A stretch of DNA of 64,000 bases from Pseudoalteromonas ulvae UL12. Its GTDB lineage: Bacteria; Pseudomonadota; Gammaproteobacteria; Enterobacterales; Alteromonadaceae. This document shows, piece after piece, positions 1 through 64,000 of this stretch. The DNA lies in assembly GCF_014925405.1 (NCBI RefSeq), contig NZ_AQHJ01000035.1, positions 558,001-622,000 of the forward strand. The letters run 5' to 3'. The position numbers and the translations under genes are program-made. Below the pieces are notes generated by a model that worked only from the letters and a program-made list of their open reading frames with translations, was not told the DNA's origin and searched no databases. Position 1 is the first letter of the stretch, and each line of letters opens with the position of its first letter.

Positions 1-134
1 TCTAATAAGCTGAATAAATCTTCTAGCTGCTCTAACTCATTATTTTGATACAAGGTATTACAAAAAATCGGAAAGCCAAGGGAATCGAGGGTTGAAATTA
101 TTTTTTGATTGATTAAAAAGTCCATCGTTTGCAT
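1..134 (-). CDS. Partial unknown protein, N-terminus only
   Basis: On the minus strand an ATG at 134 opens 44 codons without a stop and runs off the window edge, so only the N-terminus is visible. It begins MQTMDFLINQKII and continues through LDSLGFPIFCN to an acidic stretch ending near QLEDLFSLL. An AAGGA ribosome-binding site lies about ten bases upstream of the ATG, which supports a real start. That site sits in the 3' arm of a perfect hairpin (144-166). I do not recognise the family from 44 residues; no signal peptide or membrane segment is seen. The next gene (MATE) is divergent. Confidence 0.6.
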   Translation of the reverse strand, partial: MQTMDFLINQKIISTLDSLGFPIFCNTLYQNNELEQLEDLFSLL

Positions 135-143
135 CTGAGTGAC

Positions 144-166
144 ATCCTTATTGAGCGAATAAGGAT
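144..166 (-). promoter_or_regulatory. Hairpin covering the ribosome-binding site of the partial gene
   Basis: A perfect 9-bp inverted repeat, ATCCTTATT and AATAAGGAT with a 5-base loop, lies just upstream of the ATG at 134. Read on the minus strand, the 3' arm contains the AAGGA Shine-Dalgarno element. In the mRNA the ribosome-binding site would therefore be base-paired. It could act as a simple translational switch or, as DNA, as an operator for a dimeric repressor. The repeat is seen; the function is inferred. Confidence 0.5.
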
Positions 167-236
167 ATTAAAACTGCAAATTGTGCAGCAAATATGGATT
201 AGGGAAATTTTTTAGTTCTTTAGTATGGGGTTTAAA

Positions 237-264
237 AAGTCGGTGACAGTTAAGTCACCGACTT
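237..264 (-). terminator. Strong hairpin with a minus-strand T-run
   Basis: AAGTCGGTGAC and GTCACCGACTT form a perfect 11-bp stem around a 6-base loop. On the minus strand the stem is followed by a run of T, giving the form of a Rho-independent terminator for leftward transcription. No gene on its right is transcribed leftward, so it would end a short leader RNA ahead of the gene starting at 134, or a small RNA. A candidate minus-strand -10 (TATACT) lies near 290. The rest of 135-431 holds no other structure I can name. Confidence 0.55.
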
Positions 265-431
265 GTGAACATCAACAATTGTATAAGGGAAAGTATACAT
301 CCAAATGGACGAAATCATTCTAAGTGATTGAAACTGAATCAAACCTTAATAATTTTTTAAAGATAAGGTTAGTCATAAGAGTCGGTATTTGTTAAATTGC
401 GCAACTCAATAATATTTCTGCGACCCAATTC

Positions 432-1805
432 ATGAATGACTTAACCCAAGGCTCGATACCCAAGCATTTAATCACTATGGCAGTGCCGGTGATGATTGGA
501 ATGCTGATCCAAACGCTTTATTTTTTAGTTGATTTATATTTTGTAGGTCAACTTGGAGATAGCGCTTTGGCTGGACTCAGTTTGGCGGGTAATGCGATGT
601 TTTTGATTTTTGCGCTGACACAAATTCTTAATGTCGGCACGATGGCGCTGATTTCTCATGCGGTGGGACGCAAAGATAATGCCGACGCGAATGCTATTTT
701 TAATCAAAGTATGATGCTTGCGAGTCTCTGTGCTTTGGTAGTCATGGTGATTGGTTATCTGGGTGCACCATTTTATTTAATGACTTTAACTTCTGATCCG
801 CAAACGTTGGCGGCTGGGCTTGACTATTTATATTGGTTTTTACCGGGAATGGCTTTGCAGTTTCCTTTGGTTGCGGTGAGTGCCGCATTGCGAGGTACTG
901 GGATTGTAAAACCGACCATGTTGGTGCAAACGCTGTCAATTATTATCAATATTATCCTCTCACCAATTTTGATTGCAGGGTGGGGAAGTGGTGTTGCGAT
1001 GGGGGTTGCAGGTGCAGGTTTGGCAAGTTCTATATCGGTCGTTGCTGCTGTAGTGATGTTGTGCGTTTATTTTGTGAGAACTGAAAAGTTTATCTCGTTG
1101 CTGTGGCCTCTTTGGCGTTTTAATAAACAAATTGTGAAGCGTTTACTGGCGATTGGTTTACCTGCGGGCGGTGAGTTTTTCTTAATGTTTGCTTATATGG
1201 CATTGATATATTGGTTGATCCAAGGCTTTGGTGCAGATGCACAGGCTGGCTTTGGTCTGGGATCTCGTATTATGCAGTCTTTGTTTTTACCGGCAATGGC
1301 TATTGCGTTTGCAGCTCCTGCCGTAGCGGGGCAGAATTTCGGTGCACAGCACTTTGATCGTGTTCGCGACACATTTTTTTGGTCATCAGTCCTAACTTGC
1401 AGCCTGATGGCTGTGCTCACGTTGGTGTGTTTTAGTATCCCAGCAGGGTTGGTGCAAGGTTTCTCAGGCGATGCTCAGGTCATTGCTGTGGCCGCCACCT
1501 TTTTAAGTATTATTTGTTTAAACTTTATTCCAAGTGGAATCGTCTTTACGTGTTCGGGCATGTTTCAAGCGCTTGGTAATACCCTACCTGGGCTTTACAG
1601 CACGGCGGCGAGGATCAGTCTGTTTACTGTTGTGGCCATTGGTTTAACGTCGCAAGGCGAGTTTACTCTTGCACAAGTGTGGTATGTATCTGCTGGATCT
1701 GTGATTTTTCAAGCGTTAATCAGTTATGTGCTGTTAAAAAGACAGTTTAAACAGCACTTACCGCGTACGCTTTCAGAAACTGCATCGACGTTAAGTGCTC
1801 ACTAA
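432..1805 (+). CDS. MATE family multidrug/cation exporter
   Basis: A 457-residue inner-membrane protein with about twelve hydrophobic segments in two similar halves, the usual size for the multidrug and toxic compound extrusion family. The N-terminus carries the DinF/NorM-like signature TQGSIPKHLI and then FVGQLGDSALAGL. These transporters expel organic cations, dyes or metabolites in exchange for Na+ or H+. The ATG at 432 has no convincing Shine-Dalgarno; a weak promoter (TTGTTA at 389-394, TAATAT at 410-415, spacer 15) lies close upstream. The gene appears monocistronic, with about 170 bases before the next gene. The substrate cannot be told from sequence. Confidence 0.9.
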   Translation: MNDLTQGSIPKHLITMAVPVMIGMLIQTLYFLVDLYFVGQLGDSALAGLSLAGNAMFLIFALTQILNVGTMALISHAVGRKDNADANAIFNQSMMLASLCALVVMVIGYLGAPFYLMTLTSDPQTLAAGLDYLYWFLPGMALQFPLVAVSAALRGTGIVKPTMLVQTLSIIINIILSPILIAGWGSGVAMGVAGAGLASSISVVAAVVMLCVYFVRTEKFISLLWPLWRFNKQIVKRLLAIGLPAGGEFFLMFAYMALIYWLIQGFGADAQAGFGLGSRIMQSLFLPAMAIAFAAPAVAGQNFGAQHFDRVRDTFFWSSVLTCSLMAVLTLVCFSIPAGLVQGFSGDAQVIAVAATFLSIICLNFIPSGIVFTCSGMFQALGNTLPGLYSTAARISLFTVVAIGLTSQGEFTLAQVWYVSAGSVIFQALISYVLLKRQFKQHLPRTLSETASTLSAH

Positions 1806-1858
1806 CATTTTGATATCCAAATACTAATATTGAGAAATGAGCTTTGTTGTTAGCTGTT

Positions 1859-1876
1859 TGTAAAAGTATTATTACA
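1859..1876 (+). promoter_or_regulatory. TyrR-box-like operator upstream of the tyrosine transporter
   Basis: TGTAAA, six bases, ATTACA matches the published TyrR box TGTAAA-N6-TTTACA with one mismatch. It lies about 100 bases upstream of an aromatic amino acid transporter gene, the class TyrR controls in Escherichia coli (tyrP, mtr, aroP). It is nested in a longer inverted repeat, CTTTGTTGT (1842-1850) and ACAACAAAG (1874-1882). The site is seen; regulation by TyrR is inferred. Confidence 0.5.
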
Positions 1877-1920
1877 ACAAAGTGTGGTGATTTAACTTAA
1901 TTTACTTTATTTTTTTGAGC

Positions 1921-1948
1921 TTTACGTTTACGTTGACCGCTCTATTTA
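1921..1948 (+). promoter_or_regulatory. Candidate sigma-70 promoter of the tyrosine transporter gene
   Basis: TTTACG (1921-1926) and TATTTA (1943-1948) are separated by 16 bases and would start transcription about 20 bases before the GTG start. The match is moderate. The TyrR-like box lies about 45 bases upstream of the -35 element. Confidence 0.3.
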
Positions 1949-1975
1949 GTCGTATGTTGTAACAAGGCGTATTGT

Positions 1976-3181
1976 GTGAGTAAGAATAAAACGATTGGCA
2001 GTATGCTAATTATTGCGGGAACCACGATTGGTGCAGGCATGCTGGCGTTACCTATCGCCTCAGCAGGACTGGGATTTTCGACCTCAATAGTGGTTATTTT
2101 AGCCACTTGGTTATTAATGACGTACACAGCGTTGTTAATGATTGAAGTGCACCAACACGCTGAAGTGGACGCCACTTTAAATACCTTAGCAAAACAGTTA
2201 TTGGGTCGTCGCGGGCAAGTACTTGCTAATTTTGCGATGATTTTTCTATTTTATGCATTATGCGCTGCGTATATCACAGGCGGTGGCTCGCAATTACAGG
2301 GAAATCTCAACAATTGGTTTTCGTGGCAATTGGCACCGCAAGTGGGGGCGATTGGTTTTGCTCTCCTATTTGGCTTTATTATTACGCTTGGCACCGGCAC
2401 AGTCGATAAAGTGAATCGCGTGTTATTTAGCATTAAAATTGTGGTGTTAATTGCGATGTTTTATATGCTAACGCCTCATGTCAAAATGCAGCATTTACTC
2501 GAACTACCTGTTGAGCAAGGGCTTATTTTATCAGCTCTTCCTGTGGTGTTTACTTCGTTTGGTTTTCATGGCTCTATCCCCTCGGTGGTCAAATACGTTG
2601 GCAAAGATGTCAAAGTGTTGCGTAAAGTCATGATCACTGGAGCGGCTTTGCCTTTGTGTATTTATCTTGTTTGGCAAATTGTTAGCCAAGGGATGATGAG
2701 TCAGAATCAATTGTTAGACAGTGAAGGGCTAGCTGGCTTTATTGGCGCAGTATCGACATTAGTGAACAACCCTGCAATCAGCCAAGCAGTCACTATTTTT
2801 GCAGATTTAGCATTGGCAACGTCCTTTTTAGGTGTGAGCTTGGGTTTGTTTGACTTTTTTAGTGACACCCTGAAAAAATCAAATAGCAAACAAGACAGAT
2901 TATTAACGGCGAGTGTGACTTTTTTACCCCCATTGGGCTTTGCGTTATTTTATCCGCAAGGATTTATCATGGCATTAGGTTACGCAGCTATTGCTTTGGT
3001 GGTGTTGGCTATTTTCTTGCCTGTTGCGATGGTGTGGAAGCAAAGACGATGTTCGAGTACACCGGATGGTTACCAAGTCATCGGCGGGACGCCTGCTTTA
3101 GCGTTTGTCGCAGTGATGGGAGTGTTAATCATTAGTGCGCAAGGATTACAGATGTTAGGTGTCATCCCCGCGGTAGGCTAA
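1976..3181 (+). CDS. Aromatic amino acid (tyrosine-type) transporter, HAAAP family
   Basis: A 401-residue protein with eleven or so membrane segments, resembling TyrP/Mtr of the hydroxy/aromatic amino acid permease family, which import tyrosine or tryptophan with H+ or Na+. The start shows the family motif IIAGTTIGAGMLALPIA in the first membrane segment. A GTG start at 1976 is preceded by AAGG at good spacing. A TyrR-like box upstream fits an aromatic amino acid substrate and slightly favours tyrosine. A hairpin downstream (3189-3215) separates it from the convergent pqiC. The choice between tyrosine and tryptophan is inference. Confidence 0.88.
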   Translation: MSKNKTIGSMLIIAGTTIGAGMLALPIASAGLGFSTSIVVILATWLLMTYTALLMIEVHQHAEVDATLNTLAKQLLGRRGQVLANFAMIFLFYALCAAYITGGGSQLQGNLNNWFSWQLAPQVGAIGFALLFGFIITLGTGTVDKVNRVLFSIKIVVLIAMFYMLTPHVKMQHLLELPVEQGLILSALPVVFTSFGFHGSIPSVVKYVGKDVKVLRKVMITGAALPLCIYLVWQIVSQGMMSQNQLLDSEGLAGFIGAVSTLVNNPAISQAVTIFADLALATSFLGVSLGLFDFFSDTLKKSNSKQDRLLTASVTFLPPLGFALFYPQGFIMALGYAAIALVVLAIFLPVAMVWKQRRCSSTPDGYQVIGGTPALAFVAVMGVLIISAQGLQMLGVIPAVG

Positions 3182-3188
3182 TCAATTT

Positions 3189-3215
3189 GGCAAGTGAGCG
3201 CATTGTTTACTTGCC
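3189..3215 (+). terminator. Terminator after the transporter gene
   Basis: GGCAAGT and ACTTGCC form a 7-bp stem around a 13-base loop and are followed by GCTTTT on the plus strand. It lies between two convergent genes whose stops are 38 bases apart, so it may also slow leftward transcription. Confidence 0.5.
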
Positions 3216-3219
3216 GCTT

Positions 3220-3852
3220 TTAATTGTTGTGAATGATGTGCTGCTCGAATTCTTTTGCACTTTGCAGTACAACTTGTTGCCAAGCTTGTTCAAGAGCTTG
3301 AACTAAGCCGCTATACCCGTCTTGTGTTAAATCGACCGAGACGTTGAAATATTGATTCAGTAGTACCACATTGGCTAAGCCATTGTTGAATTTAATAATT
3401 CGCCATAACCCTGAAATTTCTGCATTGTGTGTGAGGCCACCATTGAACTCAGTGAGTTCCCATTGCAATTCATAATGATGTTGTTGGTTTGAATAGGGCA
3501 ATGCAGAGCGCTTTTTACTGACAAACACATCTGGTAAGGCTGCAATTAATTGCTGCTCGGCACTATTTAACAACATGCCATCTAAAGGTTGATCCCACAA
3601 ATGCGCGCGAGCACTGCGCATTTGGTTAGCGGAATGTTTCATGGCAATGCCACGATTACTGATCGCACCAAAGAGTATTGGATCTGCAAGGACTAAAGCT
3701 GTGGATGCAGGCGCAACAATGGGTTGATTGATCGGCAGGTTTTGAGCAAATTGGTAATATTCGATTTCTGACGAAGGTGAGCTGCAGCCACTTAGTAATA
3801 GCCCGCTGCAAAGAGTGAACAGTAAGTGACGCATAAAACGATGAGCAATCAT
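3220..3852 (-). CDS. pqiC: PqiC, outer-membrane lipoprotein of the Pqi MCE system
   Basis: A 210-residue protein of the ABC-type transport auxiliary lipoprotein family. The N-terminus has a lipoprotein signal peptide with lipobox LLSGC, so the mature protein is a lipid-anchored periplasmic protein. In E. coli PqiC sits in the outer membrane and contacts the PqiB tube. Its ATG overlaps the stop of pqiB in an ATGA arrangement, so translation is coupled. Position as third gene of pqiABC supports the name more than sequence identity does, since this family is poorly conserved. Confidence 0.85.
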   Translation of the reverse strand: MIAHRFMRHLLFTLCSGLLLSGCSSPSSEIEYYQFAQNLPINQPIVAPASTALVLADPILFGAISNRGIAMKHSANQMRSARAHLWDQPLDGMLLNSAEQQLIAALPDVFVSKKRSALPYSNQQHHYELQWELTEFNGGLTHNAEISGLWRIIKFNNGLANVVLLNQYFNVSVDLTQDGYSGLVQALEQAWQQVVLQSAKEFEQHIIHNN

Positions 3853-5507
3853 TGCTTACTCCTTGGTTGTAGGTCTTCGGGGGCATTTTTATCAAAAATC
3901 AGCATATTCGGTTGCTCGTTCAGTGACTGGGTGAGAGGCTGAAGTTGTTCAGTCAATTTCTTTAATTCTTCAATGGTGCTATTCAAATCGTGATACATAG
4001 GCGAACCTTGTTGGTAATCGGCCATTGTTTTAGCAAATTGCTTCATGGTGAGATCAAATTGAGTCATAGAAGTCGACACTTTATCTAGGCTGGTGGCAAA
4101 TTCAGCAGGAATACTTTGGGTTTGCTGAGTGTTGATAAAAGCGCGCATATCGGTTGCCAGTTGTTGATATTCATTCATGGCACTATTGAGTTGGATAAGT
4201 GATTGCTCAACATTGAGTTTATTAATTTTTGCTAATGTTTCTGACACTTGATTCGTTAGCACTGATAAGCCACTTGAAACACTCGGAAATACTTGATAAT
4301 TACCTAGGTTTCTCACTTGATAAGGATCTGGATCAGGATAGAAATCTAAATCTACATACACAGCACCTGTTAAGAGGTTGCCTGGTTTTAAAGATGCTCT
4401 GAGGCCTCGTTCTATCCATAGCTGCGCATTATTTTGCCAGAAATCTTTGGCGACTTTTGCTTGGTGATAGATACGACGATATTCAATTTTTATCATCACA
4501 GGGACTGCAGTATTATCTGACATGAAATGAGCAGGCGTGCCATCTACGACTAAGATTGCCGGAGTTTCTACAACAGTACCGACTCGGGTACCGCGATATT
4601 CAACAGGTGCCCCGACTTTTAGTCCACGAATCGATTGCTCAAACTCAATGATGTAATAATCATGCTCAAAATAGCGTTGCTCTAACGCGGTTTTGTAATC
4701 TTGACTGAGTGAATAAATATGGCCGTCTTTAACGATTTCTCCGGGCTTTTCGCGTTCTGGCACTGCAAATGAAATCCCACCGTTGAGCATGGTACTTAAC
4801 GAACCGGTTTTAATGCTGATCCCATCAGCATTTAAATCTACCTCGAGACCTGAATGTATCCAAAACACACTATTGAGGGTGGCTAAATTTTGATAAGGGG
4901 CTCTTAAAAAGACACCATAACGCATGGTTTGTTCTTGCCAATCAAATGTAGCGGTTTCAACTTGGCCCACTTTATAGCCTTTATAAAAAACACTGCTGCC
5001 CACATCAATGACTTCTGCATCTCGGCTAAGCAATTTAATGCGGCCGCCTTCAATATCATTAGCAATTAATGGGGGATCTTCGAGCAGTTTGAAATGGTGC
5101 GAAGTGAACTCACTTTCTCCGGGTAAGAACTCAATATACACCCCAGATAAGAGCGTGGTCATTCCAGTAATGCCCGTTTCGTCAATGCGGGGCTTCACTA
5201 ACCATAATTTTGCATCTTCATTGAGTAAATGGACGTAATTTTTATCAATTTCAGCCCGTGCGATGACACCTTTTTGATCGTCAGAAAGGCGAGTGTGACT
5301 AATGATACCAACCTTTACACTGCGGACTTTTATCTCTGTTTTACCATTGGTGATCCCTTCTGCGGAAGGCATTTTAATGAAAATTGTTTCACCTTGGTCC
5401 ACCTGATATTTGTATAACATCCATATGCCAATAAACACAGTGACAAGGGGTAAAAGCCAAACGAATGAAAAACGTTCTGTTTGTTTAATTTCAGCTGATT
5501 GGGTCAT
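3849..5507 (-). CDS. pqiB: PqiB, MCE-domain lipid-transport protein
   Basis: A 552-residue protein with one N-terminal membrane anchor (about residues 13-32) and the rest in the periplasm. Three MCE/MlaD domains follow, at about residues 40-140, 155-250 and 285-395; the first opens with IFIKMPSAEGI and the third with RGLKVGAPVEYRGTRVG. A C-terminal helical region (about 420-530) is rich in Q, L and T. In E. coli, PqiB hexamers stack into a syringe-like tube spanning the periplasm and are thought to move phospholipids. It overlaps pqiA by 17 bases and pqiC by 4, so all three are one operon. Confidence 0.93.
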   Translation of the reverse strand: MTQSAEIKQTERFSFVWLLPLVTVFIGIWMLYKYQVDQGETIFIKMPSAEGITNGKTEIKVRSVKVGIISHTRLSDDQKGVIARAEIDKNYVHLLNEDAKLWLVKPRIDETGITGMTTLLSGVYIEFLPGESEFTSHHFKLLEDPPLIANDIEGGRIKLLSRDAEVIDVGSSVFYKGYKVGQVETATFDWQEQTMRYGVFLRAPYQNLATLNSVFWIHSGLEVDLNADGISIKTGSLSTMLNGGISFAVPEREKPGEIVKDGHIYSLSQDYKTALEQRYFEHDYYIIEFEQSIRGLKVGAPVEYRGTRVGTVVETPAILVVDGTPAHFMSDNTAVPVMIKIEYRRIYHQAKVAKDFWQNNAQLWIERGLRASLKPGNLLTGAVYVDLDFYPDPDPYQVRNLGNYQVFPSVSSGLSVLTNQVSETLAKINKLNVEQSLIQLNSAMNEYQQLATDMRAFINTQQTQSIPAEFATSLDKVSTSMTQFDLTMKQFAKTMADYQQGSPMYHDLNSTIEELKKLTEQLQPLTQSLNEQPNMLIFDKNAPEDLQPRSKQ

Positions 5508-6723
5508 TGCGTTCCTTTGTTTGCGAATCCCATATTAAACGAGGATCAAATGCATGCGCTGCAAGCATTGATGTGATCACCATGGCACAAAAGAATAATG
5601 CACCACTGCCAGGTGTGATTGACATTAAATTGCCTAATTGAACCAGCGCAACCAAAATAATGACCACAAACACATCCAACATTGACCATTTGCCTATGAA
5701 TTCCGTCACTTGATACAGCCTAGTGGCTTGTTTGTGGTTATAGTGCTCTCGGTAAGAGACATGAAAACATAAGCTGGCTAAAACAATCATTTTTGCAATT
5801 GGGACTATAACACTTGCGATGAAAATGATGATAGCAATTGGATATGATTCTATTTTCCACAAAATAATAATGCCACCGATTATGGTGGATGGCTCGTCTT
5901 GACCCAACACGACAGTGTGCATAATCGGAAAAAAGTTCGCTGGAATATACAGTAATAATGAGGTCAGTAGAAAGGCCATCACTCGTTGTATTGATTGAGG
6001 ATTACGAAAATGCATTTTACTGTGGCAGCGAGGGCAAATACTGAGTGAGCTCAGTTGCTGGCAAACATGGCATGCTTTGAGTTGTTGATCAATGGCTCTG
6101 GGGACGTTAATTGCTGAAATGGGGGTTGATGCCTCTATTTGTTGCCACAAGAGTGGGTAGTTGACTCTGCGCAGACACGCTAAATATAAAATGACAAAAA
6201 GACAAAATGACCAAAAACTCAAGCCAAAACTGATTTGCGCCATTGCCATGATTTTGACCATGCTGATCAGCACACCAATCAAAAAAATCTCTGACATCAC
6301 CCAAGGTACTAGGGTGATATTTGTTTTTAATATCCGGCGGCTATACGATTTTGGCAGAGCCTGCAACAATCCCATATGCATCAGGATATGGCTTATTAAC
6401 ACAAATAATGGCAGCAAAATGATGCATAAATCAAGCAAGGCTCCCAATAACGGTGTGTGGTAATTGAATAAAATTTTTGCAGCATCGAGCAGGGTAATGG
6501 TTTGAGTGAGCCCTTGATTACTAAAAGAGATAAATGGATAAAACAAAGAACTTAACAGCATGATTAATGCACTGAGCGCAAACGCTATCACTGTAGTATT
6601 TTGGTGAAAATTACCACGTGATACTTGATAGCCACAATGGGGGCAATGAGCACGTTGATTGACAGACAGCGGGGCCAATTCAATTAATAAATCACATTGT
6701 GGACAAGCAATTTGCTGTTCCAT
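5491..6723 (-). CDS. pqiA: PqiA, inner-membrane partner of PqiB
   Basis: A 410-residue integral membrane protein made of two homologous halves, each with a zinc-ribbon-like CxxC pair followed by about four membrane segments. The first half has CPQC at residues 7-10 and CPHC at 27-30; the second has CHVC and CPRC near 218-235. PqiA is the inner-membrane component of the Pqi envelope lipid-transport system, named for paraquat induction in E. coli. No SoxS-type site was identified here. The gene leads the pqiABC operon and has its own candidate promoter. Confidence 0.93.
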   Translation of the reverse strand: MEQQIACPQCDLLIELAPLSVNQRAHCPHCGYQVSRGNFHQNTTVIAFALSALIMLLSSLFYPFISFSNQGLTQTITLLDAAKILFNYHTPLLGALLDLCIILLPLFVLISHILMHMGLLQALPKSYSRRILKTNITLVPWVMSEIFLIGVLISMVKIMAMAQISFGLSFWSFCLFVILYLACLRRVNYPLLWQQIEASTPISAINVPRAIDQQLKACHVCQQLSSLSICPRCHSKMHFRNPQSIQRVMAFLLTSLLLYIPANFFPIMHTVVLGQDEPSTIIGGIIILWKIESYPIAIIIFIASVIVPIAKMIVLASLCFHVSYREHYNHKQATRLYQVTEFIGKWSMLDVFVVIILVALVQLGNLMSITPGSGALFFCAMVITSMLAAHAFDPRLIWDSQTKERNDPIS

Positions 6724-6766
6724 AGCTACTTACGCTAATTACGAAGGTCTTAATTTTGCGCGACTT

Positions 6767-6795
6767 ACTTTAATTTATCAAACTGTTAGTGACAA
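6767..6795 (-). promoter_or_regulatory. Candidate promoter of pqiABC
   Basis: On the minus strand TTGTCA (-35) and TAAAGT (-10) are separated by 17 bases and lie about 45 bases upstream of the pqiA ATG. Five of six and four of six positions match the sigma-70 consensus. It sits in the gap after the unknown gene at 6828-7307, suggesting the operon starts at pqiA. Confidence 0.4.
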
Positions 6796-6827
6796 AACCT
6801 TTTAACAATGGGCAAATTTTTAGAAGT

Positions 6828-7307
6828 TTAACGTAAAAAATGGGAGATCCGCTTGAGTAAGCGCGATGAACGCGATGATTCTTTACATTCAAAACTGGCT
6901 CGCTTAGTGACATGCAGCTGAGCTGTTTGGTTTTTTAATAGTAAAATTTTATTGTTGCGTTGCCAAAGTTGCTGAATGACATACTCGCCACTGATCCCTT
7001 GACCACTTAAAGTGATATCGACATATTTTAGATTAACATCGCCAAGTGTTAAGCGCACTTCACCATGAAATTGCGCTTTACGATCCTCTAGAGCGTTCGC
7101 GCTGATGATCACCACGTCTCCTGGCATTGCGTCATCAGACAATAAGAAATGAAATACAAACTGGTTAGCTTGATCAACGTGATAGCTTTTACGCTGGTAA
7201 TCAAGAGTCAGCAAAAATGGGTCGTCTTTTTGGCAGTCAAATGCTTTGCCCTGACAATGGGCCACTGCAGGTAAATGTTGTTCTGAAAAACCAATATAAC
7301 GAGTCAC
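6828..7307 (-). CDS. Hypothetical cytoplasmic protein, 159 residues
   Basis: I do not recognise this protein. It has no signal peptide or membrane segment. The central part (about residues 45-110) alternates polar and hydrophobic residues as in a beta-sandwich, including VFHFLLSDDAMPGDVVIIS. The C-terminus is basic and serine-rich (SSRSSRLLKRISHFLR). It contains three cysteines, two of them near the N-terminus. It lies upstream of pqiA in the same direction, with a 104-base gap containing the pqi promoter, so it is probably a separate unit. The ATG at 7307 is the only good start. Confidence 0.65.
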   Translation of the reverse strand: MTRYIGFSEQHLPAVAHCQGKAFDCQKDDPFLLTLDYQRKSYHVDQANQFVFHFLLSDDAMPGDVVIISANALEDRKAQFHGEVRLTLGDVNLKYVDITLSGQGISGEYVIQQLWQRNNKILLLKNQTAQLHVTKRASFECKESSRSSRLLKRISHFLR

Positions 7308-7349
7308 TGTTTTGCCTATGTGTGTGAGAGTGTATTTTCTATACTGATT

Positions 7350-7384
7350 ATTGTCATTTATTCATGTTACATGATTATGACAAT
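7350..7384. promoter_or_regulatory. Nested inverted repeat between divergent genes
   Basis: ATTGTCAT (7350-7357) and ATGACAAT (7377-7384) form perfect 8-bp arms, and between them CATG occurs twice around TTA. It lies 43 bases upstream of the minus-strand gene and about 170 bases upstream of the plus-strand dehydrogenase, a typical operator position. No regulator gene is adjacent. Confidence 0.35.
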
Positions 7385-7553
7385 CTGGTTTGTTTGTAAA
7401 ATAATCTCACCATACAGACCATTTTGAGATACATTGACTCAGGCATGATTCTTTTAGATGCGATTGAATAATCATCTTGCACATACAGTTTATATATTGA
7501 GATGGTATTGTTCATCGCAGTATAAATAACAACCCCTATTTAACAGGCTTTCT

Positions 7554-8765
7554 ATGACAGTGTTACGACATTTTTTTTACCGTTTATACCATGCAGGGTT
7601 ACGATTATTTGTACGTGTTTATCCTTTTCCAAAACCCTTACTTATGCATGGACATGGCGCGTTTGAGCAATGGCGCGAGTATTTAACACACCATCAATAC
7701 CGACAAGTGTTAGTTATTACTGATGCGACCTTATATAAATTGGGCGTGATTAATCCTGTTTGTGATTTATTAGATGAGCTAAATATTGCTTATCATGTTT
7801 ATAGTGATGTTGAACCTAATCCGAGTATTGAGACAATTGAGTCAGGTGTGACTGTGTATAGGCAACATCACTGCGAGGCGTTGATTGCCATAGGTGGAGG
7901 CTCAGTGATTGACTGTGCAAAACTGATTGGTGCTCGAGCGGTTAAACCTCAGCAATCATTATTAAAAATGAAAGGATTATTTAAGATCCTTAAGGCCTTG
8001 CCACCTTTGCATGCACTTCCGACGACCGCGGGAACTGGCTCAGAAACAACCGTTGCGGCTGTCTTTACTGATCCAAGTACACATCAAAAGTATGCAGTAT
8101 CAGATTTATGTTTGATGCCAAAAATAGCGGTGTTATTACCTGAACTCACCACGCAATTGCCTGCATCATTGACGGCAACCACAGCCATGGATGCGTTAAC
8201 ACATGCAATTGAAGCTTATATTGGGATCAACGGCTTGGCATTTAGCGATGAGCGGGCGTTGAGTGCCTGCGAGATGATTTTTGCTCATTTACCATTGTGT
8301 ATGGCAAACCTCAAAGAGCGTGAACATCGAGAACAATTGTTGCTCGCCTCTTTTTATGCTGGCGAAGCATTTACACGAACATCAGTCGGTTACGTTCACG
8401 CATTTGCTCATAATTTAGGTGCAAAATATGGATTGGCGCATGGTTTTGCCAATGCAGTGATTTTACCGCATATTTTGCGTTGGTATGGAGCAAGCATTCA
8501 CCCTAAAGTGGCTGATATTGCCTATCGAAGTGGTCTTAGTGAGTCAACTATGTCCATTGAACAAGCCGCTGAAAGTGTGATTTTGCGCATCGAATCGCTC
8601 AATCGCAGTATGGATATACCCGCAGGGTTCCCGCAAATAGCATCAAGTGATATACCTATGTTGGCAAAATTAATATTAGCGGAGGCTCATCCAGATTACC
8701 CTGTGCCTCAATTTATGAAGATCAGTGAATGTGAAGCGTTACTCAAACAATTAATGAACGGTTAA
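7554..8765 (+). CDS. Iron-containing alcohol dehydrogenase
   Basis: A 403-residue group III alcohol dehydrogenase: an N-terminal Rossmann-like NAD(P) domain and a C-terminal helical metal domain. The nucleotide-binding GGGSVIDCAK lies near residue 120 and PTTAGTGSETT near 165. The metal region shows MDALTHAIEAY, HAFAHNLG and HGFANAVILPH, which supply the Asp and His ligands. Members oxidise alcohols or reduce aldehydes. The N-terminal 30 residues (FFYRLYHAGLRLFVRVYPFP) are an amphipathic extension seen in a subset of this family. AGG is found seven bases before the ATG. Monocistronic; convergent with the cyclase gene. Substrate unknown. Confidence 0.92.
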   Translation: MTVLRHFFYRLYHAGLRLFVRVYPFPKPLLMHGHGAFEQWREYLTHHQYRQVLVITDATLYKLGVINPVCDLLDELNIAYHVYSDVEPNPSIETIESGVTVYRQHHCEALIAIGGGSVIDCAKLIGARAVKPQQSLLKMKGLFKILKALPPLHALPTTAGTGSETTVAAVFTDPSTHQKYAVSDLCLMPKIAVLLPELTTQLPASLTATTAMDALTHAIEAYIGINGLAFSDERALSACEMIFAHLPLCMANLKEREHREQLLLASFYAGEAFTRTSVGYVHAFAHNLGAKYGLAHGFANAVILPHILRWYGASIHPKVADIAYRSGLSESTMSIEQAAESVILRIESLNRSMDIPAGFPQIASSDIPMLAKLILAEAHPDYPVPQFMKISECEALLKQLMNG

Positions 8766-8777
8766 ACAAACCCGTGG

Positions 8778-10988
8778 CTATTTACTGGTATGCGTGAATG
8801 AGCCATCCCAAGGGGATTGGGGCGGGGAAGTGTGATAAAGCGCGCAGCGCTCGAGATATATTTCGGTTAATTTGCAAGGGTGCGTTTGATGTAAATTAGC
8901 AAATGCTTGTTGTGCATCTGAAAATTGCATTTGCCAGTATAACTCAAGAGCTGCTTCGTATTTGGCGATATGTTCAGCCCATAGGCGTTCAAGTTGTGTT
9001 ATTTCGCCTAAAGGCTCAAAGATGGTCACGGGGAGATCTTTTCCTTTCACTTTGACTTTATCGACCGTGCGATATAAGAACTGCGGCGCGGCAAGTTTAG
9101 TTGATTCGCTGACGATAATATCCACGCCATACACTTTTGTGATCCCCTCTAAACGAGATCCTAAATTCACTGTGTCACCCATGACTGTATAAGCAATACG
9201 AAATTCACTGCCCATATTGCCGACGCTCATTTCGCCGCTGGCGATCCCGATACCAACCTTAATTTCAGGCCAGTCCTTTGCTGCAAACTCTCGGGTCAAT
9301 TTATCCATTTGCTGGATAATGTCTAAAGCAGCATAAATCGCATGGGCAGCATGTTCTTCATCGTTAATCGGTGCGCCCCAAAACGCCATCACGGCATCGC
9401 CCATGTATTTATCTATGGTGCCTTTTTGCTGATGGATACTATGGGTAATGGGCGTTAGAAACTCATTCATTAAAATGGTGAGTTCAGTTGGTGTCATTTT
9501 TTCTGACATGTTGGTGAAGTTGCGCACATCTGTGAACAACACACTCATAATGCGGTTTTCACCGGCTAATGACATTTCAGCTTGATTGGTGTCAAAGTCG
9601 GTGACTAACTCATGTGGAATGTATTGGCTGAAAACTTTGGATAGTCGGCGTTTATTTTTTTGTTCAACAAAAAAATTATAATTTAAGTGTAAGAATCCAC
9701 TGATCAAAATAAAAAACAGCGGCGGTGCGAGGGTTAAAATTAAATTCTGCCAGTGCCAAAAATAAAAATTGAGTGTGGTATATAAAGCACTGAGCACGAT
9801 TAAAAAGACCGCGGCTCCCACTGATTGTAAAAAAGGGAAGATAAAGGTCATCAGTAATCCAAGAACAAATAAACTCAGTAATTCGATCGCCAAGCGGTAA
9901 CCCGGCGCGTGCTTAAAGCGCTGTTCAAGAATCGCAGAAACAATGTTGGCATGTACTTCAACGCCAATATAGCTTTTACCCACAGGCGTAGAACGTAAAT
10001 CAAGTAAACCAGATGCGCTGGTGCCAAGTAAGGCTATTTTGTTGTTGAGTTGTTCAAGAGGGACTGAGTGGGTGATGACATCAGTTGCTGAAATATAAGC
10101 AAAACTGCCTTGGCGGCCCCTAAAAGGCACATAAATTGAACCTGTTTGGTCGACCGGAATGCGGTAATCGCCGAGTTTAATGTATTCAAGGGAGCGAGTT
10201 GGTGAGTGGATGTTACCTGAAAGTTGAAATTCGATGGAGGGTAAGTCCAAGCTTACACGGGCTAATTCAAAGGCCAGTGATGGGTAAATTCCCTCTTCAA
10301 AATATTGAATTAGAGGAACTTTTCTTAATGTTTCGTCATCGCGAATGTAGTCGAAGAAGCCGCCATAACCAGTTGCCTGTTGTAAAATAGGTAAATTACC
10401 AGCGTAGCCTGTGCCGTGATATAGATCTGATTTTACATCTTTTAGTAAGTCAATTGGCGCTAATGGTATTGGCAATTCGCCATTTTGTTGTTGGTCATAA
10501 GTGCTATGCTTGAAAACAAAGCCCATTACGGCATCACGAGCAATCAAGGCTTCACTAAATTTTTGATCATTGTCTAAATCAAGCGTTAAATTTTCCAACT
10601 CAGATTGGCTAATAATGCCTTGGTCGAATAAGTACTGTAAGGTACTGAGCGAATTTGTGGAGCTCGCTTCTGCAAATACCGCATCAAAGCCAATACTTCT
10701 AATTTGGTAGTGGTCAAAGAGTGTATTGATAAGGGTGGCTAGTTTATCTCTGGACCAAGGCCATTGACCTTGAGCGGTTAAACTTTTTTCATCAATATCG
10801 ATGATGACTACGCGTTGATCGACACTTTGTTCCATTGTCATCAAAAGCCGAAGATCATATAAATAGTTTTCGACTTTGGTAATGATTGACCAATTCACAT
10901 GGCCACTAGTATGAATCGCTAACATGATGAATACAGATGCTGAAATGACAATGCGTGATAAATATTTTTTGACTGTATCAGCTGTCAC
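8778..10988 (-). CDS. CHASE2-domain adenylate cyclase, class III
   Basis: A 736-residue inner-membrane sensor cyclase. Residues about 13-30 form a membrane anchor, about 35-345 an extracytoplasmic CHASE2 sensor, about 355-440 three membrane segments, and about 465-660 a class III cyclase domain. The cyclase core is intact: metal-binding Asp in LFTDVRNFT and MGDAVMAFW, the Lys of DKYMGDAV and Asp of VMGDTVNLGSRLE that select adenine, and the Asn and Arg of NLGSR. It should therefore make cAMP. Its ATG follows the stop of the large lipoprotein gene directly, so it is the last gene of the 18278-8778 operon. The CHASE2 ligand is unknown. Confidence 0.93.
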   Translation of the reverse strand: MTADTVKKYLSRIVISASVFIMLAIHTSGHVNWSIITKVENYLYDLRLLMTMEQSVDQRVVIIDIDEKSLTAQGQWPWSRDKLATLINTLFDHYQIRSIGFDAVFAEASSTNSLSTLQYLFDQGIISQSELENLTLDLDNDQKFSEALIARDAVMGFVFKHSTYDQQQNGELPIPLAPIDLLKDVKSDLYHGTGYAGNLPILQQATGYGGFFDYIRDDETLRKVPLIQYFEEGIYPSLAFELARVSLDLPSIEFQLSGNIHSPTRSLEYIKLGDYRIPVDQTGSIYVPFRGRQGSFAYISATDVITHSVPLEQLNNKIALLGTSASGLLDLRSTPVGKSYIGVEVHANIVSAILEQRFKHAPGYRLAIELLSLFVLGLLMTFIFPFLQSVGAAVFLIVLSALYTTLNFYFWHWQNLILTLAPPLFFILISGFLHLNYNFFVEQKNKRRLSKVFSQYIPHELVTDFDTNQAEMSLAGENRIMSVLFTDVRNFTNMSEKMTPTELTILMNEFLTPITHSIHQQKGTIDKYMGDAVMAFWGAPINDEEHAAHAIYAALDIIQQMDKLTREFAAKDWPEIKVGIGIASGEMSVGNMGSEFRIAYTVMGDTVNLGSRLEGITKVYGVDIIVSESTKLAAPQFLYRTVDKVKVKGKDLPVTIFEPLGEITQLERLWAEHIAKYEAALELYWQMQFSDAQQAFANLHQTHPCKLTEIYLERCALYHTSPPQSPWDGSFTHTSK

Positions 10989-13900
10989 TTAGTTCATTCC
11001 TGCTTGAACACCGATATTGATATTAGCTTGATGTTTGGGGTCGCGGCGGTACATGGGCCAAGGGCTTGTGGCCAAAGAGTGACCCGTTAGTGAAATAGCA
11101 TATAACTGACCATCTGTAGAGGTGATATACAGTGTATTGTTATAAAATACAGGCGCAGACTTAATGGCATCACCCGTTTTAAATTTCCACTGAACATTAC
11201 CTGATTGTGCGTTTAAGCTATACAAGTAGCCATCTTCAGCCCCAACAATCACTGAGTTGACCACTTCACCATCACTCAATAGCAAGGCGGAACTGGTTAT
11301 GGCACTGCCAAGATTGCTTTGCCAATTTGAGCTATTACCGGCGTTATTGAGGGTATAATTATAAAAGTAACCATTTTGAGTACCAAAATAGATATCGTTA
11401 TCAAAGCCGATTACGATAGGGGCGCTGCTAGTATCTGATAAGGGAATTTGCATTGTTTGGGTGATAAGTCCATCGCTATCTTCAAAATAGGTCACCACCC
11501 CGGTACTGTCGATGAAATAGCCTGCAGAGCCTTCATCTAATAATGAAAGCCCAGACAAAATGGTTGCGCTAGGGGTCATAAATGTTGAGGTAACAATGGG
11601 TGTACTCGATAATTCAATTTTATTTATTACCTGATCACTTGCTGGATAAAGAAGCTGTGCGTTAGCATCAACCACACCCGGTAATGCAGTGATGCCAGCA
11701 GAAAGTGTGTTTGAATAACTGAGATCACCAAGCTGATCAGGTGTGCCGCTTTCGTCAGTCAATATGACGTATGTATTGCTGCTCGAAGACACATACACTT
11801 CATTACTATTAACAAGCGTCACGGGGTTATTCACTGGGTCAGAGGTTGCAAAGCTCCAAACTTTTTCACCTGCAGATGAGAGTTTATAAACAGAGCCATC
11901 TCCAGATCCGACATAAATATTATCTGTATCATCTAGCATTACAGAGCCTTTAATAGCTCCACCGGCTGTGTAAGTCCAATTGGTTGTACCTGCAGGGGCA
12001 ATTGAATAGATTTGGCTGCCATCATTACCAAAAATGATGTTGCCGTTATTATCTATTGCAGGTGAAGAATGAATTGCTTGAGTGGCGTTAAATTGCCAAG
12101 CTAGAATTGGTGAGTAAACAATCACATCAACGGATGAATCTGCCGTGGCCCCATCATCGTCAGTCACTCTTAATTTAAACGTTAATACTTCTCCTGAGCT
12201 ATTACTAGGAATAGTGACTTGAGTTGATAATGCGTTGATATTACTGATCGTAGCGCTCGTACCTGCCGCTTGAGTCCACACTGTACTTGCGATTGTGCCA
12301 TCTGTATCCGAAGCCGTGCCAGACAAAGTGATGATTTGATTGCCAATCGCAGTGGTATCAAACCCAGCATTCGCTATTGGGTTTAAATTGGGTGGTAAAA
12401 TCGTGATGCTAACTGTGTCAGTGCCAATTAACCCTAAATTATCCGTTGCTTTTAGTTGTAACACTATGACTTCATTCGATTCTACAGATGCAGAATTGAT
12501 AGTGGTAATTGCACTGGTAGGAGATGAAAATGTCACGCTAATGTTGCCTGAAAGTTGAGACCACTCATACGAACTAATTGCACCATCATCTGTGGCCGAG
12601 CCAACTAAACTAATCACACGTCCGCCATGAATAGCTTGATCTGGGCCTGCATTGACCGTTGGTGGGGTATTTTGTGCCACCACATTAACAGTGGTTGAGG
12701 CTGTTGAAGTTAAGCCATCATCATCAGTGGCTGATAACTCAAAAGTTAAGGATGTATCTTGGCTCACATTGGGTGCTGTAAAGCTTGCGTTTGGTGTGGT
12801 TTCTCCACTTAAGGAGACTGATGTCCCTGATGTTTGACGCCAGAGGTAGCTGCTGATTTTACCATCAGTATCCGTTACTGTTGCTGATAAACTCGCACTT
12901 TGATTTGCATTTACACTCTGAAAACTATCCAAAATGATGCTCGGTGCCTTATTAGGTGGTTCGACGGTCACGCTGACATTGGCTGATTTGCTTGCGCCGT
13001 CATCATCGGTCGCAGTGAGGGTAAAGCTCAATTGCTGATTAGCACTGACGATGGGAGCGGTAAAACTTGTCGTTGTTTCGGTCGGGCTTGAAAGCACCAC
13101 CGTCGGGCCCGTGTTTTGCGTCCACTGCACAGCGGCGATGGTGCCATCTTGATCGGTTGCATCACCGGATAAGGTGACTGACAAACCTGAATGGATCACT
13201 TGATCACTGCCAGCGCTGACTTGCGGTTCGAGATTTGGTGGTTCGACGGTGATGTTGACTGAGTCAACAGCTGTGGCTCCGATATCATCAGTCACCGTTA
13301 AATTAAATGTCAGCAGTTGGTTAGCAGTAACAATCGGCGCGATAAAGCTTGTGGCAAGTGAGTCAGTGGCCGATAAAGAGACAGATACACCGCCAGTTTG
13401 AATCCAAGATACGGATACGATTTGCCCATCTGCATCAGAGGCTACACCTTGTAAGCTGACTGATGCGTTAGATTCAACCACTTGATCCTCACCAGCAAAC
13501 ACATTCGGTGGAATGATGGGTTTGACTATGATTGAGACATCTGCGCTACTAGAAGCGCCTTCATTATCGGTGACTTGCAAATTAAAGGTTAAATCAGAGA
13601 TAGCAGTCACTGTTGGGGCAATAATTTGTGTACTTAAAGACGATGGAGAAATAATTGCAGCCGCAGGGCCACTCGTTTGCTGCCATATTGTTGAGACAAT
13701 AGAGCCATCACTATCAGAACTCTCGCCCGTAAGAGTCGTAGATTGTTCAGAAAAAATAACCTGAGGTGAGCCTGCTGACACATTGGGAGGAATATTCAAA
13801 GGGGTCACTGTTATTGTGATACTTTGTGTGGTTGAATCGCCGTCATCATCGGTTGCCGTTACATCAAAACTCATGGGTGTATTGGTGGTCACTATGGGTG

Positions 13901-15284
13901 ATGTAAAGCGAATTGTGGCGGAGTCTACACCTTGTAATTCAACATTTGGCCCTGCAGTTTGTTGCCATTGAATGTTTGAAATGGTGCCATCGTTATCGGT
14001 GATTGTGGCTGTAATGGTCGTCGATGTTTGTTCTGTTATTTCAAAGCTATCAGGTAGTGAAATACTCGGCGCGCGGTTACGAGCAATTATCGATACCTCA
14101 ATACTCTCGGATGATATCGCACCTTTGTCATCCACAACACTGACACGTAACGTTGCCTTGGAGTTAGTTAGTACATCAGGAGCAGTGATGGTGAGTTGTT
14201 CAGTATTATTGCCAGCGAATAAAAGCGTAGGCCCAGAGGTTTGACTCCAGTTAATTGCATCAACTGTCCCATCTTGATCTGATACAGTAGCGACAAGAGT
14301 GGCACTTTTGAGGCCTTCGACTTCTAGATCTTGATTGACGCTCACCACAGGGGGGTAATTTGTTATTTGTGGTTGTTGAAGCAACTGTTCATTAATAGTG
14401 ATTGAGGGAGTTTGCGAGAAGTTGTTGCTGTTATTGTTTTGAAAGCGGTTTATTTGCTCATTTAAGCTGATATCTTGTGGCAGTGCTTGCTGTTCACCAT
14501 ATTTGTTTAAATACTCTAATGGCACTCCTTGATACTGACCATCGACAATACCATCCGAAAAATCATGGATAATCGCTTCAATAATAGAGAAATTGGGCTC
14601 TGAAAAACCTAGCTCTAAAGCAAACCGATTGGCTAGGTTTGCCAGCCCACCGAGCACTAATGCGTATTGCATTTGTGTGACTGTTGCAGTGGTTGAAGGC
14701 GTAAGGGTATCAGCTGGGACGGTATCTATGATATTAAATCCAAAAGCATTTGCAGCATTTGTTTGATTCAGTCTTAAGGTCTCAAAAAAATTATTACTGG
14801 TACTTTCTATTTTTGTTTTGGCGATTAACGCAGTTGAGGCGATTGTAATTGCGACTGATGTTTGGTTGGGCAGCAATACCGAAGATAGCCCTTGCTCTGG
14901 TGTGAAGGTGATTTTTCGTTTGAGTGATATATCAGGCTCTTGATCGGCTTCATCAATATAGCTCCCACCAAAGGACTTGATTAAGCGGGGCTGATTACTG
15001 ACAGGGATAGCAAGGGTAAATTCACCCAATTCATTGGTGGTTGTTTCAAAAACGGGGGTAGGATCACTGATATTGCCACCTTCATCGAGGGCGTACACTT
15101 TAATACTTGCATTAATGAGGGCACCTTTAGCAGCGCTTCCTACTACAGTAATAGACGTTGGTTCTACGTGCTGAATAGGTAATTGATTTTGCGACTCGCT
15201 CTGTCCACCACATCCGGTTAGACAGGCAAAAATGACGGTAAGATAACTGAAGTGACGCGTTTTTGTTAAGGTGTGATACCACAT
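10989..15284 (-). CDS. Giant lipoprotein with eight Ig/PKD-like repeats and a PQQ-type beta-propeller
   Basis: A 1431-residue lipoprotein with signal peptide and lipobox LTGC (Cys25). Residues about 45-115 look like a carboxypeptidase-regulatory-like beta domain, and 115-305 a mixed helical region. Eight repeats of about 93 residues fill 308-1055, each opening with a Pro-Pro-type linker such as NIPPNVSAGSPQ and carrying DxDGxIxxxxWxQTSGP and a TDDDGA end (K319L/PKD-like Ig folds). Residues 1065-1431 repeat GSGDGSVYKLSSAG-type blades of a PQQ-like propeller. The Gly-Gly after the Cys gives no inner-membrane retention signal. Third gene of a tight operon. An adhesin or ligand-presenting surface protein is likely, but this is inference. 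Confidence 0.88.
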   Translation of the reverse strand: MWYHTLTKTRHFSYLTVIFACLTGCGGQSESQNQLPIQHVEPTSITVVGSAAKGALINASIKVYALDEGGNISDPTPVFETTTNELGEFTLAIPVSNQPRLIKSFGGSYIDEADQEPDISLKRKITFTPEQGLSSVLLPNQTSVAITIASTALIAKTKIESTSNNFFETLRLNQTNAANAFGFNIIDTVPADTLTPSTTATVTQMQYALVLGGLANLANRFALELGFSEPNFSIIEAIIHDFSDGIVDGQYQGVPLEYLNKYGEQQALPQDISLNEQINRFQNNNSNNFSQTPSITINEQLLQQPQITNYPPVVSVNQDLEVEGLKSATLVATVSDQDGTVDAINWSQTSGPTLLFAGNNTEQLTITAPDVLTNSKATLRVSVVDDKGAISSESIEVSIIARNRAPSISLPDSFEITEQTSTTITATITDNDGTISNIQWQQTAGPNVELQGVDSATIRFTSPIVTTNTPMSFDVTATDDDGDSTTQSITITVTPLNIPPNVSAGSPQVIFSEQSTTLTGESSDSDGSIVSTIWQQTSGPAAAIISPSSLSTQIIAPTVTAISDLTFNLQVTDNEGASSSADVSIIVKPIIPPNVFAGEDQVVESNASVSLQGVASDADGQIVSVSWIQTGGVSVSLSATDSLATSFIAPIVTANQLLTFNLTVTDDIGATAVDSVNITVEPPNLEPQVSAGSDQVIHSGLSVTLSGDATDQDGTIAAVQWTQNTGPTVVLSSPTETTTSFTAPIVSANQQLSFTLTATDDDGASKSANVSVTVEPPNKAPSIILDSFQSVNANQSASLSATVTDTDGKISSYLWRQTSGTSVSLSGETTPNASFTAPNVSQDTSLTFELSATDDDGLTSTASTTVNVVAQNTPPTVNAGPDQAIHGGRVISLVGSATDDGAISSYEWSQLSGNISVTFSSPTSAITTINSASVESNEVIVLQLKATDNLGLIGTDTVSITILPPNLNPIANAGFDTTAIGNQIITLSGTASDTDGTIASTVWTQAAGTSATISNINALSTQVTIPSNSSGEVLTFKLRVTDDDGATADSSVDVIVYSPILAWQFNATQAIHSSPAIDNNGNIIFGNDGSQIYSIAPAGTTNWTYTAGGAIKGSVMLDDTDNIYVGSGDGSVYKLSSAGEKVWSFATSDPVNNPVTLVNSNEVYVSSSSNTYVILTDESGTPDQLGDLSYSNTLSAGITALPGVVDANAQLLYPASDQVINKIELSSTPIVTSTFMTPSATILSGLSLLDEGSAGYFIDSTGVVTYFEDSDGLITQTMQIPLSDTSSAPIVIGFDNDIYFGTQNGYFYNYTLNNAGNSSNWQSNLGSAITSSALLLSDGEVVNSVIVGAEDGYLYSLNAQSGNVQWKFKTGDAIKSAPVFYNNTLYITSTDGQLYAISLTGHSLATSPWPMYRRDPKHQANINIGVQAGMN

Positions 15285-15290
15285 TTGATA

Positions 15291-16931
15291 TTACCTATTT
15301 TTAAACTGCGGATTAGAGAACACCACTGTGCCAGATACAATGTCCTCAGCCGATGGATTCATGATGCTATAGACAAGTCCGGCAGCGGTTGGCAAGTTAT
15401 CGGTTGTTTTGCTAGAACTAAAAAAACCACTAAATTGCCCACTCCCGCCACTAACAGCATCAATTACCACTTGGTCATAAGTGCCACTAAAGGCATTAAA
15501 CCCATTACTAATCGAACCTTGACCAACCGCTCGCCAAACTAAGCCTCTAATCCCAATCAATAATTCGTTGCTCACTGTTTGATTGGTGAAATTAGCAGAA
15601 AATGTAGCATTGCCTAAAATCCCGCGATCGCCATGGTTGTTAGTCGGATCTGTGTTACCAATTAAACTATAGCTAACTTGGCCTGTTTTAGTTAAAGCAA
15701 TACTAGGGTCAAAAGATTCATTGCTGAGCCAATGAATGCTTTGCTGTGTTAAATTTAAATTAGCTCCGTTAATAGTGGCAGTGCCATTGCTCCATCGACC
15801 CCAGCGAAAGCCGGAGACTGCATCGTAACCTACGTTTTTTTGTGAGGCTGTCCCTATTGATAATTGAGCGACTTGCTCTGATAACAAAGTACTAAATTGA
15901 GTTAAATTACCGTTATTATCAAATTGATTGTCTTTAGCATCATTGATCGGTTGGGCAATCGCTTCGTTTGCTAAGAGATTAGAAGTGGCGATAACCGTTT
16001 GGCTGGAAGCGACAATTTCTGGCGCTTCGCCACCGTCTATCGCAACATCATCGCCATTATCGTCCTTTATGACTTTGGTAATAACGATATCGTTTGTATT
16101 TGTTGTAGGGTTATTGGTCGTATCTGTTTCTGCTGCGCTGCTAGGTTTGCTAATAGGAGCCGATATTTGTACTTCATTAGAAACAGAGGCTATTTCAGTG
16201 ACAATTATATCCTCTGTAGACACCTCATCAGATGCGTCTGCTTCGGCCTCTTCTTCGTCTTGGGATTTTTGAGTGGCGGTTGTTTCTCCAAATAAACTAC
16301 TTGGAGGGCCTAACAATTTAACTGGTGCGACAAAACTCGTTTGCACAAAACCCGATTCGCTAGGGTTAAGAAGTAGTTGTCCTGCAGAATTATTGAGGAC
16401 TATAGCGCCTTTACTCACCCCGGCATACAAGCCATTTTTTATTGGCTGATTATTTTTTTGATCCAGTGATAAGCAGTCATCATCACAATAAAGAATGGTG
16501 TAATCAGTGCCGCGTATCCCAATTGTGGCAACGGCCGTTTTTACTTCGTAACCGGATTTATCAGGTCCAGATGCGACAGCCCCTGTGATGGTTCTAAAAC
16601 CACCTTTTAATAAACTCATGCTGCTTTTGGCTTGAGTTGTTGATACTTGGCTTTGCCCTTGTGCAGAGTATTGGTACTGACTAATGGTTAACTGTGAGTT
16701 GGCTCTGATTGACACTCTCGCACCATCAGACATCAGCAGCTGAGCGCGAGATTTATCTCCGGTGATAATGGTGTCACCTTCGTTTACATTATCCCCTTTG
16801 CTGACTTTGATTGTTTGGGCATTTTTAATCTGCACATCCCCAATTGCGAAGAGTACTTTACCCGCATTGGCACTGACTGAATTAACACAACTAAAACAGA
16901 CGATGCAAAGGAAGAAGGCAATCTTATTCAT
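15291..16931 (-). CDS. Secreted FecR-domain protein
   Basis: A 546-residue protein with an N-terminal signal peptide (cleavage near residue 22, after VSA). Residues about 25-150 form a FecR domain with the usual order: KGDNVNEGDTIITGDKSRA, LSDGARVSIRANS-like strands, KGGFRTITG and VKTAVATIGIRGTDY. A small disulfide candidate, YCDDDCLS, follows. About 210-300 is a low-complexity acidic and threonine-rich linker, and 340-546 a beta-rich domain I do not recognise. Unlike true FecR it has no membrane segment, so it is not an anti-sigma factor. Six bases separate it from the lipoprotein gene and nine from the barrel gene. FecR domains are often encoded beside CHASE2 cyclases, as here. Confidence 0.85.
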   Translation of the reverse strand: MNKIAFFLCIVCFSCVNSVSANAGKVLFAIGDVQIKNAQTIKVSKGDNVNEGDTIITGDKSRAQLLMSDGARVSIRANSQLTISQYQYSAQGQSQVSTTQAKSSMSLLKGGFRTITGAVASGPDKSGYEVKTAVATIGIRGTDYTILYCDDDCLSLDQKNNQPIKNGLYAGVSKGAIVLNNSAGQLLLNPSESGFVQTSFVAPVKLLGPPSSLFGETTATQKSQDEEEAEADASDEVSTEDIIVTEIASVSNEVQISAPISKPSSAAETDTTNNPTTNTNDIVITKVIKDDNGDDVAIDGGEAPEIVASSQTVIATSNLLANEAIAQPINDAKDNQFDNNGNLTQFSTLLSEQVAQLSIGTASQKNVGYDAVSGFRWGRWSNGTATINGANLNLTQQSIHWLSNESFDPSIALTKTGQVSYSLIGNTDPTNNHGDRGILGNATFSANFTNQTVSNELLIGIRGLVWRAVGQGSISNGFNAFSGTYDQVVIDAVSGGSGQFSGFFSSSKTTDNLPTAAGLVYSIMNPSAEDIVSGTVVFSNPQFKNR

Positions 16932-16940
16932 AAAAAATCC

Positions 16941-18278
16941 TTACTCAAATGTTTTGCGAACAGAAATACCCAATTCAGCTCGTTTAAATTCATACAAAGA
17001 AACGCTTGATTGATGATCGGTGACTGACAATCGAGCTGTCATTTGCCACTGCTCACCAATAAAGTTTAGCCAAGTCAGGGCTGCTGAGCCGCGATTGCGT
17101 TTATCTTTTCGGACTTCGCCAAAAAAACCGGGCTCTGTATCATAATCGGTGTGATAAGAAGCCAATTCGAGATTCGCTCTGAGTGCGTTAGATACTGGGA
17201 TCCGATAAAACAAGCGTGCACTTACTTTATTATTTGAATAAGGACTATCTGTTTGAGTGGTGTCATCGGTAGCCATTCCGATTGAAAATCCAACAAGTGA
17301 ATTACTTTTGGTTGTTTTAGTTGAAGTTAGCCAAATGGCATAACTCATGGCATCTTGGACACTTAACTCATCCGTAAATTGTTGCTCCGCGACACTTAAA
17401 TGGAGATTAAAGTTAACTGCTGAGCTGGCAGCGAAGTCTATTCCACTGTGTAACTCAAGGGTTTGTTGATTAAAATCATTGTCAATTAAGGTGGCAGAGC
17501 TTCTTAAAAAACCATAAACAGAAAAAGGTTCGAATTTGTGATGAAATTGTCCATCAATACTTAAGTAAGTTAAATCAACATAAGAAGCGGAAGGATTGGC
17601 GCGGTGCCCTGCGTTTGCCGATGCTGCAAATCGAGATTGTGCGGTGATAGGGTGTGAATAATAGGAGCCGGCATTAAAGGATGCATAGCTTGACGCTGTT
17701 TCGATGTTTTTATCGTCTAATTTGAATCCATAAAATAAATCTTGCTCAGTAGATGCATTCGCGTTGGTGTCATATCCCAGCGTCCCTTCGATAAACGTAT
17801 AAAAATGAGGAGTATATTTTTTCGCTTGAAGATTAATATTCATCAAATATTGTTGAATCACAGTTTGTGCTTGTGCTGGTGGGTTTTGTAACAGTAAAAG
17901 CTCAAAATGATGACGGGCGCGTTCATAATTGCCAGTGCTGTAATAGGCCCTCGCTAATGCCATTCTAGCACCAGAAAACATGGCATCCATATCGATAGCT
18001 CGTTGCAATATTTGCACTGCAATATTGGCTTTATCTGATTCTAATGCCGCTAGACCCAGTAAATAATCATAGTGTTCATTGCCAGCATAATTTAATTCAT
18101 AAGGAAGAAGATAAGCATAAAGTTCTGAGAATTTTTTTTGTTTTAATAACAGATTAGCATGCTGTAAGAGCGTATTTCTTGATGGTTGAGCAGGTTGATC
18201 TGCCCAAAGAAGTAATGGGAGCAGCAGAAACGACAAAGCGAAAAAAGCAAAAAAAGGTCGTTGTAGGGTCGTATGCAT
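16941..18278 (-). CDS. TPR plus beta-barrel outer-membrane protein, resembling surface lipoprotein assembly modifiers
   Basis: A 445-residue exported protein: signal peptide (residues 1-26), then TPR-like helices (about 30-150, including ALARAYYSTGNYERARHHFE), then a region of alternating amphipathic strands (about 160-445) typical of an outer-membrane beta-barrel. This order (periplasmic TPRs then a roughly 14-strand C-terminal barrel) is that of the DUF560/Slam family, which helps lipoproteins reach the cell surface. The downstream lipoprotein gene in the same operon is a natural client. The C-terminus ends KTFE rather than in the usual aromatic residue. The Slam assignment rests on architecture and context, not on a search. 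Confidence 0.7.
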   Translation of the reverse strand: MHTTLQRPFFAFFALSFLLLPLLLWADQPAQPSRNTLLQHANLLLKQKKFSELYAYLLPYELNYAGNEHYDYLLGLAALESDKANIAVQILQRAIDMDAMFSGARMALARAYYSTGNYERARHHFELLLLQNPPAQAQTVIQQYLMNINLQAKKYTPHFYTFIEGTLGYDTNANASTEQDLFYGFKLDDKNIETASSYASFNAGSYYSHPITAQSRFAASANAGHRANPSASYVDLTYLSIDGQFHHKFEPFSVYGFLRSSATLIDNDFNQQTLELHSGIDFAASSAVNFNLHLSVAEQQFTDELSVQDAMSYAIWLTSTKTTKSNSLVGFSIGMATDDTTQTDSPYSNNKVSARLFYRIPVSNALRANLELASYHTDYDTEPGFFGEVRKDKRNRGSAALTWLNFIGEQWQMTARLSVTDHQSSVSLYEFKRAELGISVRKTFE

Positions 18279-18364
18279 AGATCAGCCTTTAAAAAATTAA
18301 CCATATAAATGGCTTCTTCATAAGGCTAGTCGACAACGAAAAAAAAGGAATGTTTCGAATGTGT

Positions 18365-18396
18365 ATTTTCGATTAAATTTAGCTATAACCGAAAAT
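18365..18396. promoter_or_regulatory. Inverted repeat upstream of the TPR-barrel operon
   Basis: ATTTTCG and CGAAAAT form 7-bp arms around an 18-base AT-rich centre about 90 bases upstream of the operon's first ATG. The centre could hold a -10 element (TATAGC on the minus strand), but no clean promoter was found. Candidate operator only. Confidence 0.25.
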
Positions 18397-18427
18397 TTAT
18401 CAGCGACTTGAGAAAGTGAGAAGTGCT

Positions 18428-18454
18428 CGCCCTCTAACCTGAAGTAAGAGGGCG
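18428..18454 (-). terminator. Hairpin after the ThrE gene
   Basis: CGCCCTCT and AGAGGGCG make a GC-rich 8-bp stem with an 11-base loop, starting seven bases after the end of the exporter gene. The tail on the minus strand is pyrimidine-rich but not a pure T-run. It probably separates the exporter from the operon that starts at 18278. Confidence 0.5.
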
Positions 18455-18460
18455 GTGGTT

Positions 18461-19690
18461 TTAAAGGATTTTCTTAGGTGGCAGTGCCACGTTGGCAAAA
18501 ATGAGGCCTGCAATTAGCGACATCAGAATCAAAAAGGTTTGTTGGCCAATATGATCGGCACTGACAAAGTTTTGCCCTGAAATCAAAGAATTTAAGCCAA
18601 TATAAATTTTACTACCCGGTACCAGTACAATTAATCCCTGCATAGCCACAATAACCGCAGGCGCATTGGCAATGCGAGTAAATAAGTTGCTATAAACACC
18701 AACCGCAAATGCACCTACAAATACACCTAATGCATAATCAAAGTAAATGGCGCCCCATAAACTTGCGCCGTATGCAATAAAACCGGCTGCGATTGACCAT
18801 ACTATATGTTTGGCTTTGGTTCTAAAAATGACAATTAGACTCGAACATAATATTGCAATTGCGAGCCACGCAGTCCATTTTGGGATAGGCTCAGGTTTTA
18901 TAAACTCGACTTCACCGAATGCCGCTAAGCCGAATGCAACCCCTAAAAAAGCACCAAAATAGAGCTTAAATAGCAACATGAGCGCATCCATGACTCGGGC
19001 TGTACCTGACACCAAATGGCGTGCAGATAATTCAGCCAGACCTAGCGTCAGCGCTAAACCCGGTATAAATACAATAATCGAAGATAACACTACGAGCCGA
19101 ATATTAATTGCCGGATCGATATAGGCTGCAACCGTACAGGCGACAAACGCAGACACAATTGCGACAAGGGGCTCAAGCATATGCGCGACCCGTTTAGAGC
19201 GAGCAGACCACACTACAAACAGATACACCAAAATGCCTATTAATGCAGACCAGAATACATCGTTCCAGCTGGTGCCCATTAACATGGCAAATGCACCCGA
19301 TGACATACTAAAAGCCACACCAATAGTTACTTTATTATGGGGATTGGGCATCTGGTCAATTTCATCAAGGCGCTGATCGGCTTCTTTAAGCGTCAGCAAG
19401 CCTTTGGATAATTGATCAACTAACTCATCAGTGCGTGATAAAGATCCTAAATCGAGGTCGCCAGGATTGACGCGTGCAGCATGGGTGTATTCATCTTCAT
19501 GTCCATCTGTCCAAATGACAAACGTCAGTGCAGTTGGGATGATAATGAATGACGCTTTAAGACCTAAAAAAGTCGTCACATCAGTGAGGTGCGCTTCAAG
19601 ACGGTAGGCAGGCGTACCATATTTATGGAGCATTTTGCCTAGTTTAACTATGAATTTTCTTTTTTCGGTAAATGTCGCAGTTTTCAACAC
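18461..19690 (-). CDS. Threonine/serine exporter, ThrE family
   Basis: A 409-residue inner-membrane protein in the single-chain ThrE form. The N-terminal soluble part (about residues 1-115) carries the family signature GKMLHKYGTPAYRLEAHL and precedes about ten membrane segments split into a larger (DUF1212) and a smaller (DUF3815-like) half. In Corynebacterium ThrE exports threonine and serine by proton exchange; many proteobacterial homologues also export small dipeptides or remain untested. The ATG at 19690 fits the family start. It stands alone, with a hairpin downstream and about 150 bases to the next gene upstream. Confidence 0.9.
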   Translation of the reverse strand: MLKTATFTEKRKFIVKLGKMLHKYGTPAYRLEAHLTDVTTFLGLKASFIIIPTALTFVIWTDGHEDEYTHAARVNPGDLDLGSLSRTDELVDQLSKGLLTLKEADQRLDEIDQMPNPHNKVTIGVAFSMSSGAFAMLMGTSWNDVFWSALIGILVYLFVVWSARSKRVAHMLEPLVAIVSAFVACTVAAYIDPAINIRLVVLSSIIVFIPGLALTLGLAELSARHLVSGTARVMDALMLLFKLYFGAFLGVAFGLAAFGEVEFIKPEPIPKWTAWLAIAILCSSLIVIFRTKAKHIVWSIAAGFIAYGASLWGAIYFDYALGVFVGAFAVGVYSNLFTRIANAPAVIVAMQGLIVLVPGSKIYIGLNSLISGQNFVSADHIGQQTFLILMSLIAGLIFANVALPPKKIL

Positions 19691-19838
19691 GGTTCCCAGT
19701 CGAAGTAATAAAGTCTAAATTAAGTGCTCCGCTACTTAAAATAGCCATTAAGGCTTAAATAAACGGCAGAACAATTCACGCAGCGGATTGTAGTGTGATT
19801 AATTCTGCTGTCCATGTTTATTTAACTAATTTTAATAT

Positions 19839-21071
19839 TTAATTGATGACTTTCTTATTTTTTTCAGTTATCCACTGAGACATATACTTTGTGCTCGCCA
19901 TCGTATGATGTTTGAGCATAGCACCGAGAAAATTTTCATGGCGATGCGCCGCCATATTGGCATTAAGTTGTTCAATGCGCTGGATAAGGTTGGGCCCAAG
20001 AACATCAGCTTGATAAAATGTATTGAGTATCTGCTTGCTCTGTTGCTGGGCTTTGTGCCAAAGGTCAGCATCTTGATATAAAGATACCGCGGCATCAGCA
20101 AAGTGGCTGAGCTCGTCTGCAATTGCGCCACCCCAAGGTAATTGACTGTGCATGCCCTCTGCTCCGATAGAGGTGGTCACACTTGGGGTGCCCATTATCA
20201 TTGCATCGAGTAATTTACCTTTGATACCTGCACCAAATCGAATCGGAGCAAGGCACACTTTGGCTTGTTCCATCACTTGATAGGCGTTTTCGGCCCATCC
20301 TTTAATCAGAAATCCTGTTTTGGGATTATGCAGCGCGGTTGCTTTGGGGGGCGGGTAAGAGCCATAAATATGCAGCTCAGCATGGGGTAATTGTTTTTTT
20401 ATCAGTGGCCAAATTTGCTGTAAATAGAGCACTGCATCCCAATTTGGCGCATGGCGAAAGTTACCAATGGTCATAAAGTGCTGTCTTTGTTCAAATTCAA
20501 GAGTGTTAGAAGGCACTTTGTCTGCGCTGACCATAAAAGGTAAATGGTGTAAAAGTTGCGGATTAATATGAAACACATCGTTTAGTAATTGCATTTCAAA
20601 ACTTGAGATGATTAAGGACAGATCACAACGTAAAATCGCGGCTATTTCGCGCTTAGCGAGATCACTATGTAAATCAGCCGGAGTAAATGGGCGTTGTTGT
20701 TTATGCGCTTGAAGGCGAGCATCGCGCAAGCACTGCAAATCTTCAGTATCTAAAATTTTAATGGCATGAGGGCAATATTTGTCGACTCGCCAACCAAACT
20801 GTTCTTCCATCATAAAACGATCGAACATCACGATATCTGGATTGAATGCCGTAATATAGTCATTGAAACTATCACAGTTGAGGCTAATGGTTTGTTGAGT
20901 AATGCCTTCGTCAGCAAGGTTCACCATATGCTCGGTTGTTTGGGCTGGTGAGGCAAATTCGACCTGCCAGTTTTGCTGTCTGAATAATTTCAGCAAGGAC
21001 ATCATATGGTATCCGGCAGCGGACGAATTAGGTTCAGGCCACACATAGCCAATGACAAGCACTTTTTTCAT
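19839..21071 (-). CDS. GT-B glycosyltransferase, family 4-like
   Basis: A cytoplasmic glycosyltransferase of about 410 residues. The chosen ATG at 21071 gives MKKVLVIGYVWPEPNSSAAG, the usual start of this group; longer forms from an ATG at 21089 or a GTG at 21116 inside the lacI-type gene are possible, and none has a good ribosome-binding site. The C-terminal donor domain has RFGAGIKGKLLDAMIMG and TPSVTTSIGAEGM, the sugar-nucleotide binding region of GT4-like enzymes, with Asp where many have a second Glu. A mid-section Asp/Glu-rich stretch (KILDTEDLQCLRDAR) is characteristic. It probably adds a sugar to a surface polysaccharide, but no polysaccharide genes lie nearby. Co-transcribed with the LacI-type regulator. 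Confidence 0.82.
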   Translation of the reverse strand: MKKVLVIGYVWPEPNSSAAGYHMMSLLKLFRQQNWQVEFASPAQTTEHMVNLADEGITQQTISLNCDSFNDYITAFNPDIVMFDRFMMEEQFGWRVDKYCPHAIKILDTEDLQCLRDARLQAHKQQRPFTPADLHSDLAKREIAAILRCDLSLIISSFEMQLLNDVFHINPQLLHHLPFMVSADKVPSNTLEFEQRQHFMTIGNFRHAPNWDAVLYLQQIWPLIKKQLPHAELHIYGSYPPPKATALHNPKTGFLIKGWAENAYQVMEQAKVCLAPIRFGAGIKGKLLDAMIMGTPSVTTSIGAEGMHSQLPWGGAIADELSHFADAAVSLYQDADLWHKAQQQSKQILNTFYQADVLGPNLIQRIEQLNANMAAHRHENFLGAMLKHHTMASTKYMSQWITEKNKKVIN

Positions 21072-21102
21072 GGTAATTGATTCATTCATTAATTGAGAGA
21101 GG

Positions 21103-22116
21103 TTAACCTGAGGCACGTACTTTCAAGTTCACATCGACTAAAGTGCGAACAGGAGGTTGAGTGCCTTGTAAAATTTCGGATAAAACTTGGCAAGTACGCT
21201 TACCAATTTCGTCTGCATCGATACGAACTGTGGTCAGTGCTGGGCTCATTAAGCTTGAGTCAGCCAAATCATCAAAGCCAATAATTTTAATTTGATCGCC
21301 GACACTGATCTGGCTGGTTTTTAGGCTCTCAATGGCACCGTACGCAATCACATCGCTAAAACAGACAACGCCTTGTAATTGAGGATGGTGCTCAAGTAAA
21401 CGATTCATCCCTTCACGGCCACCTTGGCGATTCGTGGGTGCTTGAATCACTGGGCATTGACCTGCGTCGATATTGGCTTGTTTAATCGCGGTATGAAACC
21501 CATTGAGTCGCTCATGAAAGTCTGAAATATCTTCAGTCCCACCTAAAAACGCAATATTTTTAAGCCCTTGATTAATCAGATGGTTGGTCGCTTGGTGGCT
21601 GCCTTTTTGATTATCTGGTAATACAGTTGGAGCATTTGAATAGGGCACTTCTCGCATAATATTGATGACAGGTAAGCCGGAGCTAATTAACTGATCAACC
21701 CAGTTGGTTTCTGTGCCAGGGGCTGGGCACATAATTATGGCTGCGACGTTATACTCACGTAACGTACGCACGGTGTCTTTTTGACGCTGATAGTTTTCAT
21801 CACTATTAATCAGCATAGGTAACATGCCTAGTTGATGAAGGTGTCGCTCTAAACCGACAGCAAGTTGAGCGGAGTAGGGGTTGGTTAAATCGTTGATTAA
21901 CACCCCGACAATTTTCGAGCGTTTGCTGCGTAAAGAGGCAGCATCACGATTATAGACATACCCTAGTTTATCAATGGCAGCGAGCACTTTGTGTTTAGTT
22001 TTATCGGATGTTTTGTCGCTGTCAGTTAACACCAATGACACGGTGGATTTAGATACACCTGCTTCATGGGCAACATCAAAAATAGTGATTTTTTGCTTGG
22101 TATGAGGTTCAGTCAT
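21103..22116 (-). CDS. LacI family transcriptional regulator
   Basis: A 337-residue repressor: an N-terminal helix-turn-helix (VAHEAGVSKSTVSLVL, about residues 13-32), the hinge helix ending ASLRSKRSKIVGVL near 60-72, and a periplasmic-binding-protein-like effector domain to the end, with typical VIAYGAIESL and IIGFDDLADSSLMSPALTTVRI motifs. Such proteins usually respond to sugars or nucleosides and repress catabolic genes, yet no sugar transport or degradation gene is adjacent. It sits between a DUF3754 gene upstream (47-base gap) and a glycosyltransferase downstream. Its targets are therefore probably elsewhere. Confidence 0.92.
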   Translation of the reverse strand: MTEPHTKQKITIFDVAHEAGVSKSTVSLVLTDSDKTSDKTKHKVLAAIDKLGYVYNRDAASLRSKRSKIVGVLINDLTNPYSAQLAVGLERHLHQLGMLPMLINSDENYQRQKDTVRTLREYNVAAIIMCPAPGTETNWVDQLISSGLPVINIMREVPYSNAPTVLPDNQKGSHQATNHLINQGLKNIAFLGGTEDISDFHERLNGFHTAIKQANIDAGQCPVIQAPTNRQGGREGMNRLLEHHPQLQGVVCFSDVIAYGAIESLKTSQISVGDQIKIIGFDDLADSSLMSPALTTVRIDADEIGKRTCQVLSEILQGTQPPVRTLVDVNLKVRASG

Positions 22117-22163
22117 GCGTAGGGGAATGTTGACTTAAAAGTGCATAGTAACGGATCCCATCA

Positions 22164-23429
22164 CTAAAATTCAAATACCTTATCCCATTGTGTATCGAGA
22201 ATACGATTAGCCTCACTGAGTGGATGGGCATAAAAATGCTCGGATTGTTGAATAACTAATGATAAGCGGGTGAGTTTGTGAAGTGCATCATCAATTTCAA
22301 AGTCAATATCTACGCCGGTCTTTTGTTTGAGCCAATCTTCAATAGATTGATCAATTTCTTGTGCGGTCATGCTTCTATTCGCTTTTACAAGCACAGAATA
22401 TGCAAGGAGTGCTTCTTTAAATTCTTCATCTTGTGCGTTATCAAGTAAATGATGAAAAACACCAGCGTTATTATCTAAGTTTTTTACGTATAAATTATCA
22501 GCAAGCGCTTTCATAAATTTAATTTTACGGTTTTTAAACTTGCTCCACTCTTTAAAAATAAAACTGCCAAAAATAGCACAGCCTATCCCAAGAGCGATTA
22601 ATTGTTGTTGGTTCAAAGTGACCGGCTGATCAGATAAACCAAACCAATACGAAAACAACGCAAACAGTAATAATAACGATGCGCCCAATTTAGTAATTAA
22701 TACAACGGCTCCACCAATAATAGCTGAACCACCAATGACCAGCTTATCAATGGGGCGCATTCTTACTTGAGAGTTAGGAAACAGCATTTCTAAATCAGCT
22801 TTTGGCACATTTTGAAATAATTTGATAATCGTGGCACCCGGTTCAAAGCCAAGTAATGTGCGTTTGGTTTTGGCAAAATAGGCTGCATCTTTAAACTGAA
22901 TATAAACAGCAACCCGATCATAATTAGTAAATTGGATTGTTTGTTTACGCAATCCCCACCATGAGCGGATGGTTTCTGTTTTTTGTTGCTCACCACGACG
23001 GTAAAAAACCATATGCGCAAAGTCGTCAAAATTGACTTCTAGGCGGACTTTAAACAAGCTTTCTTCATTGAGAGCTTGTGTTAAGTCATCCGCGGTGATT
23101 TGTTCAAAATTGGCTTTATTTAACACTTGGGTAAACGCATGATTGAAATGTGTTTGCGCCACATCTCGTTGTTCATCAGTTAATTGCTGTAAATCGAGGG
23201 TGTCCTTGTTTGGATCAAAAGGCGCATAATTTTCTTTCAGTGTATTGAGTAATTGATAGTGTTCGTAGTGAAGGGTGTGTTCTAACAGCAAGCAAAATGC
23301 AGAGAATTCAGCATGACATTCAGCGGGCAAGGACTCTTGGCAAAGGGATTTTATGTCTACTTTCGTCAATGGAATATAATTTTCTGGCGCGTTTACTGGC
23401 TTTATCATGGTCGCTAGCTGATTGATCAT
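22164..23429 (-). CDS. DUF3754 (TMEM143-like) membrane protein
   Basis: A 421-residue protein with a soluble N-terminal half, two adjacent membrane segments at about residues 235-290, and a soluble C-terminus. The signature of DUF3754 is visible: FDDFAHMVFYRRGE near 140 and FTNYDRVAVYIQFKD near 170. The family is shared with plant and animal (TMEM143) proteins and has no settled function. It follows a small membrane protein by 24 bases and probably shares its transcript. In the C-terminal part a 'VLVKANRSMTAQEIDQSIED' stretch resembles a small helical domain. Function unknown. Confidence 0.82.
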   Translation of the reverse strand: MINQLATMIKPVNAPENYIPLTKVDIKSLCQESLPAECHAEFSAFCLLLEHTLHYEHYQLLNTLKENYAPFDPNKDTLDLQQLTDEQRDVAQTHFNHAFTQVLNKANFEQITADDLTQALNEESLFKVRLEVNFDDFAHMVFYRRGEQQKTETIRSWWGLRKQTIQFTNYDRVAVYIQFKDAAYFAKTKRTLLGFEPGATIIKLFQNVPKADLEMLFPNSQVRMRPIDKLVIGGSAIIGGAVVLITKLGASLLLLFALFSYWFGLSDQPVTLNQQQLIALGIGCAIFGSFIFKEWSKFKNRKIKFMKALADNLYVKNLDNNAGVFHHLLDNAQDEEFKEALLAYSVLVKANRSMTAQEIDQSIEDWLKQKTGVDIDFEIDDALHKLTRLSLVIQQSEHFYAHPLSEANRILDTQWDKVFEF

Positions 23430-23453
23430 TTACTGAACGTCACTATAACTAAT

Positions 23454-23840
23454 TTAGTGTATTTCTGCTGATTTTTTTTCGTTTTCAACGACTTGATTAT
23501 TCATTATGTGGCAATGAAAAAGGCGAGTTTTCAGTGACTCAATGGCGATTTGTTTAATGAGTAAATTTAGGCTCATCAGCGCAGAAATAGCTAACTGAAT
23601 CGGGCCTTGAGTTAAGCCTTCTTGGGGATTGAAAATGGCCAAGCCAAATAGTAAAAACAGGCAGATAAGTAAAATTTCGACTAATTGATTCGAATAAAAA
23701 GTGAGTTTCCCCTCATTTTTATGATCTTTTTTGATTGATATCGCACAAAAAACGGGAATGACTTTAATTTTAAATGCAGCATTTTTTTCGACGAAAGGTT
23801 CACCAAGCTGCTCTAAGTGGGTACGTAATTGTTCGATCAT
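23454..23840 (-). CDS. Small two-pass membrane protein, unknown
   Basis: A 128-residue protein with two hydrophobic stretches (about residues 53-70 and 80-100) and charged ends, so probably a two-pass inner-membrane protein with both ends in the cytoplasm. I do not recognise it. An AGGG site seven bases before the ATG supports the start. It sits 24 bases upstream of the DUF3754 gene and 70 bases downstream of a PilZ-like gene, all in one direction. A partner role for the DUF3754 protein is plausible but rests only on position. Confidence 0.65.
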   Translation of the reverse strand: MIEQLRTHLEQLGEPFVEKNAAFKIKVIPVFCAISIKKDHKNEGKLTFYSNQLVEILLICLFLLFGLAIFNPQEGLTQGPIQLAISALMSLNLLIKQIAIESLKTRLFHCHIMNNQVVENEKKSAEIH

Positions 23841-23910
23841 ATTTAGCCCTTTTTGGTTGGCCGCAGAGTCTACCCCAATTACTGCGAAGTGGCTATATAA
23901 CAGCGATGCG

Positions 23911-24507
23911 TTATTTTAAGTCATGATACAAATGCGAATAACGGCTACGGTGTACATTGAAAAGAAACTTTCGTAAGCGCTCACGGCCAGCATCAAGTTG
24001 TTGGAAACGAGCACTGATTGTGTTGTCTTGACTTCTGACGGGTTCAAGTTTTAGCTTCACCGAGCCGAGGTCGGGCAAATTAATGTGCAGCGATTGCTTA
24101 TCTAAGGATTGCTGTAAATACGTTGTATCTTGTGGCCTTAGGGTGACACCGGTACTTGAAAGTGAAAGCACGTCATATTTTTGTTGGTTATGTTCATCAA
24201 AGATGGTGACATTTTCTGGGGCATCAATACGCCAGCTACGTTCAATTCCATTGACATCAATGACTTCAGGCGTGCCTAGCTTGGTTTTAAACTCTCCAAA
24301 TTCATCTACTTGCAGTGATAACGGAAACCATAACTGATAATGACTGATCTCAGCTAGCAAGCTGAGCTTGGCATTTTCTAAAATGGCAGACAAGTTATTG
24401 GGTACGTGAGTTTGCACGGTGAGTTTATGATTTTCGAGATTTGACTGGGGGTCATTATCTCGAAAAACATGTTTAAAAAAAGCAAGTTCTTCGCTTGAAA
24501 ATTCCAT
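23911..24507 (-). CDS. PilZ-like protein with degenerate c-di-GMP motif
   Basis: A 198-residue soluble protein. The layout (N-terminal YcgR-like beta region to about 95, then a second domain) and local motifs suggest a PilZ protein: RSWRIDAP near residue 90 stands where RxxxR is expected, and VLSLSSTGVTLR near 113 where [D/N]xSxxG is expected. Both motifs are altered (RxxR, and Ser for Asp/Asn), so c-di-GMP binding is doubtful. The C-terminus ends in a basic helix (RERLRKFLFNVHRSRY). First gene of the group running down to DUF3754. The assignment is by eye only; an unrelated beta protein is possible. Confidence 0.5.
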   Translation of the reverse strand: MEFSSEELAFFKHVFRDNDPQSNLENHKLTVQTHVPNNLSAILENAKLSLLAEISHYQLWFPLSLQVDEFGEFKTKLGTPEVIDVNGIERSWRIDAPENVTIFDEHNQQKYDVLSLSSTGVTLRPQDTTYLQQSLDKQSLHINLPDLGSVKLKLEPVRSQDNTISARFQQLDAGRERLRKFLFNVHRSRYSHLYHDLK

Positions 24508-24596
24508 TTAGGCCATCGCTTTCGTTGTTAAATCTGAAACAATTATAAAGAAATCGATGAAATAGTCTATATTTTGTGCCTGTGGAGCCTTGATTT

Positions 24597-24636
24597 TTAC
24601 TTAAATTTGAACTAAAGAGATGTTAAATTTAAGTAA
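24597..24636. repeat. Long AT-only hairpin downstream of rnhA
   Basis: Perfect 12-bp arms TTACTTAAATTT and AAATTTAAGTAA surround a 16-base loop, 18 bases past the rnhA stop. There is no T-run after it on either strand, so it is not a textbook terminator. It could be a 3'-end stability structure or a protein-binding site for the gene starting at 24507. Confidence 0.45.
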
Positions 24637-24654
24637 GTTGTTGAATTAATTATG

Positions 24655-25410
24655 TTAACCAGAAGGCATCGCAAGGATTGTTTGAATATCTAAACTTGCT
24701 TTATAGGGAATTAATTCGACTTGTTTTTGATTTCTTGCATAAACAGCCATTCTATCAGCGAGTTCATTGCCTTCGATATTGGCATGGCCTTTGACATAAC
24801 TGACACTGATTTTATCTTTAAGTGTTAGGTAAAGCGCAAAGCATTCTTGAATCAGAGGCAGGTTTTTAATTTCTTCTCCTTTACCGCGAGTCCAGCCTTT
24901 TTTTTGCCAACCAGCGGCCCATTTTGTAATACAATCAATGGAATATTTAGAGTCAGACAGTACATCTACAGTCAAACCTCGACTGATAAAATTTTCAGCC
25001 ATACGAAAAGCCATCAAGAGACCTAATAACTCAGCGGTATTATTTGTGCCATTGGCATTGTATAACCCATACCATAAATCAGTCAGTGTTCCTTGTTGGT
25101 AGATAGCAATGCCTGTTCCAGATTTACCAGGGTTTGGCGAGCATGCGCCATCACTGTAAATGTGGATCGGGTGTGCAGACTTTGCTTTGTCGACATGGGC
25201 AGGTGATTTCTTCGTTGTCGGGGCGGTTTTGCTACGGGCTTTGAGCGCGTGACTATAAGGTGCGCTGAATGCTTTTTTGGCTTCTTGCTCAGACGTGAAA
25301 CCCATAAACTGAGCGTTTTTTTGCCCATCAATTTGCTGCTTTGCATCGGCCCAGTTTTGATAAATCCCTGGTTTTATGCCTTGCCACACCACATAAAATT
25401 TCTTACTCAT
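24655..25410 (-). CDS. rnhA: Ribonuclease HI with N-terminal hybrid-binding domain
   Basis: A 251-residue enzyme that cleaves RNA in RNA-DNA hybrids. Residues 1-48 form the small caulimovirus/viroplasmin-type hybrid-binding domain (FYVVWQGIKPGIY, FMGFTSEQEAKKAF) known from eukaryotic RNase H1 and some bacteria. A basic linker leads to the RNase H fold (about 80-230) with the catalytic acids in IYSDGACSPNPG, NTAELLGLL, LSDSKYSID and EGNELADRMA, and the His of KGHANIEGN. The ATG overlaps the NUDIX gene stop (ATGA), so the two are translationally coupled. The standalone E. coli form lacks the N-terminal domain. Confidence 0.93.
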   Translation of the reverse strand: MSKKFYVVWQGIKPGIYQNWADAKQQIDGQKNAQFMGFTSEQEAKKAFSAPYSHALKARSKTAPTTKKSPAHVDKAKSAHPIHIYSDGACSPNPGKSGTGIAIYQQGTLTDLWYGLYNANGTNNTAELLGLLMAFRMAENFISRGLTVDVLSDSKYSIDCITKWAAGWQKKGWTRGKGEEIKNLPLIQECFALYLTLKDKISVSYVKGHANIEGNELADRMAVYARNQKQVELIPYKASLDIQTILAMPSG

Positions 25411-25937
25411 GCTGATCCTGTTTTTAATAACTGCGAAGCGATAAGCTCTAACAAATAAGTTTCGCGTTCTATGGAGAGTCCTTTACGGTCACTGTGTTGG
25501 ATAATGTGATGATTGTGAGCGATAGCATGGTGAATGTTAATCCATAACGCTTTCATTCCATTATTAATTTCGTGCGCCTCAAATTGCGCTTCTGCTAAGG
25601 TCTCTGCAATGCGACACACATAACAATAAGAGTCCATTTGCACCGTTTTGTAGGGGGCTTTATGCCAAGGTCGCCATTCACGGTATAAGCCAAATTCTTC
25701 TAATATCTCAATGTCGGATGCGCCTGTTTCTTCGGCCAGTTCTCGTTTTAGACCATCAGATAGCGATTCGCCTTCGTTCACGCCTCCACCTGGGAGTGAA
25801 TAATCGTCATACCGTTTTGTGTAAAGAAGTAATATGTCCTCACCTCGCATTACAATCGCGCGGGTAGCGGTGCGCAGCACTGTTGATGCGGGGCAAGAAA
25901 TCGCATCAGGATGGCGGGTTTGTTTAAGTAATTGCAT
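25407..25937 (-). CDS. NUDIX hydrolase
   Basis: A hydrolase of about 176 residues that removes a phosphate-containing group from a nucleoside diphosphate linked to another moiety. The Nudix box is complete: GGGVNEGES followed by LKRELAEETGA, with the Mg-binding Glu pair. I chose the ATG at 25937 (MQLLKQTRHPDA); a longer frame from 26045 would add a hydrophobic extension overlapping the methyltransferase gene by 56 bases and looks spurious. It is coupled to rnhA downstream. Substrate unknown; a phosphate-releasing housecleaning role is common in this family. Confidence 0.85.
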   Translation of the reverse strand: MQLLKQTRHPDAISCPASTVLRTATRAIVMRGEDILLLYTKRYDDYSLPGGGVNEGESLSDGLKRELAEETGASDIEILEEFGLYREWRPWHKAPYKTVQMDSYCYVCRIAETLAEAQFEAHEINNGMKALWINIHHAIAHNHHIIQHSDRKGLSIERETYLLELIASQLLKTGSA

Positions 25938-25989
25938 AGTTTCAATAATAATCAACAATGTGGCCAGTATAAATGAAATGAGTACATCG

Positions 25990-26673
25990 CTAAAGGGCGT
26001 TGTTAAGCTGATGATAGAGCGATTGATACGCAAGATAAGCATCATTATCTAATGAGCTTTGCTGGCTACTTTTTTTATAGTGTTTAAGGAGTTTAGTGAG
26101 GTAGTGGTGCTGCGCAGCCTCGTTTGATTGCCACAGCCCATCACCCACAGGGCTGATGGGCTTTGCAGAACACGAACTGACGTGAATGACTTCATAAAAA
26201 CGTTGTTTTTCTTCGATTAACAATTCGCTCTTTAGGCCAAGGCGAGCATTTATCAAAGTGTGTCTGAGCTTATAAGAGTGGTTAACTGGGCAAAGTAAAA
26301 ACTCAAGATTAATCTCTGGGTGAGCATGGCTGATATGTTTGACTAAATGTGCCGTTAACTCCCCGCCAACACCTGCAATCACAACTAAATGCGCGTCATG
26401 TTTAAACGCTTGAAGGTCGATGCTTGCGACATCTTGGCAGTGAACATGCCAAGATGTACCACTAGGAGTGTTGAGAGGAAAGAACTGTTCGAGTTGGCGT
26501 TCGAGCTGGATCATAATACTGGGCACAATATCCACAAAGTGAATATGAGGTGCGCGTTTTGTTTCGAGTAATAATCCGCCTAAAAAGCCATGATCACAGC
26601 AGCAATCCCATATGTGTTGATAATGGTCTTGAATATGTTGTTCAATACACTTAATTCGTTTACTGATTTTCAT
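25990..26673 (-). CDS. TrmK-like tRNA (adenine-N1)-methyltransferase
   Basis: A class I SAM-dependent methyltransferase of about 227 residues. It has the TrmK layout: LSKR-like start (MKISKRIKCIEQHI), the SAM loop with CDHGFLGGLLLE, HFVDIVPSIM for the ribose contact, and VVIAGVGGELTAHLV as motif IV. TrmK methylates adenine 22 of tRNA in Bacillus; proteobacterial homologues are less studied. The ATG at 26673 gives the family start; a TTG at 26724 would add 17 residues without a ribosome-binding site. Upstream of the NUDIX and rnhA genes in the same direction. Confidence 0.83.
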   Translation of the reverse strand: MKISKRIKCIEQHIQDHYQHIWDCCCDHGFLGGLLLETKRAPHIHFVDIVPSIMIQLERQLEQFFPLNTPSGTSWHVHCQDVASIDLQAFKHDAHLVVIAGVGGELTAHLVKHISHAHPEINLEFLLCPVNHSYKLRHTLINARLGLKSELLIEEKQRFYEVIHVSSCSAKPISPVGDGLWQSNEAAQHHYLTKLLKHYKKSSQQSSLDNDAYLAYQSLYHQLNNAL

Positions 26674-26757
26674 CGCTGACAGTTCTGAATGTGAATGGCG
26701 GCACTTTATAAAATTAATACTCAAAATGAAAGAGAGAAACGCCCTTAGTTGGCTTTG

Positions 26758-27171
26758 TTATTTTTCTCTACTAGGTTCAAAGCCATCATAACGGGGTAAC
26801 GTATCGTCTAAGTTGTCCCAAGTTGCTTTTGAACTGACAAAATTGTGAGATAGAGGACGCGCTTCGATAGGGGTATCAATCAAGCCTAATCTGATGCGCA
26901 GCTTTTGCGGGTTTTCACGGTTAGAGCTGTAAATTGGCGAGCCGCAACGAGAGCAAAAATGGCGCTCTTTGCCAGGTTTTACTTCATATGAACTCAGTAA
27001 AGCCTGACCTTGAGTGATAGAAAACTCGCTGCTATTAATAAAACCATTTGTAGCGTATGCCGTGCCACTTGATTTGCGGCATAAAGAACAATGACAGTGA
27101 ATGATATCTGATATGTCACCGTTAATTTCAACAGCAATAGCACCACATAAACAACGACCTTGAATAAGCAT
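26758..27171 (-). CDS. GFA family zinc protein
   Basis: A 137-residue protein of the glutathione-dependent formaldehyde-activating enzyme/centromere protein V family. Zinc-binding cysteines are all present: GRCLCGAI near residue 8, HCHCSLCRKSSG near 28-36, and CSRCGSPI near 73-78. Some members speed the reaction of glutathione with formaldehyde, though that activity has been questioned; most are unassigned. The ATG at 27171 fits the family start. It lies 84 bases upstream of the TrmK-like gene, so it may lead that operon. Confidence 0.88.
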   Translation of the reverse strand: MLIQGRCLCGAIAVEINGDISDIIHCHCSLCRKSSGTAYATNGFINSSEFSITQGQALLSSYEVKPGKERHFCSRCGSPIYSSNRENPQKLRIRLGLIDTPIEARPLSHNFVSSKATWDNLDDTLPRYDGFEPSREK

Positions 27172-27319
27172 AAATTAACCATTGGAGAACTCAATTAGTT
27201 GGCTAGTATGAATGAAAATAAGCAAGCAGTGAATCGTTGTTATTGTTTTGTAACAATTAATATGAAAAGCATTCTTTTTAAACTATGCTGAGGATAATGA
27301 TTCATTAAAATCCACAGTT

Positions 27320-28012
27320 ATGAAAATTTTCTTTTATTGCGTGTTATCGCTGTTATTTAGCTCCTCCACCTTTGCCAAGATTAATATCGTGACAGAAATT
27401 TTTCCAAACTTTCAATATCTAAACTCTGAAGGTCAGCTAATAGGCTTATCAACCAAAAAAGTGGAGCAAGCATTACAATCTGCAAATATAGATTATACCT
27501 TGACGGTATATCCGTGGTCAGTGGCTTACAATGCTGCATTGCGAGTTCGCAATACCTGTGTTTTTTCTCTGGCTCGCATCGCGGCAAGAGAAGATAAATT
27601 TGCATGGGTGGCAAAACTGCATGGGTTTAATGCCTCGTTTTATGCTCTTGAAGGCAGTGATATTGCGCTTAATTCTATTGAGCAAGCAAAAGCATACAAA
27701 ATCGCCGTTGTGCGTGACAACTTTAGTCATCACTATTTAAAGGATGAAGGTTTTTCTGAGTTATCGAACCTCATTGTGATTGATAATTTCGATAAAATTT
27801 ACGATCTGATTGATACTCGTAAGGATATAGTCGAACTACTGGTGTTAAATGAAGAGCAGTTTAATTTTCGAAAGACTGTTGATACCAGCTTACTAAAATT
27901 ACAGCCTATTTTCAGAATAGAAGCAGTAAAAAGTGATTTGTATTTTGCATGCCACAAAGAGATGGATCACGGTCAATTAACCGCGCTTAAAGCTGCCTTT
28001 AAACGCGGTTAA
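27320..28012 (+). CDS. Periplasmic substrate-binding-like protein (SBP_bac_3 type)
   Basis: A 230-residue secreted protein with signal peptide (cleavage after TFA, about residue 19). The rest resembles the small two-lobed type 3 solute-binding proteins: GLSTKKVEQALQ, YPWSVAYNAAL, RNTCVFSLARIAAREDKFAWV. Solitary members without ABC-transporter genes are common in Alteromonadales and Shewanella, and neither permease nor ATPase is adjacent here. Basic residues and the aromatic pocket suggest an amino acid-like ligand, but this is inference. A possible -10 (TATGCT) lies near 27290. The stop overlaps a hairpin (27979-28010). Confidence 0.8.
   Translation: MKIFFYCVLSLLFSSSTFAKINIVTEIFPNFQYLNSEGQLIGLSTKKVEQALQSANIDYTLTVYPWSVAYNAALRVRNTCVFSLARIAAREDKFAWVAKLHGFNASFYALEGSDIALNSIEQAKAYKIAVVRDNFSHHYLKDEGFSELSNLIVIDNFDKIYDLIDTRKDIVELLVLNEEQFNFRKTVDTSLLKLQPIFRIEAVKSDLYFACHKEMDHGQLTALKAAFKRG
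27979..28010. terminator. Hairpin at the junction of convergent genes
   Basis: AACCGCG and CGCGGTT form the outer stem and TTAAAG and CTTTAA the inner stem around CTGC. The structure covers the last codons and stop of the binding-protein gene, 17 bases before the stop of the convergent aminopeptidase gene. There is no T-run on either side, so termination is uncertain. Confidence 0.4.
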
Positions 28013-28026
28013 TAATCTAAACCAAT

Positions 28027-29541
28027 CTATTTTGCTTTAGATTCAATCCATTCATTCAATAAGCGCACGCCAAAACCAGTACCGCCAGTTGGGACTTCGT
28101 CTTTGGCTTTGCTCGCCAGTGCATTACCAGCAATATCTAAATGAACCCAACGCACATCACCGCTAAAGTGTTGTAAGAATGAGGCCGCTGTCGTAGCACC
28201 AGGACCATACGAACCGATGTTTTTCAGATCTGCAATATCCGTTTTTAACGCGTCTTTGTAACCTAATGGTAAACGCCATAGATTTTCATTGACTTGTTTA
28301 CCGGCATAAGTGAGTTGCTCTACAAGCTGATCATCTTCAGAAAAAATAGCAGCATACTCATTGCCTAATGCACGGACTTTTGAACCTGTTAATGTAGCTA
28401 CATCGACCATAATTGCTGGCTTGAAGTATTCACGGGCATACCACATAGCATCGCTTAGCACTAAACGACCTTCAGCATCAGTATTAACGACTTCAACTGT
28501 TAAGCCTTCAGCTGTTGTGACAACATCGCCTGGCGCAATAGAATGCTCAGAGACCATGTTTGCCGCCATTCCCATCACGGCCACTACGTTTTTATCACTT
28601 TTATTCAGCGCTAATGCTTTTACCGTTGCAAGAACCGCTGCAGCACCTGCCATATCAGACTTCATACGGGCAATAGATGCTCCGGTTTTCAAGCTGTAGC
28701 CACCAGAATCAAAAGTGATACCTTTACCGACTAATGCGATAGGTGCATCATCGCTTCCTTTGTAATGAGCAATGATTAAGCGTGAACCTTCTTTACTTCC
28801 ACGTCCGACTGCTTCAAGTGCACCCATACCTAATTTTTTGAGCTGCTTAGGTTCCAGTACTTTTACTTCGACCCCCAGCTTTTTGAGTTTCATCGCTTCT
28901 TTAGCAAACATGGCTGGTGTCATTGCGGAAGCGGTTTCATTAGTTAAATCACGGGCAAAAAACACCGCTTTTTCTAAATTAACCAGCTTTTGGTAAGCTG
29001 ATTTATCGATATCAGCCGTTTCAGTATCGATTGCGTACGTTTTCAGAGTTCGTTTTTTGCTGTGATACTGTTCAAACTTGTAGGCACGTAAGTTGATACC
29101 GTGAGCTAATTGAGCGCCAAACGAAGTATTGCTGGCCGTGGTTAAGTTATCCGCCGCAATGTGAATTGTTTCGATTGTATCTTGATTAAGCTTGGCTGAC
29201 AGTTGCCCGCCTAAACGTGTGACTGCAGCAGTATCAAGTTTTGTTTGTTGGCCTAAACCAACAATGACCACGCGCTGGTAGTCTAAATTCGCAGGCGCGA
29301 TAATCTCGACTTTTTGGCCAAACTTACCTTCGAATTTATTGGCGGCGATCGCTTTACTAAGTTGACCCTTAGTTAATGCATCAAACTCTTTAAATTGAGT
29401 GCTCTGCTGATCTTCAGAGGCAAAGACAACCAATGAATCAGCTTGTGCCGTGAATTTATTGGTGAAATTAATTGTTTCTGCATGAGTTGAAAGGGCGGTT
29501 ACACCCAGTGTTAAGCTTGCAGCTAAAAAAGAGAGTTTCAT
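28027..29541 (-). CDS. Exported M17 leucyl aminopeptidase
   Basis: A 504-residue zinc aminopeptidase with a clear signal peptide (MKLSFLAASLTLGVTALSTHA), unlike the cytoplasmic PepA of E. coli. The catalytic domain has the M17 metal and Lys/Arg motifs: VGKGITFDSGGYSLK, MKSDMAGAAAV and NTDAEGRLVLSDAM. It should remove N-terminal residues from peptides in the periplasm or outside the cell. An AAGG site six bases before the ATG fixes the start. Monocistronic. Confidence 0.93.
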   Translation of the reverse strand: MKLSFLAASLTLGVTALSTHAETINFTNKFTAQADSLVVFASEDQQSTQFKEFDALTKGQLSKAIAANKFEGKFGQKVEIIAPANLDYQRVVIVGLGQQTKLDTAAVTRLGGQLSAKLNQDTIETIHIAADNLTTASNTSFGAQLAHGINLRAYKFEQYHSKKRTLKTYAIDTETADIDKSAYQKLVNLEKAVFFARDLTNETASAMTPAMFAKEAMKLKKLGVEVKVLEPKQLKKLGMGALEAVGRGSKEGSRLIIAHYKGSDDAPIALVGKGITFDSGGYSLKTGASIARMKSDMAGAAAVLATVKALALNKSDKNVVAVMGMAANMVSEHSIAPGDVVTTAEGLTVEVVNTDAEGRLVLSDAMWYAREYFKPAIMVDVATLTGSKVRALGNEYAAIFSEDDQLVEQLTYAGKQVNENLWRLPLGYKDALKTDIADLKNIGSYGPGATTAASFLQHFSGDVRWVHLDIAGNALASKAKDEVPTGGTGFGVRLLNEWIESKAK

Positions 29542-29675
29542 AAGATGCCTTTTTCTAAAAGTTTCATTGCCGATGTTTTAGTTATCATTTCGCGAAAAGT
29601 AAATGTATATAAGACAAGTGGTGTAAAGCGTGCGGTGAAAAAGCTCGTTTAATGATAAATTTAATTTATTTTTAA

Positions 29676-29705
29676 GTTAAGGCTGAGGAGCGACTCAGCC
29701 TTAAC
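29676..29705 (-). terminator. Terminator after the M24 peptidase gene
   Basis: GTTAAGGCTGAG and CTCAGCCTTAAC form a perfect 12-bp stem with a 6-base loop immediately downstream of the stop at 29709. An AT-rich tail follows on the minus strand. Confidence 0.7.
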
Positions 29706-29708
29706 AGC

Positions 29709-30926
29709 TTAAGCGTTTAAGCCAAAGGGATCGTCGACGCTATGCGCTGGCTCAGTAAACCAAACGGGGCCCGCTTCAGAAATATAAAAGTGGTCCTCTA
29801 AACGCACGCCAAATTGATGCTCAATAACAAGCATCGGCTCATTACTAAATACCATACCGGCACTCAGTGGTTTAGGGTTATTTCTCACCAAATAAGGCCA
29901 TTCGTGAATATCGAGTCCACAACCGTGACCGGTACGATGAGGCAGCCCAGGTAAATCATAATCAGGACTGAAACCATAATCGGCAAGAACACGTCTTGCG
30001 GCTTCATCGACAGAGCCACAACTATGTCCAATTTGTGCTTGTTCAAAAGCCGCAACTTGTGCATCTTTTTCGGCTTGCCACGCGCGTTTTTGTGCGTCTG
30101 TCGCTTGACCATACGCATAGGTTCGAGTGATATCTGAGTTGTATCCTTGTACTAGGCACCCAGTATCAATTAACACCCAGTCATTTTCTTGCAATATTTG
30201 CGCTTCTTTGACCCCATGTGGAAACGAAGTGGCAAGACCAAATAAGACAATACAAAAAGACGAGCCCGCTTTTGCACCTACTTTACGATGTGCTTGGTCA
30301 ATAAAATCAGAGACTTCACGAGTTGAGATACCCGGTTTTAAAATTCTCGCTGCCGCTTTTTGAACCGTGAGAGTCATGTCCTTAGCCCGTTGCATTAAGG
30401 CTATTTCGGCTGCAGACTTTTGTTCGCGGCAAGTTGCTGTGATTATGTCAGCATTGACATAACTCATCGCGGGTGCAGCTTTTCTTAAACCATCAAAAAT
30501 GAAGAATGAAGCCGATTCATCTATAGCAACTTGGCCTTGAGTGATATTGAGCTTCGTTAATGTATCGGCAAAAACAGCATAGGGGCTTTCGTGCTCTTGC
30601 CAACCAATAAATTGACCTTGGATGAGCATGTGGTCGCGTAATGAACCCTCTTCAAAATAAGGCGCGATAAAAGCAAGTTCTCCCTCAGCAGGAAGAATTG
30701 CGCCAACCATTCGCTCACTCTTATACCATTTTAATCCAGTAAAATAATATAGATTCGTCCCTGCATCGAGGTACATGGCTGCGATATTGTTTTGTTTCAT
30801 TAATGATTGTGCTCGAAGGATCCGTGCTTGATACTCACTTTCCTCGATCGGACGAATGTCCAAGGTCATATCTGTCAGATTTGCTAATTCTTGTTCTGGG
30901 GTTGAACCACCTACACCAATAGTCAT
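29709..30926 (-). CDS. M24 family Xaa-Pro-type peptidase
   Basis: A 405-residue creatinase-fold metallopeptidase. The N-terminal domain (about 1-170) includes AMYLDAGTNLYYFTGLKWY; the C-terminal pita-bread domain has the metal ligands in LIDTGCLVQGYNSDITRTYA, HRTGHGCGLDIHEWPYL, FSNEPML and GVRLEDHFYI. It probably cleaves Xaa-Pro peptides; ectoine hydrolase-like activity is a possible alternative in this subfamily. The ATG at 30926 has GGAG six bases upstream, which rules out the TTG four codons earlier. A 12-bp palindrome (30939-30950) abuts the ribosome-binding site. Confidence 0.92.
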   Translation of the reverse strand: MTIGVGGSTPEQELANLTDMTLDIRPIEESEYQARILRAQSLMKQNNIAAMYLDAGTNLYYFTGLKWYKSERMVGAILPAEGELAFIAPYFEEGSLRDHMLIQGQFIGWQEHESPYAVFADTLTKLNITQGQVAIDESASFFIFDGLRKAAPAMSYVNADIITATCREQKSAAEIALMQRAKDMTLTVQKAAARILKPGISTREVSDFIDQAHRKVGAKAGSSFCIVLFGLATSFPHGVKEAQILQENDWVLIDTGCLVQGYNSDITRTYAYGQATDAQKRAWQAEKDAQVAAFEQAQIGHSCGSVDEAARRVLADYGFSPDYDLPGLPHRTGHGCGLDIHEWPYLVRNNPKPLSAGMVFSNEPMLVIEHQFGVRLEDHFYISEAGPVWFTEPAHSVDDPFGLNA

Positions 30927-30938
30927 GTTATACTCCAA

Positions 30939-30950
30939 ATTGTATACAAT
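30939..30950. promoter_or_regulatory. Perfect 12-bp palindrome, GntR-like operator
   Basis: ATTGTATACAAT is a perfect palindrome four bases upstream of the GGAG of the M24 peptidase gene. Its TTGTATACAA core resembles sites bound by GntR-family regulators. At this position a bound protein would block the start of transcription or elongation. Confidence 0.45.
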
Positions 30951-31039
30951 GTGCGAAATTTAGCATGATAAACGTTTGAAAAAAAGCCATCTTCTACAGT
31001 TTGAGCCGAAATTCTAAATATAGAGTGCTTTTGCCTTAC

Positions 31040-31067
31040 TTAACTTATACAATTGAGACTATATAAC
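31040..31067 (+). promoter_or_regulatory. Candidate promoter of the CDF transporter gene
   Basis: TTAACT (31040-31045) and TATAAC (31062-31067) are 16 bases apart and about 80 bases upstream of the ATG at 31148. Confidence 0.4.
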
Positions 31068-31147
31068 ATATTTAATTTGCAAGACGTCACTCCTTGCCAT
31101 AATTGATACTAATTGAACACTGTTTGGCAAAGGCCTCTTTTTTCTTA

Positions 31148-32035
31148 ATGACAGATATAACCACTCATCAGGCTTCCCGCCGACGTTTATTAATTGCACT
31201 CGCTATTACGTGCACCTTTATGATCATCCAGTTGTTTGGCGCTTATTATGCTAATTCGTTAGCGGTATTGGCGGATGCTGGCCATTTATTCATTCACAAC
31301 AGCTCCTTGTTTATCGCGTTAATTGCATCTGCGGTCGCGGTGAAGTTGGCTAAAACCTATCATGATGGTTACCAAAAAGCAGAACTTACAGGTGGTTTGA
31401 TAAACGGCACACTGTATCTACTTATTAGCAGTTTTATTATATTTAAAGGAAGTGAGCGGTTTTTCGAGCATCACCATGGGGAAACCCTTGCGATTAATAC
31501 TTTTGTGATGTCGAGTGTTGCCGCGATTGGCTTTTTGTTTCACGCTACGGCGGCATGGGTGCTTTATAAAGGACGTAAAGACAGCATTAATGTTTATGCG
31601 GTATTTTTGCATACCTTTTTTGATTTACTGTCGACTGTTTCGACGTTTATTGCCAGTGTGATTATTCATTTTACGGGTTGGTTGGTGGTTGATTTACTGT
31701 CGAGCATGTTGATTTCTGTATTTGTTTTGTTTACAGGCTTAAAACTGATTTACCATTGTTTGAAAGGTTTGCTTTTTGCAAAACCGCGCTTGCCATCACT
31801 GAAGAAAATTGAAGCAGCGATGCTGAAAATTGAGCATATCGAAAATGTACATAACTTGACCGTAAAAGCTGTCGATGAGCGTTTTATAGTAGGTGCTCAC
31901 GTTGTATTAAAACATGCTTGTACTATCGAAAAGCACGATGAAATGTGCCGGTTCGAAATTGAAAAAATGCTTAAAACTCAGTTTAAAGTGAGCGATTCAG
32001 TGCTTCAGGTAGAAGCAAGCGGCTGTCAACACTAA
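31148..32035 (+). CDS. Cation diffusion facilitator with HxxxH site
   Basis: A 295-residue six-pass inner-membrane transporter of the CDF family, which exports divalent metals by proton exchange. Membrane segment 2 reads ADAGHLFIHNSSLFIAL and segment 5 FLHTFFDLLSTVS. The family's zinc site normally uses HxxxD or DxxxD in segment 2; here it is HxxxH, while segment 5 keeps HxxxD. The cytoplasmic tail (about 200-295) carries His/Cys residues (GAHVVLKHACTIEKHDEMC) and ends GCQH. ATG 31148 is preferred over a TTG at 31103, which would add 15 unlikely residues, although its AAGG lies too far upstream. Metal preference is open. Confidence 0.88.
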   Translation: MTDITTHQASRRRLLIALAITCTFMIIQLFGAYYANSLAVLADAGHLFIHNSSLFIALIASAVAVKLAKTYHDGYQKAELTGGLINGTLYLLISSFIIFKGSERFFEHHHGETLAINTFVMSSVAAIGFLFHATAAWVLYKGRKDSINVYAVFLHTFFDLLSTVSTFIASVIIHFTGWLVVDLLSSMLISVFVLFTGLKLIYHCLKGLLFAKPRLPSLKKIEAAMLKIEHIENVHNLTVKAVDERFIVGAHVVLKHACTIEKHDEMCRFEIEKMLKTQFKVSDSVLQVEASGCQH

Positions 32036-32065
32036 CGACAGCTTATGCCGCAACCTTTATGTTTA

Positions 32066-32359
32066 TTACCTAAGTGTATTTTCATCCAGTTTATTGACAG
32101 TCACACTTGAAAACTTAGCCGATGCAGGAATGCATTGATACACTTTAGCAATGGCTTGTTTTTTCTGCTGAGGCCAGCTGAATTTACTTTTTGAAGCCAA
32201 CTTAATTGCTGCTATGTCACTATTGACCTTTGACATCACATCAATGATCCCTTGATGTTTATCTATCGTCTCAACATGGCACTTGTAGGCGTAACGTTGA
32301 TCTTTTGCATGTGCGCCCACTATGAACACTAACAGAGCTAGAGCGATTGAGTATTTCAT
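32066..32359 (-). CDS. Small secreted protein downstream of pilY1
   Basis: A 97-residue protein with a signal peptide (MKYSIALALLVFIVGAHA) and a mature part of about 79 residues with two cysteines (YKCHVE and YQCIPA) that could form one disulfide. I do not recognise it. AAGG seven bases before the ATG supports the start. It follows the PilY1 gene by 28 bases in the same direction, so the two are probably co-transcribed and may act together. Confidence 0.7.
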   Translation of the reverse strand: MKYSIALALLVFIVGAHAKDQRYAYKCHVETIDKHQGIIDVMSKVNSDIAAIKLASKSKFSWPQQKKQAIAKVYQCIPASAKFSSVTVNKLDENTLR

Positions 32360-32387
32360 AAGTCTACCTTCAAACGTAAGTTCACCA

Positions 32388-35300
32388 TTATTTTTGCTCT
32401 CGGTAGAGATAAGTCCGATGAGTTTTTAAACCAAAGAACCCCGCACCTTGTTGGACGAGATCAATCCTGCCATCACCGTCAAGATCAGTTGGGACTAAGT
32501 TAGTGACAATGGATTTAGCTTGAACAGTGCCGCTGGCATCTTCTCCGGCACCCACACCAATTAACAGAAACTGACTGCTACCATCGTGGTCACCAAAAAA
32601 CAGCTGTGGAGTATCAGGAACACGATTACCGACATCGATGGTTAGATTATCGTAAACCTTTGTACCGTAGTGAAGATGGAACGCATACAAAGAGCCCCCA
32701 CCACCATCAAGTACACATTGTTCTAAATCATTATTTTCCGATGGTAAAAAGCTCGTGTAGTATGCAATTCCGCCTACAACGGTGGCTTTAGATAACGATT
32801 TTTCGCCACTTGAGAGTAAGTATTTCCAACCATTAAATGCGGCTAAATCGATTTCAAGTTCTTTAAAGCCATCTGCGTTGGATAAGCTATTTGCAAATGG
32901 ATCGTTGGTGATATCCATGAGTTTGTCGATGGTGATGACAGCTGGAATATCCTCACTTTTTACAAATGATTTGGTGACTGTGTTTTCATCTCTGAGCATA
33001 AATAAGCCATCAGATGTATTGCGATAAGTAGGGTGAGCACGATTACCACTGCCCACTAAAATAGCTTCGTATGGCTGAGTTTTTCTTGCATACGTGGTGG
33101 TGGTTTCGCCATTTTCCGTCACAGTACTCTTAGTGATTTTACTGAAGTAGGTGCGAGCAACTTCGGGCTGTGAGAAAAACCGTCGGTCATTTGGGCTACT
33201 GCTACTACTTAAACTGGCTAGTTTAATCGTAGTCCAAGGAGTATCTCCATCAAATGGATTTGAGCCAGGCATATCAACGCGCCATACGTCACCACCAGAG
33301 TCGGTGAAATAAAGCCTATCGGTATACCCATCGTAATCAGAATCTAACGTTGCGATATCACTTGGGACACTATGCAACCCATCAAACTGTTTGTTAATTC
33401 CATTACTACTCGCAGGTGTCAGGCTCCAAAGTAGCGCTTTGGTTTGCGCATTGACAATATATAAGCCTCGACCTGATGAATCGGGGGTGATGGCATCATT
33501 GTCTTTATTTAAATCGTATCCTGCTCCAATCACCAGTACAGGTAGATTTCCGGCCCCATCAATATCAATAAAGGTCACTTTTGGACGCGACCAAGACTGC
33601 CCGAGTTCGTTAAAACCCGGATCAGAGGGAGTGAGCGGGGATCCCCATAACATCGAAGGCGCATCAGGCTTTGAAATATCTAGAGCATAATAGCTAGAAC
33701 CACCCCTGCGCATGCCTATATATGCCCAAACACGATCACCTGGGTCAACAACACCGTTATCATTTTTGTCATCGAAATACACAGCTGGCGAGCCGTCCAT
33801 GCCATACACTTTTTGCCCGCCTGTGTTGTCACGTAATGTGGCTAAATTGCCGTATAACTCATAGGGAATAAACGACCATTCCTCGGTAACTGTGTCGCCA
33901 TTATCTTTGAACATGTGAACAAAACCCGCGTTCGTGCCGACTAAAATACGAACATTTCCATCACCATAATTAATCGCCAAGGGCTTGGAGTGGAGGGGAT
34001 CTCCCATGATATCGTCACGTTTTTCTTGCGTGTTTTGATTGCCGTTGTCATCGTCTACATCATAACCTTGAGTCCAGTTAAATAAGTTGGCAAGCTCTGC
34101 TTCACTGGTGTTCATTACAGATGCGAGGGCGGCATCGCCGCCAGCATAGCTAGAGGCATTGGTTTTACTAAAAATAGGCAGAGGGGTGCCCGTGCCTATG
34201 TTGGTATAAATGGTGCGGTTTTGTGTTTGTGTCAATATCAAGTTAGTGCCGCCTGCGGTAACAAGATTACCATCGGCTGATTCATCGCTTGGTAACCAAA
34301 ACGTACGCGCATTTTCTTTTATATTCCCCTCATTATTAATTGCGTCTTTATTATCTTGGTCTTTAACGGTCGTACCACTAATTCTGAGTTTTTTTAGGTT
34401 GCCGAGCCAACGTGCGCCTTCTTGAGGTAAAAACATCGCATAATAAACAGAATCTAAACTGCGAGTTCTGTCAAAATTGTTACTTGCAACTGAAGGTGAA
34501 GTAAAGGTGGTATTTACTTCGAGGATTTTACTTAATGCACGGCTGAACGCTTGTGATAATTCGATGGAAGAACGGGCTGGGAAATATTTACCCCCCCCTT
34601 TTGTTGCCGCTTCAAGTAAAAGCTCTTCGGCATCTTCGGCGCCTTCTCCAAAGCCGATGGTATATAAACTTACGTTTTGGTCACCTGACACCTTAGTATT
34701 GACATCATTGTTGTTCATCCAGTGCGCAAGATTGGGTAAATAACTCGTTCTGTTACTGTTTCCGACTTTAAACCCATAGGGGGATGTGTTTGTGGTTGCA
34801 TTACTTGGATCTGTTTTTGTTGCAATCAGTGAAGACACATATCCATCGGCATCATTGTCGACGGTTGGCACACCATCGGTGACTAAAATGACATATGCAT
34901 TACTGCCGCATCCTTCTTTAAATGGAGAAATGTATTCTGAACCAGACATAATGCTGGTGTCATAGGCTGGGGTATTGCCAGTGTAACTAAAACCACAACT
35001 ATTTTTGGAGCAGTTGGTATCTTCTGTCGCATACACCACACTACGACCTGCAAAAAAACGAAATGCTTCGGTTAGCGTTTCACACAAGGGAGTATTTGTT
35101 TCGGCTTCTATGGCTTGTACTTTGGCAATGACGTCATCATTTTTGTTGCCAAACGGTACTATAATCCTGCCGCCATCCCGGACGCCTTCACCTTTATAAT
35201 CAAGGTTAAAAATCATCAAACCAAAATCGACAATAGGGGTTGCGTTTAATACCGTGGTAATCGCTTCTTGAGCGACTTTTAATCGTGATAGTTCAACTGT

Positions 35301-36038
35301 TTGTTTTTCTTCAGCATGGTACCAACGTAAATAATTGGGATCATACAGGGTGACAATCTGACCTCCATTGAAGACATTGGTTGCACTTGTTACCTCATCA
35401 GCTGTTGGAGTCGTATCACCAGTATAAAAGTTATTTGCGTTTTTTGAGGCGCCATTAACAGGCAAACCTTGTAAAATTGAGTCTGCAGAAGTATAGGTTT
35501 TACCGCCAATTTTGAGCGACATCCCAGTATTGTCGCCATTTTCTGCCAATACATCATCAAGGCAATCAAGGGCAGAAATAGTGCTTGCACCTGAGTTTTC
35601 TTTTAACTCAACCCAAGAGCCGGTATTGCCTTTGTATTGATGCTCACGAATAAAACCAGTATAAAATCCATACTTATTTAAGGATTGTTGCGCGGTATCA
35701 CAGCCATTGACGTTTGAGTGAAACCGTTTAGTGTCGCTATTTTTATCTGTACGGGGGAGCTCATTATCAACCCCGCTTCCGATGGTAAAGTAGACAAAGT
35801 CTTCGTTCAGGGAGTTGTCAAAAGAAGAGACGACGGGGTAGGTTTCAAGGGGATCATATCCAGCAACGGTTTGTATTTTTGTGCCCATACTGCCCGAGTT
35901 ATCAAAAATAATTAGTACTTGAGGTTTAGTGTCAAATTGTACTTTTTTATCTCCAATATACAGTTCAATGTCTTCACTCAGGACGCTACTTGTTAAAAGC
36001 AAACCAGTTAAGATCAATCCATACTTCAATTTAGCCAT
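32388..36038 (-). CDS. PilY1/PilC-like type IV pilus tip protein
   Basis: A 1216-residue secreted protein. After a signal peptide (MAKLKYGLILTGLLLTSSVLS) comes a von Willebrand A domain with the MIDAS motif DNSGSMG near residue 50 and later VILVTDGVPT. The C-terminal half (about 620-1190) is the beta-propeller typical of PilY1/PilC, with calcium-loop-like DDKNDNGVVDPGD and DLDGDGRIDL. PilY1 promotes pilus extension and surface sensing in Pseudomonas. The start at 36038 has GAGG six bases upstream; the longer frame from 36074 lacks this. The minor pilin genes that normally flank pilY1 (fimT, pilV, pilW, pilX, pilE) are absent here. Confidence 0.9.
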   Translation of the reverse strand: MAKLKYGLILTGLLLTSSVLSEDIELYIGDKKVQFDTKPQVLIIFDNSGSMGTKIQTVAGYDPLETYPVVSSFDNSLNEDFVYFTIGSGVDNELPRTDKNSDTKRFHSNVNGCDTAQQSLNKYGFYTGFIREHQYKGNTGSWVELKENSGASTISALDCLDDVLAENGDNTGMSLKIGGKTYTSADSILQGLPVNGASKNANNFYTGDTTPTADEVTSATNVFNGGQIVTLYDPNYLRWYHAEEKQTVELSRLKVAQEAITTVLNATPIVDFGLMIFNLDYKGEGVRDGGRIIVPFGNKNDDVIAKVQAIEAETNTPLCETLTEAFRFFAGRSVVYATEDTNCSKNSCGFSYTGNTPAYDTSIMSGSEYISPFKEGCGSNAYVILVTDGVPTVDNDADGYVSSLIATKTDPSNATTNTSPYGFKVGNSNRTSYLPNLAHWMNNNDVNTKVSGDQNVSLYTIGFGEGAEDAEELLLEAATKGGGKYFPARSSIELSQAFSRALSKILEVNTTFTSPSVASNNFDRTRSLDSVYYAMFLPQEGARWLGNLKKLRISGTTVKDQDNKDAINNEGNIKENARTFWLPSDESADGNLVTAGGTNLILTQTQNRTIYTNIGTGTPLPIFSKTNASSYAGGDAALASVMNTSEAELANLFNWTQGYDVDDDNGNQNTQEKRDDIMGDPLHSKPLAINYGDGNVRILVGTNAGFVHMFKDNGDTVTEEWSFIPYELYGNLATLRDNTGGQKVYGMDGSPAVYFDDKNDNGVVDPGDRVWAYIGMRRGGSSYYALDISKPDAPSMLWGSPLTPSDPGFNELGQSWSRPKVTFIDIDGAGNLPVLVIGAGYDLNKDNDAITPDSSGRGLYIVNAQTKALLWSLTPASSNGINKQFDGLHSVPSDIATLDSDYDGYTDRLYFTDSGGDVWRVDMPGSNPFDGDTPWTTIKLASLSSSSSPNDRRFFSQPEVARTYFSKITKSTVTENGETTTTYARKTQPYEAILVGSGNRAHPTYRNTSDGLFMLRDENTVTKSFVKSEDIPAVITIDKLMDITNDPFANSLSNADGFKELEIDLAAFNGWKYLLSSGEKSLSKATVVGGIAYYTSFLPSENNDLEQCVLDGGGGSLYAFHLHYGTKVYDNLTIDVGNRVPDTPQLFFGDHDGSSQFLLIGVGAGEDASGTVQAKSIVTNLVPTDLDGDGRIDLVQQGAGFFGLKTHRTYLYREQK

Positions 36039-36195
36039 TTTGAGCCTCAGATACCGTTGGAAATAAAGCAACACAACTGTTTTGAGTGTAGAAGTAATTA
36101 CACGGCCTGCAATAAATTCGAGCCGATTTCAACCCTAAAAATAGAATGAGTCAGCGTAACTCGAGCCTTGGAAATTTGATTTTCGATAGAGACAA

Positions 36196-36224
36196 TTGAC
36201 AGAGATGACATTGCTGGTTAAGGT
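36196..36224 (+). promoter_or_regulatory. Candidate promoter of the metal-efflux cluster
   Basis: A perfect -35 TTGACA (36196-36201) is followed after 17 bases by TAAGGT (36219-36224), a poor -10. A metal-responsive activator could compensate, but no regulator gene is adjacent. Rest of the 180-base gap: two near-copies of a TCGAGCC-containing word at 36117 and 36161. Confidence 0.3.
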
Positions 36225-36254
36225 TGTCGCACTTGATGAAGATTAAATTGTCCT

Positions 36255-36605
36255 ATGCCACAGAAAGTTACGCTTCTAACCTTTATTTTTATGATTGTGT
36301 TGCAGTCATTGAGTACTGTGGTGGTCGCGAATCAAGTTCATCAAGATCCTCCTACTCATTTAGAATTAGCACATGCCCATTTTCAAGACGATGTGCTCGC
36401 TGATAAACCCGCTTTTGCAGAAAACTTAAACCATGATAGCCAAGATTGTCATCACTGCGGCCATTGTCATGGCTCTCATAGTCAGTGGAATACGCACAGT
36501 GCACATTCTTTTTGTAAACTAGTTCAGTTTGAGCATAAATATTTGTATTTTCACTCGAATAAACAACACATAAGCCAAAACGTTTATCGCCCTCCAATTG
36601 CTTAA
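36255..36605 (+). CDS. Exported His/Cys-rich putative metal-binding protein
   Basis: A 116-residue protein with an N-terminal hydrophobic signal (about 5-25, cleavage near VVVA). The mature part is rich in His and has the cluster CHHCGHCHGSHS near residue 75, followed by HSAHSFCK, a clear metal-chelating stretch. Short secreted proteins of this kind (CzcI-like) often precede Czc/Cus efflux genes. Sixty bases later the RND adaptor gene begins, in the same direction. It may bind or sense the exported metal in the periplasm; no experimental family name is assigned. Confidence 0.75.
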   Translation: MPQKVTLLTFIFMIVLQSLSTVVVANQVHQDPPTHLELAHAHFQDDVLADKPAFAENLNHDSQDCHHCGHCHGSHSQWNTHSAHSFCKLVQFEHKYLYFHSNKQHISQNVYRPPIA

Positions 36606-36664
36606 TTAATCCTATTTTATTTAGAGTTTTATACTTTTAACTATTTGATTAATTGAGAATTATA

Positions 36665-37855
36665 ATGAAAAGACCAATATTTACATTTGGTTTGATGCCA
36701 ATTGTATGGCACTCACTCCAAGACACCTTATACCTGTTGTTCACTCACATTATCCCTATCGGATTGCTGGTTTTAGCACTTAATACAAAAGCTGTTTTTG
36801 CCAACGAAGCGAATGAAGCCGAGCATGCGCATCATGACGAAGAGCCGGTTTCACTCACTTTATCCCAGATGCAAAAAAAGCATGGGAATATTGCAGTCCG
36901 TACCTTGTCATTTGAGCCATTAACACATTCATTCACTGCTGTGGGTGAAGTTAAATCGAATGGCTATAAAAGCTACATCGTTTCTTCACGTACAGATTCA
37001 GTGATTATGAAACGTCATGTTTCGCTGGGTGATCATGTTGATGAAGGCCAAGCTTTGGTTACTTTGTTTAGTGAATCAATTGCGCAATCACAAGCTGAGT
37101 ATTTAGTGAACTCTGCAACGTGGCATCGTATACGGCAATTACCCGTTGGAACCGTCAGTGACAGCGAGCAATTTAGTGCCCGAACTCAATTTAATGCTTC
37201 ATTGGGTAAACTTAAAGCATTAGGGTTAAGTGATAAGATCATTGAGCAATTAAACAATGGCAAGATGACAGATTTAGGCCTGTTTACCTTGACTGCAGAG
37301 CAATCTGGCGTGGTGGCCAATGATGATTTTTCACAAGGGCAGCGCGTTGCCGCTGGCGACAAAATTATGGTGTTGTCAGATGAACGGGAGTTATGGGTTG
37401 AAGCTCGTTTTGCGCCAAGTATCTCTACAGGTATTGCTAAAGGAATGCAAGCTACAGTTCTTTATGATTCAAAGCAGTTTCCTGCCATCGTCATTCAAGA
37501 ATCTCATACAATCGATCCCATTACGCGAACGAAAGTCATTCGCTTAAACGTTAATAATCAGTCCCACCAATTACATGGCGGATTATTTGTAGATGTGGTG
37601 TTTAGGGTTCAAAGCCAAGATAAAAAACTGCTTGTACCACGCGGTGCCTTAACTCGTGCAGCAGATGGCGATTGGCAACTCATGGTCGAGACTGAACAAG
37701 GCATGTTCATTCGCCAAGAAGTTGAATATGTGGAAGCATTCGCAGATAGAGTCGAAATCAGTGGCCTTGCGCCTGGTGTTCGTTATGCCGGATCTGGGGC
37801 TTTTTTTATCGCCTCTGAATTTGCAAAAGCTAATTTTGATACACACAACCATTAA
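36665..37855 (+). CDS. Heavy-metal RND efflux adaptor (CzcB-like)
   Basis: A 396-residue membrane-fusion protein linking the inner-membrane pump to an outer-membrane channel. The N-terminus is long and hydrophobic, then a His-rich patch EANEAEHAHHDEEP gives a metal-binding tail. A lipoyl-like half (HVSLGDHVDEGQALVTL), a helical hairpin, and beta-barrel domains follow (SGVVANDDFSQGQRV, DKKLLVPRGALTR). ATG 36665 has GAGA six bases upstream; a TTG at 36653 is unlikely. The His-rich N-terminus and the lack of Met-rich motifs favour zinc/cobalt over copper. The pump gene follows after 13 bases. Confidence 0.88.
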   Translation: MKRPIFTFGLMPIVWHSLQDTLYLLFTHIIPIGLLVLALNTKAVFANEANEAEHAHHDEEPVSLTLSQMQKKHGNIAVRTLSFEPLTHSFTAVGEVKSNGYKSYIVSSRTDSVIMKRHVSLGDHVDEGQALVTLFSESIAQSQAEYLVNSATWHRIRQLPVGTVSDSEQFSARTQFNASLGKLKALGLSDKIIEQLNNGKMTDLGLFTLTAEQSGVVANDDFSQGQRVAAGDKIMVLSDERELWVEARFAPSISTGIAKGMQATVLYDSKQFPAIVIQESHTIDPITRTKVIRLNVNNQSHQLHGGLFVDVVFRVQSQDKKLLVPRGALTRAADGDWQLMVETEQGMFIRQEVEYVEAFADRVEISGLAPGVRYAGSGAFFIASEFAKANFDTHNH

Positions 37856-37868
37856 TTAAGGAAGCAAG

Positions 37869-40800
37869 ATGTTCGCTAAAATAATTCAATGGTCGTTAGT
37901 AAAACGACTTTTTGTGCTGTTTGGTGTCGTGATTTTGATGGTGTGTGCTGTCTTATCATTTCGTGATCTTAATCTGGATGCATTTCCGGATGTGACGAAT
38001 ATTCAAGTCACGGTCAATACCCAAGCTCCCGGGTACAGTGCTGAGGAAGTTGAACAACTCATTACCTATCCAATTGAATCAGTGATGTATTCATTAGCCC
38101 AGATTGAGCAAGTCAGGTCGATATCAAAAACGGGTTTGTCCGTAGTCACAGTTGTGTTTAAAGATAGTGTCGATATTAATCAAGCGCGGCAATGGGTCTT
38201 TGAGCAATTACAAGTGGCAAAAAATGATATCCCAACGACAGCTGGTATTCCCAGTCTCGGCCCTAACACCTCTGGGTTAGGTCAAGTTTTTCAATACCTA
38301 TTAATCAATGAAGGCGATAACGCGCTGACCAACACAGATTTACGTAGCCTTAACGACTATGTAGTCAAATTATTATTAATGCCGATAGATGGGGTTACGC
38401 AAGTGCTGTCTTTTGGTGGTGAAGTGAAACAATATCAGGTGTCCTTTAACCCACATAAACTGCTCGCGTATCAACTCACTCAGCAACAAGTTGTTGAAGC
38501 GATTGAAGAGAATAATCGACATGCAGGTGGTTGGTATTTAAATCAAGGCGCTGAGCAATTGATTATCAGAGGTGCTGGCTGGTTTGAATCCGGATCACAA
38601 GGAATCGATCAAATCGGTGCGGTTGCAATTAAAACTATTTCAGGCACAGCTGTGCGAGTATCTGATGTGGCTGATGTTTCTCTTGGCGGTGAAATCCGAC
38701 AAGGGGCTGTAACAATGAGTGAGCGCACTTCGCAAGGAGAAATCGAATCCTATGGCGAAGTGGTTACTGGAATTGTCCTCAAACGGATGGGAGCCAATAC
38801 GAATACAACCATCAATGCAATTGAGCAGCGTTTGACGCTGATTAATCAAGCATTACCCGAGGGAGTGCGATTAAAACCTTTTTACAATCAATCGCAATTA
38901 ATAGAGCAAGCGGTTACAACTGTGGTGAAGGCATTGCTGATTGCGAGCGTGTTAATTACGTTGATTATTGCTCTGTTTTTGTTGGATTTGGGTGCGACGA
39001 TGTTGGTGTTGATCTCTATACCAATATCGATAGGCACGGCGCTCATGTTGATGTCTTGGTTAGGGTTATCTGCAAACCTAATGTCTTTGGGCGGATTGGC
39101 CGTGGCGATTGGTTTATTAGTTGATGGCTCTGTGGTGATGGTTGAACACTTAGTTAAACGAGTGCAACACGCATCAGATAACGCTCTGCTTAGCAAAGCA
39201 CAAAGAATGCACTTAATTGGGCAAGCAGCGCAAGAAGTCGCGCGACCGATATTATTTGCTACAGCGATTATTTTAGTGGTGTTTATCCCTATTTTTAGCT
39301 TTGAAGGTGTAGAAGCTAAATTGTTTAAACCCATGGCGCAAAGTATCGTTTTTGCGGTGATCAGCGCTGTTATCGTCGCGCTAATTGTTGTACCAGCATT
39401 GGCGAGCCTGATGATTGGCAACAAAGTAGACTCCAAAAAGAGCTGGTTAGCTCCTATTACTTTGCGTTATCAATACTGGTTGTCGATCATCATTAATCGC
39501 CCTCGAGTATTAATTGCTTCAGCTGTGGTGGCATTAATCGGGAGTGTGTGGATATTAATGTCGATTGGGACTGAGTTTGTGCCTGAACTAGAAGAGGGCA
39601 CTTTAAATCTGAGATTCACTTTAGCGCCGACTGCGAATTTAGAGACTGCGGTTGCAGTGTCATCTGAACTAGAAACATTATTGTTGAGCTTTGACGAGGT
39701 CGATTATGCGGTCAGTCGAATTGGTCGAGCTGAGATTGGAGGGGATCCTGAGCCGGTTAATAATATTGAGATTTATATGGGGCTAAAACCTCACTCAGCT
39801 TGGACAAATGCCAAAAATCGTGAGCAATTGTCTGCCTTAATGAAGGAAAAGCTCGCAGTATTTCCAGGCTTACGACTTACCTTCTCGCAACCGATTGCTA
39901 CACGGGTTGATGAATTGCTATCAGGGGTGAAAGCGCAACTTGCAATCAAGTTATTTGGCCCTGATTTAGCTGTACTTGCCGAGCAAGGGGAACAACTTCA
40001 GCGTCTAGTGGCACAGGTTGATGGGACAACTGAGGTGGAACTGGAGCAAATTGCTGGAGAGGCACAACTATTGATTTCACCTGATCGCGATGCTTTGTAT
40101 CAGTTTGGATTATCGGTGTCAGATCTCATGTCATTGATCCAAAATGGCATTGGCGGTCAGACAGTCGGCCAAGTGATCGATGGCAATGAACGTTCTGATA
40201 TCATCGTGCGACTTGGCAAATCGTATCGAGACAGTGCAGAAAACATCGGTCAGCTAATTATACAATCTCCTGCAGGCGCTTGGGTCAGAGTGTCAGATGT
40301 TGCCAAAGTGAGTTACCACACCGGGCCTTTGCAAGTCAGAAGGGAAAATGTACAGCGACGTGTTGTGGTACAGGCCAATGTGCAAGGTCGAGACATGGGA
40401 AATGTGGTAAAAGATATCCAAGCGACAATCACTGACAAATTACATTTACCTGCTGGGTATTATATTGAGATTGGTGGGCAATATGAAAATCAGCAACGTG
40501 CGCAGCAAAGGTTAATGTGGATCATTCCTCTATCCTTGTGTTTGATTGCTGTACTGCTTTATTTTGCTTTTCATTCGGTGGGTCAAGCTTTACTGATTTT
40601 ACTGAATGTGCCGTTTGCATTGATCGGTGGGATTTTATCTCTCTATCTCTCTGGGCAATATTTATCAGTTCCGAGCTCTGTGGGATTTATCACTTTATTT
40701 GGGGTGGCTGTTTTAAATGGCGTGGTACTTGTACAAAGTATTAATCAGCAAGTTGCCAACCATGCTTCAACCAACGAAGCGATTATCGCGGGTGCCGCAA

Positions 40801-41015
40801 CACGGTTAAGTCCTGTATTAATGACCGCATTAACATCGGCACTTGGTTTAATCCCAATGTTGTTATCGACAGGTGTCGGCGCTGAAATTCAAAAGCCCTT
40901 AGCCAGTGTTATTATTGGTGGGTTGATATCATCGACGTTGCTTACGTTGTTTGTTTTACCTAGCTGTTATGGCTTTTTTTCAAAATACACAATTAGTCAG
41001 TTACGCCCAGACTGA
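37869..41015 (+). CDS. CzcA/CusA family heavy-metal RND pump
   Basis: A 1048-residue proton-driven inner-membrane transporter with twelve membrane segments and two large periplasmic loops. The proton-relay segment reads AIGLLVDGSVVMVEH: it keeps Asp and Glu but has Ala-Ile where CzcA has an additional Asp. In the periplasmic part the stretch RVDELLSGVKAQLAIKLFG has Glu where CusA has the copper-binding Met (IDMLSTG), which argues against copper or silver. GGAAG lies before the ATG. A strong terminator follows. No outer-membrane CzcC gene is present, so a TolC-like protein encoded elsewhere is needed. Exact metal unknown. Confidence 0.9.
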   Translation: MFAKIIQWSLVKRLFVLFGVVILMVCAVLSFRDLNLDAFPDVTNIQVTVNTQAPGYSAEEVEQLITYPIESVMYSLAQIEQVRSISKTGLSVVTVVFKDSVDINQARQWVFEQLQVAKNDIPTTAGIPSLGPNTSGLGQVFQYLLINEGDNALTNTDLRSLNDYVVKLLLMPIDGVTQVLSFGGEVKQYQVSFNPHKLLAYQLTQQQVVEAIEENNRHAGGWYLNQGAEQLIIRGAGWFESGSQGIDQIGAVAIKTISGTAVRVSDVADVSLGGEIRQGAVTMSERTSQGEIESYGEVVTGIVLKRMGANTNTTINAIEQRLTLINQALPEGVRLKPFYNQSQLIEQAVTTVVKALLIASVLITLIIALFLLDLGATMLVLISIPISIGTALMLMSWLGLSANLMSLGGLAVAIGLLVDGSVVMVEHLVKRVQHASDNALLSKAQRMHLIGQAAQEVARPILFATAIILVVFIPIFSFEGVEAKLFKPMAQSIVFAVISAVIVALIVVPALASLMIGNKVDSKKSWLAPITLRYQYWLSIIINRPRVLIASAVVALIGSVWILMSIGTEFVPELEEGTLNLRFTLAPTANLETAVAVSSELETLLLSFDEVDYAVSRIGRAEIGGDPEPVNNIEIYMGLKPHSAWTNAKNREQLSALMKEKLAVFPGLRLTFSQPIATRVDELLSGVKAQLAIKLFGPDLAVLAEQGEQLQRLVAQVDGTTEVELEQIAGEAQLLISPDRDALYQFGLSVSDLMSLIQNGIGGQTVGQVIDGNERSDIIVRLGKSYRDSAENIGQLIIQSPAGAWVRVSDVAKVSYHTGPLQVRRENVQRRVVVQANVQGRDMGNVVKDIQATITDKLHLPAGYYIEIGGQYENQQRAQQRLMWIIPLSLCLIAVLLYFAFHSVGQALLILLNVPFALIGGILSLYLSGQYLSVPSSVGFITLFGVAVLNGVVLVQSINQQVANHASTNEAIIAGAATRLSPVLMTALTSALGLIPMLLSTGVGAEIQKPLASVIIGGLISSTLLTLFVLPSCYGFFSKYTISQLRPD

Positions 41016-41027
41016 TTTAAAATGCTT

Positions 41028-41061
41028 GTTAGTCCTGTTAGTGAAGATTAACAGGACTAAC
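41028..41061 (+). terminator. Terminator after the RND pump gene
   Basis: GTTAGTCCTGTTA and TAACAGGACTAAC make a perfect 13-bp stem with an 8-base loop, followed by ATTGTTT. It lies 13 bases past the pump stop codon. Confidence 0.75.
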
Positions 41062-41127
41062 ATTGTTTCTAGCAACTTAATTCAACAGCTGCTAAACAAT
41101 CTGAAGGCAGAATGAGCTAGTTGTTAA

Positions 41128-41464
41128 TTACACTTTAAAAAACGATAGACGTTTATCAAGAACTGTTGCTAGCTCTCTTAAATCATCGCTTTCTTGTGCA
41201 ACTTTATTCATTTTTTACAGTGGTTATGCATGATTTCAGTGGTTTCATTCGATGCATTTTTGACTAAATTCCCAGAGGCTAACTCACCAACGATATATTG
41301 GAGTTGCCCAAATTCTGCGCCCAAAATATCGGTTATATATTTTCGCATATACCAAGTGAGGTCAAGACTAAGAGGAATTGACAGCACTAATAATAATGAA
41401 ATGAGTAAACTAGCCTGACAAATAACTTGAAGGATTAATATCCTTGGGATATAAACTGACTAAT
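41128..41464 (-). pseudogene. Remnant of a methyl-accepting chemotaxis protein
   Basis: On the minus strand two fragments in different frames match opposite ends of a chemoreceptor. The first (about 41464-41208) encodes a membrane segment (LLISLLLLVLSIPLSL) and a HAMP-like stretch (ILGAEFGQLQYIVGELASG), and ends at a TGA. The second (41211-41128) encodes QESDDLRELATVLDKRLSFF, a typical chemoreceptor C-terminus, and stops at TAA. The whole methyl-accepting signalling region between them is missing. There is no start codon upstream. This is most simply an internal deletion of an MCP gene. It fills much of the 462-base gap 41016-41477. Confidence 0.7.
41427..41455 (+). promoter_or_regulatory. 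Promoter of the aldehyde dehydrogenase-tetR operon
   Basis: TTGAAG (41427-41432) and TATAAA (41450-41455) are exactly 17 bases apart, a good sigma-70 match. Transcription would start about 41462, inside the operator that follows, leaving a leader of only about 15 bases. Confidence 0.65.
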
Positions 41465-41470
41465 CAGTCA
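41457..41470. promoter_or_regulatory. Inverted-repeat operator for the TetR regulator
   Basis: TGACTAATCAGTCA has perfect 5-bp arms around AATC and also contains ACTGA/TCAGT in overlapping symmetry. It directly follows the -10 box and overlaps the predicted transcription start. The operon encodes a TetR repressor, so autorepression from this site is the natural reading. Confidence 0.6.
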
Positions 41471-41477
41471 ACTCATA

Positions 41478-42893
41478 ATGAGTCAAACAGTGAATACAGA
41501 AATAGAACAACTTGAACAGCAGTTTGAAGCGATGCAGGCCCTAGTTAAATCAGAGGGGGAGCTTTCTCCATCACAAAGGGTGAATTTACTGAAACAACTT
41601 AAAAAGGCGCTATTAGCCGAGCAGGATAGTTTGATCTGTGCTTTGAATGAAGACTATGGCAAGCGCAGTGAGTTCGATTCATTAATGGCTGATATTTTAC
41701 CCACCATTAGTCATCTCAATTATACGATAAAAAAACTGCCTAAATGGATCAAACCACAACGGCGTAGTTCAGGTTTGTTAATGCTGCCCTCTACGGTACG
41801 TGTTTACCCCAGCTCATTGGGGGTTGTCGGCGTGATGGTTCCTTGGAATTTTCCCATTAATTTGACCTTTGGGCCTTTAATTTCAGCGATTGCTGCTGGT
41901 AATCGTGTGGCTATAAAGTTGAGTGAGTTTACCCCTGCAACCAACCAAGTCATTGTTAAAATATGTGCCGTGCTGCAAGATAATGTGTTTGTGATACAAG
42001 GTGAGCAAGCTGTCAGTGAGTGTTTCTCGCAACTTCCTTTTGATCATTTATTTTTTACCGGATCAACGTCGGTAGGAAGACATGTCATGGCTGCTGCGGC
42101 AAAAAATCTCACTCCTGTGACATTAGAGCTTGGTGGGAAATCTCCCGTCGTCATTGCGCCTAATATGAGTGTCAAGCATGCGGTCGAGCGTATTATCTTT
42201 GGAAAATGCCTCAACAGTGGCCAAATTTGTGTGGCTCCAGATTATGTGTTACTTCCAAAAGATCAAGAAATGGCTTTTATTACAACATTTCAAGAGACGT
42301 TTTTAACAATGTATCCAAATGGTTTGCAGGACGATGATTACAGTGCTGTGATTAACCATGCGCAATTTGAACGTTTAAGCCAGTTATTAAATAATGCCAA
42401 GGAACAAAAAGCCAATATTTATCCTGCATGTGAACCGAGTATTGATGTGTCTGAGCGGCGAATGGTGCCCCATTTGGTCACTCAATTACCAGCAGATAAC
42501 GATTTATTAATCAATGAGATATTTGGCCCCATCTTACCTATTGTTACTTACCAAGAATTAGATGATGCAATTGCGTATATCAATGCAAGGCCTCATCCAT
42601 TAGCGCTTTATATCATGTCTTTTGATACTGATGTACAACACAAAGTGATAGCTCAAACACGCAGTGGTGGGGTGGCAATTAACGATACCGTTTTACAAGT
42701 CGCACTGGAAGATGCCCCTTTTGGCGGGGTTGGTGCTTCTGGAATGGGGCAATATCATGGTTATGAAGGGTTCAATACGTTTTCTAAATCTCGAACCGTA
42801 TTCAAAAGTTATCGCTTTAATCCGCGTGCAACTTTACTTATTCGTTACCGTGCATTGTTGATGAATGTGATCAAAAGAGTGTTTATTCGTTAA
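41478..42893 (+). CDS. Coniferyl-aldehyde-type aldehyde dehydrogenase
   Basis: A 471-residue NAD(P)-dependent aldehyde dehydrogenase that oxidises aldehydes to acids. Motifs in order are VMVPWNFPINLTFGPL (cofactor fold, near residue 115), TGSTSVGRHVM, the Glu motif TLELGGKSPV and the catalytic cysteine in CLNSGQICVAPDY, with the GVGASGMGQYHG loop near the end. It resembles the coniferyl aldehyde dehydrogenase (CalB) subgroup, including an amphipathic C-terminal tail (RYRALLMNVIKRVF) seen in membrane-associated fatty aldehyde dehydrogenases. No strong ribosome-binding site precedes the ATG because the leader is very short. Its TAA overlaps the ATG of tetR. Natural aldehyde unknown. Confidence 0.88.
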   Translation: MSQTVNTEIEQLEQQFEAMQALVKSEGELSPSQRVNLLKQLKKALLAEQDSLICALNEDYGKRSEFDSLMADILPTISHLNYTIKKLPKWIKPQRRSSGLLMLPSTVRVYPSSLGVVGVMVPWNFPINLTFGPLISAIAAGNRVAIKLSEFTPATNQVIVKICAVLQDNVFVIQGEQAVSECFSQLPFDHLFFTGSTSVGRHVMAAAAKNLTPVTLELGGKSPVVIAPNMSVKHAVERIIFGKCLNSGQICVAPDYVLLPKDQEMAFITTFQETFLTMYPNGLQDDDYSAVINHAQFERLSQLLNNAKEQKANIYPACEPSIDVSERRMVPHLVTQLPADNDLLINEIFGPILPIVTYQELDDAIAYINARPHPLALYIMSFDTDVQHKVIAQTRSGGVAINDTVLQVALEDAPFGGVGASGMGQYHGYEGFNTFSKSRTVFKSYRFNPRATLLIRYRALLMNVIKRVFIR

Positions 42894-43456
42894 TGAAACT
42901 GGATAAAAAACAAGCCATTTTAGATTCAGCACTGACCTTATTTGTACAACAAGGTTTTAATGGAACCGCGACGGCGAAAATAGCACAACATGCAGGTGTG
43001 GCCAATGGCAGTATTTTTCATCACTTTCACTCTAAGCAAGGGGTGATAGACGCACTCTACCTTGATTTGAAACAGCAGTTTTCTGAGACGTTAATACTCG
43101 CATCTCAGGCGGGTAGCAACGATGATGAATCATTCATTCTATGGCGCTGCGCTTTACGCTGGTTTGTTGATAATCCTGAAAAACTACAGTTTTTCAAGTT
43201 GTATTGTGATTCACCTGATATTTCAGATCAGGTACATCAACAAGTGATCGAGCAATTGTTTGGTTTCTTATATGAAATGATTGAATATGGAAAACAATGC
43301 AATCAATACAAGCCGCTAGACACTAGTTACTTAGTGCAGTTAATCCAGGGGAGCCTGTTTGTGAGTGCCGAGTATGCACTGAACGCAGGAGGAGAGTGTG
43401 ATGAATCTTTCATTAAACAAAGCTATGACATCATTATGGGCATACTAAAAGTGTAA
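42893..43456 (+). CDS. TetR/AcrR family repressor
   Basis: A 187-residue regulator with an N-terminal helix-turn-helix (TATAKIAQHAGVANGSIFHH, residues about 22-41) and an all-helical ligand domain. It shares one base with the aldehyde dehydrogenase stop, so the two are translationally coupled. The operator at 41457-41470 is the likely target. The ligand may be an aldehyde or fatty acyl compound related to the dehydrogenase substrate; this is inference. A bidirectional terminator follows immediately. Confidence 0.9.
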   Translation: MKLDKKQAILDSALTLFVQQGFNGTATAKIAQHAGVANGSIFHHFHSKQGVIDALYLDLKQQFSETLILASQAGSNDDESFILWRCALRWFVDNPEKLQFFKLYCDSPDISDQVHQQVIEQLFGFLYEMIEYGKQCNQYKPLDTSYLVQLIQGSLFVSAEYALNAGGECDESFIKQSYDIIMGILKV

Positions 43457-43479
43457 AAGGAGGCTAAATGCCTCCTTTT
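43455..43479. terminator. Bidirectional terminator between convergent genes
   Basis: AAAAGGAGGC and GCCTCCTTTT form a perfect 10-bp stem with loop TAAAT. The A-run and T-run inside the arms give a terminator in both directions, for tetR and for the Sel1 gene ending at 43483. Confidence 0.85.
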
Positions 43480-43482
43480 AAC

Positions 43483-44205
43483 TTAAATGCGTCGTCCATC
43501 ATCAATATATTTGCCATCCATTATTTGCTGATAAATTGTTTCAGCTTGCTCTTTAGCGAGTTTAACCTCACTGGGCGATAGTTTACGTTCGTCTAATTTA
43601 CGACTGTCGCTTGCTGCTTTATTACCATTAAACTCAGCAATCGTGTTCCAAATATACGATTTCACAATACTTTTTTGTGTGCCGAGTCCTTCAAAGTGCA
43701 TTAATGCTAAGTTAAATTGCGCAAGGGTGTAGTTTTGCGCTGCAGCTTTGGTGTACCAGTCAATTGCCAATTCATAGTCTTTTATCACGCCAATGCCATT
43801 GGTATAAAATACACCTAAATTAAATTGGGCCGCGGCGACACCCTTTTTGGCTGCTTGGGTAAACAGATCGGCCGCTTTTTGGTTATCTTGAGCTACACCA
43901 TTACCATCTTGGTAAAGCACGGCGAGTGAAAACATCGCATCTTCGTAGTTAAGGTCTACAGCTTGTTGAAATAAAGCTGCGGCTTGCTGGTAATTACGCG
44001 CAACGCCATGGCCATTTTCATACAATTTAGCTAATTCATAAATACCGGGTGCATAATTGTTGCTTGCTAGGTATTCAAACTCTGAAATGGCGGTGGCAAA
44101 GTCCCCAACATTTGCTGCATCTATGCCTCTTTGTAAGTCCGCAAAAACAGCGCTACTAAATAAAGTCGCAACTAAAACACTGCGTTTTAAAAGGTTTAAT
44201 ATCAT
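43483..44205 (-). CDS. Exported Sel1-repeat protein
   Basis: A 240-residue periplasmic protein with a signal peptide (cleavage near SAVFA) and four or so Sel1-like/TPR helical repeats, each of about 36 residues with the motif LAxLYxxGxGV, for example ELAKLYENGHGVARNYQQAA and SLAVLYQDGNGVAQDNQKAA. Sel1 repeats serve as protein-binding scaffolds. The end (LSPSEVKLAKEQAETIYQQI) is helical. Nothing in the context points to a partner; the next gene upstream is a GGDEF-EAL protein 135 bases away in the same direction. Function not known. Confidence 0.85.
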   Translation of the reverse strand: MILNLLKRSVLVATLFSSAVFADLQRGIDAANVGDFATAISEFEYLASNNYAPGIYELAKLYENGHGVARNYQQAAALFQQAVDLNYEDAMFSLAVLYQDGNGVAQDNQKAADLFTQAAKKGVAAAQFNLGVFYTNGIGVIKDYELAIDWYTKAAAQNYTLAQFNLALMHFEGLGTQKSIVKSYIWNTIAEFNGNKAASDSRKLDERKLSPSEVKLAKEQAETIYQQIMDGKYIDDGRRI

Positions 44206-44340
44206 ATTTGGATCAACTGGTTAGAGAACATAATTGTAATTTTAGCTTGCAATAGAGTGCATAGCTAGCGAATCGAGCGGTTAATTTGTTAGTAAGTTTA
44301 TATACCTGCTGAGCGAGTCGTTTGCACTTTGATTAGGCGT

Positions 44341-46317
44341 TTAAATCTGATAACTGCGATACGCTCCTTTGTCCGATTTGTCTTGCTCTTGTGGTAACCA
44401 CACTCCCGTACCCGTTGCTGCAATGTGATTGAGGTTTTGGGTCAGAACTTTATGCCCAACATTACGTGAAGATTCAGGTCGGCTGACTAAATAGCCTTGA
44501 ACACATTGAATGCCTAGATTTTTGACTAGTTCAAATTGTTCTGCATGTTCAATCCCCTCAGCCACGACTTTGAGGTTCAACTCTTTTCCAAGCTCGCTGA
44601 TAGAGTTGAGTATTTTATTATATTTAGGATTTTCATTTGCTTGGTCGATAAATAACTTATCGATTTTGATGATATCCACTGGGAGCTCAGCTAAGGTACT
44701 TAATGAACTAAAACCTGTGCCAAAATCATCAATGGCGATTAATACACCTTCGTTTCTGAGTAATTCTAACTGCTCGATGACCGCATCGGATGCTTCAATA
44801 AAACATGACTCAGTTATTTCAAGCATTAAGGCATGGGCCGGTAATCCTGCTTTGCCTAACATCGCCATGATCCAATCATGTAAGGGTCTGTGTTTGAGCT
44901 GTACACCAGATACATTGACCGATATTCTCACTTTTCGCATTCCAGCGTTATACCACGCGGACATTTGACGACAAGCTTCTTGCATAATCCAATCACCAAG
45001 TTCCAAAATAAGGTTTGATTCCTCAGCAATCGGAATAAATTCGCCTGGGGTGATATTGCCTTCAACCGGGTGTGTCCAGCGCACCAAAGCCTCAAAGTAA
45101 TCAATGCTACAGTCTTCTACATGAACAATTGGTTGAAATGACAAACTAAAGTTTTGGCTGGTTAATGCTAAGCGCATTTCTTCCAGTAAATAATGATAGC
45201 GGCGCATTTTACTGCCCATTTCTGGTGAATAGATACGGAAAATTCCACGGCCATCTGTTTTAGCGCGGTACATAGCGACATCAGCCATTTGTAAAAGCGC
45301 ATAAGGGGTTGAAGCACTGTCAGGAAAAACCGCGATACCAATACTGGCCCCAATTTTAATTATTTTGTTACCTAAAACGAAATCACGCTCAATCTCAAAT
45401 AAGACACTTTGTGCGACGTCCACAGCACGCTCTGCCTCAGTCAATTCTTCAATAAAAATCGAAAATTCGTCGCCGCCTAAACGGGATAAATTTTGTTCAA
45501 TCAAATTGGATGGGTGCACGTGACTTAAATGATGTGTCCGAATCACGTTTCTGAGTCTATCGGATACTTGGATCAGTACTTCATCCCCAAAGCTGTGACC
45601 AAATGAATCATTTACTTGTTTAAATCCATCTAAATCGATAAACAATAATGCCTGTTTTTGTTGGTTGTTTTGCGCATGATTAAGCTGGGTTTCTAGGTGA
45701 CTTAAATAAGCGTGGCGATCGGCTAAACCTGTTAGCTTATCTTGAACGATGTTTGTTTCGGTTTCACGCTGATATTGGGTGACTCGCTCACATAATTGAG
45801 TGATTGCTAAATCAAGTTTTATGAGATTTGAGGGTGAATGTTGCTGACTCGAAAAATCAATTTTAAATGCATCTAACAACATTTGAGCTTGCTGGTTAAG
45901 ATGCTTTAGAGTTTTATGTTGCTGATTTTTACGCCTGAAAGATAAGAATACGGGAATTAAAAATGCAGCGACAAAAATTAACAGTAAGGGAATATTTGTA
46001 AAAAACATCACTTTACTCAACAAAAAATTTAATTGAATAGCCTGTAACTGGGTTGAATTCGATTTAATGACTAAATAAAGGGTCTCATCTTTAGAAATGA
46101 TATCGGAATGCCAAAAAAAAGCGGATAACACAGGGTGTTTTTTGGTCTTGTCTGAGATTGTGTTTGCATCAAACGTTTCGATATAGCGCGGAAACATATC
46201 TTGGTGCAGCACTCCCACTCCTTGTGCGAGAGACAGCATAAATAAAATATAAACAAGCACTAAGCTCGCTAGCAGAGTCAATGATGATTTTAAGACTGTA
46301 TATTGACTTTTTTTCAC
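44341..46317 (-). CDS. Membrane GGDEF-EAL protein, c-di-GMP turnover
   Basis: A 658-residue inner-membrane protein with two membrane segments (about 11-33 and 105-128) bounding a small periplasmic sensor loop. A helical linker leads to a GGDEF domain (about 190-350) with intact LGGDEFSIF, but no RxxD inhibitory site is visible. The EAL domain (about 365-620) has YFEALVRW, VSGVQL, ITES, IDDFGTGFSSL, IKIDKLFID, AEGIE and QGYLVSRP, all expected for an active phosphodiesterase. It may both make and degrade c-di-GMP; the net direction cannot be told. The signal sensed is unknown. Confidence 0.93.
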   Translation of the reverse strand: MKKSQYTVLKSSLTLLASLVLVYILFMLSLAQGVGVLHQDMFPRYIETFDANTISDKTKKHPVLSAFFWHSDIISKDETLYLVIKSNSTQLQAIQLNFLLSKVMFFTNIPLLLIFVAAFLIPVFLSFRRKNQQHKTLKHLNQQAQMLLDAFKIDFSSQQHSPSNLIKLDLAITQLCERVTQYQRETETNIVQDKLTGLADRHAYLSHLETQLNHAQNNQQKQALLFIDLDGFKQVNDSFGHSFGDEVLIQVSDRLRNVIRTHHLSHVHPSNLIEQNLSRLGGDEFSIFIEELTEAERAVDVAQSVLFEIERDFVLGNKIIKIGASIGIAVFPDSASTPYALLQMADVAMYRAKTDGRGIFRIYSPEMGSKMRRYHYLLEEMRLALTSQNFSLSFQPIVHVEDCSIDYFEALVRWTHPVEGNITPGEFIPIAEESNLILELGDWIMQEACRQMSAWYNAGMRKVRISVNVSGVQLKHRPLHDWIMAMLGKAGLPAHALMLEITESCFIEASDAVIEQLELLRNEGVLIAIDDFGTGFSSLSTLAELPVDIIKIDKLFIDQANENPKYNKILNSISELGKELNLKVVAEGIEHAEQFELVKNLGIQCVQGYLVSRPESSRNVGHKVLTQNLNHIAATGTGVWLPQEQDKSDKGAYRSYQI

Positions 46318-46537
46318 AGCCCCGCCTTAGGTGATGTATGAATGGTCATTAATGTATATAACACGTGTGTTTATAAGTATAGGTGACAGCTACAAGCCAG
46401 ACAATTTGAATTTAGAATTACAAAACGAGGTATATCGAAACTATAGAGATATCTAGTCTAATTTACTGATTATTCTGTCGACTTTCAGAATTATTACTAT
46501 ACTGAGCCATGAAAACAACCTCATGGGACACTTTTAC

Positions 46538-47221
46538 ATGAATTATATCGGAAAAATATCAACGCTGGTGCTGCTCAGTGCCAGTTCGTGCGCATTAGCG
46601 GATGTGTCTAGCACAGTATCAATCACAAACGATTATCTCTTTAATGGTATTACCCAGACAGATGAAGATCCTGCTTTGCAAGCCTCGCTTGACTGGTGGA
46701 ATGATACTGGTTGGTACGTTGGGGCTTGGGGATCTAATGTTGACTTTGGTGATGACACTGATATTGAAGTCGATTTTTATGGTGGTTATGCTTTTGAGTT
46801 AAATAGTGAGATGTCGGTTGATTTAGGTTTTGCTCATTATACTTATCATGGTGGCGACGACAGCTCAGATATAAATTATACCGAGATTTACTCTAAATTT
46901 ACCTTATCAAATGCAGAGCTTAATTTTTGGTACAGTCCTGATTTTGTCGGCTCAGATGCGGGACATTTCATTGCCATGTTTAACTACAACTTTCCAGTGT
47001 CAGATGAGTTAAGTTTTGTCTTGGGGATTGATTACTCAAAAAGCTTAGATGATGACAAATTTGAGTGGCAAGCAGGAAAAGATAATTATGTGCATTATCA
47101 AGCTGCAGCGAACTATGCATGGTCTGGTTTTGACTTCACACTAGGGGTGCATCAAACCAACTTAGATGCGTATGATGATACCAGTGTACAGCTAATGGTC
47201 AGTCGAACATTTGAATTTTAA
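46538..47221 (+). CDS. TorF family putative porin
   Basis: A 227-residue outer-membrane protein of the gammaproteobacterial TorF (TIGR02001-like) family. A signal peptide (MNYIGKISTLVLLSASSCALA) precedes a beta-barrel starting SSTVSITNDYLFNGITQTD, the hallmark of this family, and ending with SRTFEF, a terminal Phe as expected. I chose the ATG at 46538; the ATG at 46523 would add five residues before the signal peptide. It forms a small pore of unknown selectivity. Monocistronic; hairpin at the 3' end. Confidence 0.88.
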   Translation: MNYIGKISTLVLLSASSCALADVSSTVSITNDYLFNGITQTDEDPALQASLDWWNDTGWYVGAWGSNVDFGDDTDIEVDFYGGYAFELNSEMSVDLGFAHYTYHGGDDSSDINYTEIYSKFTLSNAELNFWYSPDFVGSDAGHFIAMFNYNFPVSDELSFVLGIDYSKSLDDDKFEWQAGKDNYVHYQAAANYAWSGFDFTLGVHQTNLDAYDDTSVQLMVSRTFEF

Positions 47222-47227
47222 ATGATA

Positions 47228-47247
47228 AAAGGTGCCTGATCACCTTT
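47228..47247. terminator. Terminator between convergent genes
   Basis: AAAGGTG and CACCTTT form a 7-bp stem with loop CCTGAT. It lies six bases past the porin stop and overlaps the stop of the convergent peptidase gene. Confidence 0.5.
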
Positions 47248-48112
47248 ACCATTGTTGATAGGTTCGGGTGATTTGAGCATCACTAATGGCTGGAAAATCA
47301 GCTCTAGTGCGATATTGGAAATATAAGCGACTAAAAACTTGGCTCTGAGAGTAGCGATCTAAGAGAGTTACGAGCTCCGAGCCTGTGAGAGTTGATGAAT
47401 CTTGCGTACAGGCTCTGCACGCTAAAATAACGTCCTTTAAATTAGTGTTACGATCGAGTAGCGCGATTTCTGCTTCTATAAAATAGGCCACGCCTGACCA
47501 ATAAACCCGCTGATAGGCGTTCAGGTGCCACATATTATCTGATACTTCATTTAATGCTCCTGAAACTTTGCGAGTTTGTATTTTCCCTCTAGCCAAGCCT
47601 GCGCGGACACGCTGCGTGTACTGAACCTGATTTAATAACCCTTGCCTGAGCATTATGTGCTGTTGCATATAGGTGGCAAATCCTTCATTGAGCCAAATAG
47701 AATCCGCCTCTGTTAAAGGCAAATAAAGATGCGCTAACTCGTGATATAGCGTCCAATCTTGTTTTAATTCTTCAAGCTCTGCAAACCGGTCGATGGTCAA
47801 TGCGACTCTGTTTGTCTTTGCGCGGTTTATCTGTGCCCAAGGGACAGGCTCATTAGCGAGCCACTTTGCCTCAATGTCAAAAGCATATGAGTTGGCTTCG
47901 AGTGGCCCTAATTGTGCTTGGGTCGCATCAATGGCAAATGTGATCCATTGATGAATGGTGTGCTGAGCTGATTTTGGTAGTTCATGAATACCATTAACTT
48001 GAGGAAGCTGCGACGCGTTAAGTTGGGTATGTAAGCACAGCAGAAGCACACCAAGCCATTTTAATAATTTCTTTCGCCTAATCAGGCAATATCGTTCAAA
48101 CACAGAATTCAA
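47246..48112 (-). CDS. Exported M1-like (gluzincin) metallopeptidase
   Basis: A 288-residue exported zinc protein: a basic start, hydrophobic segment (LLKWLGVLLLCLHTQL, about 16-31), then a catalytic core with YHELAHLYLPLT and, 18 residues later, WLNEGFATY. This HExxH-18-E arrangement is that of M1 aminopeptidase-type gluzincins, but the protein is about a third of a full M1 enzyme and lacks the substrate-binding GAMEN domain. Two cysteine pairs near the end (ACRACTQ) may form disulfides. It follows the EEP-family gene by nine bases, so they are one operon. Activity on peptides is probable, but specificity is unknown. Confidence 0.8.
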   Translation of the reverse strand: MNSVFERYCLIRRKKLLKWLGVLLLCLHTQLNASQLPQVNGIHELPKSAQHTIHQWITFAIDATQAQLGPLEANSYAFDIEAKWLANEPVPWAQINRAKTNRVALTIDRFAELEELKQDWTLYHELAHLYLPLTEADSIWLNEGFATYMQQHIMLRQGLLNQVQYTQRVRAGLARGKIQTRKVSGALNEVSDNMWHLNAYQRVYWSGVAYFIEAEIALLDRNTNLKDVILACRACTQDSSTLTGSELVTLLDRYSQSQVFSRLYFQYRTRADFPAISDAQITRTYQQW

Positions 48113-48121
48113 CTTATTTAT

Positions 48122-49078
48122 TTAACGGCTTTGGTTGAGTATGAAACGATACTCAAGGCCTAAATGATCACTGTTGGGGATTGTGACTGTTTTAAATTCA
48201 AGTATGGTCATGTGTTCGCTCATAAAACAATGATCAATGGCAATGCGAACCACATTTGCAAGCCAAGCAACAGCCTTTGAATGTGGCCAGCTAGTGTAAT
48301 ACCCAACTTGCTCGATACAAGGTGTTAAAAAATCAAAACGTGGAAAGTAATATGACCATGGACTGGTATTTATATCCCCAGTAATCCAAGTTATTTGCTG
48401 AGGATGATGCTTAACAAGATTTTTAAGTTCTGCCAATAATTGATTGCGTGTTTGCCAACTTTCTTTCGTTCTAGGAGATGGCGGGTGGAGCGCATAAAAG
48501 CGTACTAATTGATGATCAATTAATAGCTCTAATTCGATAATGACCGCTGACTTGCCTTCAAATTGGTGGATGTGACGTTTTACAATTGGATATTTACTTA
48601 TAATACCCATGCCAGCGGGAAGCCCTTCGATTTGGGCATAGCCGAGGTTGGGGCGGCCATTGGCTAATTTTCCGAATGCTTCTCTTTGCGTATCATTGAC
48701 TTCAAATAAAATATAAATATCAGCATTCTTTTTATCGAGAAAATCATAAAGTGCATCCATATCAGCATTGTAATAAGACAGATTCCCTTGAAACACATAA
48801 ACATCATCAGAGACACTATGTCCGGTTAAGTTTGGTACCGCAGGCAGCAGTGAGGCAAAGTTAACGATAGTGAAAACAACATAGAGACAAAACGAGATCA
48901 AAAATAATGATCGAACCAACCAAAAGGTAACGATTAACAAAAAAAAGGTAAGCAACGCGTAGGTTAGTTGAAAATTGACCACTAAGTCGAGCAGCCAACT
49001 CCCTTTTAATGCACTGATGGAAGGCAGAGCAATTAAAAATAAGCACATCAGCATACATACTGTCAGTAAATATCGCAT
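48122..49078 (-). CDS. Membrane-anchored endonuclease/exonuclease/phosphatase protein
   Basis: A 318-residue protein with three membrane segments in its first 80 residues and a C-terminal EEP domain (about 95-315) facing the periplasm. Conserved metal and catalytic motifs are visible: ILFEVND near 125, GDINTSPWS near 235, AIDHCFMS near 282 and SDHLG near 305. The EEP fold covers nucleases, sphingomyelinase-like and inositol phosphatase-like enzymes, so the substrate is open; the periplasmic placement suggests extracellular nucleic acid or lipid. Operon with the M1-like peptidase. Upstream 49079-49380 is the TonB-receptor regulatory gap. Confidence 0.82.
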   Translation of the reverse strand: MRYLLTVCMLMCLFLIALPSISALKGSWLLDLVVNFQLTYALLTFFLLIVTFWLVRSLFLISFCLYVVFTIVNFASLLPAVPNLTGHSVSDDVYVFQGNLSYYNADMDALYDFLDKKNADIYILFEVNDTQREAFGKLANGRPNLGYAQIEGLPAGMGIISKYPIVKRHIHQFEGKSAVIIELELLIDHQLVRFYALHPPSPRTKESWQTRNQLLAELKNLVKHHPQQITWITGDINTSPWSYYFPRFDFLTPCIEQVGYYTSWPHSKAVAWLANVVRIAIDHCFMSEHMTILEFKTVTIPNSDHLGLEYRFILNQSR

Positions 49079-49160
49079 AGAGCCCTGATCATTTTTATAT
49101 GATTACCATTAAGGATAGCAGAGTGAAAGGGTTTAAAAATTGTCTAAATAGCATTTGTTT

Positions 49161-49174
49161 TTTACATATGTAAA
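49161..49174. promoter_or_regulatory. Perfect 14-bp palindrome upstream of the TonB receptor
   Basis: TTTACATATGTAAA is perfectly symmetric and lies about 205 bases upstream of the receptor ATG and 83 bases upstream of the divergent EEP gene. Probably a binding site for a dimeric regulator. Confidence 0.4.
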
Positions 49175-49204
49175 TGGTTGGTATTAATAGTGTATAAGGT
49201 AAAT

Positions 49205-49214
49205 GTTTGCAAAC
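49205..49214. promoter_or_regulatory. Perfect 10-bp palindrome upstream of the TonB receptor
   Basis: GTTTGCAAAC lies 30 bases after the 14-bp palindrome, nearly three helical turns, so a pair of sites for one protein is conceivable. Otherwise the 302-base gap 49079-49380 holds only AT-rich sequence with no gene. Confidence 0.35.
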
Positions 49215-49380
49215 CTATTCATCAAAAAACCCGTTTAAATGGCGCTTAAATGAATATAATTCTATTTGTAGTAAATAATGATGCATGTACCAGTTTTGCT
49301 GGCTTGTTATTTATATTTATTCATGGTTTTCTACATTCACAAAAACACAACAATTATATCCATACGGGGATGCGTATATT

Positions 49381-51783
49381 ATGTTCAAACCAAGTATATT
49401 GACCTTGGCCGTTACAGCCGCGTTAACTTCACCGCTTGCTATCAGTGATGAGCAAAGTGGGGTCGTTGATGAAAAATCATTAGAGGTCATTCAAATCACC
49501 GCAACAAGACGCAGTGGCTCAGTACAAGATGCGCCTTTAAATGTGACTGCGCTTGATGCTGATTTAATGCAAGCACAAAATATCAGTGAGCTGGCAGACA
49601 TTGCCCGTTGGGTGCCAGGCCTGACTATCACTGACCAAGGGGGGCGCTCTGGTTCGCCTATTATTGTTCGTGGTTTAAATACAAACTCATCAGGCCCAGG
49701 CTCTGATGGCGGAACCGTGGCAACTTACATCAATGAGATACCAGTTGCCATTGATATGCGCCTGACCGATGTTGAACAGGTTGAGGTGCTTATTGGGCCA
49801 CAAGGTACTTTGTACGGCGCGGGAACATTGGGTGGTGCAATTCGCTATATGCTCAAAGCGCCTGATTTGGATTTAACGACATTGGATATTCATGGCGATG
49901 CATTCCAAGGTTCGCAAAGTGATAATTTGGGTAGTGAAGCTGGTTTTGTATTTAACCTACCGCTTATTGAAGAGACGTTAGCGCTGCGTGCCAGCTTCAA
50001 TCGTTTTGATGATCCGGGTTTTGTCGATTACAACTATGTAGTGAAACAAGGTGGGGTATCTTTACCTGACCCAGATTGGGCAGATCAAAATGCCATCCAG
50101 CAAAACCTTAAACAAGTCGCAGATGCAAATGGCGAAACGACCACCACAGGTAGAGTGTCAGTCCGTTGGCAACCAGTTGATTGGTTCGATGGGACATTAA
50201 ATTATTTTTATCAAAAACAAGCCTCTGAAGGGCGTTCGATTGTCCATCATAATGCGCTTAACCCAGATAATGGGCTAAATAACATCATTAGCGAGTATGA
50301 ATCGGCTTACCGCTACGAAGAGCCGCGCGATAAAGAAGATTCATTATTAAGTTTAGAATTAAAAGCTGATTTAGGCTTCGCTGAACTTGTGTCTGCGACT
50401 GGATTTTCTGAATTTGATGCGGTTGGGCAACGGGATCAAACCGATTTATTGATTCGCTTAGATTATGGCTATGAAGAGTTTCCAGCGTTTTCAGCATTTA
50501 CTCGTGAAGAAAGCCATCAAGAAACGTTCACCCAAGAGCTTCGTTTAGTGTCGCAAAACGATAGCGCCTTGAACTGGATTGCGGGTGTTTTTTACAACAA
50601 GCTCGAAACTGATGGGTCAAGTAAAGAATTCACGCCAGGCTTTGGCGAGTATGCGGTTGAAAATTGGGGGGCAGCGCAAACCCGCCCTGATAATCTAGAG
50701 TATTATTCTATTGATCGCAGTGAAGTCACTGAACAAGCTATTTTTGGTGAGTTAGGTTATCAAATTAATGATGATTTGACCGTCACTGTCGGGGCTCGAT
50801 TTTATGAATATGAAGTATCAGCCGAATCTGCTGTTGATTTCCCGCTCTTAAATACGCTCTTTTATGGTGCAGGACCCAATGACATTACTCTTAATTTTGA
50901 GGATACTTTTGCCGAAGACGACGGAAGTTTATTCAAGTTTAATGCAAACTATCAATTTAACGATACCGTTATGGCGTATGTGACGGTGAGTGAAGGATTT
51001 AGAATTGGCGGCTCTAACGGTTTAGCACCTTGTCCAGATCCGTTACCGGACAAACAATCAGGCTGTGGTCAACCAGATGAAATGTTATATACCGCAGACA
51101 CGACTACCAATTATGAGCTGGGCTTAAAAAGTACCTGGATGCGCAACCGACTTCATTTTAATGCCGCGGTGTTTAATGTTGATTGGGAAGATGCACAAAT
51201 TGCCGGTGCCACAGTGGTTGGGCAATTGCCTTACACCTCAAATGCAGGAACGGCGAATTCTAAAGGCTTAGAGTTATCATCTCGTGCGATGCTCACCGAT
51301 TCGCTTACGGCCTATGCCACTTATGCTTATACGAAAGTTGAGCTGACTTCTGATGCGCCATTCTTGTTTAACTCAGATGGTACAGATGGCGGTAAAAAAG
51401 GCGATCGCTTACCTGGTTCACCTGAACAGCAGTTCTCACTCGGAGTGAACTACCAAACTGAAGTGCTTAATGATAAAACGCTTGATATCAACTACGGTTT
51501 AACAGCGCAAAGTGATTCAATCTCTAAAGTGGGCTTACATGCCAATGGTGAAACGTTGCCGGGTTATGGGCTAAGTAATATTTCTGCCAAGCTCACAGCT
51601 GATGCATGGTCAGCCACAGTGTATGTTGATAATATGTTTGATAAATATACATATACATCGGTTCGCCGTGATGTTGGTGATATTACTTCGACAAATGGCG
51701 CGCAAATTCAACGCAACTACGGTCATTATATTAACCGACCTTTAACAGTGGGGATTAAGTTCAATTATCAATTTGAACTTTAA
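49381..51783 (+). CDS. TonB-dependent outer-membrane receptor
   Basis: An 800-residue receptor. The signal peptide (MFKPSILTLAVTAALTSPLA) is followed by a TonB box near residue 33 (LEVIQITATRR), the plug domain (to about 170, with VRGLNTNSS, and IGPQGTLYGAGTLGGAI) and a 22-strand barrel. Two cysteines in one loop (APCPDPL, QSGCGQP) could form a disulfide. ATG 49381 has GGGGAT eight bases upstream; the frame from 49285 would add 32 unlikely residues. Receptors of this class import siderophores, vitamins, glycans or aromatic compounds. The neighbour TPR-sulfotransferase is a recurrent companion in Alteromonadales. Ligand unknown. Confidence 0.93.
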   Translation: MFKPSILTLAVTAALTSPLAISDEQSGVVDEKSLEVIQITATRRSGSVQDAPLNVTALDADLMQAQNISELADIARWVPGLTITDQGGRSGSPIIVRGLNTNSSGPGSDGGTVATYINEIPVAIDMRLTDVEQVEVLIGPQGTLYGAGTLGGAIRYMLKAPDLDLTTLDIHGDAFQGSQSDNLGSEAGFVFNLPLIEETLALRASFNRFDDPGFVDYNYVVKQGGVSLPDPDWADQNAIQQNLKQVADANGETTTTGRVSVRWQPVDWFDGTLNYFYQKQASEGRSIVHHNALNPDNGLNNIISEYESAYRYEEPRDKEDSLLSLELKADLGFAELVSATGFSEFDAVGQRDQTDLLIRLDYGYEEFPAFSAFTREESHQETFTQELRLVSQNDSALNWIAGVFYNKLETDGSSKEFTPGFGEYAVENWGAAQTRPDNLEYYSIDRSEVTEQAIFGELGYQINDDLTVTVGARFYEYEVSAESAVDFPLLNTLFYGAGPNDITLNFEDTFAEDDGSLFKFNANYQFNDTVMAYVTVSEGFRIGGSNGLAPCPDPLPDKQSGCGQPDEMLYTADTTTNYELGLKSTWMRNRLHFNAAVFNVDWEDAQIAGATVVGQLPYTSNAGTANSKGLELSSRAMLTDSLTAYATYAYTKVELTSDAPFLFNSDGTDGGKKGDRLPGSPEQQFSLGVNYQTEVLNDKTLDINYGLTAQSDSISKVGLHANGETLPGYGLSNISAKLTADAWSATVYVDNMFDKYTYTSVRRDVGDITSTNGAQIQRNYGHYINRPLTVGIKFNYQFEL

Positions 51784-51803
51784 ACTATCATCATAATAAG
51801 CTA

Positions 51804-51830
51804 ACAGCCCAACGATTGGGCTGTTTTTTT
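51804..51830 (+). terminator. Rho-independent terminator after the TonB receptor
   Basis: ACAGCCCAA and TTGGGCTGT form a 9-bp stem with a 3-base loop, followed by TTTTTT. It should end most receptor transcripts, so the next gene is expressed by read-through or its own promoter. Confidence 0.9.
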
Positions 51831-51844
51831 AAGTAGACTACTTC

Positions 51845-53422
51845 ATGGCATCAATACAGACACAATTGCATCAACAAGCACTTGATGCGCTCAAAATCAA
51901 TGATATAAAACAAGCGCATGCATTACTGGTTAAGCTGATTACCTTGCAACCTAATCACGCTGATGGCTATTTTTTAATGGCCATGGTAAATGTAAAAGTT
52001 GGGCAAATTAATAAAGCAATTAGTCTGATTGAAAAAGCCTTAACCTTGCATCACTCGATTGAATACAACGCTTATTTGGCCAAATGTCTGGCATTAAAAG
52101 GGGAGTACCGACGGGTAAAAGAGATTGCATTGGCCATTGATGTCAATCACATTGATTCTGGGCTCGTTGCCGATACTATTGGGGTGTCATTGAGTCATAT
52201 TGGTTTATATGAGCAGGCGATGCTCTTTTTTGAAAAAGCGGTGCAACTCAATAATAACAATGGGACCTTTTTTTATAATTTAGGCGTGTGTGCCAAGTTT
52301 TTAGGGCTGTTTACGCAAGCAGAAACGGCCTTTGAACGAGCGATTAAACTGGAGCCTATTCATCATCAGGCGCATTTTGCACTAGCTGATCTGTTGAAAG
52401 TGACTGAACAAAATAACCATACAGCGCGTTTACATCATGCTTTTGAACAAGTATCTCATCCTGATGCCAAGCTTCATTTGGGCCATGCGTTAGCTAAAGA
52501 ATATCAAGATATGGGTCAATATGACGCTGCTTTTTTCGCGTTACAAAACGCAAAAGCCGCGAAATTAAAACAACACCCTTTTGACATGACACGTGCAACG
52601 CAATTATTTGCTCATATTCAACAATGTAGCGAGCAACATCGGAATACTGAAAATCAGGGAGCCACCACAAGCGAACCTATATTTGTATTAGGGATGCCGC
52701 GCTCTGGCACCACCTTAGTTGAACGTATCCTCTCAAGCCATTCAGATGTGAGCTCAGCGGGCGAATTACAAGATTTTGGCTTAACCATAAAACGCATGAC
52801 AGGGACTAAAAGCCCATCAGTGTTGGACACCGAGACTATTACTGAAGCTTATCAATTGGATATGGCACAAGTAGGGCAACAATATTTATCTGCAACGCGT
52901 GTGGTAACCGGTCACAGTGCACACTTTGTCGATAAACTGCCGTTTAATTTTTATTACGTTGATTTAATTAGAAAATCACTACCAAATGCGAAAATAATTT
53001 GCTTGCTGCGCGACCCAATGGACACCTGTATTGGCAATTATCGCCAATTATTTACCATTAATAACCCTTATTACGCCTATTCCCTTGATTTACTCGACAC
53101 TGGGCGCTTTTACCAGCAGTTTTATCAATTGATGTTACATTGGCAAACCCTTCATCAAGATGCCATTAAACTTGTTCACTATGAACAGCTGGTCGCACAT
53201 CCAGAGGAACAAATTCGTGCTTTACTCGATTATTGTGAGCTTCCTTGGCAGGATGCATGTGTTGATTTTCATTTAAATCAAGCGCCAGTATCAACTGCGA
53301 GTAAAGTCCAAGTTCGTGAACCGCTCAACAATAAAGCGATTGGCCGTTGGCGGAATTTTTCTGAGCATACTCAAAACCTTGAGCGTTACTTCACGGCACA
53401 TAATATCCCGTATTTAGATTAA
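51845..53422 (+). CDS. TPR-containing sulfotransferase
   Basis: A 525-residue cytoplasmic protein. Residues about 1-270 form tandem TPR helices (AMVNVKVGQINKAISLIEKA, YNLGVCAKFLGLFTQAETAF). Residues about 275-525 are a sulfotransferase domain with the PAPS phosphate loop FVLGMPRSGTTLVERIL and a 3'-phosphate motif region CLLRDPMDTCIGNYRQLF. It would transfer sulfate from PAPS, possibly to a peptide or glycan presented by the TPRs, in the way tyrosyl-protein sulfotransferases do. The start is the ATG 62 bases past the receptor stop, just after its terminator. Its last 4 bases overlap the convergent next gene. Confidence 0.9.
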   Translation: MASIQTQLHQQALDALKINDIKQAHALLVKLITLQPNHADGYFLMAMVNVKVGQINKAISLIEKALTLHHSIEYNAYLAKCLALKGEYRRVKEIALAIDVNHIDSGLVADTIGVSLSHIGLYEQAMLFFEKAVQLNNNNGTFFYNLGVCAKFLGLFTQAETAFERAIKLEPIHHQAHFALADLLKVTEQNNHTARLHHAFEQVSHPDAKLHLGHALAKEYQDMGQYDAAFFALQNAKAAKLKQHPFDMTRATQLFAHIQQCSEQHRNTENQGATTSEPIFVLGMPRSGTTLVERILSSHSDVSSAGELQDFGLTIKRMTGTKSPSVLDTETITEAYQLDMAQVGQQYLSATRVVTGHSAHFVDKLPFNFYYVDLIRKSLPNAKIICLLRDPMDTCIGNYRQLFTINNPYYAYSLDLLDTGRFYQQFYQLMLHWQTLHQDAIKLVHYEQLVAHPEEQIRALLDYCELPWQDACVDFHLNQAPVSTASKVQVREPLNNKAIGRWRNFSEHTQNLERYFTAHNIPYLD

Positions 53423-54234
53423 CGGGATGAAGGCTGGTCGAATTTCTTTTTGATATCTTCAGCGATGTACTGGGCCTCTTGATTAAAGAAAGAGGCGTAA
53501 TGTGCATCGATAATAATTTTTTGATTACTGGGCAGAGCAAGTTGCCCATTGAACAAATCAATTGCTTGTTGTCCGACCGAAGAGCGCGCACACGCGATAT
53601 AACCAAAAATACTTTCTGAGGCTTCATCAAGCTTGTGAAAAGTCAAAGCTGCTAAGTCAGCTTCACTTTCAGTTGAAAAGGTGGCTGTAAATTCAATGAT
53701 AGCATCCACTTTTTTGCGAATCAGCATCTTTCTGAGCCGTTTAGCTGAATCTTTACCTGAAATCCAGATTATCCGATCGTGATTGTCCAGTAAGAATTGA
53801 TCGATATGTTGGCCATACGCACGGCCTTCAATTGCGCCGATGGTTAAACCAAAATCGTTCATCGTTTGAGGTAAGGATAATTGTTCAGGTAGAGGTAAAT
53901 GGCTATGTACTGCCAGCCGATTTGGCGGAAAGGCCGTGATGGGATAGTCGGTAAAAATACCAAAGTGTTCACGTTCAGGTGTTTTTACTTTATTGTATAA
54001 ACAGACATTGGATTGATTCGTTAATTCTCGCCATTCTCTTAAGCGGCTGGCAGGAATAAATTCAATCTCGATTGCATTACTCGCAATCAGAGGCTCTGTA
54101 AGTTGCAAAAGTAATTCAAAGCTCATATCAAGATCACTGATATCCTTTGCTTGAATCACATCAGAAACGATATTAATTTTTAACGGTTGTGCAAAGGTTG
54201 TGGCACTGAAAAAGATAAATAACAACAAACGCAT
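53419..54234 (-). CDS. Exported type 3 substrate-binding-like protein
   Basis: A 271-residue secreted protein with signal peptide (MRLLLFIFFSATTFA). Mature motifs LRIKINIVSD-like start, NVCLYNKVKTPEREHFGIF, and GAIEGRAYGQHIDQFL fit the type 3 solute-binding fold. ATG 54234 is used; a start at 54252 would add six residues before the signal peptide. It has no transporter genes beside it. Second such solitary protein in the window (see 27320), with low similarity by eye. Confidence 0.78.
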   Translation of the reverse strand: MRLLLFIFFSATTFAQPLKINIVSDVIQAKDISDLDMSFELLLQLTEPLIASNAIEIEFIPASRLREWRELTNQSNVCLYNKVKTPEREHFGIFTDYPITAFPPNRLAVHSHLPLPEQLSLPQTMNDFGLTIGAIEGRAYGQHIDQFLLDNHDRIIWISGKDSAKRLRKMLIRKKVDAIIEFTATFSTESEADLAALTFHKLDEASESIFGYIACARSSVGQQAIDLFNGQLALPSNQKIIIDAHYASFFNQEAQYIAEDIKKKFDQPSSR

Positions 54235-54302
54235 GAATTGCCCTACATACAATCGTTCCTTAATTTATAAGTGTAGGCAGTATAAAGGAGAAGTGTGAAT
54301 TT

Positions 54303-54761
54303 ATGAGAGGGTTAGAATTAAAAGTATATCCTTTGGCGGTATTGCTGGTTTGCTTATTATTAAATCAATTAATAGTTTGGGTGTTGCCTCTGCATACAGA
54401 CATTGTATTGCTTGAAAAACTGTGGCCTGGGTTGTTGATCTGCGGGTTAGGTTTACCTGCCATTGGAGTTTGGCAATTTAATCGTGTGGCAACCACAGTT
54501 GATCCCTCACAGCCAAACAAAAGCCAACAGTTAGTCACTCACGGGCTGTATGCTCACACCCGAAACCCAATGTACTTAGGTTTTCTACTTTTATTATTGG
54601 CGCAGGTTTGTTGGTTAGGCCAGTTAGCAGCGCTAACTGGCTGTGTAGTGTTTGTGGTCTACATTCAGCTTTTTCAAATTAATCCGGAGCAGCGATTGTT
54701 AAAACAAATGTTTGGCGAACAATATAATCAATATTGCCAGCGAGTGCGCCCTTGGTTATGA
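54303..54761 (+). CDS. Isoprenylcysteine carboxyl methyltransferase-like protein
   Basis: A 152-residue membrane protein with about four hydrophobic segments and the C-terminal motif HGLYAHTRNPMYLGFLLLLL followed by a terminal RLLKQMFGEQYNQYCQRVRPW, the signature of the ICMT/PEMT family. These enzymes methylate lipid-like substrates with SAM. Bacterial members are mostly of unknown substrate. Its end overlaps the convergent sterol-desaturase-like gene by six bases. An upstream GGAG is rather distant from the ATG. Confidence 0.83.
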   Translation: MRGLELKVYPLAVLLVCLLLNQLIVWVLPLHTDIVLLEKLWPGLLICGLGLPAIGVWQFNRVATTVDPSQPNKSQQLVTHGLYAHTRNPMYLGFLLLLLAQVCWLGQLAALTGCVVFVVYIQLFQINPEQRLLKQMFGEQYNQYCQRVRPWL

Positions 54762-55640
54762 CAAGTCCTCAGTCGCATTGGTACTATCAGAAGTGTTGTG
54801 TGTATTGGCATGCTTAGTACTGAACTGTGGTAGCTGGTGGCTTGGATAACCAAACAAAACACTCAGTTTGCTTTGTAGATTTGGCGCTGTACGCAATTGT
54901 TCTTTCATCAATCGCCATTGCATCACACTAATTGTCCAAGGGTGAGTGCTGTCACATGCTCCAATTATTCCATAACGGTTATGTGATTTGTCTTGCTCTT
55001 GGGCAAAGGTACCAAACAATTTGTCCCAAATAATTAAGACTCCAGCGAAGTTTTTATCTATGTAACCTTTATTGATCGAATGGTGCACTCGGTGGTGGGA
55101 TGGAGTATTAAACAAGTATTCTACTACACCTAATTTATCGACGATTTGGGTATGCACAAAAAATTGAAAGCCGAGGTTGATTGCAACAACTGCAAAGACA
55201 AATTTTGGGTCAAAACCAAGCACAATCATTGGTAACCAAAAAAGCCACATGCCCACTAAAGGATAAAAAAAGCTCTGTCTAAATGCGGTGGTAAAATTCA
55301 TTTTCTTTGAACTGTGATGAACAACATGAGCAGCCCAAAACCAGTGAATATGATGAGATGCACGATGAAACCAATAATACAGAAAGTCTTGTAGAATAAA
55401 CGCTATCAGTACAGTGGCCACATCAAGCTCAATCTCAAAAAATGCAAATTGATGTAACCAATAGAAAAAAGGCATTAAAACAACCAGTGCTAAGGCGTCG
55501 GCAAATTGATGCATTAACGCCAATACCACATTCGCGAATGAATCTTTTAGCTCGTAGTGCTGCTTGTATTTTAAAAACTCATACAGAATAAAAGTAAAAA
55601 ATACAGGGCTCAGTGCTAATAATAGTAATTCAACAGGCAT
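54756..55640 (-). CDS. Sterol desaturase/fatty acid hydroxylase family protein
   Basis: A 294-residue integral membrane di-iron enzyme with four membrane segments in its first 200 residues. The histidine motifs of the family are present: HRASHH near 113, HVVHHS near 125 and HHRVHHS near 200. These bind two irons and allow O2-dependent hydroxylation or desaturation of a lipid. The true substrate in Alteromonadales is unknown; sterols are unlikely in bacteria. It overlaps the SRPBCC gene by 11 bases, so they are one operon, and a lipid-binding partner fits. Confidence 0.87.
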   Translation of the reverse strand: MPVELLLLALSPVFFTFILYEFLKYKQHYELKDSFANVVLALMHQFADALALVVLMPFFYWLHQFAFFEIELDVATVLIAFILQDFLYYWFHRASHHIHWFWAAHVVHHSSKKMNFTTAFRQSFFYPLVGMWLFWLPMIVLGFDPKFVFAVVAINLGFQFFVHTQIVDKLGVVEYLFNTPSHHRVHHSINKGYIDKNFAGVLIIWDKLFGTFAQEQDKSHNRYGIIGACDSTHPWTISVMQWRLMKEQLRTAPNLQSKLSVLFGYPSHQLPQFSTKHANTHNTSDSTNATEDLS

Positions 55641-56040
55641 CGCACAGCTCCTTTAGTTTGTGAAGTGCTTGGGTTAAATCATGGCGAATGATGGCTTGTA
55701 GTAACCAACTCGGTTGCCACCATTTTGCTTGGCAATGGATTGAATAAACTAACAGACAGCCAGTTTCTGAAGGAGTTACGTTGATAGATGCACAATGATG
55801 ATTGACCGGCCCATCTCCTTCGATATGGTAATTGAGTGTAAAAGGGTCTACTTGTTCGACACGCTCGATAAAACGGTAGCCAAGCATCGATACTTGGCGA
55901 CGAGTGTAATGTGCGTGCGAGGGCAATACGGTGAACGATGCATTAAAAAAACGATCTAGATGTTGATGTTCAGATAATGTGTTTAAAACAATCTCGGGCT
56001 CGCACGCAAACGATTGGGTCACCACAATGTCGATAGCCAT
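55630..56040 (-). CDS. SRPBCC-like small protein
   Basis: A 136-residue cytoplasmic protein that looks like a START/SRPBCC lipid-binding fold: beta-strand start (MAIDIVVTQSFACEPEIVLNTL), mid-region alternating strands (FIERVEQVDPFTLNYHI) and a C-terminal helix ending LHKLKELCDAC. The fold is assigned by eye. It is the first gene of the operon with the desaturase-like protein and is divergent from an AraC regulator 106 bases away. It may carry or sense the lipid substrate. Confidence 0.65.
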   Translation of the reverse strand: MAIDIVVTQSFACEPEIVLNTLSEHQHLDRFFNASFTVLPSHAHYTRRQVSMLGYRFIERVEQVDPFTLNYHIEGDGPVNHHCASINVTPSETGCLLVYSIHCQAKWWQPSWLLQAIIRHDLTQALHKLKELCDAC

Positions 56041-56145
56041 TAATTATTCACTCAAAAGATAAACCGATTAAGGGACTAGCATAAAGTGAATAGAGCTGGC
56101 AGACTTGTGGCAAAACGACACAATTTTGTCTTTAGGCGACAATTA

Positions 56146-57141
56146 ATGAATACAACTTCAGATATTTATTTTGCGAGTGTGCTGCATTACTTAGAAGCAT
56201 TAGGATTGAGTAAGCAATTTTGTTTAGAGCAGATTGATTTTGCACAATTTAGTGCGTTACCTAAAGGGACACGGATCCCATTTCGCTATTATCATGCGAT
56301 ATTAGAGCTAGGTAAACAGCGTTGCCAAGATTCGTTATTTGGATTTCACCTTGGTCAAGATATCCGAACGGCAGATTACGGAGTGCTGGGTTATTTAATC
56401 GAGTCCAGTTGCGATCTCGCCGCCGCCATCGATACCTTATTGCAGTATGATTCGTTAGTTGCGGATATTGGCACTGCACAATTTAGTAGTGAGGGCGACA
56501 CCGCCTCCATTTGTTGGACTCCGAACCAGCTGTGCTCTGAGCAAGTAGTACTGCGTAACATGACTGCATGGGTGGCTGTGGTACGGCGCTTATTAGATCC
56601 GAGCTTAACACCGAGTCGTTTATTGTTTGTTCACAACTTTAGTGCGCAGGAGCAAGAGCGGCTGAGTGAATGGTTTGGTTGTCAAGTGATCGCTGGGGCA
56701 ACGGTTAATCAAATTGATTTCCCCCATGATTATTTACAAGTGCAATTTTCCAGTGATAACCCATTTATGCATCAAGCACTGACGCAATTATCGCAAAAAC
56801 AATTAGCCGATATTCAAGCGGTACAATCTGTGTCGCAACGGGTGTTGAGTATTTTGATGAGCAAGCATGATTTGCAGGGGGTTAACCAAGAGCGTGTCGC
56901 ACAAGCACTGAATTTAACACCGCGCACCTTACAACGTAAACTCAAACATGAGCAATGTTCGTTTGCGGATTTACGCGATGAGGAGCGTAAAAGGCGTTAC
57001 GAGTTATTAATGAATCAGCATAGTTTAGGCACCATCGCCGCGTTATTGGGGTTCAATGAACAAAGCTCATTCAACCGCGCATTTAAGCGTTGGTATGGTT
57101 GTGCGCCAAAAGATTACCGAGCTAAACAAGTTACTCGTTAA
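56146..57141 (+). CDS. AraC family transcriptional regulator (OruR/ArgR-type)
   Basis: A 331-residue regulator with an N-terminal arabinose-binding-like sensor domain of the 'AraC_binding' class (about 1-215, with GYLIESSCDLAAAIDTLLQY) and a C-terminal double helix-turn-helix (QERVAQALNLTPRTLQRKL, then LGFNEQSSFNRAFKRWYG). ATG 56146 has AGG about nine bases upstream; GTG 56086 would add 20 residues. It is divergent to the SRPBCC/desaturase operon, which is its likely target. Effector unknown; related regulators sense amino acids or lipids. Confidence 0.87.
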   Translation: MNTTSDIYFASVLHYLEALGLSKQFCLEQIDFAQFSALPKGTRIPFRYYHAILELGKQRCQDSLFGFHLGQDIRTADYGVLGYLIESSCDLAAAIDTLLQYDSLVADIGTAQFSSEGDTASICWTPNQLCSEQVVLRNMTAWVAVVRRLLDPSLTPSRLLFVHNFSAQEQERLSEWFGCQVIAGATVNQIDFPHDYLQVQFSSDNPFMHQALTQLSQKQLADIQAVQSVSQRVLSILMSKHDLQGVNQERVAQALNLTPRTLQRKLKHEQCSFADLRDEERKRRYELLMNQHSLGTIAALLGFNEQSSFNRAFKRWYGCAPKDYRAKQVTR

Positions 57142-57270
57142 TGCAGAAATAAACGTTGTTTGGAACAGATCGACAATAGTCTATTTAACTACCGTTTTGG
57201 CACATCCTCATTTGTTGATGATCATAGGTTTACGTGAATACTCGCCGATAAAAAAGCGTGATCAGATCCG

Positions 57271-58653
57271 TTAAATGGCGATATCGTGATGAGAGATCTG
57301 GCTATGTAAACATGTCTTTAATGCCTCAAGCGCGAGACGCAGCTCGTGATGGTTTTTTGAAGCGCATAAACTAATGCGGATTGCTTGTGGGGCTGGAAAG
57401 CGGCCAATCGCAAAAGATTCAGCAGCACGGATCAAGACTTTATTGTGTAAGGCAAAACGTTCAAAATCGACCGCTCGCCAGTGAGGCGGCAAAATGAGCC
57501 AAGCATTATAGCCACTGTGCTGAGAAATCATTGAAAACTCACTTAACACTTCTTCTAAAATTTGATGGCGTTGTTTCATTTCCAGTGCAATTGCATCGGC
57601 AAGTTGCGTGACTTTATCGTGTTCTAACCATCGGCAAATTAGTTCAATTTGCAATGTAGGTACTGTCCAACAATTTGCTTTGAGTGTTAAACGCATTTTT
57701 TCGCGCAAGCTTGATTGTGCAATCAAATACCCAATGCGCAGTCCGCCAGAAAAAGTTTTCGAAAAACTACTGATATACACGGTAATCTCAGGTGCTAACT
57801 GGTAAAACGACGCCAATTTGCACTCAGGTGCAAGGTATTGAACATCATCTTCGATAATCATGATGTTATTTTCTCGGCATAGAGCAACAATCGCGTGTCG
57901 ACGCTCCACAGATAGCTGCACACATGTTGGGTTTTGTACCTGCGGGGTTAAATATAATGCCCTTGGGTGGCTTTGTTTAATGGCCGCTTTTAACGAATTT
58001 ATTGTGATCCCATCATGATCCATCTCCAGTCCTATGGCTTTGAGCTGTAGCAGTTGGCAACATGCGCTAAAGCCTGCAAATGTTAGCCCTTCACACAATA
58101 CGGTATCACCTGCTAAACACAGTGTCTGTAATGTTAACTGAATTGCGTGCTGCCCACCGTAGGTAAATAAAACCTGTGATTCATCACAGTGGATATTCGA
58201 GTGCGATAACCATGTTGCTAAACGAGTACGTTGTGACTCAAAGGCGATTTCTGACTGATAGCTTAAGCACTGGGCAAGAATAGGTGTTTGTTGTAATAAC
58301 TCATTGAGCCCAGTTTGCATTAATTCTATTTGGTTCAGCATCGGGGCATTGGCACTGCGTAAATCAAAATGCGTTTCGCAAGGGCTTGTTAATAATGCTG
58401 GGTGAGCTTGGTCAGATTTAACAAATGTACCGCTGCCAATTTTTGCATTCACACAGCCTCTTCGTTCTAATTCATGATAGGCACGAGTAATGGTGCCAAC
58501 TGTGACACCTAACTTATACGATAAGATCCGTTGTGGTGGTAACTTTTCACCCGCAGAGAGTTGACCTACTGTAATCGCGTCTTCAATGGCTGTGGCGACT
58601 TGCAGGTATTTTGCTTGGCGGCCATCTAAGATCAGAGTATCCAAAATTGTCAT
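57271..58653 (-). CDS. MocR family GntR-aminotransferase regulator
   Basis: A 460-residue chimera: GntR winged helix-turn-helix (about 10-75, with LSYKLGVTVGTITRAYHELE) and a type I aminotransferase fold (about 100-455) with the PLP Lys in YISSFSKTFSGGLRIGY. Such proteins use PLP or its adducts as a signal (as PdxR and GabR do) and usually do not act as aminotransferases in the cell. It is divergent to a LysE exporter, a frequent MocR pairing, so it probably controls that exporter. Convergent with the AraC gene; the 129-base gap between them has nothing notable. Confidence 0.9.
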   Translation of the reverse strand: MTILDTLILDGRQAKYLQVATAIEDAITVGQLSAGEKLPPQRILSYKLGVTVGTITRAYHELERRGCVNAKIGSGTFVKSDQAHPALLTSPCETHFDLRSANAPMLNQIELMQTGLNELLQQTPILAQCLSYQSEIAFESQRTRLATWLSHSNIHCDESQVLFTYGGQHAIQLTLQTLCLAGDTVLCEGLTFAGFSACCQLLQLKAIGLEMDHDGITINSLKAAIKQSHPRALYLTPQVQNPTCVQLSVERRHAIVALCRENNIMIIEDDVQYLAPECKLASFYQLAPEITVYISSFSKTFSGGLRIGYLIAQSSLREKMRLTLKANCWTVPTLQIELICRWLEHDKVTQLADAIALEMKQRHQILEEVLSEFSMISQHSGYNAWLILPPHWRAVDFERFALHNKVLIRAAESFAIGRFPAPQAIRISLCASKNHHELRLALEALKTCLHSQISHHDIAI

Positions 58654-58656
58654 GAG

Positions 58657-58750
58657 TACAATAATTTCATTGTGGTAATTGTATTATAAACATACCATCA
58701 ATTTATTCTTTATTGAACTTGGTTTGCGATATTGTATGGGTGCAATTGTG
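58657..58750. promoter_or_regulatory. Repeated ATTGTR elements between mocR and lysE
   Basis: The 104-base divergent gap holds ATTGT(G/A) on the plus strand at 58669, 58678, 58731 and 58745, plus TACAAT at 58657-58662 facing ATTGTA at 58678-58683. MocR regulators bind direct repeats, so these are candidate operator half-sites. A minus-strand TATAAT (58684-58689) is a good -10 for mocR. Confidence 0.4.
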
Positions 58751-58757
58751 GGGTTAG

Positions 58758-59360
58758 ATGACAGAGTTAATTAATTTATGGGTGCCGCTGTTATTATTTG
58801 GCTTGTTAGCCACCCTAAGTCCTGGGCCAAATAATTTATTGCTGACTTTGCAAGGTGCCAATATGGGTTTTAAAAGTGCGGTACCGTTTATCATGGGTAT
58901 TCGGGTGGGGATTATTGCGTTGTTTGTGGTAATGGCCAGCGGTATCGCAGGTTTATTAGTGTTAGAGCTAAATGCTTTAGTGGTAATGAAATTCATCGGA
59001 GCAGCGTATATGTGTTGGTTGGCGTATACCTTGATCCAAAATAAACAAAAACAAGCAATCACAGGGCCCGTCAATCTTAGTTTTTGGCGGGGTTTAGTCG
59101 CACAGTTTGTCAATCCTAAATCGCTATTAATGGTGATGACGTGTATCAGTGCATTTAGTTTACCAACACCTTTGTATTGGGCATCGGTTGTTCAGGCGTG
59201 TGTGATTTTCAGCTTAGCTGGGCTTTGTGCCAATATTGTTTGGACATTGGTAGGTGTGTGGATCAACCGGAAATTGGCGACAGAAATTGCAAAACAACGG
59301 TTTAATCATCTTTTAGCAGGTTTAACCATATTGACTGTGCTGATGTTATTTTACGATTAA
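58758..59360 (+). CDS. LysE family exporter
   Basis: A 200-residue inner-membrane protein with six membrane segments of the LysE/RhtB type. The N-terminal LSPGPNNLLLTLQGANMGFK is the family signature. These proteins export amino acids such as lysine, threonine or homoserine lactone-related compounds. Divergent from mocR, which probably induces it. The GNAT gene follows after 41 bases, possibly co-transcribed. Confidence 0.9.
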   Translation: MTELINLWVPLLLFGLLATLSPGPNNLLLTLQGANMGFKSAVPFIMGIRVGIIALFVVMASGIAGLLVLELNALVVMKFIGAAYMCWLAYTLIQNKQKQAITGPVNLSFWRGLVAQFVNPKSLLMVMTCISAFSLPTPLYWASVVQACVIFSLAGLCANIVWTLVGVWINRKLATEIAKQRFNHLLAGLTILTVLMLFYD

Positions 59361-59401
59361 ACAGCCCTGAGGATAAGGCATTTATAAGGACACTCAATAT
59401 A

Positions 59402-59851
59402 GTGACAACCAATAAACAAAGTGCGTTTGAAGTGAGCGATAAAACCAGTGACATGCAAATCGAGGTCATACATGGCTTCTTAACCCATTCTTATTGGGCT
59501 CAAGGAATATCAATAGAAACAGTGCAACAATCAATGGCTGGATCTTTGTGTCTTGGTGGCTTTTTAAATGGCAAGCAGGTCGCTTTTGCCCGCATTATTA
59601 GCGACTTTACCACCTTTGCATATTTAGCCGATGTGTTTGTTTTAGAAGAATGCCGTGGGCAGGGATTTAGCAAACAATTACTCGCACAGGTGAGGTCTCA
59701 TCCTAAGTTACAAGGGTTACGGCGGTTTATGTTGTGTACTCGTGACGCACATGGATTATATCAGCAGTTTGGTTTTGAAACGGTCAGTAATACAGATAAG
59801 TTGATGGAAATTTGTCATCCTAATCCGTATCTTAGTGTGAAAACGCCTTAA
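59402..59851 (+). CDS. GNAT family N-acetyltransferase
   Basis: A 149-residue acetyltransferase with the acetyl-CoA motif near residue 80 (LADVFVLEECRGQGFSKQL) and the C-terminal HGLYQQFGFETVSNTDKLME of the YjcF/ArsN-like subgroup. GTG start at 59402 with AAGGA about ten bases upstream. It may share a transcript with the LysE exporter; acetylating an exported amino acid or antibiotic would fit but is inference. Confidence 0.85.
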   Translation: MTTNKQSAFEVSDKTSDMQIEVIHGFLTHSYWAQGISIETVQQSMAGSLCLGGFLNGKQVAFARIISDFTTFAYLADVFVLEECRGQGFSKQLLAQVRSHPKLQGLRRFMLCTRDAHGLYQQFGFETVSNTDKLMEICHPNPYLSVKTP

Positions 59852-59896
59852 AAATGCTCGAGAATATTTCACTTAATGATGTGAATATTGCTCCGT

Positions 59897-59943
59897 TTGA
59901 TGGGCAAAATTGGGGGAAAAATGCCCACACTTTAGCCCATCAA
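59897..59943. terminator. Long inverted repeat between convergent genes
   Basis: TTGATGGGC and GCCCATCAA, 9-bp arms with 29 bases between that include further GGG/CCC pairing. It lies in the gap between the GNAT and hydrolase genes. No T-run; termination function is a guess. Confidence 0.3.
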
Positions 59944-59961
59944 GCCAATGAATAATTTAGC

Positions 59962-61251
59962 CTAACGCAATTGATTACCTTTGTTGAGGGCAATGAGTTT
60001 GTCGAGGATAATCTCACCCGCCATTTTTATGCCGTTATGTTCATATTCAGAGGTGAGCCAGTAGGTCAAGTTAGCCACTTTGCTGACACTGGTTAAGCTT
60101 AAGGTCATATCGACATACATATCTTCACTGTAAATTGCTGCACTAATGGGCACCTGATTATTTTGCAATACGTCTAAATCATACAGGGCTGGCCAATCAC
60201 TTTTAGCTGCTAATAAATCAGCACAGCCTTTTAAAGGCATTAAGTTATTAAACTGCTCGAAGAACCATGGAAAAATCATTTCGCCAGTAAATAAAAATGG
60301 CTGATCACTTTGATATGCAAACTCCGGTTTATCTTGGCGAACTTGTTCAGCAGCCCAGTTTGAAGCGTGCTGCTGGCAATAAATAGACTCATGTAATAAA
60401 GCGAACAAAGGCTGATCATTATAATCAAGGTATTGAGTGAACTGAGATAAAAACCATGGATTTATTTGCCTGCCAGCTGGTGTCTCAATGAATGCTTGCT
60501 CGAGCAAGTAATAGAGGTTTTCAGGGCCTTCTTGCATGCCTAAATGGATCCCAAGGCTTTGCAGCATTTCTATACTCAGTTTTTCACCACTGGATAAAAT
60601 TACTGGGTGGCGAGTGATGTGCTCAGCGAGTTGCGAAACAAGGTGCAGCGCATCTGGAAAACGATTAAAAAACTGCTCATTTTTAGCTTTTACTCTGGCA
60701 AAAGTATGCTGATACACTTCTTTTGGATTGGCCAAAATCGGCGGGATCCCACCGGTAATAAATGCCTGTTTTAGCTCATTAGGTGCACTGCTAAGGTAAC
60801 GAAAGACACAAAACCCACCGAATGATTGACCCAAAATACTCCACTTTTCTTTCGGGCTGAGAATAGCCTTGATTGCACTGGCATCGTTAATAATGTTATC
60901 GGCCCGAAAATGAGCTAAATAATCAGCTTGTTGACGAGGAGACAAGTGGGCAAGTGCGACGTAATTAATAGCCGATGACAACCCTGTGCCACGTTGATCA
61001 AGCAGTAATACCCGAAACTCTTTGAGTGCTCGTTTAATCCAACCAGAATTGTCGATGGGTCGCTGCGCAGCAAAACCCGGACCGCCTTGAAAATAGACTA
61101 AAAAAGGTCGATGCTCAGCTTCTGGTTCATTGGCGCGTAATTCTCGAGCAAAGACGGTAATCGTGTTGCTTTTCGGTTTTTGATAATCCAGTGGTAAAGT
61201 GAAATGATGTTTAATGACGGTCATTCCAGCTAGGGCGTATTCATTGCTCAT
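59962..61251 (-). CDS. Alpha/beta hydrolase of the prolyl aminopeptidase (S33) family
   Basis: A 429-residue cytoplasmic hydrolase. The oxyanion segment reads VYFQGGPGFA near residue 55, then LLDQRGTGLSS near 90 as in proline iminopeptidases, and the nucleophile elbow is ILGQSFGGF near 142. A helical cap domain (about 190-330) follows, with the late His in the C-terminal SEYEHNGIKM. It would cleave N-terminal proline or another small residue; S33 members of this size often differ in specificity. The gap before ybaK (61252-61483) holds a small hairpin, GATAAAA/TTTTATC at about 61375-61392, and otherwise nothing. Confidence 0.88.
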   Translation of the reverse strand: MSNEYALAGMTVIKHHFTLPLDYQKPKSNTITVFARELRANEPEAEHRPFLVYFQGGPGFAAQRPIDNSGWIKRALKEFRVLLLDQRGTGLSSAINYVALAHLSPRQQADYLAHFRADNIINDASAIKAILSPKEKWSILGQSFGGFCVFRYLSSAPNELKQAFITGGIPPILANPKEVYQHTFARVKAKNEQFFNRFPDALHLVSQLAEHITRHPVILSSGEKLSIEMLQSLGIHLGMQEGPENLYYLLEQAFIETPAGRQINPWFLSQFTQYLDYNDQPLFALLHESIYCQQHASNWAAEQVRQDKPEFAYQSDQPFLFTGEMIFPWFFEQFNNLMPLKGCADLLAAKSDWPALYDLDVLQNNQVPISAAIYSEDMYVDMTLSLTSVSKVANLTYWLTSEYEHNGIKMAGEIILDKLIALNKGNQLR

Positions 61252-61483
61252 GAGTTGTCTTAAGGGTTATTCAACGATGCAGTAGTCTAAAGCTAATATC
61301 GCGCTTTTAAAAGTTGTTAATAATATTGATTTATTTAGGGGCTGCTGACCTTTTACGATTAAATTTTGTTCGAGATAAAAGCGTTTTTATCGCTCCGAGC
61401 TAAAATCAATTTGCATGGTGATTTAACAGTCAACTCGTACGGGAGAATCCCAAAGTAGCTGTAGTTATTTGTTTTTAAGTTAA

Positions 61484-61951
61484 TTATTCGGTGAGTTGCG
61501 CAAAGCTAGCTGAGGTTAATTGTGATAAATCTGACGCCGATAAACTAATTTCTAATCCTCTGCGCCCACCACTGATATAAATGTGCGCAAAATGCTGAGC
61601 ACTTTCATCAATCACTGTTTGAAGGCGTTTTTTTTGCCCAAGTGGACTGACTCCGCCTAACACATAACCTGTTGTGCGCTGAACTTTGTCAGGAGAAGCC
61701 ATGGCCGCTTTTTTGACTCCACACGCTTTAGCCATACGCTTTAAATTCAATTGCTGACAAACTGGTAAAATTGCCACGGCCAATTGATGGGAGTCGAGCT
61801 CGACGACTAAGGTTTTAAACACTTGATTTGCAGCTAGTTTAAGTTTTTCAGCGGCTTCTAATCCATAGGATGAGTGGTGGCTGTCATGTTCATATTGATG
61901 AGTTTGATAGGCGCATTTTGCGCTATCGAGTTGTTTAATGGCAGGAGTCAT
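61484..61951 (-). CDS. ybaK: Cys-tRNA(Pro) deacylase YbaK
   Basis: A 155-residue YbaK/EbsC protein that removes cysteine wrongly attached to tRNA-Pro by ProRS. The catalytic Lys is in NQVFKTLVVELD near residue 45, and GGVSPLGQKKRL near 100 and YISGGRRGLEI near 127 are the family's conserved loops. Length matches E. coli YbaK. ATG at 61951. It lies 67 bases downstream of the flavin reductase gene, same direction; no functional link is evident. Confidence 0.93.
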   Translation of the reverse strand: MTPAIKQLDSAKCAYQTHQYEHDSHHSSYGLEAAEKLKLAANQVFKTLVVELDSHQLAVAILPVCQQLNLKRMAKACGVKKAAMASPDKVQRTTGYVLGGVSPLGQKKRLQTVIDESAQHFAHIYISGGRRGLEISLSASDLSQLTSASFAQLTE

Positions 61952-62018
61952 CGTGTGGAACTGTTAAATGGTTCATGGTGATAACGTTACGCCAATTTTG
62001 AAACAGATCAAGCCTTTG

Positions 62019-62669
62019 TTAAGCCTGATCATTGTGACTGTCATCGAGTAATTGAGGGTCTATATTTGGTTTTGCGTAACATAGTCGCCCAAGTTGCTTG
62101 GTTGTGTGATAACCATCTAGCCCTGATATAGCAACAGTTTGTGCCGCTTCAATATCAATATAGCCATCAGGTTTTATAAGCTCCTCATTGACATGAATAT
62201 CGATAATTTCACCAATGACCAGCTGAGTGCCGTTGACGAGCTCTTGGCTGCTTTGCAGCTCAACGGAATATTTAATCCGGCTTTGTTTAACAAAAGGGGC
62301 GTTACATTCATTGAGATAATGCGCTGTTAGCCCAACTTCGTCGAACTCAGATTGGTTAGCATCGTAGCGAGCTGATGTTTGATGGCTTTGTTGCCAAATA
62401 TCCGCATTCACATGATTTAAGGTATAAACACCGGTTGCTAGAATATTTTCTAAGCTATCCCGTTGTACTGTATGCGGGCGCATAATAAAGCCCACTAAGG
62501 CAGGATCGGCACCTAAGTGAAACACAGAGCTAATAATTGCCAAATTGGTGTGCCCATCTAAGTTACACGTGCCGAGTAAGTTGGCACTTTTAAAACCCGA
62601 TAGCGAGTTAACCAACATGGCACGATAGCGAGAGTCTAGCTGTGAGCGTTGCGTTTTATTTATCATCAT
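62019..62669 (-). CDS. Flavin reductase-like domain protein
   Basis: A 216-residue FMN-binding protein of the flavin reductase-like family: split-barrel fold with NSLSGFKSANLLGT near residue 20, SSVFHLGADPALVGFIMRP near 46 and GVYTLNHVN near 80. These reduce FMN with NAD(P)H for partner oxygenases or act as FMN-binding proteins. The start is the first of two adjacent ATGs at 62669, with no clear ribosome-binding site. The SDR gene is just upstream, 42 bases away, and both may share an operon with the DCC gene. Confidence 0.85.
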   Translation of the reverse strand: MMINKTQRSQLDSRYRAMLVNSLSGFKSANLLGTCNLDGHTNLAIISSVFHLGADPALVGFIMRPHTVQRDSLENILATGVYTLNHVNADIWQQSHQTSARYDANQSEFDEVGLTAHYLNECNAPFVKQSRIKYSVELQSSQELVNGTQLVIGEIIDIHVNEELIKPDGYIDIEAAQTVAISGLDGYHTTKQLGRLCYAKPNIDPQLLDDSHNDQA

Positions 62670-62710
62670 AAGGGAAGTCTTTCATAAAAGTAGTAATAAT
62701 AGGTGCATCT

Positions 62711-63448
62711 TTACCAGTGGATCGGTTTTCCTGCCCAATCTATGTAAGATAAAGTGCCATCTGGTCGGGTATTACTGAGGATAGTGAGTAATGAGCGAGC
62801 AACAAAACTGGGTGTAAATAATTGACCCTCAGCCAGATTGTTTTGGAACGGTTTGGATAGGGGGGTATCAGTTGTGCCGGGATGAAAGGCCACTAATTTA
62901 ATGTTTTTTGCTCGGCGCGCATATTCAATCGCTGCCGTTTTTAATCCCATGTTCAAGGCTGCTTTCGACATTCTGTAGCTGTACCAGCCCCCAAGACGAT
63001 TATCGCTAATACTGCCCACGCGTGCAGAAAGCACCACGATGTGACAAGTGTGCTCAGATTTACACAGGGTAATTAAATGTTGAATCCATAACATGGGGAT
63101 GACAGTGTTTGATGTTAAAAGCTGGCTCAATTGATTTTGATTGATATCTTCTAGTTTTTTTTCTGGCATGAATTGATCAGAGTGCAATACACCATTGCAA
63201 ATAAACACGTCGGAAAAATAGCCGGGCAATTCTTTCAAATCGCTGGTAATTTTTTTGATATTTTGTTCGCAATAATCTGTCTGTATTGCCGTGTAACGAT
63301 AGTGTTTAATGGTTTGTGCCTGCCCAGAGACCCCATAAATATGGCTGACCGTTTCATCATCTAGCAAAGTATCGATTAACGCCTTTGCAATGGCACTTGA
63401 TGCGCCAATCACCAATACCTGTCTGTGTGTATTGCTTTGACTTGTCAT
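62711..63448 (-). CDS. Short-chain dehydrogenase/reductase (CsgA-like)
   Basis: A 245-residue SDR with an N-terminal NAD-binding start (VLVIGASSAIAKALID), catalytic YSYRMSKAALNM (Tyr and Lys) near residue 158, Ser in VVLSARVGSI, and FHPGTTDTPLSKPF late. ATG 63448 is preceded by AAGGA at ideal spacing, so the 18-residue extension from 63502 is rejected. It resembles the cell-cell signalling/CsgA branch, whose natural substrates are unclear. Its ATG overlaps the DCC gene stop (ATGA). Confidence 0.9.
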   Translation of the reverse strand: MTSQSNTHRQVLVIGASSAIAKALIDTLLDDETVSHIYGVSGQAQTIKHYRYTAIQTDYCEQNIKKITSDLKELPGYFSDVFICNGVLHSDQFMPEKKLEDINQNQLSQLLTSNTVIPMLWIQHLITLCKSEHTCHIVVLSARVGSISDNRLGGWYSYRMSKAALNMGLKTAAIEYARRAKNIKLVAFHPGTTDTPLSKPFQNNLAEGQLFTPSFVARSLLTILSNTRPDGTLSYIDWAGKPIHW

Positions 63449-63864
63449 GTATTTTTCCTTGATGATTTTGTTGCGGGTAGTTGACATTGCCCGCTTTGAC
63501 AACGGCGCTGGCCAAGCAACAAAAATGAAATACGGTAACGGTGCTTAGCAAAAAATAAATAACACCAATCTGCAATGTATCGCACCAATGGCCAACGCAA
63601 AACAACTAACCAATTATGTTTGTTGACTAATTTCCACGCAGTCACGGTGACATCCAATCCAAGTATCACTTGCTCGTTAGTCCATTGCCCATGCAAGATG
63701 GTGTTTGCTTGCTCAGGATCAATGTGTGGATAACGTTGCTGAAAATCTTCTTGATAGATGTCTGCAAAAACAAGGGATTGTTGGTGGTTGTAGCGAGCGA
63801 GTTTCGTCATTTCTGCCACACATAATGGGCACGTCCCATCATAAAAAATAGTAAACTGTTTCAT
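63445..63864 (-). CDS. DCC family (DUF393) thiol-disulfide protein
   Basis: A 139-residue protein with the family signature FYDGTCPLCVAEM at residues 7-19 and the redox pair CPLC, like a thioredoxin fold. DUF393/DCC proteins are linked to thiol-disulfide exchange and are often encoded beside photolyase, cryptochrome or SDR genes in marine bacteria. Translationally coupled to the SDR gene. A final CQSGQC could be a second cysteine pair. The 136 bases upstream to the window end show no clear promoter. Confidence 0.88.
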   Translation of the reverse strand: MKQFTIFYDGTCPLCVAEMTKLARYNHQQSLVFADIYQEDFQQRYPHIDPEQANTILHGQWTNEQVILGLDVTVTAWKLVNKHNWLVVLRWPLVRYIADWCYLFFAKHRYRISFLLLGQRRCQSGQCQLPATKSSRKNT

Positions 63865-64000
63865 TAAACCTCGCTGAAGTATTCGTTACTGTAACCACTA
63901 CGATTGAACTACAAAATCGATCTTTCTTATTCAATAAAATATCTTGTCACTGAAGATAAAGCTCTGTACTTTCAGTTGTATCTTTATTGTTTAGGAATAC

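Follow-up and report, generated by a model that had tools for sequence, protein, structure and literature searches.

Several described systems share components with the locus analysed here, and the comparisons below draw on parts of the papers cited. The T11SS, in which Slam proteins (DUF560/SlipAM) go together with cargo built on a TbpB-type barrel, have been described (PMC8406197, PMC12282271); seven of their outer-membrane proteins are verified, all of them in cluster 1, and the cargo of most clusters is unproven (PMC12282271). In Campylobacterota, a CHASE2 adenylate cyclase, a FecR outer-membrane protein, a TPR protein and a phosphodiesterase are clustered and have been suggested to act in the same pathway (PMC9239204). 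A BiofilmReg operon encodes a LysM-FecR protein together with a CHASE2 histidine kinase, the ligand or signal of CHASE2 being ‘not known at this time’ (PMC5192318). In Magnetospirillum, mtxA is followed by a gene for a CHASE2 cyclase (PMC4439547), and a FecR protein of Sinorhizobium is under cAMP control (PMC5498481).

The four-gene operon that we describe lies in the window, i.e. the whole stretch of DNA that was analysed, 64,000 nucleotides from Pseudoalteromonas ulvae UL12. It resembles T11SS in combining a TPR and barrel protein with a neighbour that has a signal peptide and a predicted C-terminal eight-strand barrel with a handle, but differs in that this putative cargo starts with a FecR domain and that a CHASE2 cyclase and a large lipoprotein belong to the same operon. 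With the Campylobacterota cluster it shares the combination of CHASE2 cyclase, FecR and TPR, whereas the sections of PMC9239204 drawn on here make no link to T11SS or to a cargo fold and name no giant lipoprotein. As in the BiofilmReg operon, a FecR protein stands beside a CHASE2 sensor; there, a kinase and a response regulator take the place of the cyclase, and the sections of PMC5192318 considered name no barrel. The mtxA system is alike in the succession of an exported protein and a CHASE2 cyclase gene and unlike in that ‘FecR’ is absent from the main text of PMC4439547 and no barrel is seen in the parts used. Finally, the FecR/PupR regulators of Fec/Pup signalling are anti-sigma proteins, whereas the FecR protein of the window has a signal peptide, no later transmembrane stretch and no anti-sigma domain match.

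The preliminary description of the locus had found no described system to match it. This holds for the combination and not for its parts: T11SS (PMC8406197, PMC12282271) and the Campylobacterota cluster (PMC9239204) are known, and none of the open-access papers listed in our searches joins FecR or CHASE2 with T11SS/Slam. The main text of PMC12282271 uses neither ‘FecR’ nor ‘cyclase’, and PMC8406197 contains none of the terms ‘cyclase’, ‘CHASE’ and ‘FecR’.

The operon and its barrel and cyclase

Four open reading frames occupy positions 8778–18278 on the minus strand (Table 1), separated by gaps of 9, 6 and 0 bases exactly as first described, and judged by spacing alone they would be co-transcribed. 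A gene for a ThrE-type exporter lies on one side of them and one for an iron alcohol dehydrogenase on the other (Pfam). Promoter-like sites (22 versus a mean of 24.5) and terminator-like sites (9 versus 8.1) within 8600–18700 are at shuffle level, and CRP-type sites with at most two mismatches are uninformative, with 37 in the window and 37.0 expected. In the 4.74-Mb host genome, the barrel and the FecR family have one match each, both inside the operon; outside it, there is a further CHASE2 gene. The named nearest relatives of the operon proteins come from Pseudoalteromonas (P. tunicata, P. denitrificans and P. piratica).

Table 1. Positions in the window of the four genes and of the domains assigned to their products
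Feature	Position	Strand	Basis
Slam/T11SS-like outer-membrane protein, 445 aa, with signal peptide	16941..18278	-	ORF, Pfam, predicted model, relatives
TPR domain of barrel protein, residues 34-153	17820..18179	-	Pfam, model
14-strand beta-barrel of barrel protein, residues 158-444	16947..17807	-	
FecR-domain protein, 546 aa, predicted T11SS cargo	15291..16931	-	ORF, Pfam, model
FecR domain, about residues 22-205	16317..16868	-	
Linker of FecR protein, about residues 206-310, mostly low-confidence	16002..16316	-	pLDDT <50 at 216-287 and 299-308
Cargo-like C-terminal part of FecR protein (handle strands and 8-strand barrel), about residues 311-541	15309..16001	-	Model
Giant lipoprotein, 1431 aa	10989..15284	-	ORF, Pfam; lipobox LTGC by inspection
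gN, conserved N-terminal lipoprotein domain, residues 26-310	14355..15209	-	Sequence comparison
PKD/Ig-like repeat stalk of lipoprotein, about residues 311-1060	12105..14354	-	PF22352, 8 stretches
Beta-propeller head of lipoprotein, about residues 1061-1420	11025..12104	-	PF13360, PF13570, BamB-type matches
CHASE2 class III cyclase, 736 aa	8778..10988	-	ORF, Pfam, hydropathy
CHASE2 domain, residues 28-378	9855..10907	-	Pfam, hydropathy
Cyclase catalytic domain, residues 481-652	9033..9548	-	Pfam; FTD, DKYMGD, MGDTVN...R by inspection

The first protein had been read as a Slam-like TPR/beta-barrel. Its predicted model, with a mean pLDDT of 92.4, indeed has TPR-type helices (34–153) and 14 strands, and Pfam adds a TPR_19 match (6.8e-08). 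The Slam part of the description is supported through the relatives of the protein: PF04575 (SlipAM/DUF560) is matched by 40 of the 48 members of its full-length alignment at E up to 0.01, and PF24575, a Slam-specific TPR model, by 30 of the 48. The window protein itself matches neither PF24575 nor, at E up to 0.1, PF04575, and the closest relative, at L050, reaches 17.5 bits for PF04575, under the cut-off of 22 bits. Judged by sequence, the barrel protein probably belongs to the Slam/T11SS group by way of its relatives, itself showing no match to PF04575. Compared with solved structures, its profile retrieved TPR proteins (the best 60 of 80 matches), and its model no Slam chain among the 50 matches listed, which tells nothing either way.

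The identity of the fourth protein as a CHASE2 cyclase is supported by Pfam (CHASE2, 6e-52; Guanylate_cyc, 1e-21) and by transmembrane-like stretches at 10–28 and 364–432 that flank the CHASE2 domain, the class III cyclase following thereafter. By inspection, it contains the residues that we take to be expected of an active adenylate cyclase, and because the catalytic and adenine-type residues are present, cAMP is its likely product. An initial scan of contigs that used only the cyclase yielded no relative.

A FecR protein with a predicted cargo fold

The second protein matches FecR (PF04773, 1.3e-12). By inspection it has a signal peptide, which supports the earlier assignment as a protein exported from the cytoplasm, and lacks a lipobox. 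Only residues 1–19 pass the hydropathy scan and no anti-sigma family was matched in Pfam; a role as an anti-sigma factor was rejected, as there is no transmembrane stretch after the signal peptide.

Its C-terminal part of about 230 residues is conserved in the family. The model of the protein has a moderate overall confidence (75.3), which is high for the eight C-terminal strands, with a pLDDT of about 90 or more in most blocks of strands 418–539. This half of the model (about residues 305–545) resembles solved structures of TbpB, LbpB, NHBA, fHbp, HpuA, HphA and hemophilin: among the 50 PDB matches listed, 47 are chains of these proteins or similarly titled surface-lipoprotein chains and three are FecR-type anti-sigma chains. 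TbpB, LbpB, fHbp, HpuA and the hemophilins are moved by Slam-type proteins. The Foldseek E-values for TbpB are modest (best 2.9e-05), and the weaker matches include lipocalins and BFA1, eight-strand barrels being a common shape. In the model, the FecR protein has the TbpB-type C-terminal hallmark, a predicted eight-strand barrel with a handle.

At the level of families, none of the 42 members of the window’s FecR alignment matches PF01298 (TbpB_B_D) at E up to 1; among ten other FecR partners, one (L084) scores above the cut-off, two score below it and seven have no match. Partner FecR proteins at 24 of 59 class loci and at 2 of 16 loci of the relatives match the C-terminal profile of the window type, and it is to these partners that support for the predicted cargo fold extends. 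Among the 56 class loci whose FecR partner is complete, six have a partner of just 198–314 aa (one of them ending close to a contig end), which would leave scarcely any space, if any, for a cargo domain. A loose C-terminal FecR motif (48/143) was unspecific and was dropped.

Recurrence in the genus and in the class

A search with the barrel protein in 60 related genomes (E up to 0.001) gave a match in 17. Twenty stretches were fetched, 16 of which contain the barrel gene, and a FecR gene of the same orientation adjoins it in all 16. A complete series of barrel, FecR, lipoprotein (1230–2514 aa) and CHASE2 cyclase, in this order and on one contig, is present at 13 loci (L050, L051, L057–L060 and L062–L068), found in 12 of 35 other same-genus genomes, and one further locus with the full order is split over contigs (L055/L056). 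P. denitrificans DSM 6059 also has the operon (L131). The preliminary description would have been given up had the four families not co-occurred elsewhere; they do co-occur, and because the same gene order recurs, the four-gene layout is beyond chance. A different arrangement is seen at L069, which has a FecR/CHASE2 layout without this barrel.

In the class, 369 genomes were compared with a profile built from 48 homologues of the barrel, which matched in 110 at E up to 1e-6, many of the matches being TPR-only fragments. The class set of 60 loci consists of the first 65 matches (to E 1.9e-50) minus the window’s own and four that are fragments or lie at contig ends (G350, two; G159 and G111, one each); a second barrel locus of G093, lower in the list, lies outside the set. 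A FecR gene is found within 600 bp at 59 of these 60 barrel-chosen loci, and at the exception (L114) the barrel is at a contig end.

The reverse selection, the best 80 of 573 FecR-chosen loci, in named genomes and with six loci repeated from the barrel-chosen set, has the barrel within 600 bp at 67. Of the complete FecR genes in these best 80 of 573, the barrel adjoins 60 of the 64 that encode 330 aa or more and 1 of the 10 below that length; it also adjoins 8 of 10 genes cut by a contig end. Of the four long FecR genes without a barrel, one is a second copy and the other three start no more than 490 bp from the end of a contig. The constant pair of the module is barrel and FecR.

The giant lipoprotein and the question of the client

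The third protein is a lipoprotein as first described, with a lipobox recognised by inspection at its N-terminus (...IFACLTGC). Pfam matches its stalk to K319L-like PKD repeats (2.8e-104, eight stretches) and its head to PQQ_2 (1.3e-15) and Beta-prop_ACSF4 (1.2e-36, though below its cut-off). The N-terminal domain gN was found in 25 ORFs at 23 distinct loci, each directly behind FecR on the same strand with gaps of -3 to 274 bp, and 23 of the 25 have a lipobox pattern. When loci were selected by gN only, 8 of 11 strong matches adjoin FecR and two begin at a contig end; neither barrel nor FecR is in view for the remaining one (G097:C166) or for two weaker matches in G299. No Pfam family covers gN of the window; CarboxypepD_reg matches 9 of 21 gN members (best 9.3e-05), the window copy not among them, and the gN profile gave nothing below 0.45 against solved structures. 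The stalks and heads of gN lipoproteins vary, with PQQ-type propellers, FG-GAP repeats, right-handed beta-helices and Ig-type repeats. Within the genus, PKD repeats and a PQQ-type propeller are present in the window and at L050, and Ig/cadherin-type repeats at L051 and L058, with a DUF5122 propeller match at L051 and only a weak one at L058.

The preliminary description had suggested this lipoprotein as the client that the barrel could flip to the surface, which would make FecR a periplasmic go-between. Its position between FecR and cyclase in 12 of the 35 other same-genus genomes and the 23 distinct loci with gN directly behind FecR speak for such a role, and one barrel could serve two clients. 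Yet gN is present at only 5 of the 60 barrel-chosen loci, versus 59 for FecR, and the lipoprotein domains have no cargo-like fold at the level of Pfam comparison. The giant lipoprotein as sole client was therefore rejected as first choice, and we regard this reading as doubtful. FecR is the likelier client, because of its constant pairing with the barrel and because its modelled C-terminal half has a T11SS-type cargo fold.

A possible export-coupled signalling module

FecR-type domains act in the periplasm in cell-surface signalling. Because a putative translocator and a client with a signalling domain adjoin a cyclase whose sensor faces the periplasm, we propose that client export or surface binding is reported inward by an export-coupled cAMP signalling module, a reading to which we assign a probability of about 0.58. 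The barrel would be a T11SS (Slam-type) outer-membrane translocator and the neighbouring FecR protein its dedicated client, recognised by its C-terminal handle and eight-strand barrel and transferred, in whole or in part, to the cell surface. On the side of the cyclase, the CHASE2 domain in the periplasm would read the FecR domain, and the cAMP level would be set by the state of export or surface binding. The giant lipoprotein may be an accessory surface or outer-membrane receptor, in which a conserved N-terminal domain beside the lipid anchor is followed by a stalk of repeats and a head that can be exchanged. The operon may in this way link export to the surface with signalling inside the cell. 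Should FecR be a client of a T11SS and be read by CHASE2, one operon would allow two questions to be tested: which signalling input CHASE2 cyclases receive, and whether environmental T11SS have a class of cargo that is missed by sequence searches for TbpB barrels.

More tentatively, and with rather low odds in our estimate, barrel and FecR could together make up a receptor that spans the outer membrane as a result of arrested secretion: the cargo part would be outside, the FecR domain, remaining folded, would act as a periplasmic stop, the linker of about 100 residues would span the pore, and CHASE2 would read the FecR end, leading to cAMP. This idea stems from the disordered linker and from a similarity between the FecR domain and the LapA/antifreeze-adhesin retention domain (NF033682, 27.6 bits, under the cut-off of 50). 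Among solved structures, the FecR profile found only 5ix9 (E 0.0077) and two weak matches, and the model fits 5ix9 with an rmsd of 1.1 over 61 columns. If true, a secretion system would serve as a signal receptor.

The export-coupled module also has to be weighed against a periplasmic sensing pair of FecR and CHASE2, for which the barrel would be only an outer-membrane anchor or sensor of FecR, with no export. Pairs of FecR and CHASE2 without this barrel do exist, namely the LysM-FecR protein with a CHASE2 kinase (in the sections of PMC5192318 used) and L069, and the FecR protein has no lipobox; but the strict linkage between the barrel and long FecR proteins and the predicted cargo-type fold argue against it, and we consider it unlikely.

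Of the 60 barrel loci, 21 have a CHASE2 cyclase in view versus about 0.8 expected by chance, a Poisson figure not to be taken literally as the genomes are related and there are several loci per genome; the other 39, several of them on short contigs, have none in view. The cyclase lies upstream or downstream of the barrel-FecR pair and in both orientations. Descent alone could explain recurrence within the genus, but with the layout recurring in 54 class-sample genomes, the cyclase in several orders and orientations, and this excess over expectation, it is very improbable that the four genes are neighbours by descent or chance with no joint function.

Additional genes at the loci of the genus

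At 10 of the 13 genus loci with the full order, an ORF of about 270–280 aa lies between lipoprotein and cyclase and one of about 550 aa follows the cyclase. Those additional ORFs that were scanned encode proteins with a metallo-beta-lactamase fold (L058) or with GAF/HD domains (L058 and L064).

The conserved N-terminal domain of the giant lipoprotein (gN, residues 26-310) also occurs in L050, from a related genome, and in L071, L072, L075, L099, L119, L130 and other loci of the class-wide and FecR-chosen sets, and the heads attached to it are exchangeable, comprising propeller, FG-GAP, beta-helix and Ig repeats. LapA-type adhesins have a retention module similar to the FecR domain in the window (5ix9; NF033682 scores below its cut-off).

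Features in the window and in stretches from related genomes (L)
Feature	Position	Remark
gN	window 14355-15209	no Pfam family in window copy
Retention-module-like stretch of FecR domain	window 16625-16841	FecR residues about 31-102
159-aa ORF	window 6828-7307	between alcohol dehydrogenase and genes at 3849-6723
Metallo-beta-lactamase-fold and GAF/HD genes, as a pair	L058 1947-3608 and 5808-6653
Response-regulator/GGDEF gene, then CHASE2 cyclase	L061 5389-8995	facing barrel-FecR pair
Response regulator, LysM-FecR protein, CHASE2 histidine kinase	L069 2621-7497	consecutive

With E-values up to 0.1 admitted, no Pfam family matched the 159-aa ORF.

At many same-genus loci, the operon is joined by two further genes, one for a metallo-beta-lactamase-fold protein and one for a GAF/HD protein, and the two possibly serve cyclic-nucleotide turnover; ORFs of similar length to the two in L058 are present in L059, L060 and L062-L068.

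The three-gene row in L069 matches that of the published BiofilmReg operon (PMC5192318). A second CHASE2 protein of the window's genome is encoded outside the window (G000:C34:170306-171226, 631 aa frame).
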